Part shown: piece by piece, positions 1-64,000 of the stretch
How positions within the stretch are numbered: position 1 is the first letter of the stretch
Layout of the letters: each line of letters begins with the position of its first letter
Made by a program: the position numbers and the translations under genes
Assembly (NCBI RefSeq): GCF_030463565.1
Contig: NC_134643.1
Span: 125,532,309 to 125,596,308 of the forward strand
DNA length: 64,000 nucleotides
From: Pelecanus crispus
Taxonomy: Eukaryota > Chordata > Aves > Pelecaniformes > Pelecanidae
Reading direction: 5' to 3'
The notes under the pieces: generated by a model
The model's input: the letters and a program-made list of their open reading frames with translations, nothing else
What the model was told of the DNA's origin: nothing
Database searches by the model: none

Positions 1-3000
1 TCCAATACAATGCCTACTTTTATGGTGATAATCTGCTCTCTCATCATTGCAGCATCAGTTTGGATCACACCTGCAGGTCGCTTAGGGAATATTCATTAAT
101 ATTCTAATTTGAGGAGTGTAAGTATTAATGTTTCCCATAACTGGCAACCTTGCAAAATCATCAGGAAAGAAAGAAAAGGGGTATAATTTCATACTCCCAC
201 AGTAGTTTTGCTGGCATTATCAGGGAAGTCCTGTGGGATCTGGGGCCCTGGGCATACTGCTTGTGTGTGCGTATCACTGACAAGGCTTGTGCACTGTTCA
301 CCCGACATGTCCAGAGCTGGACTTACCCGTGCACTGGCTGGTAGGTGTTGAGCACACCAGTTTTGAAGGAGCTCTGGACAGATTTGCACTTTGCCTGAAC
401 TCCCTGAAGAATCTGGCTGTGCAGATAAAGCTTGGGAGGGAGTCTAAAATCATGACCCTAAGCAATAATGAAAAATGTAATAGTGATTATAATGACTGCA
501 GAGAATGATGTTTACATTTTCTTGGCACGCTATCGTACATCGAAAAGTTCCTTAGAATAAACTGGATGATAATCAGAGCAATTAAGCTAACTGTTTGGAC
601 CAGAGACAAAACATTTCTAAAGCTAAAGAAAATGTTGCCAGGGGAACTGATGTATTAGAGAGCACTAAAAATTTCCTTTAGATTTACACTCCTCCTAACA
701 GTACCAAAGCTGCATCTTCTTTCACTGTGTTAAACTTTCTTACTTGCTTATTGTTGCCTGGAGTCTATGATGAATGTCTTCTACGTGTCCTGAATTACAA
801 CATTTTCATTTTACTAGCTACAACTCATCACCGATTTCAGTGCTGTGGAGGAGGAATGCACCTGCCAAAGGGTAAACATGGAATGTGGTTCAGAAGGAGT
901 GCAGGCAGGAAAGTACTGGAGAACTGCATTCCAGTTGTGCAGATTTATTAACGCCAAATAAAAACTGTGAGGATATTCATGCAAATTAAGTGTTTAATCC
1001 TGTGGCCTCCTGTGTGTGAAAGTCTGGAAGAAGATTATATCCAAAGCTTTCCTCATTAAGGGCCTACAGCAATTCTTCACAGAATTATGGCTTTATAATA
1101 ACCTTCAAGAGAACACTGAAGAAAAAACTCTGAAAAACAAAAACCAGATGAGCTGTATTGGTGTTACGAGGTTTTTGAGGATTTACCCAGGCCTCAGTTC
1201 ATGGTAGCATCACTTCATGAATCTTTAGGTCAAGACAAAGATGGCCTGCCTTCCTAAGAAGGAGATAAAACAGGATTCCTCAGATCAACATGAAACATCT
1301 TTTGTTGGTGGGATTGGTCTCAGCTAGCTTTTGCAGCCTAAAACAGCAAGTCCAGTCTTTCAGACTACTCTGTAGTGAAAAAAATAAGACAGGCCTACAA
1401 ACAAAGGGCGACAAATTCTTGCCTGCCTTAGACCCTCATATCAGGATAGGTGAAGCATCATCTGGTAGCGTTTTTGTATCTTTAAAGACTACAGAAAAAA
1501 TCCTTGCTAAATAGTTTAGGGTAGATGCCTGTGTCTTAGCTGGCTAGCAGTAGCTGAGGAGGGGTTCCTGCATGCTGTGTATGGTTACTGGTGTTCATAA
1601 GGATTGCAGCTCCTCTGGAACTGCCCCCACAGCCCCACTTTGTATCACGTCAGCTATTCAATGGGGATGTCACAGGATACCGTCAGTATCTTTCAGGTGA
1701 TTAATATATCTGTCCAGTAATTCTTTTTTGTTCACTCAGCAAACCATTTTTTACAAACTGAGGCATCTTTTAAAATATGGAGACAAACATTACACGATAG
1801 TTTGTGCAACAGAGGGACATTTGGGGTATCCTAATTTTTCACACAAATATGTATGTAGTAGATAGCAAGGACCCCAGCTTGCACTGAGTCTTCACTGTGC
1901 TTGATGTTGAAAGCAGAAATGGGTCTCTGGAGTTCTCATACCCTACAAAGTGGAAACAAGGTGAGGAAAAGTGTATCTCAACAGTCATACAGGTAACAAA
2001 AAGAGGAAATGGCATGGCCCTGTTATTTATAGAGCTTTCCCGCTAGTGCATTTGGGTCCTGATTAAGGAGAAATGTGAATAAAAGCTTAAAACTGTATGA
2101 GTCTTCAACATATTAACAGATTAATGAAAAGATTTTAAAAACTAAAGCTTGTGAGAGAAGGAGAGGGATCTGTGTATCTCACTTGACTTCTACAGCTCAC
2201 ACTAATAAAATCTGTTTTGAATGAGAAACATGCCTTTCAGAGCACCAAATATTTTGGCAAACAGTAGAGAAAAAGTGTAGAGCATAGAAAGAGGAAAAAA
2301 AAAGGAGGCAGTGTTGGAAAAGTTATGGCTTAGCATCTCTTTGGACTGATAAGCTACTAGAGAGAAGTGTCCTGTAGGTGTCAAGATGGAGACAGCTAAT
2401 TCAGTCACTAGGTCAGCTTATCTCCTACATTAGTCTCTTCTAGATGTTTCAATTCTCCTGTTCTTCACTAGAGAAAAGAACATTTTTTTTTTATAGGGAG
2501 CCATTTCTCAAAGTCTTTGTAATGTTCAAACTGCTTTTCAAGCCCGTTTCCATGGGGAAGTGAAGAATTTTATTCCTGTTTCCAGCACTGACCTCAAATC
2601 AGTTTTAATTTTGTATTTGTAAGTGCCTCTTCTCCACTATCCTCTGATCATATCTTCTTTGACTCAGCTAAATAAGCTAATGTACAGCAAGGAAATGTAG
2701 GGACTGGCGATTTCCCCTGCTGCATTCTCACTCGTTTGAAGTAATTTACAACTGAAGGTGTCTAAATGCTCTTAATTTTCCATCATGACAATTTGTCCAA
2801 TTCTCCTGTGAGGAAAAAAAAAAAATTACACTTACAGCCACAATGACAGTGACAGAAGGCTTCACTAATCTACTCTCAGAAAGTCCATTTCACTTGGAGC
2901 TTCTTGCGTGGGTTTGCACAGCAAGCTGTATAGACATGTGTTTCCGACCAACACACCCTAGAACAAAAAATGTTAAGGGTTGCTCCAGCAGTTTACACAG

Positions 3001-3849
3001 TCTACACACCATACCAAAGAAATGATACGGTGTGCAAAAAAGAGTTTGGAAGGGTTGGGGGGGGGGGAAAAACAGTCAAAAATCCTCCTACTCACGGGCA
3101 GAAGAAAAAGGAAGAATTGGAAAGAAGTGTCTAGAGAAACTGGAGTGGGAGGTAGGAATCTGCCTGGTATGCAGGCTGATAATTCACAAAATGATTTTCC
3201 ACTTGCATCAGGCTGGCAAACTTAGGACCTGATCTTTCGAACAGTCATGAGGATGGGTAGTCTTGTACGCACACAATGTTCTCAGTGGTTGGGGATTCGG
3301 ACACTTTACCATGCTACGTAATGTCTTATCCCACGCACATCCTAACCAGTGCCAATGGTTGTATTCATCACAATATCACAGTTCATTAGGGAAGTCAAAG
3401 TATGGAAGGAACTAACAAGGGCAGTGAGAAATAATTAATAAAGTATTAATACATGTGTTGGTTGCCTAAGCAGCCCCAGGGAAAACGAAGGACATTTGAA
3501 TCCACTCACTGTGCACCAGATTCACCCAGAAGGATTTCAGCTGATGAAGCCAAGGCAGCGAGTGTGTGGGTGGAGGTGACAGGTGCTCTCCTGATGACTC
3601 CCACTGGGGTCAGATCCAGAGCAGGATGTAAACATGACAGATGCTCTAGGCCGCAATGCACCCAGTTCCCACTGTGGGCTTCAACCTTCTACCCTGAGGG
3701 GAAGGGAATGAAATGCCTGCGACTGGGGCCAGCAGAGTGGTGTACGCATCTTTATGTGTGTACATGTTTAAGGATATGGCTAATTTGACCACGACAGACT
3801 GCAGTGTGGTGAAGTGATAGCTGATCAGCCTGTGATTAGCTAGTGTTAT
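1..3849. other. Non-coding region upstream of the first repeat
   Basis: I see no gene here. Open frames are short (under about 115 codons), have no recognisable domain and no linked splice sites in phase. Only low-complexity tracts stand out: an A run near 2814-2825 and a G run near 3058-3067. By vertebrate synteny (B3GALT5-IGSF5-PCP4) this would be the B3GALT5-IGSF5 interval, but no B3GALT5 coding exon is visible. Confidence 0.6.
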
Positions 3850-4450
3850 AACAACAGCTGTAGCACAAGTGCAGCAACATGATATCCAAAGGGACATTGA
3901 TAAGCTTGAGGACTGGGCCAACAGAAACATCCTGAAATCCAGTGTGAAGAAGCACAAAGTTCTGCATATCAGAGGCAACAACCTTGAGTTATGGGCTGCA
4001 ATGGTACCACCTAAGTGACAGTGGGTAGAAATCTTGATTTCTTGAGAAAATTTCTTAAGACCTGGGTGAAATGAGCACCAGGATAAATACAAGCCAACAA
4101 TGCCCTCTCACTGCAAATATGGCAAACCATGTACTAGGTCACATTCAGAGAAGTGTTGCCAGCAAATTCAGAAAAACTATTCTCCTCTGCTAGACACATC
4201 TGGAAATCTGTGTGCAGTTTTGTGCCCCTCAGTTCAAGTTGGATGTAGAGAAGCTAGAGGAGGGTCCAGCGGCAGGACATCAAGTGGACAAGAGTCTAGA
4301 GTACACTGTTGGTGAGGAGATGGTGAGTGAGCAAGGCTTTAGTCAGGCAAAGAAGAGGGTAAGGGGTGATCTAATAGCAGCTTAAATCTATCTGAAGAGC
4401 AATTATAAAGATGACAGAGGCAATCTCATCTCAGGAGTGCCAAATGATAG
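3850..4450 (+). repeat. Old CR1 LINE fragment (3' part of ORF2 and 3' UTR)
   Basis: The sequence follows the avian CR1 3' region in order. It has the 'gaggactgggccaacag' stretch that matches 'GGxTGGGCC...' of ORF2, the segment around 'gtgcagttttgtgcccctcag' corresponding to the CR1 'CVQFWAPQ' codons, and then the region preceding the CR1 3' UTR. Similarity is patchy and every frame is broken, so this is an old, diverged copy. A 148-codon open frame on the opposite strand (3646-4092) is only antisense CR1. Confidence 0.7.
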
Positions 4451-5330
4451 TTTTGTAAAAGTTTTAAAAGCAGTTATTATCCTTTCCAAAGCAATTTTAC
4501 AAAAAATTACCTTTATTAAATCAAGCTGAAAATCCAGTCAATTCATTTTAACTTTCTGCGCTTTTCCTACTTGGACAACCAGCAACTGAATCTGCTTATT
4601 AGATGTTTTCCCTTTTCTTCCTCTAGCTTTATTTGGATGGAAATCAAACTATACATAGAAGGGGGTTTTTTTACAAGTCAGGGTGATATTTTTTCTAATT
4701 AGGCAAAATTTTTGAAGTTGATTTTGAAATTGATCAAAATTCCCCAAACAGACTGTTTCATTTCCCTTTGTTGAACTGTACCTTTTCATTTTGAGACAGT
4801 GTGGCATTAGTTTCTACTTGTTAGAACTGTTACTGTGCTTAGTAGGAAATATAGTTCAGGAAAGTCATATGGCCCTTCTTTAAGCTTCCTGGCAGATGGA
4901 CTTGGGAAACTCTCCTGATGTGTCACATCAGTTCAACTCACTGACCAAAGACGATGTAATGCGAAGGATGCTGTTCGGCTCTCAGAGGAAGACAAAGGCT
5001 GGCAGCCATTGAACGAGCATCTCCATGAGGCATACGGCAGCTTTGGTGAACACACACAATTGTCAAAGTGGCAGGAAAAGGTGTGATTTAGCTGAGCAAA
5101 CAAACACAAAATATTTCAGAATTAAATGAAATTGTTTAATGAACATTTTCCTGACATAACATAAAAAATTCCCCAAAATAAAAACTGAAAGGAGGAAAGG
5201 AATATGAAAATAAAAAAGGGAAAAAAAAACCCCACTTGGGGACTGTACTTTGCATTAACAGATGGAAAACCTATTCAGTTTTCTCACCAGCTGCTTATAA
5301 AGTTGCACTTCACCTAAGTAAGGGCCCATT
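4451..5330. other. Non-coding stretch, nothing recognised
   Basis: AT-rich single-copy-looking DNA with A-rich tracts near 5161-5231. No gene, repeat family or structured element recognised. Confidence 0.5.
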
Positions 5331-6560
5331 TTGCCAGGGCCCTGAGGGCACCAGCGGGCCTGACCCTGCCTGGGCAGCCCACGGGGGCTGCCCGACCCTG
5401 CCCACGGCCAGGCCCCCACGCCAGCCACCCGGGGCTGTGGGCCCCTGCCCCAGCGACGCCGCAGCCTGCCCTGGCCCTGCCTCCGGCCCTGTCCCCTGGA
5501 TGGGCCCCTTGGCGCCATGTCGCGGCCTTGTCTCCAGCCCTGTCCCCGACCCTGTCTCCTTCAGCTCCTGACTGGACTCCCTGGATAGACCCTGGCCCTG
5601 GCTCGGCCTCTTACCCTGTCAGGGGCTGCCGATGGACCCCGACCCCCCCGGCTGTGGGTGACAGCGCCTGTCGGTGAGGGCACGGCTGGCGTGGGGCCCA
5701 CGGCTGGGCGCTTCTGCTCGCTGCCATGTTGCCTGCAGCGCTGTAACAGCGGGACGAGCTCCAGCTTTGGCGTGGGGCGCCGACACACTCACCTGCGCAG
5801 TTATAAACCGGGGAAAATAAATCCTGTGCCTCCCATCGCGTCCTGGCAAGGCGGCGTGGCCGTCCTCTGCCGAGATGTCAGGCGGTGGCGCCCATCCAGC
5901 TTTTCGGGTCCGGACGGCGTGGAGTTTGCTCCTGTGCGTGTGTGTGTGTGTCATCGGCTGTGCCTTACTTCCTCCTGCAGGACCGGTTAAATATTAACAC
6001 AGCGATAGGCATCTTTGGGTGGGGGAAGGGGAGAGGCAATCCTTACCTCACCATATCGGGGAGACGATGTCAGGGAGGGCGCCTGCCCCGGGGCCTGGCA
6101 GCTGAGAGGCGGCAGAGGTCGACGCTCCTTCCCCGCGGCACCTCGGGCAGCTGGCCCTGACGCCTGAGGGAGGTTTCCCTGGAGCGTGGAGGCGAGGGCT
6201 GGCCGGGGGCTCCTTGCTCTGAACGCTGCTGGCCTCCTCCCGTGTCTCCCGGGCAGAGGGTGCGAGCGGTGCCTGTCGTCGAAGGGAAAGCGGTGGGAGA
6301 CACCCTCTCGGCACCCGGGGAAGAGATCCAGGTAATCCCTCCGGAGCCATTATTCACTTCCCAGCAGAAGGAGCTGGTGGCTGAAAGATAATTTAACCCT
6401 CTCCCCTGCTCCTGCCTCAGCGGGGAAGCCTGCCCTGGGCTGGTGGCAGTGGGGTGAGCAGGGGCGTTTTGCGGCCCCCATCTCCTGCTGTGCTCCCCAG
6501 CCTTCGGGGCAGGTGTCCCTGCATCATGGGGTGCCCAAAGCATCTGAGCCCTGCTCAGTG
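5331..6560. promoter_or_regulatory. GC-rich, CpG-island-like block, possible promoter
   Basis: Composition changes abruptly from AT-rich to GC-rich with many CpGs, such as the GCGACGCCGCAG and GGCGCCATGTCGCGG stretches. It returns to AT-rich after about 6560. The first part (5336-5570) is a degenerate CCCTG-rich repeat. A TATAAA-like motif lies at about 5802. On the - strand a near-perfect splice donor (CAG/GTGAGT) sits near 5790. The block is about 3 kb upstream of the IGSF5 start codon and could hold a 5' UTR exon and promoter, or a divergent transcript. The open frames inside are long only because GC-rich DNA has few stops. Promoter function is inferred, not shown. Confidence 0.4.
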
Positions 6561-9155
6561 CCAGGCCGGATCTGGCTGCTGCTCCTTTAGGGCAATATGA
6601 TCAATATTATCCCCTTGCCTCCAGCATGGATGCGGGAGGGAGTAGGCTCGGAGCCATGCATGGCAGCGCTGGTGATGTGAATCACCCTGCGCACCTGCAG
6701 AGAAGGTGAAAAGCAGCTCAGACCAAACCCCAGGTATTTAATTCATCATCAGCCAAGATATCCTGTTTCATCTGGGGATCAGGTAATATTTCCTGGCCCT
6801 TTGAAAGTCCATTTTGAAACGAAGCAAAACAAAACGTTATAGATCCCTTCCTTTCCCATCTCACTTTGCTCCACCCCAAGCTATTTCCTGATTTTGGCCT
6901 GAATTTTGGCATAAGATTCTAGCAAGTTTATTCTTCTCCACAAAACTTTGCTCGGCTCAGCTTGTGTTGGTGCAGCCGGATTTGTAACTGGAGGTATGAA
7001 GGCTGCTGCCCTGGCTGGCGGGGTCCTCTCCAGGCCTGTAGATCCTGCCTAGGATCGCAGCTTCCTGGAAAAGGACATGGGCCTAACTTTTCGATTTGTT
7101 TCCTGGTGCTTTACTTGGGCTGTTTCACTTCATATGACAGATAATACTAACTCTTAAAAACTAGTGACTGATTTGTGTACATGCTGAGAGCTATCACAGT
7201 GACAGAGCAAAGAGAAATCCCTCCAAGCTGTGCATGGTGACCCTCCTGCCCCAGCTGCCTGCTAGGGACTCCTCCGCACACGAAACGTGGAAGTGAGAAA
7301 AACCCAAAACCTCTCAAAATGCACTGGGCAACCCCAAACCAGCCTGCAAACTAGCCCCCCTCCCAACCCGCAGGTGAAGAAATCAGCCTACAGGTTTGGT
7401 TTAAAATGTTGATTAGTTGACAGGGCTGTCCCTTACGTTTGCAAGGTAAACTGAAAGCTTGCAAAACAGGAAGACGCGGAACAAGCTACCAGCTGAGCCA
7501 GTCAGGTTGCAACTGCCACAGTAAACTCAGCGAGACCCCCTGCTTAAAGCACCAAGCAGCGAACAGAGCTCCAGTACAGCTTGGTGCTGCAGCTGAACAC
7601 GTTTGGAAAGACAGCAAAAATGGTTTTTGTTGGTTGCAGTGGTGCAGCAGGCAGGGAAGGTCTGGGTGTGGGGCGTTCCTCCCACACAGGCACACTGTGA
7701 GAGGTACCACCACCCACCCCTGTGCCATCCCACCACTGCTGCTTTCACAAAAGCTCTGCTGGGAATTAATGCAGGGTCTTCACACAAAACTGCGAAATGA
7801 ACTGCTTGCTTAAGGGCAGCAAAACTGCTGTGTTTTGTGCCTTGGTGTGGTTTTGGTTTTAGCAAAAGGGTGATTAAAAAAGTATGCTTGTTACAGGGAA
7901 CTCTGGGTGTCTCTGTCATGATATTAATATTTCTGCATTGCACAGAGCTGCCACAGAAAATACCCCTTAAATCAAACCCACTTTCCTGACAAGAAATTTG
8001 GGCTGGCCACATAACCACATCCTCTGGCCTCTGTCCCTTTCATGAAGGCAAGCTTCAATTTCCTAGCTGAGAAATTTGTAAACCAAGCAGCGCAGTCAAA
8101 CTCTTTTCCACATATTTTGAGGGGGAGGAGAATATTATCATACAAGTGAATCACAAGCACTGGAAAAGCAGAAAATGCAGAAGTAAGGTGATGGATTCCA
8201 CCAAAGCTCTGTATCTTATCTCTGACCACGTGAAGAGCTAGCGGTGTTTTATTTTGGGGTGTAAGAGGCACTGTCAGGTTCAGAGAAATAATTCTGGGGA
8301 CCCTCTTTGCACTAGCAGCCTTTCTGCGTGTTCAGTCTGGGGAGCTGGGAGGAGATTTTGTGTTTCTCATCCTTGCCCCAAGGAAGGTGGGACGGAGAGG
8401 CCGGGGTGGAGGACCGCTGCAGCAATGATGGTACCAGGCTCTGCCTGGAAATGTATAAATAGGAATCCTAGTTTTGGAGTAAAGCACACAGAAAAATATC
8501 AAAACAAACTTTTTGGGTGTAGCGGTGCATTGGGATATATTCCCACTTCCTCTCCTGAAGGCTGCCTGGTGCAGGAGGTGTCAGCTTCCCAAGGTGGGGT
8601 AACAACCCCTCCGTACGGAGGTCTGCTCCCCGCTGGCCCCCGGGGAGCAGCTGGTGCCCTGCACAGTTGCCCTGCATGACAGTAAGTGATGGAGCACAGG
8701 GTTCATTAGTCTGCCAGGACGCTGCTGGTGGCACAGACGGCGCACCCACGATACACATGCAGTTGTGGGCAGCTTAGAGAATTATTTTTCCCAGCTGCTC
8801 ATGATTAACTTTAATGATACAGATGGAGCTCCCCTGACAGACAATCCTGAAGCAGTAGTGTTGTAATAGCCAGGAGGGACCAAGGGCGTGAGAGATACAA
8901 GGTCCATAGGGGGAAGTTTCTCTGCTGAAGAAAGTTCCTCTACTTCTTTTGAAACAGTTGTTTTGAGAAAAGATACTGCTCTCCTTCCAAACCCTCCCTC
9001 ATTTAATCTTCTCCCCTTGTTGGTAATACAGGTCACATAAAGTCACATTTTATCACAGGACGCAAAGCAGCAGCTCATTACCGAGTTTCTCGATAAGTTC
9101 TGTCCTTCAGCTTCTTCTCAAGTATGCAGTGACCGCTGGTGGCTTTCTGCCTTAG
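6561..9155. other. Non-coding stretch before IGSF5 coding exon 1
   Basis: No coding gene recognised. Frames such as 7527-8018 on the - strand have no domain and no linked splice sites. The segment may belong to a 5' intron or 5' UTR of IGSF5 if transcription starts in the CpG-rich block upstream. Confidence 0.5.
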
Positions 9156-9234
9156 GGACCAGGAGAGAATGCTCCAATGGAGAGGTTCCAGAAACTCATT
9201 TTAATTCCTCTCATCTTAACTGCCTCGCTACCAG
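9156..9234 (+). CDS. IGSF5: IGSF5 exon 1 (start codon and signal peptide)
   Basis: The ATG at 9177 opens 19 codons plus one base (phase 1), reading [19 protein letters not shown]. This is a basic/polar start followed by a hydrophobic core and small residues, a classic secretory signal. The donor is CCAG/GTAGGA at 9234/9235. A pyrimidine-rich CTTTCTGCCTTAG just upstream could be an acceptor, so the exon may begin at 9156 with a separate 5' UTR exon further upstream. The start codon has G at +4 but C at -3, a middling Kozak context. The one-base remainder joins exon 2 to make Gly20. Confidence 0.8.
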
Positions 9235-12200
9235 GTAGGACACATTCATAACCCTTGAAATGAGCCACCATGGACAAATTGTGTGAACTAATTTTAAAGC
9301 CGTGTAAATGGCAATTACTAGTTATATCAGATTGAACAGTCAGTCCCAGAGGGGGATTATTTAAACTGTTTGAAACAGTTGAGTTTACATTTCAAGCCTG
9401 AATGATCTGATGGCTTAGAGTGGGCTTCAGTATGCAGGAGTGAGCAGTGGATGGGGTGGGGAGGAGATGGGGAGGCTGCCCTCTCTCACTTCCAGTGAGC
9501 AGGGATGTCCCACTTATTTCTCCCTCTCCTTGTGCTCATCTTCCTCCTGAGTGTTTGGGACTGCTTTTGAGGGGGCATCTGTAGAGAACTTAATATCAGC
9601 AGCTGATTTTGCTTCCAGAAATATGTGCAAATTATAATTTTGCTAGTTTGCCTCCAATTTACCTTTCATATGCCTGAGTTTCAAAGTGAATTCAGATAAA
9701 AAGTATCTTGGTGGCAGAGCTTTAAAGAAAATGTGAATATAAAGTGACTAGTTGGGTAACGGAGACAAGGCTGATTTTTTTTTTTTTTATTATAGTCTAG
9801 CTGGCGTTTTAACAGGCTCTAAAAGGAGGGAGCTGCAGTGGCATGAGAGGGAAGGTATTGTCATGGCTTAATAATCAGTGAAAGGAAACACAATGCAGGA
9901 ATAAATGTTGAGTTTTCTGAGCAGAGTGGCGTTCCCAGTGGAGTTGCACAGGGATGTGTGGTATTCAACAAGCTCTTAAACAACCTAGTGAAGAGGAGTG
10001 AACTGTGAGGTGGCAGACTTTGCAGGTGGTGCAGAATTACTTAGGGCAGCCAAATCCAAAAAGAGACTGGAAAGATTTGCCAGAAAATGTCACAATGCCA
10101 AGTGAGTAAGTAATAAAGGAGCAGAAAACATTCAATGCAAAGCATCACTTAACTGAAGATGTCTAGTGGGGGAAAAGAATAGATATCTTGGAAAGAGAGT
10201 AAATTGCTGAAAGAAGGAGAAAATTTCACCACTAAGTGTCTTTAGCAAGGGAAGTACAAAGAAAACTGGCATTATATAAATCTGCAGAAAGCTTATATCT
10301 TGAATACTGGACGTTTTGTTAGCCCTTCCATTTCCAAAAGGACATATTAGGTCTGAGAAAGGTATAAAGTGTGACAGAGGTGATCAAAGGTATGAGGAGG
10401 CCTTCATTATACTGATAAATTTTTCTGCTTGTGAAAAAGAAGAAATAGTAAAGATTTATTAAAATAATTAATTATATGGAGGTGAATGGTGAATGGTGAA
10501 ATGGTTGTTGACAATTTCTCATAACAAAAAGAACTAGTGGCAGCCAGTAAAACTATCAGAAAGAAGGTTTAAGGCAAATCAAAGAATGTACTTTTCCTCA
10601 CAGTATGTAATTAAATAGTAAAGCTCATGGTCACTGGATATGGGGGATACCAAATTGTAAACAGGCTGAAAAAGCTAGAAACAAGTATCATGGAGGGTAG
10701 ATCCATAGGTGCAGATGCAATCATTGGCTCAGGAAATCCCTAGATCTCTTATTTTTGGACACTGAAGAGTTATAACAAGGAAGCCTCAATTTTTATTTGT
10801 TCTGTTTCTTGCACTGTCTTCCTAAGCATCCAGAGCAGAGTACTACATGTTTTAGAGGACTTCTGTTACTGTTCACTAATGCTTTTAGTCAAGCACCCCT
10901 GCAATGGGTGTTTTATTGTCCCACCTGCAAGCTGTATTGGGGTAGCAGGCGTTGCCCGCACTGTGTGGGGCAGCTGTGGGAGCACACCCCAATGCAGAGA
11001 GAAAAAGTATATTGTGGAGAGTCAAGCATTGCTCTTGAAAGAAGTATTGCTGCTCTCAGGATATCAGGAGTCACAAGGCTGGCTGGTGTGGCTAGGCTGC
11101 CAAGATGGCTGCATGGCACAGCGAGTTTGAGCATCCCCGTGGATGGGCACAGCATGGCCTTCGGCAGCAATAGTATTGCAGACCACAGGGCTGACATGCA
11201 GTGCAGGGTCCCAGCCTGCTACCAGGATATTGGTGGTGGTGCTGCTGCGGTGCTCCCAGCCTGGGGACCCTCACCTCTAGAGGCAAGAGGCAGCACGGGA
11301 GGAAAGGAGGAGTAGTCCAGCAGCAGTCAGGAGAGGCTGCAAGGGACAGCTGTCAAACAGTGAGTAAGAGAAGAGATGGGAAGACACGCTTGGGGGCTGT
11401 GGAGACACTTGTATGCAGGTGGGAGGAAATTTTGGTTTTCAAAAAGCTCAGCTTCAGGGTTGTTGGTTTTTGAAACAGACTTGAGATGTGCTGAAGAAAA
11501 ATCTTACCAAATGCAAAACAATTTATGGCAGAGCTGTTGCTGGAGCAGTGGGCCAGTGATGAGGCAGGGAAGGCAGAAGACAAGGTGAGGTGAGCAAGAG
11601 ACTAAAGAACGAATGACAAGAAAAAGGAATTTAAAACAGCCAGGAAGAAAAAAATGTAGAAATCCAAACAGAAATAGCAGAGAAGGAAGGGAGGAAGACA
11701 GAGACTAGACACAAAAACTGAAGGATAAAAGCCAGGGTTTATGGAAGGGCAATACGGGTATAGAGGGGGAGATTATTTTGAAATATGATAATGAGGCTGG
11801 AAAAAAGGGAATCATTATGGCAAAAGGATAAGTCCATCCTGTCCTTCACTGTGCTCCATCCAAATAGGTCACTTAGAGGAAAGACAGAGTCAGCAGAGGA
11901 GAGGAGGGAAGGAAGAGAAGGTAGCCACATCTTGATGCCCCTGTTGCTGAAACCTTCAGCATGAGAAAGTGGTCCTTTAGAGTTAGTTCAAGCACGGAAG
12001 AAAAAACATTGATGACGAAGGGCAAGGGCAGTCCTTTGGCAAATGAGGTTCCCTCAGTGCAGGCGTCATCCAGGGAATGAGGTGTATTTTTGTTTCTTCA
12101 AAACCCCGAGTGATGTGACAGCGAATCTGTGTTAGAGGAGGGAATAAACAGCTCATAAAGGAGTTGGTATATACTCTGCATGCGGTTGGGAAGGACTGAG

Positions 12201-15200
12201 CGACTGAAATACCATAAATACTTATCAGTTTAAGCAAACTTTCACCACTGGTGACTGCTTTATAAACATTTAGTGATGTGCCTCAAACAAGGTGTCCTAA
12301 CTCAGCTTTGTTCTTCAAAAATCAAGGGGTAGTGCAATATCATGAAGACAGCCTAACACTTCCCTATTGCAAAGATGATATTTGCCTGGGTGGGATTTCG
12401 CATTGGTTGTGTGTGGGGAAGCAGATGTTAAACCAGCTGTTAAGAGCTGAATGCATAATTCCTGTAAAGTGCAATGACAATCTAGCCCGAGGCTTTAATT
12501 TGTCTGAAAGCAACCATCTGCAAGGTACTTTTTAAGCAATATGTAAATGAAACTAGCACTAAAATTTTCTCCTTAGTGCAAGAAGCAAGGCCCAGCAAAA
12601 TGACTTACAGCATTGGCTTAACTACTGGTAACTGGGTTTAGATCTCATTTCTGTCATGAATGTCCTCTTTGACCTTACACGAGTTACTTTATCAGTGTTT
12701 GTACGTGGGCTGTACAATGGAACGCACTGTTAGTTCAGGACTCCATGTGCTACTGCAGGATAAAAAATAAAAGCAAAAAGATAAAGAGGCAAAGTTAAAA
12801 CCACCAAAAATGTTTTGGCAGCCTGTGGAGAAGCTCATGAAGCTCCTTTTTTCATTGTGCTGGGGCTTTACTGAGATCTAAACGGAGGCAAGGTTGAGTG
12901 TTGTCCCATTCCTCAGTCCTCCTGCCACCCATAGGATCCCCATACAGGGCTTATGGACCTGTTCCCTAGCTCACAGAAGTCAGTGAAAGACCATCTGTTG
13001 CTCCACCAGATATGGTTGGTGGAAGAAGATGTAGATCCTACCAAACCCATGGACTGATAAAAAATTATTATATTAGATGAAGGAATAACTCATACCTACC
13101 TGCCTATACTGTCCTGGCTGTCTGAAGAAAACAAATGCAATACTAGCCATGTATTTTTAGAGCAGATGATCACTGATTATTTATGTTTAGGGATAAATTC
13201 AAGATTATAATGGAACTCACAGACATGATCTCGTAGCAAATGACTAACAGCTAACAGTGTACTGAAAGTCACATCATTTATTCAGAGCCATGGCAAACCA
13301 CGGCTCCTTAAGAAGGTGGAGTGTTTGCACAAGCATAGAAATAAATTACAAATGCACAGAGATCAGTTTGCGTTAAGAGGAACAATGTGGATAAGTACTG
13401 CAGCTCCTGTTTCATGAGCAACTAAATGCATTTTGGCGTTCACTCTAAGGAAGTTTGTTCATGGCTATGTCTATCATCATGGTAGCTGTTTATGTCCACT
13501 TCAACCAGTCAGGAAGAATTCAAACAAAGTGTGAAAAAAACCTCAGCACATGAACATGTTATAGACACTGTACATGTACAGGGAGTAGTATTGTAAAGCC
13601 TGGCTACAATATGAGTCAAGAAAAAATAGATAATTCAAAGACATGTTTGAGCTTAGAACAGTGTTTCAACAAGAGTAATACAAGTTATGAATAGAAATCA
13701 TGACAACTGCATGTTGAATATCAGGGAACAGGGTTGTTATTACATGACAAATGGTCTCACTAGCATGCACTTCATCAGTACATGTTCATTAAAAAACCTG
13801 TAGCTCTGTAAATGATGCTATCCACAGACATGTGGTCAATCCCTAGCATTCAGAAAGTGACAAATAGAAAAGAGAGGAAATTGCTTTTAGGCATTTTGTT
13901 GTGTTAACCATTTATAAAGCAATATATTAAGGTATGCACATAGATTTGATTGCTGGAAACGGCTTTTAGGCATTTTATTGGGGTAACCATTTATAAAGCA
14001 ATGTATTAAGGTATGCACATAGATTTGATTGCTGAGTTTGTCTTCAAGCTGTTTCATGTTTTAAAGCATTTCAGTTCACCTTTACAAGTCTGAAGAGAGC
14101 TTTGAATAAATGCTACTGGAAAAAATGAGACATTTAAGTTGAACAGAAAAATGCTTTACTGTATCTTATCTGGCTTTATTAACAATCAATGGAAGTGAAG
14201 TTTGCTTTTCATTTAATGTTTTATTGCTCACACACAGATACACCCTGGAGAATGAGGTGCATGGCAGAGGTAACATAACCCAGGAAGGTGGAAAATTTTT
14301 GTAAAGGCTTTTGTAAACATGACAGAACTCAGAGTCAATCATACAAAGAACCAGGGAGAGATAGGTTTATATAATCCTGCAAAACAAAGAATGAAAAGGC
14401 TTTTGTCTGTAAATACATGCGGTGGGTGGGAGGAAAGAGAGGAGCTATTTATATTAAAGAACAATTCTTGGCACAAACCTGGTTAGATATACACTGCCTA
14501 GGATTAAATGTAAGCTGGGAATTAGGAAATGATGTTCACATTGGAGCAATGAGATTACAGACCTTATGCCCTGGGCGCGTTCACCGAGGCTCTGGTTGCA
14601 ATGTTGTAACGGAGATTGGGCTCTGTTTCCACTTATACAACTATCAACAATCTCTTTTGTGTGAAGCAATACAGCATATTCTCCCCTACTCAGATCTGCT
14701 ATTGACTGAATGAAAAATGAGTTTTTCAATAATTTATAATTAATCCACTAATGAATAAGCTACATAAAATGTATAAAACCTGGGCTGAATGAAACCTTTG
14801 AAAATCACTTCATTGTCCTGAATACTCTTAGCAAGGGAGTAATGACCATTTCAAACTTTCTTTCTTCTGGAAAATAACTGAACACTTAAGCTCAGGCCAA
14901 ATTTGCAGACGTGGGGTTTTAATTAGACTGCCATGGATTGTAGTATCTAATTGCTGCAATTACGTAAACTACAGCCTGAATTGTTAGGGGTAGCACTGGC
15001 AGTTCTGTTGCTTCCTCAGCATGAATGTTTCCCAGTAAGTGATGAAAAACTCAGTGGTGAGGTAGATCTCACTGGCAAGACTGCTTGGTCTGCAGAGAAC
15101 TTGTGAGATACTCTACCCTTAATTGGTTTAGTGGTGGACTTGGTAGTGTTAGGTTAATGGTTGGACTGGATGATCTTAAAGGTCTTTTCCAACCTAAACG

Positions 15201-18200
15201 ATTCTAGGATTCTAGGATTCTATGAAAATTTGACTTGACAAGGCCCTGTGCAAATGGCCTAACGGTGAAGTTAGCTCTGCTTGGAGCAGAGAGTTGGGCT
15301 AGAGATTTCCTGGGGTCCCTTGCCACCGAAACCTTTCAAAGCCCCCATCAAAGAGCAACTCTGTCACAGTGAGGTGCAGGTAAGCACCAGGCCAAAAGGG
15401 AGCAGACCCGAGCTTAGAGGCAGGTGAAGAAATGGTAGCAGTTGTGTGGGATGAGGAAGAGCTGTGGTGGGTGGGATGTGTGCAGAGCACAGGCAGTCCC
15501 CTGAGAGGAACCTCGGTGACAGCAGAGCCTTCAATAGCAGTCCTCTCCCTCCCCCTCTGCTCCACCTGCAACCAGCAGGGCTGTGGGTGGCACTGGCTTG
15601 GTAAAGCGACTGGCTTATGAGAGCATACCATTTGGGGCTCCCCAATACAGGAAAGACATGGATAAACTGAAGCAAGTTCTGTAGAGGGCCACCAAGATGG
15701 TAATGGGCTGGAGCATTTGCCCTGTGAGGAGCAGCTGATGAAGCAGGGCTTGTTCAGCCTGAAGAGGAGACAGCGGCGGGGTCTCTAATGGCAGCCTGCC
15801 AGTACCTGCAAGGAGGTTGTCAAGAAAGTGGAGCCAGGGTCTTCACAACAGTAGATGGCAAGCGGACAAGAGACAACAGGCATATGTTGAAACAAAAAAG
15901 GTTCAGAGTGGACAAAAGGAAAAGCTTTTTCCCCATGAGGTCAGGCAGTGGAGCAGGTTGCCCAGAGAAGCTGTACTGTCTCCATCCTTGGAGGTTTTCA
16001 AGCCCTGACTGGATAAAGCCATGAGCAATCAGGTCCAACCTCAGAACTGATCCTGCTTTATCAGGGGACTGGACTGGAGACATCCTGAGGTCACTTCCAA
16101 CCTGAATTATTCTATGGCCATTTGGTCAGCTACTCCTCCTTGAAAGACATTGACAGTACCTCTGCCTTTGCTCTACTGCACATGAACATAGTGTGCTCTG
16201 GGGAACTGAGCCAAAATCCAAAGGGATTCACAAAGAACAAAGACCCAGAGAAGCAAGTTCCTAATTTCGCACAACACTGCTCTCTCAAGTCCTGTTCCCT
16301 AAGACATCAACCAAATAATTTGGGTTGTTCTTACAGTTTTGTCCCTCATGAAGACTAAGGTATATGATGTTTTGTCTCTGTGAAATACTGTAAGATTTGC
16401 CCACCTTCAAAACAGCACCCATTTCCCCTGGCTATTTCAGGGACTGAATTCACAGCTGCTGCTTTGAAAAAAAGGTGTCTGCCTTCATCCTTCCTTCACT
16501 TTCTTCTTGGTAGAAAGAAGTGCTTCTACCTTCCCACGCACGGGGGATCCACCATCTGCCTGGGCAACAGCTGCACATTCATTCCTCTGAGGGCAACCGG
16601 AGGCCCTGGTTCTGTTGAGGAGGAAAGGAAAACAGAATGCCTTCACTAGAAATGAGCTTTCAGTTCTGAAAAATAGTAACCAAAATTCATACTACCTTTT
16701 AAGGAGAAAAACTCATGAATTACAGCACCTCTGGCTAACAGAAAGCCTGGGAAGGTGGGGAAGCATGTATGTGATGCATGCATGAGAAATAAGGGAAGAG
16801 GCAGATGAATAGGGGAAAGAGCATGGAAGGATTATATGCTGTGGCTGCAAAAAATCAGTAGCAATCTGAGATACATAAAAGGGACCAGTTACCTACTCCT
16901 TTATTTTTTTGAAGTCTAGAGAACTGATGTATTTTCCTATTTAAAAGTGGAACTTTCTTCATTCAGCAAAACGATGTCAGCTTTTTAGTGAATCACTGAA
17001 AAGAGAAAGTTAGGTGATATTGGAGTGGGAGGAGGAGAGACCATAAATCAAACGCATCTTTCAAGAAAACTATTTGATCTAAGCTGGAGCTGAAAGATTA
17101 GATTGTACATCTTCATCTCTGAACTGGTTAAGATCTCTTAGTATATATAAACCTGTACTTTTGGGGTTTGTAATGGTTGGCTTGGGGATCCATTATAACA
17201 ATGTAGCATTTGACCACTGTTTACTGCTGTGGGATTAACATTACTCAGTTGCAATTTCAATTCACCATACATATCTTTTAACTACTTACTGACAGGCATT
17301 ATAGAAAATGAGACAATAATCTTTTCCTGAAAGTACCAGGTGCTGATGACTGTCAGAGGTGAAGTACCAGCTCAGCTGAATCAACAGCCTTTCCTGATAC
17401 ACAACTAAGTGCTTAATATCCCGGTGCTCCTAGTGAATAATACCATTTGAACCAGGGTGCCTGGATTTTTAGCCTTAAATTGCTGGCAGTAAAAATTAAG
17501 TCAAAGGCCTTTGGTGGTGCTGTTGCATATGTATTTACAGACTGTTTTTTCCTTCCTTCCAGGTCTTGGCTTTTGTTACTCTATTGTAAATGGCCCTACT
17601 AATGCAACAGTCCTTGCTGGTTCTGAAGCCCGTTTTAATTGCACTGTGTCAGTAGGATGGGTAATTCTTATTTGGTTGTCCAATGGAAATCCTGTCCTCA
17701 CTGTCATCAATTCTCAAGGAGCTGTTGAAACATCAGGCCGCTTCACGTCTCAAAATTATACCAGTAGCAATGGGTTTACGTCGGAGCTGATCATCCACAA
17801 CACACAGCTGAATGACTCTGGGAAAATTGAATGCAACATCCAGCAACCTGGTCAGAGCAGATTTGCATTTCTTTCTGTTCAAGGTGCGTATAGCCATCAA
17901 TAGAAAGCTATTTTATTATACTGCACTTAAAGGAATCCTCTGATGCATTGCCCAAATTATCCCTGTGAAGGAGTACATATTCTCATTTACCATCCTTTGC
18001 CTTCTGTCCTCCTGGTCTTAATTTTACTGTCAAAGCAGGTTTCAGAGTCACATTCAGAGTGCCATTAACAAAGGTTTGAACTGCCCTTGTTTTTTTCCTG
18101 TTACATCTCTTATTCTTTATTGGGTTGCATGAAAGTGCCTGAAAGCTGTATCAGGTCCACCAGCAGTCATCAAAAATGATCTTTTGGCTGGAAACAGCAT

Positions 18201-21200
18201 GGATTACCCCATATGCACTTCTTTGTACATGAACCTCCTGCTGTCTTTAGCGCAGATCTCCCTCCTGATTTCTGGCTCAGGAATCAGTCTGCATCCAGCT
18301 TATTTGAGTTAGATTTAATGGCATGTACAAGTAAAGCCCTTGAGACACAAGGTGATACTCTTCATATGATTGCTGCTGCAAGCCACCATTTTCAAAGAAC
18401 AAAAAGTACCTGTGTATCAAGCCCCTGTGTATGAGACTTCTTCCTCCTCTCTGAAGCATCAGTAGTGACAGAGTGCAGCCAGTAAAGCAAGATCTAACCA
18501 CCAGACACTATGCATTTGTCAAAGAGATGCTTCATGAAATGAGAACATCTCATCATCTACCTCTAAACATTTCCTGATAAAACCCAAGCATACTTAAAAT
18601 TTAGAGAGAAACACTGTTATTTCATTATGTTGTCCTTCAGCTGGAAATATATCAGGATGGCTAAAAAGTATAATTTCCTGCTTTTTATTGGAAAGGTACT
18701 GAAAGCTGACACTTGTGCTTCAGTCATACTGGACAATGTGTCCATGAAGTTGCAATATCTGCATGTTTATATCATGCACATGGTATATCTGTGTTAATAA
18801 TGATTGGTTTTAAATTCATATCTCAAGGCACAGCAAGATAAAATTTAAAACTATCAGCAGGAAAGCAATGCAGCCAAATATTCTGAAGGAACAAAACGTC
18901 TTTTCCCTCCTACAGTTAATGGATCTTTATTCATCAAAAATAACACCTTAACAGTACAAGAGAACAAAACAATTGAAATTGTATGTGAAGCCTTAGGATG
19001 GGCTCCAGCTCCAGACATTACCTGGATGGCAAATGACTCTTTCATTAATAAGTCGAGGTATGTTACCCAGCAAAGTCAAGGATCTAATGACCTCCACAAC
19101 GCCCTGAGCATCCTAACTTTGACTCCGGTGGAGACTGAGATTTTGACTTGTTTAGCTGACATAGAAGCACTCCCTAACCCTCAGAAAGCAACTGTAACTG
19201 TTATTTTTGTCAACTCTACTATAGGTAAGTGAATGTTTGTTGTGCTTTGCCTATGCAATTTTCTCAGAACTGTGCTTTTTGTTTTGTTTTGCTTTGTTTT
19301 ACTTTGAAAAGTCTTTTATTTGCAAATGAAATACTGTGAGATGTTGAAAGGTGATAGAGTTAAGACCCAATAGTCACAACTTAGGTAGGGTTAAATTCAC
19401 ATCTGTGAGAGGTCTGGTACAAGTCTAATGAACTACAAAGTCCAGCTTAGGACTGAGCAAGACAAACGAAGGAGTACACCTGCCACTGACTCCTACTATG
19501 GATTCACTGCTAAGAAAATCAGCCTTTGCTGCTTGACCAAGTAAACATCTAATGAATTTACATGTTAAATATCTTTGATTAGGCCATGCCTGCCATATGA
19601 ACATAATTTGTTAGACCTCACTTACTCAAAGCCAAACCCTCAGGTGAAATTGTTCTCCATAATATTCAGTTTTACCACTGACTTGGAAAAAAACCCTGGA
19701 TTTTACTCCCAGTTTCCACATACAAGCCAGAACAGATTCTGTACTGGCACTTCAGATGCAAATAGAAAGTTCTTCATGTGAGCTGTGATCAGAAGTGATG
19801 GAGCCATTGTAGTATGATGGTAACATCCCCAGGGCTACACTGAGGCTGGCACCTGATTGCAGATGGTAGCATTTATACGTAGGAACTTCTATACTCTATG
19901 CCTATCATCAATCTACTCTAAGAATGTCTTTGTACGTGGTGTATTCACCCATTACAAAGCAAGAATCAGGTCATCAAGAGAAGCTGCATATCATGGGCTT
20001 TATCCCAAAGTCTACTTAGATCAAGGAGCCATTGGGCCTGCTTTCCTCTTTCTGGTATGGTCTCCTTCACGTCTTAGAGGAAGGTAAAATTTGTCCTGCA
20101 GCAACATATGTGGGATTCTTTGGATAGTGCATTTGGTTGCTTTTTATTGCCTTTTATTTAAGAAAATTCAAGGTCACTTTAATGCAAGCATGGATGTTGA
20201 ACAAATCTCTCAAGAATGGTTAGACCTTTGATAACCCTAAATATTTTCCCTAATGTTGTCAGCATTTTTTGTAATGCTGCTGGTCGAGCAACCAGGAGCG
20301 CAGCAAACAGGACGGGCAAACAGGGCATGGTGTGGCAGAACGGTGTGACACAGCAGTTGGCGCCGCAGTTGGTGGGCAGTTGGCACAGGCAGGGAGCAGT
20401 CCCCCTCCTGGCTTTAAAGGGAAACTCAGCTGGTGCTCATTGCCCTCCCAGGAGAGGACCTAGCAGCTATGGTTTCCACTCACCCAAAAGCCATCGCCAG
20501 AAAGAATGCAGTGACCCAGACAGAGCTCCCGCACCAATGTACAGCTGTCCAGGTCTCTGGCTGCAGGGAGTGCCCGAGCCTGTCACTCGTACCGGAGGGC
20601 AGCAGAGACAACAGCTGTCTTCAGTGTGACCAGGTGAAGGATCTGCTCAGCCTGGTGGCAGAGCTGAAAGAGGAAGCGGAGAAGCTAGGGAGTATCAGGG
20701 AGTGCAAGAGGGAGATGGATTGGTGGAGCTGCACCGTGCCAACCCTGGGGCCAAAGCAGCAGATGGAGGCCCCACAAGGAGCAGAGGATCCCCTACCCTC
20801 TTGCCAGCAAACAGAAGGAGGGCACCTAAGAGACAGGGGGGAATGGAAACAGATCCCTGCTTGGGGCAGCAGGTGAATCCCCTCCCCACCTCCCTCACCT
20901 TTCCAGTTGCCCTTACACAACAGATATGGGGCTCTGGAACTTGAGGGCCAGGCAAATGAGGATGTAGGTGAAGGTCCAGCCAGGGGGTTTCCTAGGGTGA
21001 ATCAGTCAGCCCCACGCATTACGACTGCTTCTGTTAAGAAAAAAAAGAGGGTAATTGTTGTAGACGATTCCCTCCTGTGGGGAACAGAGGCCCAATATAC
21101 TGTCCAGTCCCATCCCACAAGGGAGTCTGCTGCCTCCCTGGGGCCTGGGTTAGAGACATTACTAAGAAATTCCCCGATCTGGTACAGCCCTCTGATTATT

Positions 21201-24200
21201 ACGCACTGTTAGTTATGCAGGTTGGCAGTGATGAGGTTGCAGAAAGAAGTCCAAAAGTGATCAAAAGGGACTTCAGGGCACTGGGGTGATTGGTTGAAGG
21301 ATCGGGAGCACAGGTAGTGTTTTCCTCGATCTCATCAGTGGCAGGGAAGAATACTGAAAGGAAAAGGAAAGCTCAGCTGATTAACATGTGGCTCAGAGGC
21401 TGGTGCCACTGGTGGAATTTTGTTTTTTTCAATCATGGTGAGGTTTACATGGCACCGGGCCTGCTGGCAACAGATGGAGTTCAGCTATCTCCAAGGTGGA
21501 AAAGGATTCTCACTCATGAGTTGGCAGGACTCATTGAGAGGGCTTTAAACTTCGAAGGGGGAAGGGGGTATAACCAGGCCCACTAGAGAGGAACCCAAGA
21601 GTGGCATGGCAATGTTGGAGGTGAAATCGATAATAGCCCAGCTCAAGTGCACCTACACCAATGCACGCAGCATGGGCAAGAAACAGGAGGAGCTGGAAGC
21701 TATTGTGCAGCAGGATGGCTATGACTTAGTCGCCATCACAGAAACATAGTGGGACAACTCGAATGACTGGAGTGCTGCAATAGATGGGTGTAAGCTCTTC
21801 AGAAGAGATAGGCAAGGAAGGAGAGGCGGTGGGGTGGCTCTGTATGTTAGGGAGTGTTTTGGCTGTATAGAGCTCGACAGTGGTGATGATAAGGTTGAGT
21901 GCTTATGAATAAGGATGAGGGGGAAGGCCAACAAGGCAGACGTCCTGCTGGGAGTCTGTTATAGACCACCCAACCAGGATGAAGAGATAGATGAAGCACT
22001 CTATAAGTGGCTGGCAGAAGTCTCACAATCGCTAGCCCTTGTTCTTGTGAGTGTCTTCAACTTGCCAGACATCTGCTGGAAATACAACATAGCAGAGAGG
22101 AAACAGTCCTGGAGTGTGTGTAAGATAACTTCCTGATGCAGCTGGTAAGTGAGTCTACCAGGGGAGGTGCCTCGCTTGACCTGTTGTTTACAAACAGAGA
22201 AGGACTCGTGGGAGATGTTGTGGTTGGAGACCGTCTTGTCCTCAGCAACCATGATACAATAGAGTTTTCAATTCTTGGCAAAGTAAGGAGGAGGGTCAGC
22301 AAAACCACTACCATGGACTTCTGGAGGGCAGGCTTTGGCCTGTTCAGGACACTGGGAAAGCCTTTTGGGAGGCAGTCCCGATTGGCAAAGGGGTCCAGGA
22401 AGGCTGGGCATTCTTCAAGAAGGAAGTCTTAAAGGTGCAGGAGCAGGCTGTCCCCGTGTGCCGTAAGATGAACTGGCAGGGAAGACGACCAGCCTGGCTG
22501 AACAGGGAGCTTTTGCTTGGACTCAGGGAAAAAAAGAGAGTTTACCACCTTTGGAAGAAGGGGCAGGCAACTCAAGAAGAGTACAGGGATCTCGTTAGGT
22601 CATGCAGGGAGGAAATTAGAAAGGCAAAAGCCCAGCTAGTACTCAATCTGGCCACTGTTGTAAGAGATAATAAAAAATGTTTCTACAAATACTTTAACAA
22701 CAAAAAGAGAGCCAAGGAGAATCTCCATCCTTTATTGGATGCAGGGGGAAACATTGCCACCAAGGATGAGGAAAAGGCTGAGGTACTTAATGCCTTCTTT
22801 GCCTCTGTCTTTAATAGCCAGACCAGTTATCCCCAGGGTATTCAGCCCCCTGAGCTGGAAGATAGGGACGGAGAGCAGAATGGAGGCCCCATAATCCAGG
22901 AGGAGGCAGTTAATGACCTGCTACGCCACCTAGATGCTCCCAAGTCTATGGGGCTGGATGGGATCCACCCGAGAGTACTGAGGGAGCTGGCAGATGAGCT
23001 TACCAAGCCACTTTCCATCATCTGTCAGCAGTCCTGGTTAACAGGGGAGGTCCCAGATGACTGGAGGCTTGCCAGCGTGACGCCCATCTACAAGAAGGGC
23101 TGGAAGGAGGACCTGGGGAACTACAGGCCTGTCAGCCTGACCTTGGTGCTGGGGAAGATTATGGAGTGGTTCATCTTGAGTACGATCAACAGGCATGTTC
23201 TGGTCAACCAGGGGATCAGGCCCAGCCAGCATGGGTTCATGAAAGGCAGGTCCTGCTTGACCAACCTGATCTCCTTCTATGACCTGGTGACCCACCTGGT
23301 GGATGAAGGAAAGGCTGTGGATGTCATCTACCTGGACTTCAGTAAGGCCTTTGACACCATCTCCCATAGCATTCTCCTAAGGAAGCTGGTGGCTCATGGC
23401 ATAGGCAGGTGTACTCTTCACTCAGTAAAAAAATGTCTGGGTGGCCAAGCCCAGAGAGTTGTGATGAATGGAGTTAAATCCAGTTAGTGACCGGTCACAA
23501 GCAGTGTTCCCCAGGGCTCTGTTTTGGGGCCAGTCTTGTTTAATATCTTTATCAACGATCTGGATGAGGGGATTGAGTGCACCCTCAGTAAGTTTGCAGA
23601 TGGCACCAAGTTGGGTGGGAGTGTCAATCTGCTCGAGGGTAGGAAGACTCTACAGATGGATCTGGACAGGCTGGATCGATGGGCCGAGGCGAATTATATG
23701 AGGTTCCACAAGGCTTGGGGTAGAGTGGCTGGAAAGCTGCCCGGCCGAAAAGGACCTGGGGGTGCTGGTTGACAGCCGGCTGAACATGAGCCAGCAGTGT
23801 GCCCAGGTGGCCAAGAAGGCCAACAGTGTCCTGGCTTGTATCAGGAATAGTGTGGCCAGCAGGAGCAGGGAGTGATTGTCCCCCTGTACTTGGCACTGGT
23901 GAGGCCGCACCTGGAATACTGTGTCCAGTTTTGGGCCCCTCAATACAAGAAAGACATTGAGGTGCTGGAGCGTGTCCAGAGAAGGGCAACAAGGCTGGTG
24001 AAGGGTCTGGAGCACAGGCCTTATGAGGAGCGGCTGAGGGAACTGGGGTTGTTTAGCCTGGAGAAGAGGAGGCTGAGGGGAGACCTTCTCGCTCTCTACA
24101 AATGCCTGAAAGGAGGTTGTAGTGAGGTGGGGGATGGTCGAGAGGAAATGGTCTAAGCTGTGTCAGGGGAAGTTTAGACTGGATATTAGGAAAAATTTCT

Positions 24201-27200
24201 TCACGGAAAGGGTAGTCAAGCATTGGAACAGGCTGCCCAGAGAGGTGGTGGAGTCACCATCCCTGGAGGTGTTCAAAAAATGTGTAGACGTGGCACTTTG
24301 GGACATGGTTTAATGGCCATGGTGATATTGGGTTGACGGTTAGACTGATGATCTTAGAGGTCCTTTCCAACCGTAATGATTCCTAGTTTTTACTTTCATT
24401 AAAAAATAATCCAGCCATCAAGCCAGGAAACATGAAATTAATTATTAGTCTACCCTTAATTGGTTTAGTGGTGGACTTGGTAGTGTTAGGTTATCAGTTG
24501 GACTGGATGATCTTAAATGTCTTTTCCAACCTAAACAATTCTATGATTCTATGATAATCTTTGGCCTCACTGACATCCTATGAAAACCATAATTTAACAC
24601 ATTCACAGTATTAGGAGGTTCATCAGGAAAAGGGTGATTTTATCTGATCTGTGCTGCCAGTGTGAAACAAAGCAAGTGGGACTATCAGACTACAAATCCG
24701 CATCAAAATCTAACAGAATCCTACAAAAAATGTGTTTCTTTTCCAAGCCATAACACAATAAGAGCAAGTAAGAGGAAGTATTTCCCTGTGGGTTAGCAGT
24801 GTTTAATGCAGACAAGGGAGAAAATACCAGACAATTTCTCTGTTGGGACTAGCCAAGTGTCTCAACTGTAAGGTAGAGGAGTCTCAGGACAAACTAAACT
24901 TGAAGCACTAATTGCATGGCAGGGAGCTGAGGTTGCTGGATATAGATACACTGCCACCTATGGTGACATAGTCCATCCTACGGTGACATAGTCCACCCTA
25001 CAGTGACATCCCTTTTATTAATCTTATCCTGCTGTATGGGAAATGCATAGGTGATATGGAGTTTTTTTGCAGTGGGTCTATGCATCCTCAGCTGTTTTCT
25101 GTACAGAGTAGGGCCTCGAATCTACGTTTCTTTTCATGGTGTTGTAAGCATTGTGAACTTCTGTAATCATGCTGACAGCTTCTCTTGATGAACTGATTCT
25201 TCTTCTGTAATGGGTGAACACGGCACGTACGAAGACATTCTTATAGTGGATTGATGAGGGGTTTGGTATAGAAGTTTCAACATATAAACAATTGAGGAGG
25301 TTGAGTACTTTTTAAGTATGAATCATTATTAGCAAGCCTTTTTCAGAAGTACTTGCTTTGAATGCAGTTGAAAAAGGTCATTTCACCATTCTTAATATGA
25401 CTTTTTTTGTAGTCAGATTACTCTTAATTACTGACTAAGCAAAACAGAACTATCCTGAAGAAATTAATAAATTCCTCTGCCTACTCATTTGTGAAGTACT
25501 GAGGTATCCACCCTCAGTTTCCATAGCTACTCATTGTAAATCAGAAGAGGAGAAAAACAGATGTCATGAAGAACAATTAGTGTATAATTAGTGACTGTAT
25601 AGGACCACCATTCATTTCTCTTTGGAAAAATCATTGTGCAGCAGCAAACACTCAAAATTTGTCAGGACCTGAAGTCTTTAAATTATTAGAGTGAAATAAA
25701 GACATGGCATTTAGGGTAGAGGAAGATACATAATGTATATATCACACTTGAAATCTCAGAGCTTGTCTGACTTTTCATATACAGACTCAGCCTTAGCTAG
25801 CTGTTGTTAGGAAAGAATACAACTTGTTCCAAACAGCTAAGGAGTCCTTCCCACAACTACTGTAATACCAATTTCAGCCTTCACTTAAAAGCTTGAGGAA
25901 CTGAACTCCTCCACGTTCCTCACAAGCGATACCTGTCCATTCACAAGAACTGCAACCAAAAATCTGAGCCCTCTTCAGCCAGCCATCTCCTTGTCAACGA
26001 ATGTCCTACCTCCCTGCACCTCTAGATCAGTCTTAATCTCAGACCTTTCCATACAAGGTGATGCATTTTTATGTCAGTCACTCCTCCTCCAGAGGTACCT
26101 CACTCACAGTGGTGTTTGGCTGAGCCCCAGATTTGGGAACTCCTCTGGAGTTATCCCAGCAGATGCATTCACAGGGCTGTTATTGGGAAATGGGGTCTAT
26201 GGCAGAGTCCTTTAGCTGGGCCCAAGCTCTCCTTGGTGTCAGTGCTGACTTCATGTGGCCTTTGACCTGCAGAAGATGAAGATAGGGAATCTGCCCTGAG
26301 CCTGATCTTCCTTTGCTTTTTAAGTTAGCCAGAATGATCCAAAGTGTCCAAGAAGAAATGTGCAGCTTTTTCCAGTCTCTCATTTCTCCTTGGTCACCAG
26401 CATGTACCAGGGGAAATTCCCTTTTCTGCAGATGCTGTGCCCGAGTAAACTTTTGGGCAGCCTTGGGAGGAGCCAGAGATCAGGATAGCAGCCAAGGATG
26501 GTCCCTATAGAATGAGGAAGCGGCTTTGTCCACACTAAGCACCTCATGTAACTTGGTGTGGATTTACTAATGGGGCTAAAAGGGATTTAATGCCCTCATG
26601 CCTTAGTGCCTCTCTCTTGCACCCCTACTTGCGTGTTGAGCTGACAGCTCCTGCATTCATGCCTGCTGGTCCATTTTCTTTCTGGATCCTCCAAAATTGG
26701 GGAGAAACGACAATGCTGAAGTGCCAGGAGTGTTTGTGTTGTATCCTGTCCTTCTCACTTCAGCTCTGTAGATCCTCTTTTGGCATGTAACCTAAACCTG
26801 ACACGGAATGAAATACCTTGGTCTGGCAGCCAACCTGGAGGTATGGGCCAGTGCAGGTGTTTTTAGCTCCTCCCTTCACACTAAGGTTGAGCTTTCCCCT
26901 GTAGCTAAATAGCTGTCTTCCATATTTTAGGCATCTTGAAATCCCTGTGGCATGCTTTATGGAACAAAATATGAGAAAATATAGATATTTGTTGCAGTAC
27001 TTCTAGATAAAAATATTATGAACAAGTTCATCATCAATTGTAATCATAATTGATTACAGCCTACAGAAATAACTGCTAGTTTGCAGGTTACTGAGTACTA
27101 GTTTTCTCTAATAGTCAGAAGAAATTAAAAACATGCTGATTGAGCATTAGGAGTAGAGAATATATGCTTAATCATAATGACCTGAGCTTTGGAGAATGCA

Positions 27201-30200
27201 GACTCCTAACAGAGGCTCAAGCTTTGTAGGGGGCTCTGGTCCTGTATCTTTGCAGTCTGAAACCTCCAAACCCCAAACATATGCCCAGGCAAATTTGTAG
27301 ATAGAAAGGATTTACTTCTTTATTCTCTGCCATAGGTAAACCAGCTAGAGATCTCCATCTGTACTAGTCACCTAAGGCTATCGCTGTGGTCTGTGGGGAG
27401 AAATGGACACTTCCTCAGAGCTGTTCATCTTATCCAAAGGGACACGTACACATTTGGCCAAATGAATTGTAACCCAAAATACCTATTTTCTCTCTACTGA
27501 CAAGAGCAGCTAGGCAAGATGCTTAATATCTGCAGTATAGACACCTAAATTGAATGTTAACCCCTCTCCCCAACATCAGATGTCTCCAAAGGATGTTAGG
27601 AGGCCCAGCATATCTACAAAATAAAGTTTAGGTTGGAAGATTGCAACCCTGTGTTTTTCAGTAAAGAAGTAGCTGTGGGAAAAGTTACAACTGCAATAAA
27701 GAATTTGCTTTTGGAAACATTTTAAATTCTTGGGCACCATCCATAAAAGCAGAGTCCATCATTTGGAAAACACAGACTCCTTGTTAAATAATCAACAAGC
27801 AGTTAATAGCTTCTCACAGAAAAGGTAAATATTCTGAAAGGGATGTTTTGAGGCTCTGATAGTACAATGTTTCTCCATTTCATTTAGCAGAAAATGATTA
27901 CAGTGAAGACAGCAGAAACACGTGGATTATTGTACTTTCAGTCGTACTTTCATTCGTTGGTATTATTCTTCTCATTATTATTATTGCGGTTGTTGTACGC
28001 TGCTGCTGCCTAAAGAAGAAAGGTAAGTGGACCTTCACAATTGGTTTATACATTAAAAAGTATCTTCAGTTAGATATAAGTCTCCTAGTTGTGTCAGCTC
28101 TGGTGCTGTGCAAAGACCTGTAAGCAGAAGTGTGAGCAGACAGGTCCTGCTCTTAACCATGACCTGGTTAAGATGCTCTGTACTTCCACCCTGCTGTCTC
28201 TCTTATAAATTGGTTCCAAAATAATCAGTGTTAGCCGTTCACATTAACTACAAGGGGGTAGTGTTTTTCAGGCGTGCATTAACTTTCAATGACATTTAGT
28301 TCCTGTGCTGAGGTTCTTTGTTGAAGCATAACTTCAGTGCTGTGTGTCTAATTTCCAATTTCTGCGCAAGCTATTCTACAGGCACGTTGCACAATTTGTA
28401 AAAAGGGAGGAGGGATGCTCCTGTGGTAGCAGTTGCACGCTCTAAGAGGAGCTCTATAGTAGGTCATATTTTAGTTTCCTGCATTTTAAACATGTTCTTT
28501 TTTTTTTTTTTTTTTTTTTTGTCTTTCTCAGGATCTACATATCAAAATGAAATAAGGTAAGCTGGATGAGATGAGGTGGGAGAATTCTTCCTTTTAACAG
28601 AACTCTTTCAGGCTGTTGCAGGATGGTGAGAGGGAAGTGCCGGTTTCCATGCCCCACCGCCCCGCACTCCCAGGATGCGTGGGTGCTGCCCTGCTGTGGG
28701 ACCTTGCCCATTTCTGAAGGGGTAGCACAGGAAGGGGAGGCAGTACGCAGGGAAGGGGTCTGACCTTAGGGGCAAAAAGCGAGGGCCACAGCTCGCGGCA
28801 GGTTGTGAACGCTCTTCCCGTGACAAACTGGGTGAAAAGAATCAAAACCCCGCCAAGGCTACCGCTCCGATTCGGCAAGCGCAGAAATTACGAACGGAAA
28901 AATACGCTCCCGCTGAAGCTGGCGGGCAAAGCGAAGACTTAAAAAACTGGCCGGTTTCCAGTCTGAAGACTTAAAAACTTGCCCGGGGGAAGGCAGGGCG
29001 GGAGGCCCGCCTGCATCAGGCTGGCTCTGCGGCCGGTCGCCCGCGCCGCCACAGGAGGTCACTGCGAGCCCAGCAGCCCGGCCCGCCGCCGGGACCCCCG
29101 GGCCGCCCGCCCAGAAAGGCCGTGCCGCACGCTAATTGGGATAGATGGGCAGGAGAATTAGGCCGTCTCCCTCGGCTCCTTGAAGGTTCTTTAGCGCTGG
29201 ACTGGTAAAAATCAAATCGATAAATAAAGCTGCCCCGATGATGCGTGTCCGCGCTTAGTCAAGTGACTACCAGTACGAAGCTCTGCGTACATTACGGCGT
29301 TGAGTCGGAAAACCTTAGAAATCGTGAGCTGATGATTATCAGCATTAAGATCCTATTCATCGGCGCCAACAATTGTGACAGCAATGTCAGTGGGGTTATT
29401 TGGAGTTATTTTTTCTAAGCTTCTAGGGAGCATTGTAAATTCATGCACTGCCTACGCTTGTGGGGCTTTTAACTCCCCATCTCTTAATGAGTTTACAAAA
29501 TGTTGCACCACTTTGCCTTGCACTTCAGCAATACCTAGACTCATTAATGGCCTCTTGTGGGGGAATTTTGTGAAGGCCTGTTGACAGATTTTCATTTATA
29601 CAGCATTTTATTGATACGAAATGAAATAAGGGAATTACATAAATAGTATTTTCTCCTGAGGAAACGATGCTAATTATGCCATGCCATGCCATACCAGCAA
29701 ACTTCCACGTGATTTTTTAGTTTGTGATACTAAATTGATCATTTTACCAAGTGCAGCTATACAAATAGAGCAGGACTAAATCAGCAGGGAATTGGTAGTC
29801 CAAAAGCAGGTACAACTTGCACATCGTTTTTGTTGTGAATAAAGTCCTGCAAAGCCTTTTTACTTGCATTCTGACTTGGTTCTGCCAAAAGCCTTCTGCA
29901 AGAGTCAACCCTGTTAAGGCAAAATCAACTGAACATGCAGGGAAGCAGCTGCCCAGTGGTGGGGACTGGTATGGCCGGGTCTGTGCCCTTCCTAGGACCC
30001 TACCTCCTGAGTGGGTCTACACACTGCTTTCTTTCAGACAACCCGAAGAAGTCCAGAATAGGGCATAGCATTACTTTCCCCCTATGTCTTTGAATCTGGT
30101 CTGGGCAAATACAATTCTATCTTCATAACAGAATGTGTGTTTTTAGATGTCAGTACAGTAAAGTTCCTATTTTCCCATTAACTTTAAACATGAGTTGTCA

Positions 30201-33200
30201 TACTGACTTCATAAACATTGCTTACACTTTGAAATTTAAGCAAATGCTTAAGCAAGTACTTAAGTGCGGGGATGAATCCAGGCTCTATGGCTCAGCTTGG
30301 ACTTAGAAACTCAGTGTTGACAGTTCTGCACAGTTTTAGCATGTGTAAACAATGACACTGAAATCACAGGAATTATTTACAATCAGAGATTTTGTAGGTT
30401 CGGTGTTTTTTTTCTTAGGAGGAACCTACCTGCAGTAAAAAGAATCATGATTGTCCAGATTTTGGAAGCTGCATTATAGTAGTAGCGAAGAAGTGGTGAG
30501 ACCAAAGTTATATTGGTTTACTTCCCACATTTATTTTTAACTTGGCTGGCTATCTTTTTGTACGTCCCACACTTTTTTGTAACTGCTTTTGATTTGGCTA
30601 CTACACTGACTTTGATGAGATCTAAGGATCAGATAAAATAGATGGTACAGTGTCATGTAACATGTGGAGGTGGTATTCCTAAACAATTGCTCTTGTCTTC
30701 TAGCAACGATGACAGGCTTCCTAGTGGTATCTAACATGTTTATCTCCTAAAAAAGCCATGTAGTCATAGCTAGCTCGTCAGGTTTACATATGCATCAGTA
30801 GTGTTCATCTGAAGCTCTATGGGCCTGCAAAGTAATTCCTACTAAGCATAAAAAAAGTAAATGAAGCAGTTTCCACAAATATTGCTAACTGACAATATTT
30901 TCTCCTTCCCCTAAAAATCCCTGGGCCGTCATAGTCCTGCCATTAATTTGTGCTTGCCACACCAGAAACATAGGCAAAGATGGACCTGAGACTACCCTGG
31001 AGAAGAGTCCATGGTAGGAACAGATGAATAGAAGCATCTTTTCTAGCACAAGAGTTTAGAGTAAAAAGGCAATCTTTTCTCTCTGTGCAGCTATGCAGGT
31101 CACCATTCTGCAAATTCAGAGATGTATGACTTTAAGCAAGGAAGTTCTGTCAGCTTCACCATGGCTATGCTCACTTGTAAATTTCAAAATGAAAGATTAA
31201 CTTTGGAGTGTATAGATGAATGACTTGGGAGCTAACTGTGGTGATGTGAGATAACATGCTTTGGTTTTGCAATTGGGGAGTGCTCAAATCACAAAAATGA
31301 TGAGCTGTCATAAGTGACCTAGCTGGTGTTCCATTATTGGGCCATGAAATATCTTGTAATTCTGAATTAGAGATCAAAATTAATTTCCTACAAAACCTAT
31401 GACCTGGAACAGAATCTTCACTCTTTGAAGATTGCTCACTTTATTTTTCTGCTTTCTGATAATGTAGCTGATGGAAACTTCCTAAACAGAATTTCACAGG
31501 TAATACTTACATGGACAAGATTTGTACTAGCTAATTACTTGGTAGGCCCAGATAAGTTTTGCACCTACTTTTTCAGAAGTAAGACATATAACTTTTTCTC
31601 TGTAGCCTACTATCCAAGAGTTCTCATATCACTTTTTGTTTCTAGAAAAGTTTCAGCTGAGAAGAAAAAAGATGGCCATTTGGAAAACAGACAAAGGCAC
31701 GGTAGTGAAAATCAGGGATACATTCCAGAGGATCTGTGGAACACAGAAGAAATCCCAAGTGAGTCTAAGCTTGTGAATCACATATTGTCAAACTGCTTCT
31801 CAACATAGGCATTTTGGACAACATGTCAAGCAATTACATTACAAGATTTCACAATGCTTTGTGAAGGACTTGTGCTTGGCCTGAACGTTTTCAGAATATT
31901 TTGGATTTTCTAGAGTATGGCCCTTCAAAAGTATTGAGAAAACATCAAAGTTCTTTGCAGTTGAATTTAGAGTCCTGGTTTTTTTTTCTTTTTTAAATGT
32001 CTTTGTTCTTCCAAATATCTTCTCGGGCCAGAGGTGGGAGTACTGGATTCCCATACGATAGTGAATTTAGGCAATATTTTGCAGTTGGTCTGTAAAAACA
32101 AACAAAAAAAAATCCACCACCACCACCAAAAAAGAACAAAAAAAAGGAAAGAAGGAAGGGAAAAAAGGCAGTTAGTGAACTACAATTTTGCTGATAAATG
32201 ACTAAAGTGTTATAAATTCTAGTCCTTAAGCACAAAGACTCTTCAAAAGCAAATGTAAATCTCCACCAAATCGTTACCCACCACTTTGCATTTATAACCA
32301 CATTATTATCAAAACGTTTAATCAAACACTTAACGACATAAAATTATTGTGCAGAGTCTATAATCCAGGCATACATCCTTTTCTCTCTAACAAATAAATT
32401 GTGAAGAAAAAAGTGCAGTGGAAAATTTCAAGAGCATGTGGTATTGTAAAATGTAGCAGTTATAAAAAATAAAAGGAAAACTAAGTAAATCTGGACAAAT
32501 TGATTCTACTGGGTCCTAGATGGGCTTCTTTCATATTTGTTAGTGTGCTGGGTTGACCTTGGCTGGCCACCAAGTGCTCACCAAGTTGCTCTACCACTCC
32601 CCCTTCTCAACAGGACAGGGGAAGAGAATAAGATGGAAAAGCTCATGGGTCAAGATGAGGAGGGGGAGATCACTCACCAATTACTGTCACAGGCAAAGCA
32701 GACTCCACTTGAGGAAGATGAACATAATTTATTGCCAATTAATAGCAGAGTAGGATAGTGAGAAAGAAAAACAAAACTAAAACCACCTCCCCCACCCCTA
32801 CTTCTTCCAAAGCTCAACTTTCCTCCTAGCTCATCTACCTTCTCCCCACAAGCAGCGCAGGGGAGCAGGGAATGGGGGCTGTGGTCAGTCCATAACACAT
32901 TGTCTCTGCCACTTGTTCCTCCTCACACTCTTCCCCTTCTCCAGCGTGGGTTCTTCCAACAGAATGCAGTCCTTCCCGAACTTCTCCAGTGTGGGTCCTT
33001 CCCATGGGCTGCAGTTCTTCAAGAACTGCTCTAGCGTGGGTCCTTTCCATGGTACAGTCCTTTGGGAATGGAGTGCTGCAAGGTCAATCCCCCATGGGAT
33101 CACACAGTTCCTACCAGAAAACCTGCTTCTGCATGGGCACCTTTCCATGGGGCCACAGCTCCTGCCAGGAGCCTACTCCAGTGCAGCCTCTCCACAGGCT

Positions 33201-36200
33201 GTAGCTTCCCTCAGGGAACATCCACCTGCTCCGGTGTGGGGTCCTCCCGGGGCTGCAGGTGGATATCTGCTCCTCCATGGGCCGCAGGGGGCACAGCTGC
33301 CTCACCATGGTCTTCTCCACAGGCTGCAGATGATCCTCTGCTCCAGCACCTGGAGCACGTCCTCACCTCCTGCACCTGGAGCATGTCCTCACCTCCCTTC
33401 TTCACTGACCTTGGTGTCTGCAGGGCTGTTTCTCTCATTTTCCCACTCCTCTTTCCCAGCTCCTGTTGCACAGCATTTTTTACCCTTTCTTAAATACGTT
33501 ATCACAGAGGTGCCGCCACTGTCACTGATGGGCTCAGGTTTGGCCAGCAGCCAGGACCGTCTGGGAGCCAGCTGGAATTGGCTCTGTCTGACACGGGTGC
33601 AGCTCCTGGTGTCTCCTCACAGAAGTCACTCCTGCAAACTCACCCCCACTACAAAAATCTTGCTATATTAGCACAACAAATTAGCTAGAGTTTGGCTCAC
33701 AATATTAAATCATATTTAGCTGTATTCTTGAATGGCTTGTGCTTCATGCCATGGTGGACGCTGAATAACAGTAGTCTCATATATTCTTGTTACAGGAATT
33801 GCCTCTCTTCCCCCAATGTCTTCAAAGTTCACTGTTCCTGCTGCAGATTTAAATACCAGTTCTGTACCAAAGGTAATTATAATGCTGAAATCTTGACCTT
33901 TTTTTTCACACTGTGTGTATCGTACTATATCCAAACATAGATTTTGGGTGGAGGTAGACATTTGTAAATCAATTACAGCTGTAATTGGGTAAGTGGAATG
34001 TCCCTTCAGCATTCCTGAATGTTTGATTTATAAGGATAAGTGCCCTGGGCATTAGCCTCGGATTTAGATTGATTTTGGGGGGGGATGGGAGGTGAGGGAG
34101 AAACAACCACCCCTGATATTTGGAAGAAATGTCTAATAAAGCTTTTGTCACATCTGTTCCCCTCAGCACCCTGCGACATCTTCCTCCCCACCTCCCAGGC
34201 TAAAGTTACAAAGTCACAGACTTCCCCTCATAGAATCATAGAATCATAGAATATCTCAAGTTGGAAAGGACCCATAAGGTTCACCAAGTCCAATACCCTG
34301 CTTCTCGCAGGACTACCTAAAACTAAACCATATGACTAAAAGCATCATCCAGACGCTCCTTGAACTCTGAGAGGCGTTCAGTCAGTGTCTGCTTTTATCT
34401 TTCCATTGCTTTTCGTATCTGTCATCCTCCAAATGTCAGCTAGGCCTTTCTGCTGGCCAGCATGATGGGTAGCCCTGGCTGGGACAGACTTCCCATAGGT
34501 AAAGCCAATTGTTTTTTCATCATTCCTGGGACTAAAAAGTCTCCTTCTCTCTCTCCACAAGCACACTTATTACAATTAGTTAATTATTTCAGCCTTGCCA
34601 GCCAGAGTAACTCTGGTTTGGCTTTTGGGAATTCACCTCTTGTGTATTCCCATTAAACCATTATAATGTGGAGGTTGGCTTTGCTCTGGGCATGCAATAA
34701 TGGAGAGCTGTTATATAGGTACCTTTGCCAAAGTGGAGGTCTGCAATGTTTTTGTTCTCCCCAGTCACCAGACTGGAGGAGATGTGGATATAAGATGGAG
34801 GCACTGTTGAAGGTGAGGTTTCAGGTTCCTTTGCAAACAAAATCCAGTGCAGATACAGTAAATAAATGTGCATTTTCTCTGGATCATTTCTTGGTTGTAT
34901 TTTCCAGTTACACTTCCATATTGCAGAAGTTGCTTCAAGTCAGGAACTTTACACTGATTTTAGAGACCTTCAGTATCTCAGTAGTAAATGATGGAAGGGA
35001 AAGCATGCAGATAACACCCAGCCCACCCTAGAGCTTTTTCCACTTTCCATGTGGCTAGCACGTAAAGAAGTAAAACTCAGCATTTATTCTTCTACTTAAC
35101 TCAGCATTTATTCTTCTCCTTGTTCCATTCTCAGCTACCTCTGTTCTGAAGGGTGGTGCTGAGCTCTCTTAGCTTCTAGCAAAACAGCAACGTGGATCTT
35201 AATTTATGCAATATATTTGTAAAATACATTTAGCACACTCATGATGGTTTTTCCAAATATTCTGTTGGGAAAGTGGCAGTGATGTGGTACTGAATTCACT
35301 CCTCAACACAGTGACAACTCATTTATTTTTGAAGAGCTGTTTCAACATGTACAATGCAGAAATCTGTCTTGGGATGACATTGCATATAAATCATAGCAGA
35401 GTGTGTCTAGTTCTTCTGGCACACAATGAAATTTAGGAAGTACTCAATCAATGATTAAAACAATGATCAAAATAATAACAGTAAAAGTAATAGCAACGAT
35501 ACTGATGTATTTGTGGCTGGTAGTTATTATGCTTGACATTAATTACTTGCCAGACAAAATACTATTAAAGCAAAGCTGAAAAGCATATACAAAAGAGCTG
35601 AGGGTTCAGTGGGGATCTATAACCCTGAGCAAAAGTTTCAGACAGTGTTTGATAAGCTTATGAATAGGGTTATAAGGCACTGGCCATGTTTACATGCACA
35701 AGGCATGGGCAAGCCTGTGCTGGAGCAGGCTCCTGGCAGGACCTGTGGACCCGTAGAGACAGAGGAGCCCATGCTGGAGCAGGTTTGCTGGCAGGACTTG
35801 TGACCCCACGGGGTCTGCTCCTGAAGGACTGCACCCCGTGGAAGGGACCCACACTGCAGCAGTTTGTGAAGAACTGCAGCCCGTGGGAAAGACCCATGTT
35901 GGAGAAGTTTGTGGAGGGCTGTCTCCCTGTGGAAGGGTCCCACACTGGAGCAGGGGAAGAGTGTGAGGAGTCCTCCCCTGAGGAAGAAAGAGTGACAGAG
36001 ATGACGTGATGAACTGACCACAACCCCCATTCCCTGTCCCCCTGAGCTGCTTGGGGGGAGGAGGTAGAGAAATTGGGAGTGAAGTTGAGCCTGGGAAGCA
36101 GGGAGGGGTGAGGAGAAGGTGTTTGAAGGTTTGGTTTTATTTCTTTCTTATCACCCTACCCAGTTTTGACTGGCAATAAATTAAACTAATTTTCCTCAAG

Positions 36201-39200
36201 TCAAGTGTGTTTTGCCCATGACAATAATTGCTGAGTGATCTCCCTGTCCTTAGCTCGACCCGTGAGATTTTTCATTGTATTTTCTCTCCCCTGTCCAGTT
36301 GAGAAGGGCAGTGATAGAGCGGCATTGGTGGGCACTTGGCATCCAGGCAGGGTCAAACCACACCATGTCACATTACGGTCTGCTCTGAGAAGCAAAAGAG
36401 CTTGTGCTGAGGACCCCGTATCCACCCTATACCCATTTCAGTGGGAGGTGATAACTTCAGTTAGCTGTAGCCATTTCCCAGTGAATGGGTGCTTATTGAT
36501 GGTTGATGTGCACTGGTTGTGCACTGGGGTCGGGGGGGGGCATTAAGCCATTTGGTGTTATCTGAAAGGTATCCGGTTTGGGTGCTCTCAGATAGCTCCC
36601 CAGTAAGAACGACAGTGTTGTGAGTGGGGACCATCAGGAGACTGGCTTCACAGTGTTGGTTTCATGCTCCCGATTCAAACTGAAACACGAATGTAGGTGC
36701 AGCCCTCAATGTCAAATGCTAGATTAGATGTCCTAGGAGGCCCCTTGCAGCCCAGCTGCTGGGGAAACATTGAAATCTATCACAGACCCACAGCATAAAT
36801 TTGAACCATTTCTGTTAAACCAGTTATCCATGGACAATATTTGGTGGAAGTCTGTTACAGTGGCTTCTAGCTGCATCAGTAACTGCAAACACATTTTTGA
36901 AAAATATCAAGAGATAATCTAGAGGTGAAAATTATTTATAACTGTTTTCCATATGTTGGAGGAACATTTAGCAATCTAAAAATGGCTTGTGAAGACAAAC
37001 TATTTCTCAGGTTGAACAGGACTTCTCAGTATATTGTGATGGCCCCATCTTGTATATGCGGGATCTGATAAAGGTTGATGAAGATTTACCTCAAGTTGAG
37101 GATTTGCAGTCTATGATTTAAATTTATGGTATTATATGCAAACATAGTAAAACATTTCCCAGGAAAAAAAAAAAAAAGTGTTTTTCTTTCATATTCATAA
37201 CCTTCCCTCTTAACTGCATAGTAGAGGTTTTCTGACAATAAGTGTTACTGGATGAATTCTAATAAAGTTCGATCACCACTGTTGCCAATATATTGCATAA
37301 TGCACATTGTGGTGCTCTTTCATTATAATATATTTTGTGTCAAGCAGGAGAAATCAGATTGCAAGCCATCTAACTGTTTGCTGATTAGTGCTGAATCAAA
37401 CAATTTCTTCAGAAACCACCTGCCTTCCTTCCACTGCATTTTCTAAGCACAGAAGGTTATGTTTCTCAGTTGTCTTTCCCTGCCTGGATACTGGAAATAT
37501 TGCCAAAGGTTTTTCATCTTTATTCTTCTGGACTTTTTAATGAGAAATAAGGGGTAACAAAATGGGGGGAAGAGAAATTATCCAGAGAATTTTTTCCATA
37601 GTGAAGGAGGTCATAAAGGGGTGGACTTCAGCAAATTGCCTCTTTCTCCCTGGATAATCAATAAAAATGAGCAAATGTCCTTACAATGCTTTTATGGAGG
37701 TCAGGAAGAAGGAATGAAGAACCCAAGTCCTCCCCCAGGAGCAGGGTGGGGAAGGAACAAGGAGCCCATCTACTGATGGAAAGAGTCACAGAGACTGAAG
37801 ACCTAAAGTCTTGTCTCTCCACCTCTGCAAGGTGTAAGCAGTTAAGGTGTCTGTGGTTGGCTTCCTTGTCACCTTATGGGATCAGGATTAGCCACAGCAA
37901 CAAGGCCAGAAAATAGGCCCATAAGGGCAAAGTTTGAACGGAGAGTTTTAAAATTAAAAGAAGCTCGTGGATGTGGGGACGAGAGGAAAAGCAGGGCAAT
38001 CGCAGTGAATGAAGACTTTTCAAGTTAGCATTTTGACCCGACAGAGACAATCATACTTGCTGCACAGCCCATTCCTCCCACTCCCAGGAGAAAACTGCAT
38101 GGGAAGTTTCAGCACAGTTCAGAGGCATTAGGCATTCTCCCTGCATCTCTGAGGGTATCCGCTTCAAATTTGATCCCTTCTGTTCCATATGTAAATGGTT
38201 ACAATTTTAAATGATTTGAGAGATTAAGGGAGACTTTGTATCACAGTTTTTGTTTCGTCAGAAGTCCTTGCCCATGGACCCAGTCAGGTACAAAGCCTGA
38301 AATACCTGGAGGGTCTCATTGTAAAAGGTGACAACTGAAAATCACTTAGGTCAGCTATTGGCCATTCAAGCTCTTTGAATCAGAAACTAATGCAAAAGGC
38401 TCACAGAAGATAAATGTTGCCCAGCAATTGCACTGATCAATTCACAACGGGAACAAAAGATTTGGCAAATCATCTTAGGGAAAAGTAATACCTCAGCTAA
38501 GAAGGCGGGGGGAAAAAGGTGTGTGAGACATTTAAAAAATGATGAATATCGAACTAAATTATTGAGTTGAGGAAAAAATTACCAGCCACTCGAAGAGGAG
38601 GCCAGGAGCATCAGTCAGGGGTGCTGGAAGGTCTTCATTCTGATTACATTAGCCAAGAAAAGGTCAAATAGAGAGTAGAGTTACAAGCTTCTGTTTAATT
38701 GCATATTTTGTTACCGTCAGCGATGGGAGGAGAGTGATCCTTGCTCCTGGCTGAGCTGCAGGCCAGACGGGTGGTAGGTACCAATGTCCCATCCAAGGGG
38801 CCATTTTTCATGCCCTGATCCATTGCACAGAGCTCCTTCCAAAACCCAAGTGGCCATGAGGGGGGTCCCTTACCTTGGCTCTAGCAGATTTTGGGGCAGT
38901 CCCACAGACAGTTTAGCCTGAACAAGGGCCATAGGGACAGTTCTGCCGGGTCCTGGGTGCCACCTCCAAGAAACTGCATTTTTTCAAGTCCCACTGGTAC
39001 AGAATGAGCTCTAAGGACTCAGCGTCTTGCAGGACTGCACATTCTCCTACACAAGTTTCATAATTAGTCTATTTAATAGGCCACAGATATCTCTACGATA
39101 AATCATAAAGACCACTTCATAAGAGGGAGTGAGTGCTCATTTATAGCGGGCCAGATTCATCCCTGGTGTAATTCAGCTGACTTCAGCACAGCTACAGGAG

Positions 39201-42200
39201 GCTTGCACTTGCCACCACAGCCACACTCCTCCTCTCCAATCCAGAGTGAGTCATGGCTCCATTAATGGGGAGGCATCTATTTTTCTTCTTAACTACTCCA
39301 AATGACACTCTATAAACTGGAAATATTATTTAATTGTGGTTGTGGTTTTATACTGGGAAGGAAATGAACGCTGAATTGTAGGTCCATTTATTGCACTGTA
39401 TAAAACTGCTCTGACTCTGAGGATTGTTTGAAAAGAAAAATTAAGCTATCAGAATCAAATTAAAAGGTCAATAAAATAGAAATATAAACCAATGACAGCA
39501 AATAATTTTATCCCTACTGATGAAATGTACTGTAGAGTATGTCATGTTATGATATTCATTGGTCAGCATATCTTAAGAGAGTAATAAATATTGATGATAC
39601 AGGTGTAGAAAAGGCAGATGAAGTTTACAGTATAATTTTTCGAAGTGTCTGTGGAAGAAGGGGAGAAGCAAAGTTATGTGGGTGGGATTAACCCACAAAG
39701 AAATGAGAAGGAATTTCCAGGCTGTATGTCTACTGATGGACGGGGAAATGTGCTGAGTGTATGAAAAGTTGACAGGATGGAACTGGTTTGCTATTTGAAA
39801 TAATAGTGTATCCAAATTATTTTGAGGGTATCCAGAACTTTTGGGCAGGTGTTTTCCTCTAAATGAGGTGAATTTGGAATGAGAATTAAAAACTGAGGGC
39901 AGGGGGGAAAATAACCTTCAGAAGCAGAAAGCTGTGCCTCCCTGATTTTTTGTTCTAACTTAGACAAATGTGTGATGCATGCAGACACATTTGGAAGTAC
40001 TCCTACCACATTAATTTCAGCAATTTGTTCTAATGCAGTTAGACTGGAGTTTTTTTGGCTGGCTAATAGTAGGCAAAGCCTTCAGTTTATCACACATTTC
40101 CACAGCATCAGTGTCTGAGGAGCTGCCATCTGTCAAATCAATTTAAAGATCAGAACCCTGTTTCATAATGCCAGATGTGTGTTCATCATTCCTATCACTG
40201 ATGTCATATGGGTTGCAGAAATGACTACAACATGCTTGTAATAACAGAAGCCCTTCCTTCATTGACTGAAGATCAGTATTCAAAACACCACTGGAGGATT
40301 CAACCCTGAAATCAGCTGATACACACACCCATTTTACCTTCTGATTCATCCATGTATTGCTAGCTCTCTTTGTCTGGCTGAAGAGCTGGAAGAGATGGAA
40401 AGAGTTGGGCAGCTGTTTCCCCAACCAAACCAACAAACTATGCAAAATTTTCCCAGTATAATAGTCCCTTTATAGTAGTCCCTATAAAAAGGCATCCAGG
40501 GCAGATGACAAGTCAACAGGCAGGCTTTGAAACATGTGACTGTCAAATATCCATGGTTAACTAGATGCCAGGCTGACAGTACAAAGAACTTTAAAACTAT
40601 GTAAAAGAAATGCTGACAATATTCCATCCTTAGTGATAGAGGGGACCACCTTAGAAACTCGCTCCTGTAATGTCAGGCTGTGCAGTGAACCACTAGAGCT
40701 GTCTTCTTCCATTCAATGTGTAGGACGTAGCAAATAATGAAACCATTTTTTCTCAGACTAGGACTGACAGGTCTAGTAGAGCACTGAATTAATCTGAAGA
40801 AGAAACTTTGAAATCAAAACCAAGCAGAGGCTCTAGTAGTAGTAGCATATCAGGGTCTAAATATGAAATGGTTGTTGTGGTCCTACTCCTCTGCATTTTG
40901 TATGTGTAATGTGTTGTATGAGATCTTCTATAGCATCAGAAAATTAGTTTTAGGTTACTGACCAGCAGCCATCAGTCTCCATTTCAGTTAGCTGCAACCT
41001 CAGTGAGGCTATGCTACTTCAGAGAAAGCTCCACAGAAAATGAGCCAGTACACAGCATGAGTTGATTGAAATTCATGAAATTATTCATTAATTGATATCA
41101 GAGCACAGTGAGAATAAAATAAAAGTAACCCAGGGCGTTTGCGCTAAAGCAAATAACTGTGAAAGATGCAGCAGGGCAGGGGAGAACCATCATGGGCACA
41201 GTCCCCACCCCAGGAGCAAACTTGCTGCTTGGTTCCTCCTTTGGTAGCAAGGAGAAATGGCATGACAAGGCAGGGGCTGGATGGCTCATTCTTGCAGATG
41301 AGATTTTTAAAGCAAAAGAGGCATGCTTGGCTTACATTTTCCCCAGTGCTGCCAGGGAAGAATAGGGCAGTCTGGATCCGGCTGGTGCCGGATCTAGATC
41401 CTCTGGCTCCTTCCTATTCAAAATCACATGCAATACAAAATCTTTTGTAGTATTGCCTACTAATGGCCATAAACACTGCCTCGTGACAACATTACTTGAT
41501 GAACTTTCTGATTAATGTATTTTTTCCTTTAGTAAATCTAGGTGCAATACAATATTTTTGTGCAACAAGTTCTGAGAAATATTACGACATCGGTATTTTG
41601 CTAAACATGGGATTCAAATAATGACCTGTTTCAGAGACAGTGTTCAATGAGGTGCTCTTGGACACCTCCGAAACTTTCTGATTATTCAGTATGCTAACTG
41701 GTTCAGTATACTTTATACTCAAAGGACAGACCACAGTATCCAGGAATACTTGCTTTCCACAGACATAACATTTGCCTTCAGTTTTTTTTCAGATTTTTTT
41801 TTCATTCTACTTGTAAATTTGTTATTTTTGGGGGGAGCAGCAGGAGAGAGCTTCTCAAAACCTCTGTCCTAGTGAGAAAGCCTGCCATAACAGACCTGTA
41901 ATTGAATGATCAGGAAATGCCAAGTAACTGTTCTGCCATAAATGGAGCAAATCTCATCATATATTAATCTCCAGGGTAACACAGACCAGAGGAAACTTCT
42001 GATGTGCTCTGGAAACGAATGAGTGATGTCTCTGTTGAGCACCAGTAAGGTCTTTGGGCTGAACTGCAAGAAATTAAGTGCAGCAGAGAGATCTTGGATA
42101 AGGTCTCTTAAGCAGACACAGGCGATCCTGTTACTTCCCAGAGCACCTCTCCTCTCTGCAGAAATAAACAGTAAAGAAGGGTAAATTTAGAAAACAGCAG

Positions 42201-43601
42201 TATGTTCTAGCAACAAAAAGGGATGGGGGGGGGGAGGGGAGAAAAAGATTTGTGTTTAAAACAGAAGGCAGCTGTCTTATGAAATGTTTCTAGGATAGTT
42301 ATATTTATGTCATGGTTTTTCTTGAGGTGCTGGGACTCATTAAATACCAGAGACATGTTGTCCACATTTGTTAGCTAACATTTTCCTCTATGGCTTATTC
42401 AATAATGTATATGTACCAAATGCATTATTTAAGATGTTTAATACTGGAAGACTACCAAGGCAATACAGACTGTACATGATTAATGCTCCAGAAACAAACC
42501 ACAAGAAGATCAGTCAATAGTTAGGAAGCAGCTTGGGCCTGATAAAAAATTCCACTGGGAAGAACAGTGAAATTTCCATTCATTTCCAAGGGCTTGAGAC
42601 CAGGTGGGGAAGCTGCAAGGAACAGTAGCCAGCAGATGGCATCTACTCGGAGGTAGATAAAACCAACACTAGGGCTGGCCGCAGCAAACCATTCCACTGT
42701 AGTGTTTCATTTAGGAAGCTGTGTGAAGATACATGTTTATAACTTTGGAATAAATTTTCATTCCTTAGAACCACTTTGTAATTATCTATGTGAGGTCTCA
42801 CTACTACATTTAAATATCCAAAGTGTATGTTTGTTGGATACATTTGAGAATGAATTTTTTTTTGTCTTTTCCTCTGCAATGGTATTTTGTAGAAGCGCAT
42901 AAGTAATTAGGACTGGAAATCCACGGCACTGATTTCAAATGAATATAGGGTTTTCAAAACTGCTGAGTATTTGCCCTGCACTGATCCCACTGGGGTCAGT
43001 TTGAAAACAGGCTGCTGTTGGTGGAAGTGGAATCATGCCAGTCACAGGAACTTTAAAAAAAGCCTGCCTTGGATAAACGCTGAGATGTTGAGAGCAGTCT
43101 TTCAGATACATGAAATACTGGCGTGATTGTTGTTGTAATTTCTACTGTATTTGGAAAGCAAAGTCAGATGTTAAGTTTTTCCTACAGCTTAACGGGTAGT
43201 TTCTTTAAGAGAACCAGAGGAAAAACACCCAACATCATGTTTTGCTTAAAAGAATACAGACTGCAGAGTCCGCAAAAAGTTCTCAGATAGCATAAGACCA
43301 GTTAATGAATTCCCAGAACTGCCATCAGTGTGTTGCATGTGAAACTTTTATTTTGTTCTGCTGTTCAACCTTTCCCTTTGTATTTAGATTTTGAGTGGGT
43401 TGCTGATGATAGATTTCATTTTGGTATTGATGCTTTGGGCCGAGGGTTTGGCAGGTGACCTCCCGAGGACCCTTGTGGGACTGCTTTTCTAGGATTTATT
43501 GTAGTTCTGTAACTGCTTTTACTCTTCCATAGGTGCAACCTCAAAGAGCTACTGATTATCCGATCAGCCCAAAGAAAATTAGAAACGTGACACATGTTTA
43601 G
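9177..43601 (+). CDS. IGSF5: IGSF5 (JAM4-like tight-junction Ig protein), complete spliced coding region
   Basis: Eight exons, joined 9177-9234, 17563-17883, 18916-19224, 27891-28022, 28532-28556, 31646-31758, 33796-33872 and 43533-43601, give 1104 nt and 367 residues with all intron phases agreeing (1,1,1,1,2,1,0). The predicted protein has a signal peptide (1 to about 20) and an Ig domain with Cys46, Trp57, a DSG motif at 104-106 and Cys110. A second Ig domain has Cys150, Trp163 and Cys205. A transmembrane helix spans about 241-265, followed by CCC (267-269), a charged tail, and a C-terminal THV. The [12 protein letters not shown] and [11 protein letters not shown] segments are what I recognise as mammalian IGSF5/JAM4 tail features. 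The family is known as an epithelial tight-junction adhesion protein that binds MAGI-type PDZ scaffolds. Several N-glycosylation sequons (NAT, NCT, NYT, NDS, NNT, NST) fit an extracellular domain. Identity is from recalled family features, not a search. 5' UTR exons are not resolved. Confidence 0.9.
9890..10740 (+). repeat. Old CR1 LINE fragment in IGSF5 intron 1
   Basis: Diverged CR1 ORF2 3' sequence on the + strand. It contains the 'cagggatgtgtggtattcaac' stretch equivalent to the CR1 '[10 protein letters not shown]' codons, then 'gtggcagactttgcaggtgg' equivalent to 'SKFADGT', then the 'ttgaatactgga' part equivalent to 'LEYC', and finally 3' UTR-like sequence. All frames are broken. Boundaries are approximate. 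Confidence 0.6.
13883..14034. repeat. Tandem duplication, 79-bp period, two copies
   Basis: Copy 1 (13883-13955) and copy 2 (13962-14034) are 73 bp each, separated by 6 bp, and differ at four positions by my alignment. Both start GCTTTTAGGCATTTT and end GATTTGATTGCTG. The family is not recognised and the unit has no open frame. Confidence 0.9.
15114..15226 (+). repeat. Short CR1 3' tail
   Basis: The segment ends with CR1 3' UTR sequence (GGTTGGACTGGATGATCTTA, then TTTTCCAACCTAAACGATT) and a terminal ATTCTAGG/ATTCTATG octamer repeat. It begins at CTACCCTTAATTGG, the same point at which a second tail copy (24450-24555) begins. Confidence 0.85.
15637..16117 (+). repeat. CR1 LINE 3' fragment
   Basis: It runs through the CR1 ORF2 end ('ggggctccccaatacaggaaagac' equivalent to the WAPQYKKD codons), the 'cagcctgaagaggagacagcg' region and the 'cagtggagcaggttgcccagagaagc' stretch (RLPREA), ending in 3' UTR and a single ATTCTATG. 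The frames are interrupted, so it is non-functional. Confidence 0.8.
17563..17883 (+). CDS. IGSF5: IGSF5 exon 2 (first Ig domain)
   Basis: A 321-nt exon, phase 1 in and out, encoding residues 20-126. The acceptor is TTCCTTCCAG and the donor is AAG/GTGCGT. It holds one V-like Ig domain: Cys46 in FNCTV, Trp57, and DSG at 104-106 before Cys110. The upstream part of the open frame (from 17511) is intronic. Phase 1-1 symmetry is usual for single-exon Ig domains. Confidence 0.92.
17884..18915 (+). other. IGSF5: IGSF5 intron 2
   Basis: A 1.0 kb phase-1 intron. No repeat family or further exon recognised. Open frames at 18213-18434 are non-coding. Confidence 0.7.
18916..19224 (+). CDS. IGSF5: IGSF5 exon 3 (second Ig domain)
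   Basis: A 309-nt exon, phase 1 in and out, encoding residues 127-229. The acceptor is CCCTCCTACAG and the donor is ATAG/GTAAGT, a strong match. The domain has Cys150, Trp163 (DITWM) and Cys205 (LTC), with sequons at NNT, NDS and NST. The spacing fits a C2/I-type Ig fold. Confidence 0.92.
20433..21585 (+). pseudogene. CR1 ORF1, disrupted
   Basis: A first frame (20433-20876) carries a CRxCxxC-like cysteine motif and an acidic helical stretch (residues about 60-80, [12 protein letters not shown]). After a frame change, the [13 protein letters not shown] stretch (about 21050-21090) resembles the start of the esterase-like domain known in CR1 ORF1 proteins. The frame breaks again near 21110-21130 and at a TGA at 21287-21289, continuing to 21585. 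CR1 ORF1 proteins are nucleic-acid-binding partners in retrotransposition. This one cannot be made intact. Confidence 0.7.
22435..24313 (+). pseudogene. CR1 ORF2 reverse transcriptase, disrupted
   Basis: The longest open part (22435-23487, 350 codons) holds the RT fingers and palm, with DYR-like [15 protein letters not shown] and the YLDFSKAFD motif (first catalytic Asp). A stop at 23485-23487 and frame changes separate it from [15 protein letters not shown] and from FADGT at 23524 onward, where the second catalytic motif has FADG rather than the expected FADD. It continues as 23872-24156 ([15 protein letters not shown]) and a C-terminal piece to 24313. It is inactive both through the frame breaks and through the altered catalytic motif. 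Confidence 0.85.
24450..24555 (+). repeat. Short CR1 3' tail, second copy
   Basis: About 105 bp of CR1 3' UTR ending ATTCTATGATTCTATGAT. It starts at CTACCCTTAATTGG exactly like the copy at 15114 and differs from it at only a few positions. It lies about 60 bp downstream of the end of the long CR1, apparently as a separate insertion. Confidence 0.85.
24962..25010. repeat. 20-bp tandem repeat, about 2.5 copies
   Basis: The unit GGTGACATAGTCCATCCTAC is repeated with one change at 24982, and a third partial copy begins at 25002. A short local duplication with no recognised function. Confidence 0.85.
27891..28022 (+). CDS. IGSF5: IGSF5 exon 4 (transmembrane segment)
   Basis: A 132-nt exon, phase 1 in and out, encoding residues 230-273. 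A short acidic stalk ([10 protein letters not shown]) is followed by a hydrophobic helix of about 25 residues (241-265), then RCCCLKKK, a basic stop-transfer with three cysteines that could be palmitoylated. The donor is AAG/GTAAGT. The acceptor is a tandem TAGCAG: the exon can start at 27888 or 27891, adding or removing one alanine without changing frame. Confidence 0.9.
28023..28531 (+). other. IGSF5: IGSF5 intron 4
   Basis: A 509-bp phase-1 intron. Its 3' end carries a run of 23 T (28498-28520) directly before GTCTTTCTCAG, forming an unusually long polypyrimidine tract for the microexon that follows. Confidence 0.8.
28532..28556 (+). CDS. IGSF5: IGSF5 exon 5 (25-nt microexon)
   Basis: Enters in phase 1 and leaves in phase 2, encoding GSTYQNEI plus two bases of Arg282. 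The STYQNEIR motif is one I recognise in the membrane-proximal tail of mammalian IGSF5/JAM4, which supports this very short exon. The donor is AAG/GTAAGC. Skipping it would shift the frame and remove the rest of the tail, including the PDZ ligand. Confidence 0.85.
28557..31645 (+). other. IGSF5: IGSF5 intron 5
   Basis: A 3.1 kb phase-2 intron. The first 600 bp are a CpG-rich block (about 28640-29130), followed by a CpG-containing single-copy-looking segment to about 29400. The remainder is ordinary AT-rich sequence. A pyrimidine tract plus AG at 30037-30038 is followed by an open stretch that ends in a stop and has no donor, so I do not call an exon. Confidence 0.7.
28640..29130. promoter_or_regulatory. 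Intragenic CpG-rich block in IGSF5 intron 5
   Basis: GC content and CpG frequency rise sharply (for example CCCGGCCCGCCGCCGGGACC near 29078-29097) in an otherwise AT-rich intron. It includes a short direct repeat, GAAGACTTAAAAA, near 28935 and 28965. It could be an alternative promoter or an enhancer. No open frame in it is convincing. Confidence 0.4.
31646..31758 (+). CDS. IGSF5: IGSF5 exon 6 (cytoplasmic tail)
   Basis: A 113-nt exon, phase 2 in and phase 1 out, residues 282-319. The acceptor is TTTGTTTCTAG and the donor is CAA/GTGAGT. The peptide is Lys-rich ([17 protein letters not shown]), then [18 protein letters not shown]. The SENxGY part corresponds to the tail segment that precedes SLPP in mammalian IGSF5 proteins. 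The open frame continues into the intron to 31808, but the donor and the phase of exon 7 decide the end. Confidence 0.85.
31759..33795 (+). other. IGSF5: IGSF5 intron 6
   Basis: A 2.0 kb phase-1 intron. It has an A-rich low-complexity tract (about 32098-32165) and a 1.1 kb solo LTR on the - strand (32544-33678), leaving only about 117 bp between LTR and exon 7. Confidence 0.8.
32544..33678 (-). mobile_element. Solo LTR of an avian ERV family, with internal minisatellite
   Basis: A 1.1 kb block with TG...CA-type ends read on the - strand (starting TGTTGTGC at 33678, ending in the complement of TGTGCTGGGTTGACC at 32544). About 32935-33370 is made of imperfect repeats of a roughly 50-bp unit containing CTCCAGYGTGGGTCCTTCC and GGGCTGCAGTTCTTC. 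A - strand AATAAA-like signal is found in the 'ttattgccaattaatag' region (about 32730). No internal retroviral genes are present, so it is a solo LTR. I recognise it as a common avian LTR type but do not name the family. Open frames inside (252 codons at 32913-33671) are repeat-derived. No perfect target duplication is seen. Confidence 0.75.
33796..33872 (+). CDS. IGSF5: IGSF5 exon 7 (cytoplasmic tail)
   Basis: A 77-nt exon, phase 1 in and phase 0 out, residues 320-345. The acceptor is CTTGTTACAG and the donor is AAAG/GTAATT, weaker than the others. It encodes IASLPPMSS and a Ser/Thr-rich stretch; the SLPP motif matches the mammalian tail. It sits between two inverted pieces of the same LTR family. 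Confidence 0.85.
34229..34378 (-). repeat. CR1 LINE 3' end, reversed
   Basis: It begins with ATAGAATCATAGAATCATAG, the reverse complement of the CR1 octamer tail, then the reverse complement of CR1 3' UTR (TTGGAAAGGACCCATAAGGT and CACCAAGTCCAAT). It extends about 150 bp before similarity ends. Confidence 0.85.
35700..36364 (+). mobile_element. LTR fragment, same family as 32544-33678, opposite direction
   Basis: A 5'-truncated LTR on the + strand. It holds minisatellite units around GGACCCACACTGCAGCAGTT and AAGAACTGCAGCCCGTGGGA (35840-35960), then CAACCCCCATTCCCTGTCCC and GGCAATAAATTAAAC (poly(A) signal near 36173). It ends GGGCACTTGGCATCCAGGCA then GGTCAAACCACA at about 36364. It reads as the reverse complement of the solo LTR in intron 6, with many differences, so they are separate old insertions. 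Confidence 0.75.
43533..43601 (+). CDS. IGSF5: IGSF5 exon 8 (last coding exon, PDZ ligand)
   Basis: Phase 0 acceptor (TTTTACTCTTCCATAG), then 22 codons and TAG at 43599-43601. The peptide ends [11 protein letters not shown]; the C-terminal T-H-V is a class I PDZ-binding motif (S/T-x-V). The last eleven residues closely resemble the C-terminus I recall for mammalian IGSF5/JAM4, which is the main reason for linking this distant exon to the gene. Confidence 0.88.
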   Translation: MQPQRATDYPISPKKIRNVTHV

Positions 43602-44101
43602 GATGTACTTCTCCAGGAAATTTCTCTATCAATCAGTTGCGTTTTACACATTTGGATGGCCTCCTGCAACAGAGAAAGGTCTGCACTGGTTCTCTCAGTT
43701 TAAGCTATAAGTTATTTTTCTTTTTTTCCTCATGCAATGAAATCAAATTGCAACTTTTGTAATGTAGCATATGACATCTCAGCAAAATAATGGACATAAA
43801 TGACAGCCTTAACTTCAGAGACAATGAATTTGATGGGACTCTGCAAGAACAAGAATCCGTGCTTTGGTGCCAAGGAAATCAGCAAAACTCCTATCAGACA
43901 GAAATATTAGGTTATCCACAGCAAGATCAAGGACTGGAACTGAAAGAGATTTATTAGTTCAGAAGAACTGGTTAATAATAATACTGGTTAATACAATATC
44001 TGCTGCTTTTTTATGTACTTTATGTACAGCTGATCATCTTGAGCTTGTAGATCAATATTTTTCAATTTCTGTTCTGTAATAAAATCAAGGGAAGTTTTCA
44101 T
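43602..44101 (+). other. IGSF5: IGSF5 3' UTR (probable extent)
   Basis: The sequence from the stop codon to the first poly(A) signal plus usual cleavage distance. It is AT-rich, with no repeat. The end is inferred from the AATAAA at 44078; a second signal allows a longer form. Confidence 0.55.
44078..44083 (+). terminator. IGSF5: Poly(A) signal AATAAA, proximal
   Basis: A canonical hexamer about 480 nt after the IGSF5 stop codon, followed by TG-rich sequence (GAGGGCTGTTT) about 20 nt downstream. Confidence 0.55.
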
Positions 44102-44216
44102 GAGGGCTGTTTCACAATTTCTAACAAAACTGTCTTTGGATCAGAAATGGATTTGTTTCATTTCAATACATTCTTTTGTTAAAGCTATTTGTCTTAAACA
44201 TGATGTTCCAGTTTTA

Positions 44217-44222
44217 AATAAA
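44217..44222 (+). terminator. IGSF5: Poly(A) signal AATAAA, distal alternative
   Basis: A second canonical hexamer inside an A-rich tract (AAATAAAAAAAACC). It could serve as an alternative 3' end, but the A-rich context makes internal priming of cDNA likely, so evidence from transcripts would need care. Confidence 0.4.
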
Positions 44223-47200
44223 AAAAACCATCACCCACTTGCCAAAAAAATCCTATTTTGATTGAAATGCAAAAATCTTAAGCTGAAAAATGTGGATTTG
44301 AAACTCCTGACTTTCAAGAGTTGTTGCTTGAATGCTTTATGTCTCTGTTTTACTTGTGGGCTGAATTTGACAGCTAAATTACTTGGGTCACAGCAAATGG
44401 TGGCTGCTGGTATTCATGCTGAACTCTGTTGTTTCATCATGGATAGAGCTGATAATGACCATAGGAAATGCACTTTAGCTAGGCAACCTTGTCAGTAGAG
44501 CAGATCTGTCACATGGACCCTATATGTGTCTTCTCAATCTAAAAATTATGATTTCTAGCTGAAATGTTTTGTCTGAAATTTTGTGTTTCATAATAAAAAG
44601 TTCAAGCGTATTAGTTTTTTACAAAAAGGCAAACTTCTTCTAGAAAAACAAGTTATTTTCAGTGTACTCTTCTTTCTACCTACTCAAAGCATACTGAATT
44701 ATTCAGTGTCTTGCATGTTAATCTTTCGTATGAACCAATGCAGGTGCTCTTTGAGTGCTGAAAGAAGCCACTGCATAGAATTACTTTCAGTGATAAACTG
44801 TGCAACAAAAATAAGAAATTTGAAACCTGATCTCAGGAAAAAGAAATTGTTTTGCATGTTTAGTATTTGGCATTTCATTAAATTGTGACAAATTTTGCAC
44901 TGCTAGTCGCATTTTCAGTCAGTCTGTCAGAACAAGTGCTGAAACCAATTCATGGTCTGCCATGTGCAATTGCATACAAAGCTGTTTCAGCTTCTGACCA
45001 TCTACACTCTTTCTGTCTTGACTGGTTAAGGAGGAGCTTTAAAATGCATTCCCATTGAATGCAATTGTACCAACAGCATGGTATGTAAATAGCTGTAGTG
45101 TTATATAGAGAAAATATAAGCAATTTACATTGTGGAATATCTGTTTTTTTCCTTGAAATAACCATGCACTGAGAGAAACATCTACCTTATTGTCATATTG
45201 TTATTGCTGACATCTCCTAGTTACTCCTGTAGCTTAATGCAACCTAAACACAAGCAAAAATCCACTTTAACAGAGGAATGTACATTGCACGAGAGAGAGA
45301 GGCCCAGGGCAACACCAGCCTGTGACTTGGGCATAAAAACCATGGACCTTTGGCTTTCTGTGCATATGCATGGTTAGCAAGCCTTCTGGTTGTCAGAAAA
45401 ATAACCCTGCAGTACAAAAATGAAAACTGCATGGAGGCAGTAGTTTCCCAGCAGAAAACGTTGATTCATGAGAATGTATTTTGAAAAGGAGTCAAACTAT
45501 ACTGTGTTATCTCAAAGCCCTTGATTTCAAGGGCTTCAATATTATTTGGTGTCATATTAAAGCAGCCAGCCTAGAATGGAAGAAAACCTTTTCTCCAATT
45601 AATCTATATCCTTCCACATTAATCAAAACCATTGTTGTGTTGAGGCTGCGGGCAAGAGGACACATGCTCTGAGCCAAAAGACGGACTCTGGTGTCAGCAA
45701 TATGGTGTCTTCCATGCTGTGGAGTCCCCAACTGAGGTTTCCACGCTGTGCTTCCTGGTGCTTGAGGCTCTTCAGAGGACACCAGTAGTGCTTCCCAGAT
45801 TGGGTTTCAGGCTGTGGTTGGGCAAAAGCACCTCCCAGCACTGCTGTTGAATGAATGAGCTGATGTGAGACCCCTAATCTGGAAACTGTGTGGGAGCCCT
45901 CTTCCCTGCTGACAGCTCCAAGCTGTAGCGGTCAGATATCAGGGGCATGCAGGCAGGTCACCCTCCAGCTGTGCGTCTTGCCTGGGAGCTGGAAAGTGCT
46001 CCAGTGTGCCACACTTACCTCAGGGACCACTTGCCAGCAGCTGATTGCCAGCAGGCAACACACAGCAGCAATAGGAATTACACCCCACTGATGGCACATC
46101 ACACTGACTCAAACAAATGAAGGTTTTTTGCACAAATAGGTACCACAACCATGGAAACGTGCACATTAACCAGAGTCTGGAACTATTTTCCTTCCTGCCA
46201 GCTACAAGAATGCATCCCACACAGCTATGGTATACTCTTAACAGCATTAGCATGAGCTTAAAAATTCTTACGGTGTCCTTGAAATTTATAGCTGGGGGCA
46301 TTTGTATGCTTCCAGATTTGTTTTCTTCGGGCATGTTATACAGCCTGTATATCATCTCCAGTACTAGCTGTAACTTATGTTTGCAAATAGAGCTTCACAA
46401 ACAACAATACATAAAATACAGAGACAATTTTTAGCACACAGGGAATATAAAATATGCAGACACTTTCAGAAGACACAGTAGACTGAAAATATTGAATTTC
46501 AGGCACTTTATGGAGACACCAATCTTTTGTACACATACATATTGATTTATAATTACGACTTAAGGGACATTTTAGTAATCTAGAAGTATCTAATTTTTTA
46601 CTGCTCACAGACTGTGCACAGTTTGATACTACAAAACCCTTCCATGTTTCCTTACAAAATGTCCTGATTTGGATTCTATACATGTATATGCAGGAAAAAA
46701 TGTATTGGAGATAAACAGTATTTCATTCTCCCATAAGGTTTCCTAAAGTTGTCTTACCAGTTTTATATTTCACAGAAAATTCAGGCTACTTTTAATACAG
46801 AGGCATTTAAAAATAACACTGGCTTCATGTGGAGGTTTCTTTTTACAATAAAAAAGCACCTCAGGTTTGTGCGGGCTAAGCAGACTCAACAGATGGACAC
46901 TTACTGAAGGGTACTCACAATATTGACTAAACATTTGGTTTCTTACTGATGTGATTGACTAGAGCTTCTATTTTTAACATTGATTTGGTAGAATATATAA
47001 TACGTGGTGCTGCTAACCTAAAATACACCATTCATAAATATTTGGGCCTCCCAGTGAGAGAGATGGGAACTCTTTGGTTACTGGCCTCCCTCTCTCTTTC
47101 CTCAAAAGGATCCTGCATGAGGCAGGAAGGACACAGCATCCTACAAGCTTCCCCAGCAGAACCTCCTGGAAAACCAGAGGATGGTCCTTCAAAGTGTGGC

Positions 47201-50200
47201 AGATAACTCATCTTATTACTCTTCCCTATCCACCCAAATAGATCTTACCTGTCTAAAATGGGGCCCACCCCCAACTGTCCCTCCCTGAATTTCTCTAAAT
47301 CCCACCCCTACATTCCCAGAAACACAATACAATTAATCCAGTGGCCTCATGGTAACTGTGTAAGTAAAATTAAGCAATCAGTATGGAACAAAATGGTCTC
47401 ATATGGTCAAGCTATAATAAAAAAACCCAAAACCTTGCTGCCAATAGGAGAACACTGCTCCTAAAACACCTTTGGCATCTTAGTACTCTTTTTCTGAACA
47501 GCGTCCAAAACCCCTTCTAAAGATGAGGTTGAGAATTGAAATTCATAAAGCCACTTGATATGGAGGAGCATGCTCTCAGTAGATGTGACTTTTATAATTA
47601 GACTCTCCTCCTACTCACCACGATCGATTCTTGTTCCCCAGGCTATAAACTACCTGTCTCTTCTTCCCCCTAGGTGACAAGCAGCTTCATTTAACTTTAA
47701 CTTTCTCTGTCTCTCACTTTCCTCCCTCTTTTCCATCCTTTCTTCTACCAAATATCTTTTCTTTAAACAAAGGCCTAAATGATACATACCTAGTTAACAT
47801 CTAAGCATTTGTTCTCAGCTTGTATTTACCTCTGAAAATTGCTGCCTCTATTTCAAACCTGAATAAGGGCTTGCATACCTGAAAGTTTGCCTAATATTTG
47901 CAGCAATAACAGCTGATCCAATAAAACATACTACCTCTACCTGCAAACTTTCTCTGGCCTACGCACACGCACTGATGGCTGTGTATTTCCAGCATCCCAC
48001 CCACTAGGACTTCAGCAGGATGCTATGCAAATCTCAACTGACCTTCCTGAACTGCTGTTGGGAAAAACTGGGAAAGAAAGAGAAGCTAAGTTGGGTCCAC
48101 ACTAACATATCTGCCCCAAACCTCCTGAGCCAGTGGAAAAGTTAGCCATGTTGTTGTGAAGGTGGGATTCAATAGGAGCGCTCTGCATTGCTGCAGTCTG
48201 TAGGTCTGAATGAGGTTCCTGCCCTTCTGCCAGTTCCTCACTCTGCTCTCTGTTCTTCAGGAGGTGCAGGTTGGTAAAAACTCCTTTACATTATCCTAGA
48301 AATCATGGATTATTTATGCTACATTAGCACAGATAGTCACTTAAATGAATATGGATATTTGCTGCTTCAGAGGAATATTGCAATAGGCTATTCCTTTTCA
48401 GCTCAGAGAATGAATGTCTGGGAGCTTCCAGCATCATTTGGCATTAGCTCTCATAGCAGAACTCACGTCACACAGATGTTATTTATATTGTTTATTCTCT
48501 ACTGTGGTATGATCACTTCCTCAAATAAGGCTTACACTGAGTGCTTTTTTTTTTTTTTTTTTTTAAATCATGTTCCAGCAAAACACTCTGTTTTTGTTTT
48601 GGGGAAAGAATGCCAAAATCCAGGGAAAACAATACTGAGATGTTTTTGTTAAAGAAGCCAACCAGATCCATCTCAGCTCTGCTTCCAACTCATTATCTTC
48701 CCATCACAAAAAGCCCAGGGTCTGTTCTGACCTTGGATCGGCTCATCTGTGCTATTGATCCCCTTAGGCCCAATGACTTTCCAGTCAGATACTGATGTTG
48801 TGGTCTCAGCTCCATTTGCTTGGACCATGTGTTCATGCACCCTGGGTCTCTCCGCTGCAAACACCAGTGTTGCTACCACCCATTTTAGACCTACTGTGAA
48901 AGGATGAAGGAAGACTCGTGGATCAGACCTCCTGCCCCACGGCTGACAGTCTTTCAGAGATGGTGGCAGACTGTATTTTTCTTTCCGAGCGGTGTAAAGG
49001 ATTCACAAGGTGCTATGAGCTGCCAGATGCTGGGACTGTTGCATACCACTCTTCAGAGACACAGTTTCATTTAGATGTTACACTACCGTCCTTCCAAAGG
49101 ACAGGCAACTAATGCCCCTTGATAAGGCAATACATATATTTGGGTTTACTACGAAGCCATACAATTTGTTCAAATGAACACTATGCCCTTTAGGTTTGTC
49201 TCAGCACTTCTCTTGCATGTTGCAGCACCTATGCAGAAGCCAGTAATCTTCATGATGATTGCTGGTCCACATGGAAAGGGTGGTGGGGCAGCAATTTCTG
49301 CTTGAAAGTTAGCCTTAGGTACTGTGGATTGCTCTGTTTTTCAGTATGGAACAGTCGGACACACTCAAACCATGCAAAAGAGACACTGTTTTGTTAAAAT
49401 ACAAGCAAAGGTAGCAGACATTTTTTGTGGAGATCTGCATCTTGGAAATTTGCAAGGCTGCTCCCTGATCCTCTAAAGATATCCTCATTAAGACCTACAT
49501 TATCAGCCAAGCCTTTCGATGCTGCCTGTGAGGAGGCGGTACCTCAGCCTGAGCTCAGAAAAGACTTTAAATTTGATCGCTGCTTCGTAGTCTCCATTTG
49601 TGAAATTAACAACTCAAAGAGGACAGAGAGAGATGCAGTGTCTATGCTGAGGCATCAAAATTCATTGGGGAGGCATCTGAGCTGGCAGAGGAACAGTTAC
49701 TTTCCCCTACTCCTTTTATCCATTGCCAGAGCAGGGGACAAACACAGAGGAGTGACACGGGACTGCTGATCACCAGGAGTCCTCACACCCAGTGGTGGGG
49801 CAGCGTGCTGCTTCCTGAGTAGAATGGAGCAATATACTTTGAAGAATAGCTGTAACTGCAAAACAGGTTAAAATAAAATTAACCCTTTTTTCCCCAAAAT
49901 TATATATGCTGGTTACATCATGGATTCTGTCATACTGGGGCTGTAGCTGAATCATGCAATGCTTAAAAGCATGAGGCAAGGTTTTACTCTGAGTCTGTGC
50001 TCCTGTGGCACAGTGTCGTAGTGTTTTGGTAAAGAAACATCACCTGAGTATAATCTACTGAAATATCAGCAATATGAACATAAGACCTAATTATTACCTT
50101 TCACCTTAAGATCCTGAAAAGAATGGTGACATTCTATATTGTATTGTGCAACCAAATTTGAGGAAATCTTACAACTTTGTATGAAATCACAAGTCAAGAT

Positions 50201-53200
50201 TCTGTTTCCTTTGTTCATGCAAATTCTTTGCTGATTTCAGTGGGGTAAGTGTCTTTTAAAATTAAAATACTTTTCTTGTTGGGTAGGACTATCCAGAGTT
50301 ACAAATAAACATACTCCTTACAGGTTTTTTCCAACATATAAAGATTAGCTGTGTGTATTAAATGTGTTTATAAGATGCATGTACTAAAGACAATGGAACA
50401 TTGGGAGATGCAACGGCTAGAACGTACAAGGTAAAGGAGGAGAAGGCTGTGGTAGCACACATATATTTCCACTGCTCTGAGCTGACACCTAACAGCTGAG
50501 GTCTTGGGAGATCTAATGAAATAACTTAGCTTTCATATGCAATTTTGACAGCATTCATAAGAAGCTTGTCAGGGTCCTGAGTATGTCAACAGGCTCTGTA
50601 GCCATCTTTCTCTGCAATCCTCCTCTGCAGCCTCTTCCACCTCGCACATCTAAGGGTTTAGCTGCCTGTGTTTGTGGTCTGCTCTAATATGGTGATGCTG
50701 TGTAACCATCAATCACACTTCTGTGAAAACAGCTGAGTTGTGAGAAAAAGCATCTATAAGCCTCATCCAGGGCCTCTGCTCGTGCACCCCGTGCTCCCTG
50801 GCTTGGGAGCTGCAGTACCTGCCCTGCAGGCAGGCACGCTGCCCGGCCCTTGCACCTCGACGGCCCTGCCCTGGCTTCGCTTGCTGGCTGGACCTTGAAC
50901 CAGCCCGCCACTACAGACCTGTGAGGTCATCTGGGCTTTTGGCTGGCGTGGTAACAGTTGCTCTGCTCTTTTTCCCTGGGTCCCACGGGGCTGTGCCCCT
51001 TGTTGTGAGGACCTGGCCCCTGCCTGCCCCGCTGTCCCCGGCAGCTCGCAGCGTACCTGCCTGGTGGAGCAGCCCCACGCTGCTGCTCCTGACACTGTAT
51101 GCTGTTGCCGGGACCTTTCTGAGCTGCGTGGAAATCCTCAGTTTCCTGGTAAACAGCTGTAGGGATTCCTCAGGGTGTTAAGAAAGATTATTTTGAGGGC
51201 AGATTTAAAAGTTGTTTTTACAGATGCCACACACTAAGTGGCTAGGATGCCTTCTGTAGTTTCCCACTAGTTGCACATTACAATAAGGAGCCTCCTTCTA
51301 CCCATTTAGGAACAGAGTTACTTCCAGATTTAAGCGCAGTCCCACCACGAGGCAGTGAGGCACAGCGTCGCCCTTGGGTGGGCTCTTTCGGCAATGACCA
51401 CAGCACTGCCGCAGCCCTACCTCACTCCCAGGACACAGGTGGGAGCATTCTTTACCCTAACAGAGAAGCTGGGCAGCCGCTCACTTTGGGAAGTAACATG
51501 GGAGCACAAACAGTCTACCAAGTGGTCTTACAGGGAAGAGAGAGACAAGCCATTTGTCTTTATTAATCTGTGCGCATCAGTACAGGAAGGCCGGAGCCAC
51601 TCACTCCTATCGCACCGTGGTACTGCCCATAGGCAGATGCCTAAAGAAAATTTGCTCTGCATCCAGAAACGTTTTCAGTGCAAGTGCTTTCCTGCTGAGC
51701 AGCTTCAACAAAGTCATGTCTGAACGATGCATACCTAAGCTGTGCTACTGCAAATGATGTATTATTTCCCTCCAGAAAAGTTTTCTTTTTCCCCTTCTTT
51801 GCAGACACTTCTTTTCCCCTGCCCCCGGTCTGCTGTCTCCTCTCGTAGCTTTAATCAGGAACCCAAATGCCTCAGAGCAGGTGCCTTGACTCCTCAGCTG
51901 GCTGTGAAGCCCTATGAGCAGCCACATGGCACTGCAGAAATATCAAGGAAGGAAATCTATATCCCTTTACCCTCAGTGGCCAGACTGCTGACAAATTTTG
52001 CCCTGCATTGCAGATGCAATTCAATTATTGCAATGAACCCAATCAGAAATAATTAATGAAGACTTTCTAATGCACATTGGGAAGATCACCCACCAAACCA
52101 GGGAGGTTTTCTTTCTTCTCTTGTTATATTGCTACACTCAGCAGCTTCATAGCTAATAAGTTACAAAGCCTTAGTTTCCTTAGTTTCAACTGCTAATCCC
52201 TTTTGAGGCAGAGGTAGATACAATTAATGTCAGATGATTATGAAGTCATTGATGGTGCTCTGAAATGGAAACTGTAAGAAGAGCCATGAGCTATGGTTAC
52301 CAATGTTAGATTACTTAAGTCACTCCTTTGCTTGTGTTTGTTAATTTTGCCGCTGGGTAAGACTTGCTTAGCAGACACCTATGTCCTTTGTGCCCTTTTA
52401 TCTGCTTAATGATAAAAGTTTGCAGTGGGCAAAAGAGTGACAGTGCATGCCATCTCTCATTTTCCCTGTGTTTATCTTCCAGGGAAGCACTGCCTTCAGA
52501 CACACTCGCGGGTCATTGACCAAGTTAATTCAAAACATCAACTAAATAGCCTATAATTACAATGATTTACATACAAGTGCTAGGCTGTAATTATACTTTT
52601 TTTCCTACCGCAGGTGCACAGTGCAGAGTATTCAGCTCACGCTGCCTGAGTTGATGTCATGCTGGAGACCTCATAGGTAAGAGTTCATTGAACTCAGTTC
52701 ATTCCTTTTCCTGTTTTCTGCTTCGCAAACACAGTTGCCGAACGAATATAATTGCTAGCACAGGGCTGTTGCTTTTTTCCTGTCAAGGAGCAAGAGGAGT
52801 TTATAAAGGCTTAAAGATCTAACTAAAAGGTCAATTGGCATAATCAACTATTTAAGTAATAAATCTATTATCACGCTTTCAATTTCACTACCCAATTAAT
52901 GATTTCTTCCCCTGGGTTAGAATTGGCATTTCAGTGCACGGAGCATGGTGATTCTCAATAGCCAGGTACATTTTTTAATGTACTTTATGACCAAGATGAT
53001 TTATAACACAAAAACTCCAAAGGACATAATGGTTACTTTGTTCTCTAGGCATCAGTCATGTCCTCCTTTAAATTAGAAATGTGTATAATGGAACAAGGGG
53101 AATAAACATCTAATATGGAAATGGACTTGAGTTGGGATGTTTATGTGCTTGCACATCTTTTTGCATGATATTAATTGAAACTAGCAAGAAACATATTCTG

Positions 53201-54330
53201 GCAATGATCTTGGTCACAGTCGAAAATAGTTCTCCCTATTTTGCAGGGGTGAGGGAGGAAGGAGAACAGGGACAGGGAGGGAAAGGCACGTTTCAGCAGC
53301 AGAAAGGAGTTGACTGTCATGTCTTCTCCGCTGTTGTAAACCAAACGTCATTCATTTGAAACCATTTTGTTTAAAGACACTAGACTGAAGATCCGCTGGG
53401 GTGACTGAGACAAGACACTGGACTATTCTGCTAACAGCTCTCCCAAGAGTCAAATCATGCATTACTTGTTTTCTTGTTTTATAATAATCATAATTGCCTT
53501 TTCCAGCTGAACCCCATATATTGCTGATACATGGTGCATAGGTTAGCGATAGTATTTTGTCACTGCTTTTTAATACTGAATTTAAATGTGGTCTAAGCAG
53601 ATAAGTAGCAAACTGTTTACAGATGCAGAACTGAGAGTGTAATTAACCATCTTGCTTAATGAGGTATTAGTGGGTATCACCCAAGAGCTTGAGGATATGT
53701 ATAAAATATGCTTTCTCCTACTTCTCAGTCCTTGTCCTGATCAGTGCCTCATCAAATTGAGCTCTCAAGAACAAACAACAACAGAAAATCCCATTAGGAA
53801 ATAAAGCTTCAGAATTCATTAAAGATCCTGAGTCACCTGTGCAGGCTAGTGCAGGACTGGCAGGGTTTTCCTCCTGCACCAGGGTAAGAGAGGTCCAACA
53901 TTAGGCAGCCCTTACCCTCAGGCCCTGGATTAGAAGGTTTTCTGCCTCCCAGAGAACTTGGGCATACTTCAAAGCCCAAGAAGTGCTGTGGCCTCTAGAG
54001 ATGCACCACTGAGAGGTACATGCAGGGGCAGATTCGCACAGCCGTGTTCTGATATAACTCCACAACCAAGTAACTACACAGGCTACTTCTCCACCCAAGG
54101 AACAACTTGTGACCAGATGGCATCAGGGACCCTGATAGTGTGCAGTAGGATGGCTGAGACATTCCTGCAAAGGCAGAAAATGTGTTAGAGATAGGAACTA
54201 CAGTGAGTTTCTTGTTATACATGGAAGCCCTATTTACTCATCTGAAATTTGTATAAAAATATTTTTACATATCTTATTCCATGCCACCTGGCAACATAAC
54301 AATGCATTGACAAAGATAATACACACACAC
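44223..54330. other. Intergenic region downstream of IGSF5
   Basis: No coding gene recognised. PCP4, the next gene by synteny, was looked for and not found. The region contains a T run (48546-48564), a moderately GC-rich patch (about 50760-51130) and an exon-like segment (52614-52675). It ends with an (AC)5 tract at 54321-54330 directly at the retroviral insertion point. Open frames are short and without domains. Confidence 0.6.
52614..52675 (+). other. Exon-like segment with good splice signals (uncertain)
   Basis: A 62-nt segment bounded by a polypyrimidine tract and acceptor (TACTTTTTTTCCTACCGCAG) and a strong donor (ATAG/GTAAGAG). One of three frames is open through it. There is no start codon context, no linked exon and no protein similarity that I recognise. 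It could be a non-coding RNA exon, a UTR exon of the next gene, or chance. Confidence 0.25.
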
Positions 54331-54901
54331 TGTCGTGGTTTAGCCCCAGCCAGCAACTAAGCACCACGCAGCCGCTCGCTCACTCCCCCTACCCCGATGG
54401 GATGGGGGAGAGAATTGGAGGAGTAAGAGTGAGAAACACTCCTGGGCTGAGATAAGAACAGTTTAATAATTGAAATAAAGTAAAATAGTAATGCTAATAG
54501 TAACAGTATAATAATGATAATAATAATAATGATACACGAAGCAAGTGATGCACAATGCAATTGCTCACCACCCGCCGACCGATACCCAGACAGTTCCCGA
54601 GCAGCGATCGCTGCTCCCCGGCCAACCCCCCCCAGTTTATATACTGAGCATGACGTCATATGGTATGGAATAGCCCTTTGGTCAGTTTGGATCAACTATT
54701 CTGGCTGTGCCCCCTCCCAGTTTCTTGTGCGCCTGGCAGAGCATGGGAAGCTGAAAAAGTCCTTGACTAGCATAAGCAGTACTCAGCAACAACTAAAAAC
54801 ATCAGCCTGTTATCAACATTCTTCTCCTACTAAATCCAAAACACAGCACTATGCCTGCTGCTAGGAAGAAAATTAACTCTATCCCAGCCGAAACCAGGAC
54901 A
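54331..54901 (-). mobile_element. Left LTR, reversed (U5 outward)
   Basis: A 571-bp LTR on the - strand, starting TGTCCTGGTTTCGGC (complement, at 54901) and ending in the complement of TGTCGTGGTTTAGCC at 54331, with TG...CA ends. It carries a CRE/ATF palindrome TGACGTCA (54651-54658) and a TATA box (54636-54643). Transcription from it would run left, away from gag and toward the 3' side of IGSF5. It differs from the right LTR at one position in the visible part (54398). Confidence 0.88.
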
Positions 54902-55368
54902 GTATCCACCCCTTATTCTATACCATCTACGTCATGCACAGGCCCTCCCCTTTCCAATGTGTTCCAATTAATCACCACCCCTTTCCCTATCTTGATATAC
55001 ACACAGATATCATTCCCTTCGTCTATGGCCCATCCCTCTAAAATGTCCATTGAGTTCATTTAGCCCATGACTTTGGGTTCCATCTGTCATCACAGTCTTT
55101 CAGAGCAGGAGAGGTGGTGTGCAGTGTTGGACTGTTGCATGCTGAAGTCAGTTCTCATTCCAACATGGTTTCATCAAAGTTCATTTTCCTTAGGCTGGGC
55201 AATTCTTACTGCAATACCATTGATGCGTCATATAGCAATCATAATATATAGTATTATATACTTAATGTTAACCTACTATATTATTATATTAACATGCAGT
55301 TAAGAGATAACATATAGTTAAGAGATAACATACAGTATTATAAAGCAATTAATATTATACAATTCAGT
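54902..55368 (-). other. Reversed pol-to-LTR spacer
   Basis: An inverted copy of 62972-63438. It is AT-rich near pol with a repeated TTATCTCTTAACT motif. No env or accessory open frame. Confidence 0.8.
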
Positions 55369-57685
55369 TCATTGGCTATTTTCACCCAAAATCAAATTCC
55401 CTTGAGGTACACATTGGGCTTCCCCATCCTTTCGCATCACCCACCAAGTGCACCCAGGTCCTTGAGCAAAAGCAATCCCACGAATGGGTTTGCCTTTGCC
55501 AGAGGGGGAAGTAACCCAGACTGTCTTCCCCAGCATATTTTTCATGTGCACTACAGGAACTTTATCTCCTTCTACAGTACGTAGAAGTTTTGATTGGGCA
55601 GGGCCAGCTCGATTGGCAGATCCCCTGGTGTTGACTAACCAGGTGGCTTTTGCTAAATGCGTATCCCAATGTTTAAACGTCCCACCACCCATTGCTCTCA
55701 GGGTAGTCTTTAACAATCCATTGTATCGCTCAATTTTCCCGGAGGCTGGTGCATGGTAAGGGATGTGATACACCCACTCAATGCCGTGCTCTTTGGCCCA
55801 GGTGTCTATGAGGTTGTTTCGGAAATGAGTCCCGTTGTCTGACTCAATTCTTTCTGGGGTGCCATGTCGCCACAGGACTTGCTTTTCAAGGCCCAGGATG
55901 GTGTTCCGGGCGGTGGCATGGGGCACGGGATATGTTTCCAACCATCCAGTGGTTGCTTCCACCATGGTGAGCACATAGCGCTTGCCCTGGCGGGTCTGTG
56001 GGAGCGTGATGTAATCAATCTGCCAGGCCTCCCCATATTTATATTTTAGCCATCGTTCACTATACCCAAGGGGCTTGAACTGCTTGGCTTGCTTGATTGC
56101 AGCGCATGTTTCACACTCATGAATAACCTGTGCAATACTGTCCATAGTTAAGTCCACCCCTCGATCACGAGCCCATTTATACGTTGCATCCCTTCCTTGA
56201 TGGCCTGAGGCATCATGGGCCCACCGAGCTATAAATAATTCACCCTTATGTTGCCAGTCCAAATCCACCTGAGCCACTTCAATCTTAGCAGCCTGATCTA
56301 CTTGCTGGTTGTTTTGATGTTCTTCAGTGGCCCGACTCTTAGGTACATGAGCATCTACATGACGAACTTTTACAACCAGGTTCTCTACCCGGGCAGCAAT
56401 ATCTTGCCACAATGCGGCAGCCCAGATTGGTTTGCCTCTGCGCTGCCAGTTGCTCTGCTTCCATTGCTGCAGCCACCCCCACAGGGCATTTGCCACCATC
56501 CATGAGTCAGTATAGAGATAAAGGATTGGCCACTTTTCTCTTTCAGCAATATCTAAAGCCAGCTGGATGGCTTTCACCTCTGCAAACTGACTCGACTCCC
56601 CTTCTCCTTCAGCAGTTTCTGCGACTTGTCGTATAGGACTCCATACAGCAGCTTTCCACCTCCGATGCTTTCCCACAAGACGACAGGACCCATCAGTGAA
56701 CAGGGCATATTGCTTTTCATTTTCTGGCAATTTATTATACAGTGGGGCCTCTTCAGCACGTGTCACCTCCTCCTCTGGTGATATTCTAAGGTTTTTTCCT
56801 TCTGACCAGTCCATGATCACTTCCAAGATTCCTGGGCGACTGGGGTTTCCTATTCGAGCCCGTTGTGTGATCAATGCAACCCACTTACTCCATGTAGCAT
56901 CAGTTGCATGATGTGTAGAGGGGACCCTCCCTTTGAACATCCAGCCCAACACTGGCAGTCGGGGTGCCAGCAGGAGCTGTGCTTCAGTACCAACCACTTC
57001 TGAAGCAGCTCGAACCCCTTCATATGCTGCCAGTATCTCTTTCTCAGTTGGAGTGTAGCGGGCTTCGGATCCTCTGTATCCCCGACTCCAAAACCCTAGG
57101 GGTCGACCTCGAGTCTCCCCTGGTGCTTTCTGCCAGAGGCTCCAGGTAGGGCCATTCTCCCCGGCTGCGGTGTAGAGCACATTTTTAATATCCTGCCCTG
57201 CCCGGACTGGCCCAAGGGCTACTGCATGAACTATCTCACGTTTAATTTGTTCAAAGGCTTGTTGTTGCTCAGGGCCCCATTTGAATTCGTTCTTCTTCCG
57301 GGTCACTTGATAGAGAGGGCTTACGATCTGACTGTAATTTGGAATATGCATTCTCCAAAACCCCACAACGCCTAAGAAAGCTTGTGTTTCCTTTTTGCTA
57401 GTTGGTGGGGACATAGCTGTTATTTTGTTGATCACATCCATTGGGATCTGACGACGTCCATCTTGCCATTTTATTCCTAAAAACTGGATCTCCTGTGCAG
57501 GCCCCTTGACCTTACTCTGTTTTATGGCAAAACCAGCCTTCAGAAGGATTTGGACTATTTTCTTTCCCTTCTCAAAAACTTCTTCTGCTGTATTGCCCCA
57601 CACAATGATGTCATCAATGTACTGCAGATGTTCTGGAGCTTCACCCTGTTCCAGTGCTGTCTGGATCAGTCCATGGCAAATGGTG
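55369..57685 (-). pseudogene. pol: 5'-truncated, inverted pol copy (RT C-terminal part, RNase H, integrase)
   Basis: An inverted duplicate of the last 771 codons of pro-pol, starting at residue 291 and running to the normal TGA. It keeps the YIDD active-site box, RNase H and the whole integrase, but lacks protease and the first part of RT, including the first catalytic Asp. The frame stays open across the junction into complement-of-PBS sequence for about 11 more codons, but only from a TTG, so there is no start codon. It differs from the intact copy at one residue (Ser for Pro in the segment at 56805) plus silent changes. It is preceded by no promoter in its own direction, and the LTR lies at its 3' end. 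Confidence 0.9.
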
Positions 57686-57687
57686 CC

Positions 57688-57705
57688 TGGCGCCCAACGT
57701 GGGGC
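57688..57705 (+). other. Retroviral primer binding site (tRNA-Lys type)
   Basis: TGGCGCCCAACGTGGGGC, 18 nt, beginning with the TGG that pairs with the CCA end of a tRNA. I recognise it as the complement of the 3' end of the tRNA-Lys1,2 class. It lies about 85 nt before the gag ATG, the normal position for a leader, but the sequence upstream is the reversed pol fragment, not U5. ERV-L elements of mammals are named after a Leu primer, so a Lys-type PBS in this pol lineage is noteworthy. Confidence 0.85.
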
Positions 57706-57790
57706 CTGAGATAACAACAGATTAATCAGAGTGTATTAAGGAGTCTGTTAACAGTTGCCGGTCACGATATTAGTTCTTCTGATCTGCACC
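57706..57790 (+). other. gag leader
   Basis: An 85-nt untranslated leader between the PBS and the gag ATG. The frame is open back to a TTG at 57755, but the first ATG, with a good context (GCACCATGT), is at 57791. No packaging hairpin was assigned. Confidence 0.6.
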
Positions 57791-59785
57791 ATGTTCTTTT
57801 TTTTGCAGCACGCGTTAAAGCTAGCTGTCAGTTTGTGTAGTGTGCTATGCTCTGCAGTGATTCATGATCTTTTGCTTGGGAGGCTCCTTATCAAAACCCT
57901 GACCTTGAGCATTCTTTGGTATTTGGGTTTCATACAGAAGTCACTACTGTACTTCGGGTACTACCTCATAGAGAGAGTTAGCAATTATACTTCTTACTCT
58001 GAGAGGCTTGTTGTGGAGGAAATACAGAATGGCACCTTTGCTGCTTTCTTCTATGATGTTTCCTCCTTCATTACAACAACTTTCCTGTATCTTGAACACC
58101 CCTGGGCAGTTAAGATACTTCTATTGATAATTCTTGGGAATGTTGTTTCCATTTTGATAAAGGTCAGTAAGCAGTTTAAAAATACCATCCAGAGATCTAC
58201 CCCAAGGCTGGATAGTTATGAGTGGCAGGGTGTGTGGGATCGTATGCGCAAGTACCTAGGGCAGTGGGGACCTCCAGTGTTTTGGAACTTCACCCCTGAA
58301 CAAGTGCAGAATCCTGAAGAATTAGTAAAGTATTTGGAAGAAGTATGTTGTCACCCTGGTAGCTCCAGAGAGACACAAATCATTGCAACATGCTGGGGAC
58401 TGGCCCATGCCTATCGAGCCGTGGTCAACGCCAATCAGTACCCTCAAAAGAAAGAGAAGGTCTCTGGATCTGATGACAAAACAACAAGCACTGTGGCTAC
58501 TCAAACCCCCACTACAGGCCCTGCGGCTACTCCAACCCCCACTACAGGCCTTGCAGCTACTCAAACCCCTGCCCCAGGCACTGTGGCTACTCCAGCCACA
58601 GCCATGAGCACTGCGGCTACTCAAACCCCAGTGACAGACACTGTGGCTAAACCAGAGAACCAACCTGCGCCGGTATCAGTTGCCCCTATACAGAAGAAAA
58701 AATACACGAGGAAATCAGTTCGTTTAGTAAGGGATGAAGATGAACCAGGGCCATCACGAGAACCAGAGGAGGAAGAACCCATAAATGAGATGGTGACCAC
58801 CCGATCCCTATCCCTGAGTGAGCTGCGAGATATGCGAAAAGATTTTGGTCGTCATCCAGGCGAGCACATCATCACCTGGCTGCTCCGATGCTGGGATAAC
58901 GGGGCCAGTAGCCTGGATTTAGAGGGTAGGGAAGCCAAGCAGCTGGGATCCCTTTCCAGGGAAGGGGGCATTGACAAAGCAATTGGAAAAGGGGCAAAAC
59001 CGCTCAGCCTCTGGAGGCGACTTCTGTCAAGCGTGAAGGAAAGGTATCCCTTCAAGGAGGATGTTTTATACCGCCCAAGCAAATGGACCACCGTAGAGAA
59101 AGGTATCCAGTACCTGAGGGAATTAGGCGTGCTGGAGGTGATTTACAGTGACCTGAATGATGAGCGGTTAACCAAAGACCCAGATGAAGTCAGGTGCACA
59201 CAATCCATGTGGCGGAAGGTGGTACGGAGCGCACCAGCATCGTATTCCAACTCGTTGGCAATACTAGCCTGGAAAGACGACGAGGCACCAACGGTGGATG
59301 AAGTGGCTAGACAACTCCGGGACTACGAAGAAAAGCTCTCTTCCTCCCTACGGGCCTGTGTCTCGGCTGTGGAAAAACTGTCTGAAAAAATATGCCAAGA
59401 GTTCCAACAACTCAGAGAGGATCTGTCCTACTCCCCACCTGCACGGACCAGTGTCTCAGCCATTAGGAGTCAACGTCCCTATGCTCAAGAGAGAGGATAT
59501 AGAGGATACACACCACGGGGCACCCTGCGGTTTTACCTGCGTGATTATGGAGAGGACATGAGAAAGTGGGATGGAAAACCCACCTCAACCTTAGAGGCAC
59601 GGGTGCGTGAGTTGCAAGGAAAAACTATTAGAAAAGGCGGTTCTCCCAGGAAAATTGCAGCTCCAGTTTCCAGTGAGCAGTTCCCCAGACAGAGTAAGAG
59701 GGCTAATTTTACTTCCGACCTTGATCAGGGAACTTTTGATTCACATTTACAGGAAGTGAACAACGAATACTGTGACCAGTGTTAG
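57791..59785 (+). CDS. gag: Gag polyprotein of ERVL-like provirus, intact
   Basis: 664 residues from the ATG at 57791 to TAG at 59783-59785. The start was chosen because it is the first ATG and has a good Kozak context. The region of about residues 1-60 and a segment near 105-135 are strongly hydrophobic, like membrane segments, instead of a usual soluble matrix domain. Residues 235-284 are five tandem 10-residue Ala/Thr/Pro repeats. A basic patch and an acidic linker follow. Residues about 340-520 (LRDMRKDFGRHPGEH onward) resemble the ERV-L/Fv1 capsid region. After a predicted coiled coil (about 505-545) the basic C-terminus has no CCHC zinc knuckle; it ends CDQC. Gag builds the particle shell. 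This copy has no stop or frameshift. No LTR promoter lies upstream in the right direction, so expression is doubtful. Confidence 0.85.
   Translation: MFFFLQHALKLAVSLCSVLCSAVIHDLLLGRLLIKTLTLSILWYLGFIQKSLLYFGYYLIERVSNYTSYSERLVVEEIQNGTFAAFFYDVSSFITTTFLYLEHPWAVKILLLIILGNVVSILIKVSKQFKNTIQRSTPRLDSYEWQGVWDRMRKYLGQWGPPVFWNFTPEQVQNPEELVKYLEEVCCHPGSSRETQIIATCWGLAHAYRAVVNANQYPQKKEKVSGSDDKTTSTVATQTPTTGPAATPTPTTGLAATQTPAPGTVATPATAMSTAATQTPVTDTVAKPENQPAPVSVAPIQKKKYTRKSVRLVRDEDEPGPSREPEEEEPINEMVTTRSLSLSELRDMRKDFGRHPGEHIITWLLRCWDNGASSLDLEGREAKQLGSLSREGGIDKAIGKGAKPLSLWRRLLSSVKERYPFKEDVLYRPSKWTTVEKGIQYLRELGVLEVIYSDLNDERLTKDPDEVRCTQSMWRKVVRSAPASYSNSLAILAWKDDEAPTVDEVARQLRDYEEKLSSSLRACVSAVEKLSEKICQEFQQLREDLSYSPPARTSVSAIRSQRPYAQERGYRGYTPRGTLRFYLRDYGEDMRKWDGKPTSTLEARVRELQGKTIRKGGSPRKIAAPVSSEQFPRQSKRANFTSDLDQGTFDSHLQEVNNEYCDQC
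58493..58642 (+). repeat. In-frame 30-bp tandem repeat in gag, five copies
   Basis: Each unit starts GTGGCTACTC or a close variant (58493, 58523, 58553, 58583, 58613) and encodes ten residues of the type VATQTPTTGP. The first two units are most alike and the fourth is most diverged. A sixth partial unit (GTGGCTAAAC) follows. It makes a flexible Pro/Thr linker between the hydrophobic N-terminus and the capsid part. Confidence 0.9.
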
Positions 59786-59859
59786 AGGGGCCCTGCCTCC
59801 AGCCAGGTGGAGGAAAGGGACAACCGGGTTTACTGGACTGTGTGGATTCGATGGCCTGG
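59783..59859 (+). promoter_or_regulatory. Candidate UAG readthrough site between gag and pro-pol
   Basis: Gag and pro-pol are in the same frame, separated only by TAG (59783-59785). Ten nucleotides later, CCTCC (59796-59800) can pair with GGAGG (59809-59813), closing an 8-nt loop. The loop bases CCAGG (59803-59807) can pair with CCTGG at 59855-59859, which would make a pseudoknot. This recalls gammaretroviral stop-codon suppression. The pairing is seen by eye. Function is inferred, and the downstream codon (AGG) differs from the usual G-starting context. Confidence 0.5.
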
Positions 59860-62800
59860 AACGTCAGACCCACAGGAGTATAAGGCTCTAGTGGACACTG
59901 GTGCACAGTGCACGCTAATGCCATCAAACTATAGAGGGGCAGAACCCATTTGTATTTCTGGAGTGACAGGGGGATCCCAACAGCTAACTGTACTGGAAGC
60001 TGAAGTGAGCCTAACTGGGAATGAGTGGCAAAAGCACCCCATTGTGACTGGCCCAGATGCTCCGTGCATCCTTGGCATAGACTACCTCAGGAGAGGGTAT
60101 TTCAAGGACCCAAAAGGGTACCGGTGGGCTTTTGGTATAGCTGCTTTGGAGACAGAGGAAATTAAACAGTTGTCCACCTTGCCCGGTCTCTCAGAGGACC
60201 CTTCAATTGTAGGGTTGCTGAAGGTTGAGGAACAACAGGTGCCGATTGCTACCACAACTGTGCACAGGCGGCAATATCACACCAACCGAGACTCCCTGAT
60301 TCCCATCCATAACCTGATTCGTCGACTGGAGAGCCAGGGAGTGATCAGCAAGACTCGCTCACCCTTTAACAGTCCCATATGGCCAGTGCGAAAGTCTAAT
60401 GGGGAGTGGAGACTAACAGTGGACTATCGTGGCCTGAACGAAGTTACACCGCCGCTGAGTGCTGCCGTGCCAGACATGCTGGAACTTCAATATGAACTGG
60501 AGTCAAAGGCAGCTAAGTGGTATGCCACAATTGATATTGCTAATGCATTTTTCTCCATCCCTTTGGCAGCAGAGTGCAGGCCCCAGTTTGCTTTTACCTG
60601 GAGGGGTGTTCAGTACACCCGGAACCGACTGCCCCAGGGGTGGAAGCACAGCCCCACCATTTGCCATGGACTGATCCAGACAGCACTGGAACAGGGTGAA
60701 GCTCCAGAACATCTGCAGTACATTGATGACATCATTGTGTGGGGCAATACAGCAGAAGAAGTTTTTGAGAAGGGAAAGAAAATAGTCCAAATCCTTCTGA
60801 AGGCTGGTTTTGCCATAAAACAGAGTAAGGTCAAGGGGCCTGCACAGGAGATCCAGTTTTTAGGAATAAAATGGCAAGATGGACGTCGTCAGATCCCAAT
60901 GGATGTGATCAACAAAATAACAGCTATGTCCCCACCAACTAGCAAAAAGGAAACACAAGCTTTCTTAGGCGTTGTGGGGTTTTGGAGAATGCATATTCCA
61001 AATTACAGTCAGATCGTAAGCCCTCTCTATCAAGTGACCCGGAAGAAGAATGAATTCAAATGGGGCCCTGAGCAACAACAAGCCTTTGAACAAATTAAAC
61101 GTGAGATAGTTCATGCAGTAGCCCTTGGGCCAGTCCGGGCAGGGCAGGATATTAAAAATGTGCTCTACACCGCAGCCGGGGAGAATGGCCCTACCTGGAG
61201 CCTCTGGCAGAAAGCACCAGGGGAGACTCGAGGTCGACCCCTAGGGTTTTGGAGTCGGGGATACAGAGGATCCGAAGCCCGCTACACTCCAACTGAGAAA
61301 GAGATACTGGCAGCATATGAAGGGGTTCGAGCTGCTTCAGAAGTGGTTGGTACTGAAGCACAGCTCCTGCTGGCACCCCGACTGCCGGTGTTGGGCTGGA
61401 TGTTCAAAGGGAGGGTCCCCTCTACACATCATGCAACTGATGCTACATGGAGTAAGTGGGTTGCATTGATCACACAACGGGCTCGAATAGGAAACCCCAG
61501 TCGCCCAGGAATCTTGGAAGTGATCATGGACTGGCCAGAAGGAAAAAACCTTAGAATATCACCAGAGGAGGAGGTGACACGTGCTGAAGAGGCCCCACTG
61601 TATAATAAATTGCCAGAAAATGAAAAGCAATATGCCCTGTTCACTGATGGGTCCTGTCGTCTCGTGGGAAAGCATCGGAGGTGGAAAGCTGCTGTATGGA
61701 GTCCTATACGACAAGTCGCAGAAACTGCTGAAGGAGAAGGGGAGTCGAGTCAGTTTGCAGAGGTGAAAGCCATCCAGCTGGCTTTAGATATTGCTGAAAG
61801 AGAAAAGTGGCCAATCCTTTATCTCTATACTGACTCATGGATGGTGGCAAATGCCCTGTGGGGGTGGCTGCAGCAATGGAAGCAGAGCAACTGGCAGCGC
61901 AGAGGCAAACCAATCTGGGCTGCCGCATTGTGGCAAGATATTGCTGCCCGGGTAGAGAACCTGGTTGTAAAAGTTCGTCATGTAGATGCTCATGTACCTA
62001 AGAGTCGGGCCACTGAAGAACATCAAAACAACCAGCAAGTAGATCAGGCTGCTAAGATTGAAGTGGCTCAGGTGGATTTGGACTGGCAACATAAGGGTGA
62101 ATTATTTATAGCTCGGTGGGCCCATGATGCCTCAGGCCATCAAGGAAGGGATGCAACGTATAAATGGGCTCGTGATCGAGGGGTGGACTTAACTATGGAC
62201 AGTATTGCACAGGTTATTCATGAGTGTGAAACATGCGCTGCAATCAAGCAAGCCAAGCAGTTCAAGCCCCTTGGGTATAGTGAACGATGGCTAAAATATA
62301 AATATGGGGAGGCCTGGCAGATTGATTACATCACGCTCCCACAGACCCGCCAGGGCAAGCGCTATGTGCTCACCATGGTGGAAGCAACCACTGGATGGTT
62401 GGAAACATATCCCGTGCCCCATGCCACCGCCCGGAACACCATCCTGGGCCTTGAAAAGCAAGTCCTGTGGCGACATGGCACCCCAGAAAGAATTGAGTCA
62501 GACAACGGGACTCATTTCCGAAACAACCTCATAGACACCTGGGCCAAAGAGCACGGCATTGAGTGGGTGTATCACATCCCTTACCATGCACCAGCCTCCG
62601 GGAAAATTGAGCGATACAATGGATTGTTAAAGACTACCCTGAGAGCAATGGGTGGTGGGACGTTTAAACATTGGGATACGCATTTAGCAAAAGCCACCTG
62701 GTTAGTCAACACCAGGGGATCTGCCAATCGAGCTGGCCCTGCCCAATCAAAACTTTTACGTACTGTAGAAGGAGATAAAGTTCCTGTAGTGCACATGAAA

Positions 62801-62971
62801 AATATGCTGGGGAAGACAGTCTGGGTTACTTCCCCCTCTGGCAAAGGCAAACCCATTCGTGGGATTGCTTTTGCTCAAGGACCTGGGTGCACTTGGTGGG
62901 TGATGCGAAAGGATGGGGAAGCCCAATGTGTACCTCAAGGGAATTTGATTTTGGGTGAAAATAGCCAATGA
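59786..62971 (+). CDS. pol: Pro-Pol (protease, RT, RNase H, integrase) of ERVL-like provirus, intact
   Basis: 1061 codons open from the base after the gag TAG to TGA at 62969-62971, with no AUG at its start, so it would be made as a Gag-Pro-Pol readthrough product. Domains in order: aspartic protease with DTGA (catalytic Asp37) and ILGIDYL; reverse transcriptase with LTVDYRGLN, catalytic Asp250 and YIDD at 312-315; RNase H with TDGS (Asp621) and TDSW; integrase with an HHCC zinc site (about 778-818) and a DD35E triad at Asp847, Asp906 and Glu942, with the exact 35-residue spacing. The layout is typical of ERV-L. No dUTPase follows integrase, though many mammalian ERV-L elements have one. All catalytic residues are present. 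Expression is doubtful without an upstream LTR. Confidence 0.9.
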   Translation, partial: RGPASSQVEERDNRVYWTVWIRWPGTSDPQEYKALVDTGAQCTLMPSNYRGAEPICISGVTGGSQQLTVLEAEVSLTGNEWQKHPIVTGPDAPCILGIDYLRRGYFKDPKGYRWAFGIAALETEEIKQLSTLPGLSEDPSIVGLLKVEEQQVPIATTTVHRRQYHTNRDSLIPIHNLIRRLESQGVISKTRSPFNSPIWPVRKSNGEWRLTVDYRGLNEVTPPLSAAVPDMLELQYELESKAAKWYATIDIANAFFSIPLAAECRPQFAFTWRGVQYTRNRLPQGWKHSPTICHGLIQTALEQGEAPEHLQYIDDIIVWGNTAEEVFEKGKKIVQILLKAGFAIKQSKVKGPAQEIQFLGIKWQDGRRQIPMDVINKITAMSPPTSKKETQAFLGVVGFWRMHIPNYSQIVSPLYQVTRKKNEFKWGPEQQQAFEQIKREIVHAVALGPVRAGQDIKNVLYTAAGENGPTWSLWQKAPGETRGRPLGFWSRGYRGSEARYTPTEKEILAAYEGVRAASEVVGTEAQLLLAPRLPVLGWMFKGRVPSTHHATDATWSKWVALITQRARIGNPSRPGILEVIMDWPEGKNLRISPEEEVTRAEEAPLYNKLPENEKQYALFTDGSCRLVGKHRRWKAAVWSPIRQVAETAEGEGESSQFAEVKAIQLALDIAEREKWPILYLYTDSWMVANALWGWLQQWKQSNWQRRGKPIWAAALWQDIAARVENLVVKVRHVDAHVPKSRATEEHQNNQQVDQAAKIEVAQVDLDWQHKGELFIARWAHDASGHQGRDATYKWARDRGVDLTMDSIAQVIHECETCAAIKQAKQFKPLGYSERWLKYKYGEAWQIDYITLPQTRQGKRYVLTMVEATTGWLETYPVPHATARNTILGLEKQVLWRHGTPERIESDNGTHFRNNLIDTWAKEHGIEWVYHIPYHAPASGKIERYNGLLKTTLRAMGGGTFKHWDTHLAKATWLVNTRGSANRAGPAQSKLLRTVEGDKVPVVHMKNMLGKTVWVTSPSGKGKPIRGIAFAQGPGCTWWVMRKDGEAQCVPQGNLILGENSQ

Positions 62972-63438
62972 ACTGAATTGTATAATATTAATTGCTTTAT
63001 AATACTGTATGTTATCTCTTAACTATATGTTATCTCTTAACTGCATGTTAATATAATAATATAGTAGGTTAACATTAAGTATATAATACTATATATTATG
63101 ATTGCTATATGACGCATCAATGGTATTGCAGTAAGAATTGCCCAGCCTAAGGAAAATGAACTTTGATGAAACCATGTTGGAATGAGAACTGACTTCAGCA
63201 TGCAACAGTCCAACACTGCACACCACCTCTCCTGCTCTGAAAGACTGTGATGACAGATGGAACCCAAAGTCATGGGCTAAATGAACTCAATGGACATTTT
63301 AGAGGGATGGGCCATAGACGAAGGGAATGATATCTGTGTGTATATCAAGATAGGGAAAGGGGTGGTGATTAATTGGAACACATTGGAAAGGGGAGGGCCT
63401 GTGCATGACGTAGATGGTATAGAATAAGGGGTGGATAC
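62972..63438 (+). other. pol-to-LTR spacer, no env
   Basis: 467 bp of AT-rich sequence without an open frame for an envelope protein. Purine-rich stretches GGAAAGGGGAGGG (about 63384) and AATAAGGGGTGGA (63423-63435) lie before the LTR. The second is close enough to the LTR start to be the polypurine tract that primes plus-strand DNA, although it is imperfect. Confidence 0.7.
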
Positions 63439-64000
63439 TGTCCTGGTTTCGGCTGGGATAGAGTTAATTTTCTTCCTAGCAGCAGGCATAGTGCTGTGTT
63501 TTGGATTTAGTAGGAGAAGAATGTTGATAACAGGCTGATGTTTTTAGTTGTTGCTGAGTACTGCTTATGCTAGTCAAGGACTTTTTCAGCTTCCCATGCT
63601 CTGCCAGGCGCACAAGAAACTGGGAGGGGGCACAGCCAGAATAGTTGATCCAAACTGACCAAAGGGCTATTCCATACCATATGACGTCATGCTCAGTATA
63701 TAAACTGGGGGGGGTTGGCCGGGGAGCAGCGATCGCTGCTCGGGAACTGTCTGGGTATCGGTCGGCGGGTGGTGAGCAATTGCATTGTGCATCACTTGCT
63801 TCGTGTATCATTATTATTATTATCATTATTATACTGTTACTATTAGCATTACTATTTTACTTTATTTCAATTATTAAACTGTTCTTATCTCAGCCCAGGA
63901 GTGTTTCTCACTCTTACTCCTCCAATTCTCTCCCCCATCCCGTCGGGGTAGGGGGAGTGAGCGAGCGGCTGCGTGGTGCTTAGTTGCTGGCTGGGGCTAA
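63439..64000 (+). mobile_element. Right (3') LTR, cut by window end
   Basis: It starts TGTCCTGGTTTCGGC. By symmetry with the left copy it should end at about 64009, for a length of 571 bp. Signals: CRE/ATF palindrome TGACGTCA (63682-63689), TATA box TATATAAA (63697-63704), an ATT-rich microsatellite (63808-63832) and ATTAAA (63873-63878) as the likely poly(A) signal. Transcription from it would leave the element to the right. Confidence 0.9.
63682..63704 (+). promoter_or_regulatory. LTR core promoter: CRE palindrome and TATA box
   Basis: TGACGTCA (63682-63689) is a perfect CRE/ATF site and lies eight bases before TATATAAA (63697-63704). The same pair is at 54636-54658 in the reversed left LTR. 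The CRE suggests response to CREB/ATF-type factors, known for several retroviral LTRs. Confidence 0.7.

Follow-up and report, generated by a model that had tools for sequence, protein, structure and literature searches.

An ERVL-type provirus of Pelecanus crispus with inverted terminal LTRs and an inverted pol half abutting its primer binding site

The stretch of Pelecanus crispus DNA analysed here (the window, 64 kb in full, to which all coordinates refer) ends on its right side in an ERVL-type provirus, in which the 5′ LTR is replaced by an inverted LTR together with the inverted 3′ half of pol. Its features are as follows:

54326–54330 (no strand): target-site duplication CACAC, left copy; the right copy lies at 64010–64014, just past the window
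54331–54901 (minus): inverted LTR, 571 bp, TG...CA ends, U5 end outward
54902–57685 (minus): inverted 3′ half of pol (C-terminal part of the reverse transcriptase (RT), RNase H, integrase) and the pre-LTR stretch
55369–57717 (minus): open pol frame of the left arm, 782 aa
57686–57687 (no strand): junction bases CC, which continue neither pol nor the normal LTR–PBS spacer
57688–57705 (plus): primer binding site (PBS), presumably of tRNA-Lys type
57706 (plus): base 19 of the stretch that opens with PBS base 1; C in this element, T (77) or A (2) in the 79 others surveyed
57755–59785 (plus): open frame in the gag position, first ATG at codon 13
59807–62971 (plus): pro-pol open frame, 1054 aa, with DTGA at 59894, YIDD at 60719, RNase H and integrase
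60655–64000 (plus): right arm of the inverted repeat, which runs on to 64009
63439–64000 (plus): right LTR, U5 end outward; its final 9 bases lie past the window and it ends at 64009

A repeat search of the window places the inverted arms at 54340–57685 and 60655–64000, each 3346 nt long, with 2969 nt between them. When compared base by base, the arms obey exactly the axis x + x′ = 118340 given in the initial annotation for at least 3346 bp without an indel. The absence of indels holds; the arms are 99.82% alike rather than perfectly so, with 6 mismatches in 3346 positions, all of them transitions. Chance is no explanation for a match of 3.3 kb. The repeat search, the reading frames and the Pfam domains likewise bear out the arrangement first proposed, with PBS-gag-pro-pol-LTR on the right, the inverted pol 3′ half plus LTR on the left, and no ordinary 5′ LTR. 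Ordinary proviruses carry direct LTRs at both ends. That trait is absent here, the LTRs being inverted with U5 outward at both ends.

Pfam identifies RT, RNase H and integrase domains in pol, and a protein search names close relatives from many birds. The gag-position frame has no Pfam match and resembles bird proteins in the protein search. Some of its relatives are misnamed in public data (P0137, P0144, P0206, P0230) as ubiquitin carboxyl-terminal hydrolase 4, as AMFR ligase or, in one record, as a Klebsiella sequence, which probably reflects gene-model fusions and contamination. In the same frame a 30-base unit is repeated in tandem five to six times (58480–58679). The number of these repeats may vary among copies of the family, since one ordinary copy (L009) aligns to the region in two overlapping pieces. 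Elsewhere in the window, a second and unrelated reverse transcriptase frame (22435–23487; RVT_1, E 9.5e-17) is probably a fragment of a non-LTR element, and three inverted repeat pairs of 44–100 bases, about 2.5–3 kb apart, occur between 32919–33189 and 35712–35970 in related tandem repeats.

The assignment to ERVL draws on several class features. For instance, the best solved-structure matches of the RNase H–integrase part are foamy-virus integrases, in keeping with an ERVL pol nearest to those of spumaviruses, a placement by best structure match. In the env position, no plus-strand ORF of at least 80 aa starts between 62971 and the LTR. The foamy-like integrase, the TG...CA LTRs, the 5-bp duplication in 8 of 8 ordinary copies and the lack of an env-position ORF are shared with avian ERVL proviruses of the TguERVL type, a likeness drawn from class features. 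Human ERV-L is named from its tRNA-Leu primer site; the PBS here is taken to be of tRNA-Lys type, and the name-giving feature presumably need not hold in birds. ERVL elements are classed by a 5-bp target-site duplication in the relevant passages of one source (PMC6523648), and the element has such a duplication, CACAC, which lies in a CA repeat.

The position of that duplication was established at both ends of the element. Bases past the window edge were fetched from the same genome assembly to see the end of the right LTR, which falls at the predicted position 64009; both termini are thus U5 ends in opposite orientation, as had been annotated. The sequence after 64009 reads CACACAAAAAAG and the left flank ends in ACACACACAC, with CACAC adjoining both LTR tips. 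Owing to the CA repeat, duplication lengths of 1, 3 and 5 are all compatible; each of 8 ordinary copies examined from this genome has a 5-bp duplication, 5 being the longest match. Integrase-type insertion with a target-site duplication, a trait of ordinary proviruses, is thereby present in the element by comparison with these 8 copies. The palindrome stops exactly at the LTR edges, and the host flanks beyond the tips are not complementary to each other. Because the palindrome ends there, a single integrase-type insertion of linear DNA with two U5 ends is indicated, not a chromosomal foldback, and the tips and the 5-bp duplication suggest that integrase inserted the two U5 tips. Foldback of the chromosome, foldback of a sequencing read and capture of cDNA in an older inverted copy were all rejected: after 64009 they predict bases complementary to the left flank or else further pol sequence, and the fetched flank has neither.

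The internal junction is equally distinctive. A pattern search of the 1.31-Gb assembly finds 272 exact PBS matches, 80 of which were surveyed (40 of 1402 candidates scored, plus 40 further sites). A normal U5 end and a T-rich spacer precede the PBS at 79 of the 80 sites. In the first set 39 of 40 sites are normal and the fortieth is the element itself; in the second all 40 are normal, the LTR end of one of them bearing one change. The ordinary spacer of the 79 other copies (L002–L010, L051–L080, L089–L128) reads GTCCTTTT; it is T-rich and at least 8 bases long, some copies having an additional T. Unlike these ordinary avian ERVL copies with their U5-spacer-PBS joint, the element has its LTRs inverted and its PBS next to pol: the inverted pol runs into CC, after which comes PBS base 1, an order seen only in this element among the 80. 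The CC was considered as a usual 2-base spacer and rejected, since the family spacer is 8 bases long and T-rich. A typical retroviral LTR–PBS spacer measures about 2 bases; as that of the family is at least 8, processing of its U5 end may remove more than two bases. A junction placed at random would fall within 2 bases of the PBS edge at about 5 of 6895 positions. A microhomology-primed jump was also rejected, the only match near the junction being 7 bases long and expected by chance at 5.5%.

One further peculiarity lies next to the junction. Base 19 from the PBS start (57706) is C in the element, in contrast to T in 77 of 79 other copies and A in 2, and is one of 3 private sites in 1613 bases compared with 9 copies. 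The two copies with A (L095, L099) show that the position varies; their A may stem from a methylated base of the tRNA that was copied wrongly. As a separate observation on PBS copies, four on the same strand occur near the end of one contig (C1:226893250–227001906) at spacings of about 36.4, 36.1 and 36.1 kb, which would fit tandem duplication of a 36-kb segment containing one provirus.

Comparison with other copies bears on the source and age of the arms. Pol pieces were fetched from 39 copies, of which 38 aligned, one over 209 bases only, leaving 37 in use. Of the six differing sites, the minority base is in the left arm at four (61387, 61535, 61663, 62756) and in the right arm at two (61051 and the LTR site 63942, judged against 9 copies). 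These arm-specific alleles are rare, being found in 0 to 4 of 36–37 copies and, for the LTR site, in 0 of 9. Both arms also have minority alleles in common at 61514, 61550, 61814 and 62399, and all four together occur in none of the 37 other copies, which suggests that the arms come from one source or from two near-identical sources. Similarity of the arms is unexceptional by itself: over 1602 sites they have 4 differences, a level that 143 of 666 pairs of other copies do not exceed. Two independent insertions were rejected, being opposed by the single target duplication and by the minority alleles common to both arms.

Some of the arm differences may nevertheless be older than the insertion. 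Four other copies carry the element's pair of alleles at 61514 and 61550; at 61663 all four agree with the left arm, and at 61051 one of the four (L040) agrees with the right. These copies are no near kin, with 13–27 mismatches to the right arm in 1881 bases. Their alleles suggest that certain differences may predate insertion, as if the arms stemmed from two slightly different RNAs. A simple count of four changes on the left and two on the right after insertion is undone by the state of 61663 in all four allele-sharing copies. If the arms were identical at birth, 6 differences in 3346 positions give an age of about 0.3–0.9 million years at assumed rates of 1–3 × 10−9 per site and year; the element would be younger if some differences predate insertion.

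What the DNA shows directly is the structure with its tips and junction, the five repeated bases and two closely related arms. These features point, with a probability of roughly three in four, to a single provirus whose precursor was an abnormal linear viral DNA, formed in the course of reverse transcription and bearing U5 at both of its tips. Minus-strand DNA should end at PBS base 1. In favour of the reverse-transcription route, the junction abuts this base, at which copying of the tRNA also begins, given the order of steps in one account (PMC3187697). In the normal route described there, plus-strand strong-stop DNA, part of it a tRNA copy, pairs with the PBS of the minus strand, and both strands are extended.

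The individual steps of the abnormal route are a reconstruction. Within one particle, one minus-strand DNA would have been completed to the PBS, while another halted in the RT gene, perhaps at an RNA break. The unfinished strand would then have gained two untemplated bases, CC, followed by the PBS sequence; for the latter it could have used the 3′ end of a packaged tRNA-Lys as template, or else have jumped directly to where the finished minus strand has its 3′ end. Bearing a PBS, it could have stood in for plus-strand strong-stop DNA at the second strand transfer. The two usual extensions would yield fully double-stranded DNA with two U5 tips, both of which integrase would join to host DNA with the usual 5-bp duplication. 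Derivation from two slightly different RNAs would agree with one finished and one unfinished strand, and would weaken the reading that both arms share a source.

The tRNA version of this route can be put forward only tentatively. By this version, the unfinished strand would have copied a packaged tRNA-Lys from its free 3′ end and stopped at base 19 before replacing the strong-stop DNA. tRNAs carry 1-methyladenosine at position 58, opposite base 19 from the PBS start. With the tRNA as template, the untemplated CC, the change at base 19 and a copy beginning at PBS base 1 would all be accounted for; the argument from base 19 is post hoc and is weakened by the 2 of 79 ordinary copies that also vary there. 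The data poorly separate tRNA copying from a direct jump onto the finished minus strand.

The main rival is host end joining, which would leave an identical junction. A pair of partial viral DNAs, one extending to the PBS and the other breaking off in the RT gene, would have been fused head to head and then inserted by integrase through their U5 tips. Such a fusion covers the two U5 tips, the 5-bp duplication, the junction at the PBS edge and the two extra bases, all with no template jump. It is nonetheless unlikely, as both partial DNAs must be double-stranded at the joined ends and the change at base 19 would be a coincidence. A different kind of origin, and a very improbable one, is that an ordinary provirus, once inserted, was rearranged within the chromosome when DNA repair switched templates, once at the LTR tip and once at the PBS. 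The LTR tips are imperfect inverted repeats, and a switch there is conceivable; two switches are required, however, one hitting the LTR tip precisely, where 4 bases match, and the other precisely PBS base 1. A simple foldback would extend into host DNA, where the flanks do not match.

Inverted repeats are also a common class of assembly and library artefact, and the structure is known from one assembly. An artefact would have to produce six scattered arm differences with no indel, a matching 5-bp duplication at two U5 tips with different flanks beyond, and a junction exactly at the PBS edge, all within a chromosome-scale contig of 228 Mb, and this reading is given hardly any weight. Assembly error as the source of the palindrome is unlikely because of the duplication at the two U5 tips, the six scattered differences and the exact PBS-edge junction.

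Judging from their orientation, both LTRs should transcribe outward, with none facing gag-pol, and the element is expected to be silent inside. As no LTR promoter is directed toward gag-pol, the element is probably inactive and is not expected to copy itself. Read-through transcription could yield a long hairpin RNA.

The element can be regarded as a record of a rare failure in the well-studied process of reverse transcription. It suggests that a wrong donor in the second strand transfer need not prevent the DNA from being completed and made fit for integration, and that a molecule with two U5 ends can be inserted by an ERVL integrase in the germ line. If the tRNA version is true, the locus would be a natural record of tRNA-templated PBS capture followed by concerted germ-line integration of two U5 ends. 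Its structure also offers a signature for long-read genome scans, namely outward LTRs at both ends and inverted pol immediately next to the PBS. Routine ERV annotation would probably break such an element up into two pieces.

Within a limited search of open-licence literature, no inverted-LTR provirus appears in the titles or abstract openings among the matches listed; no published counterpart was found there, and the form is represented by the single element described here. The junction peptide occurs in none of 337 relative proteins, in a search listing the best 120 of 442 matches, which is a weak test of recurrence. The LTR and PBS patterns have no matches in the viral contig and genome contig collections, and the integrase-half query gave no confirmed relative among viral contigs; there was no plasmid match.

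Several known kinds of rearranged retroviral DNA resemble the element in part. In autointegration, the CA end of an LTR is joined to an internal viral site, giving rearranged DNA with inverted parts. Such products share inverted parts with the element; its pol-CC-PBS junction differs in having neither an LTR end nor the usual spacer. Among defective HIV-1 proviruses, 1.3% (n = 1) were found with inversions and 1.3% (n = 1) with an inversion plus a deletion (PMC9278108). These resemble the element in being rearranged with parts inverted, and the passages of that source on the inversion cases make no mention of inverted terminal LTRs (PMC9278108). Proviruses with asymmetric LTRs, as described in part of the same source, involve the same step as that proposed here, a PBS–PBS plus-strand transfer with an unexpected partner (PMC9278108). 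Unlike the element, they derive from a strong-stop donor, which leaves the 5′ LTR intact and the 3′ LTR deleted (PMC9278108). Their LTRs would stay direct.
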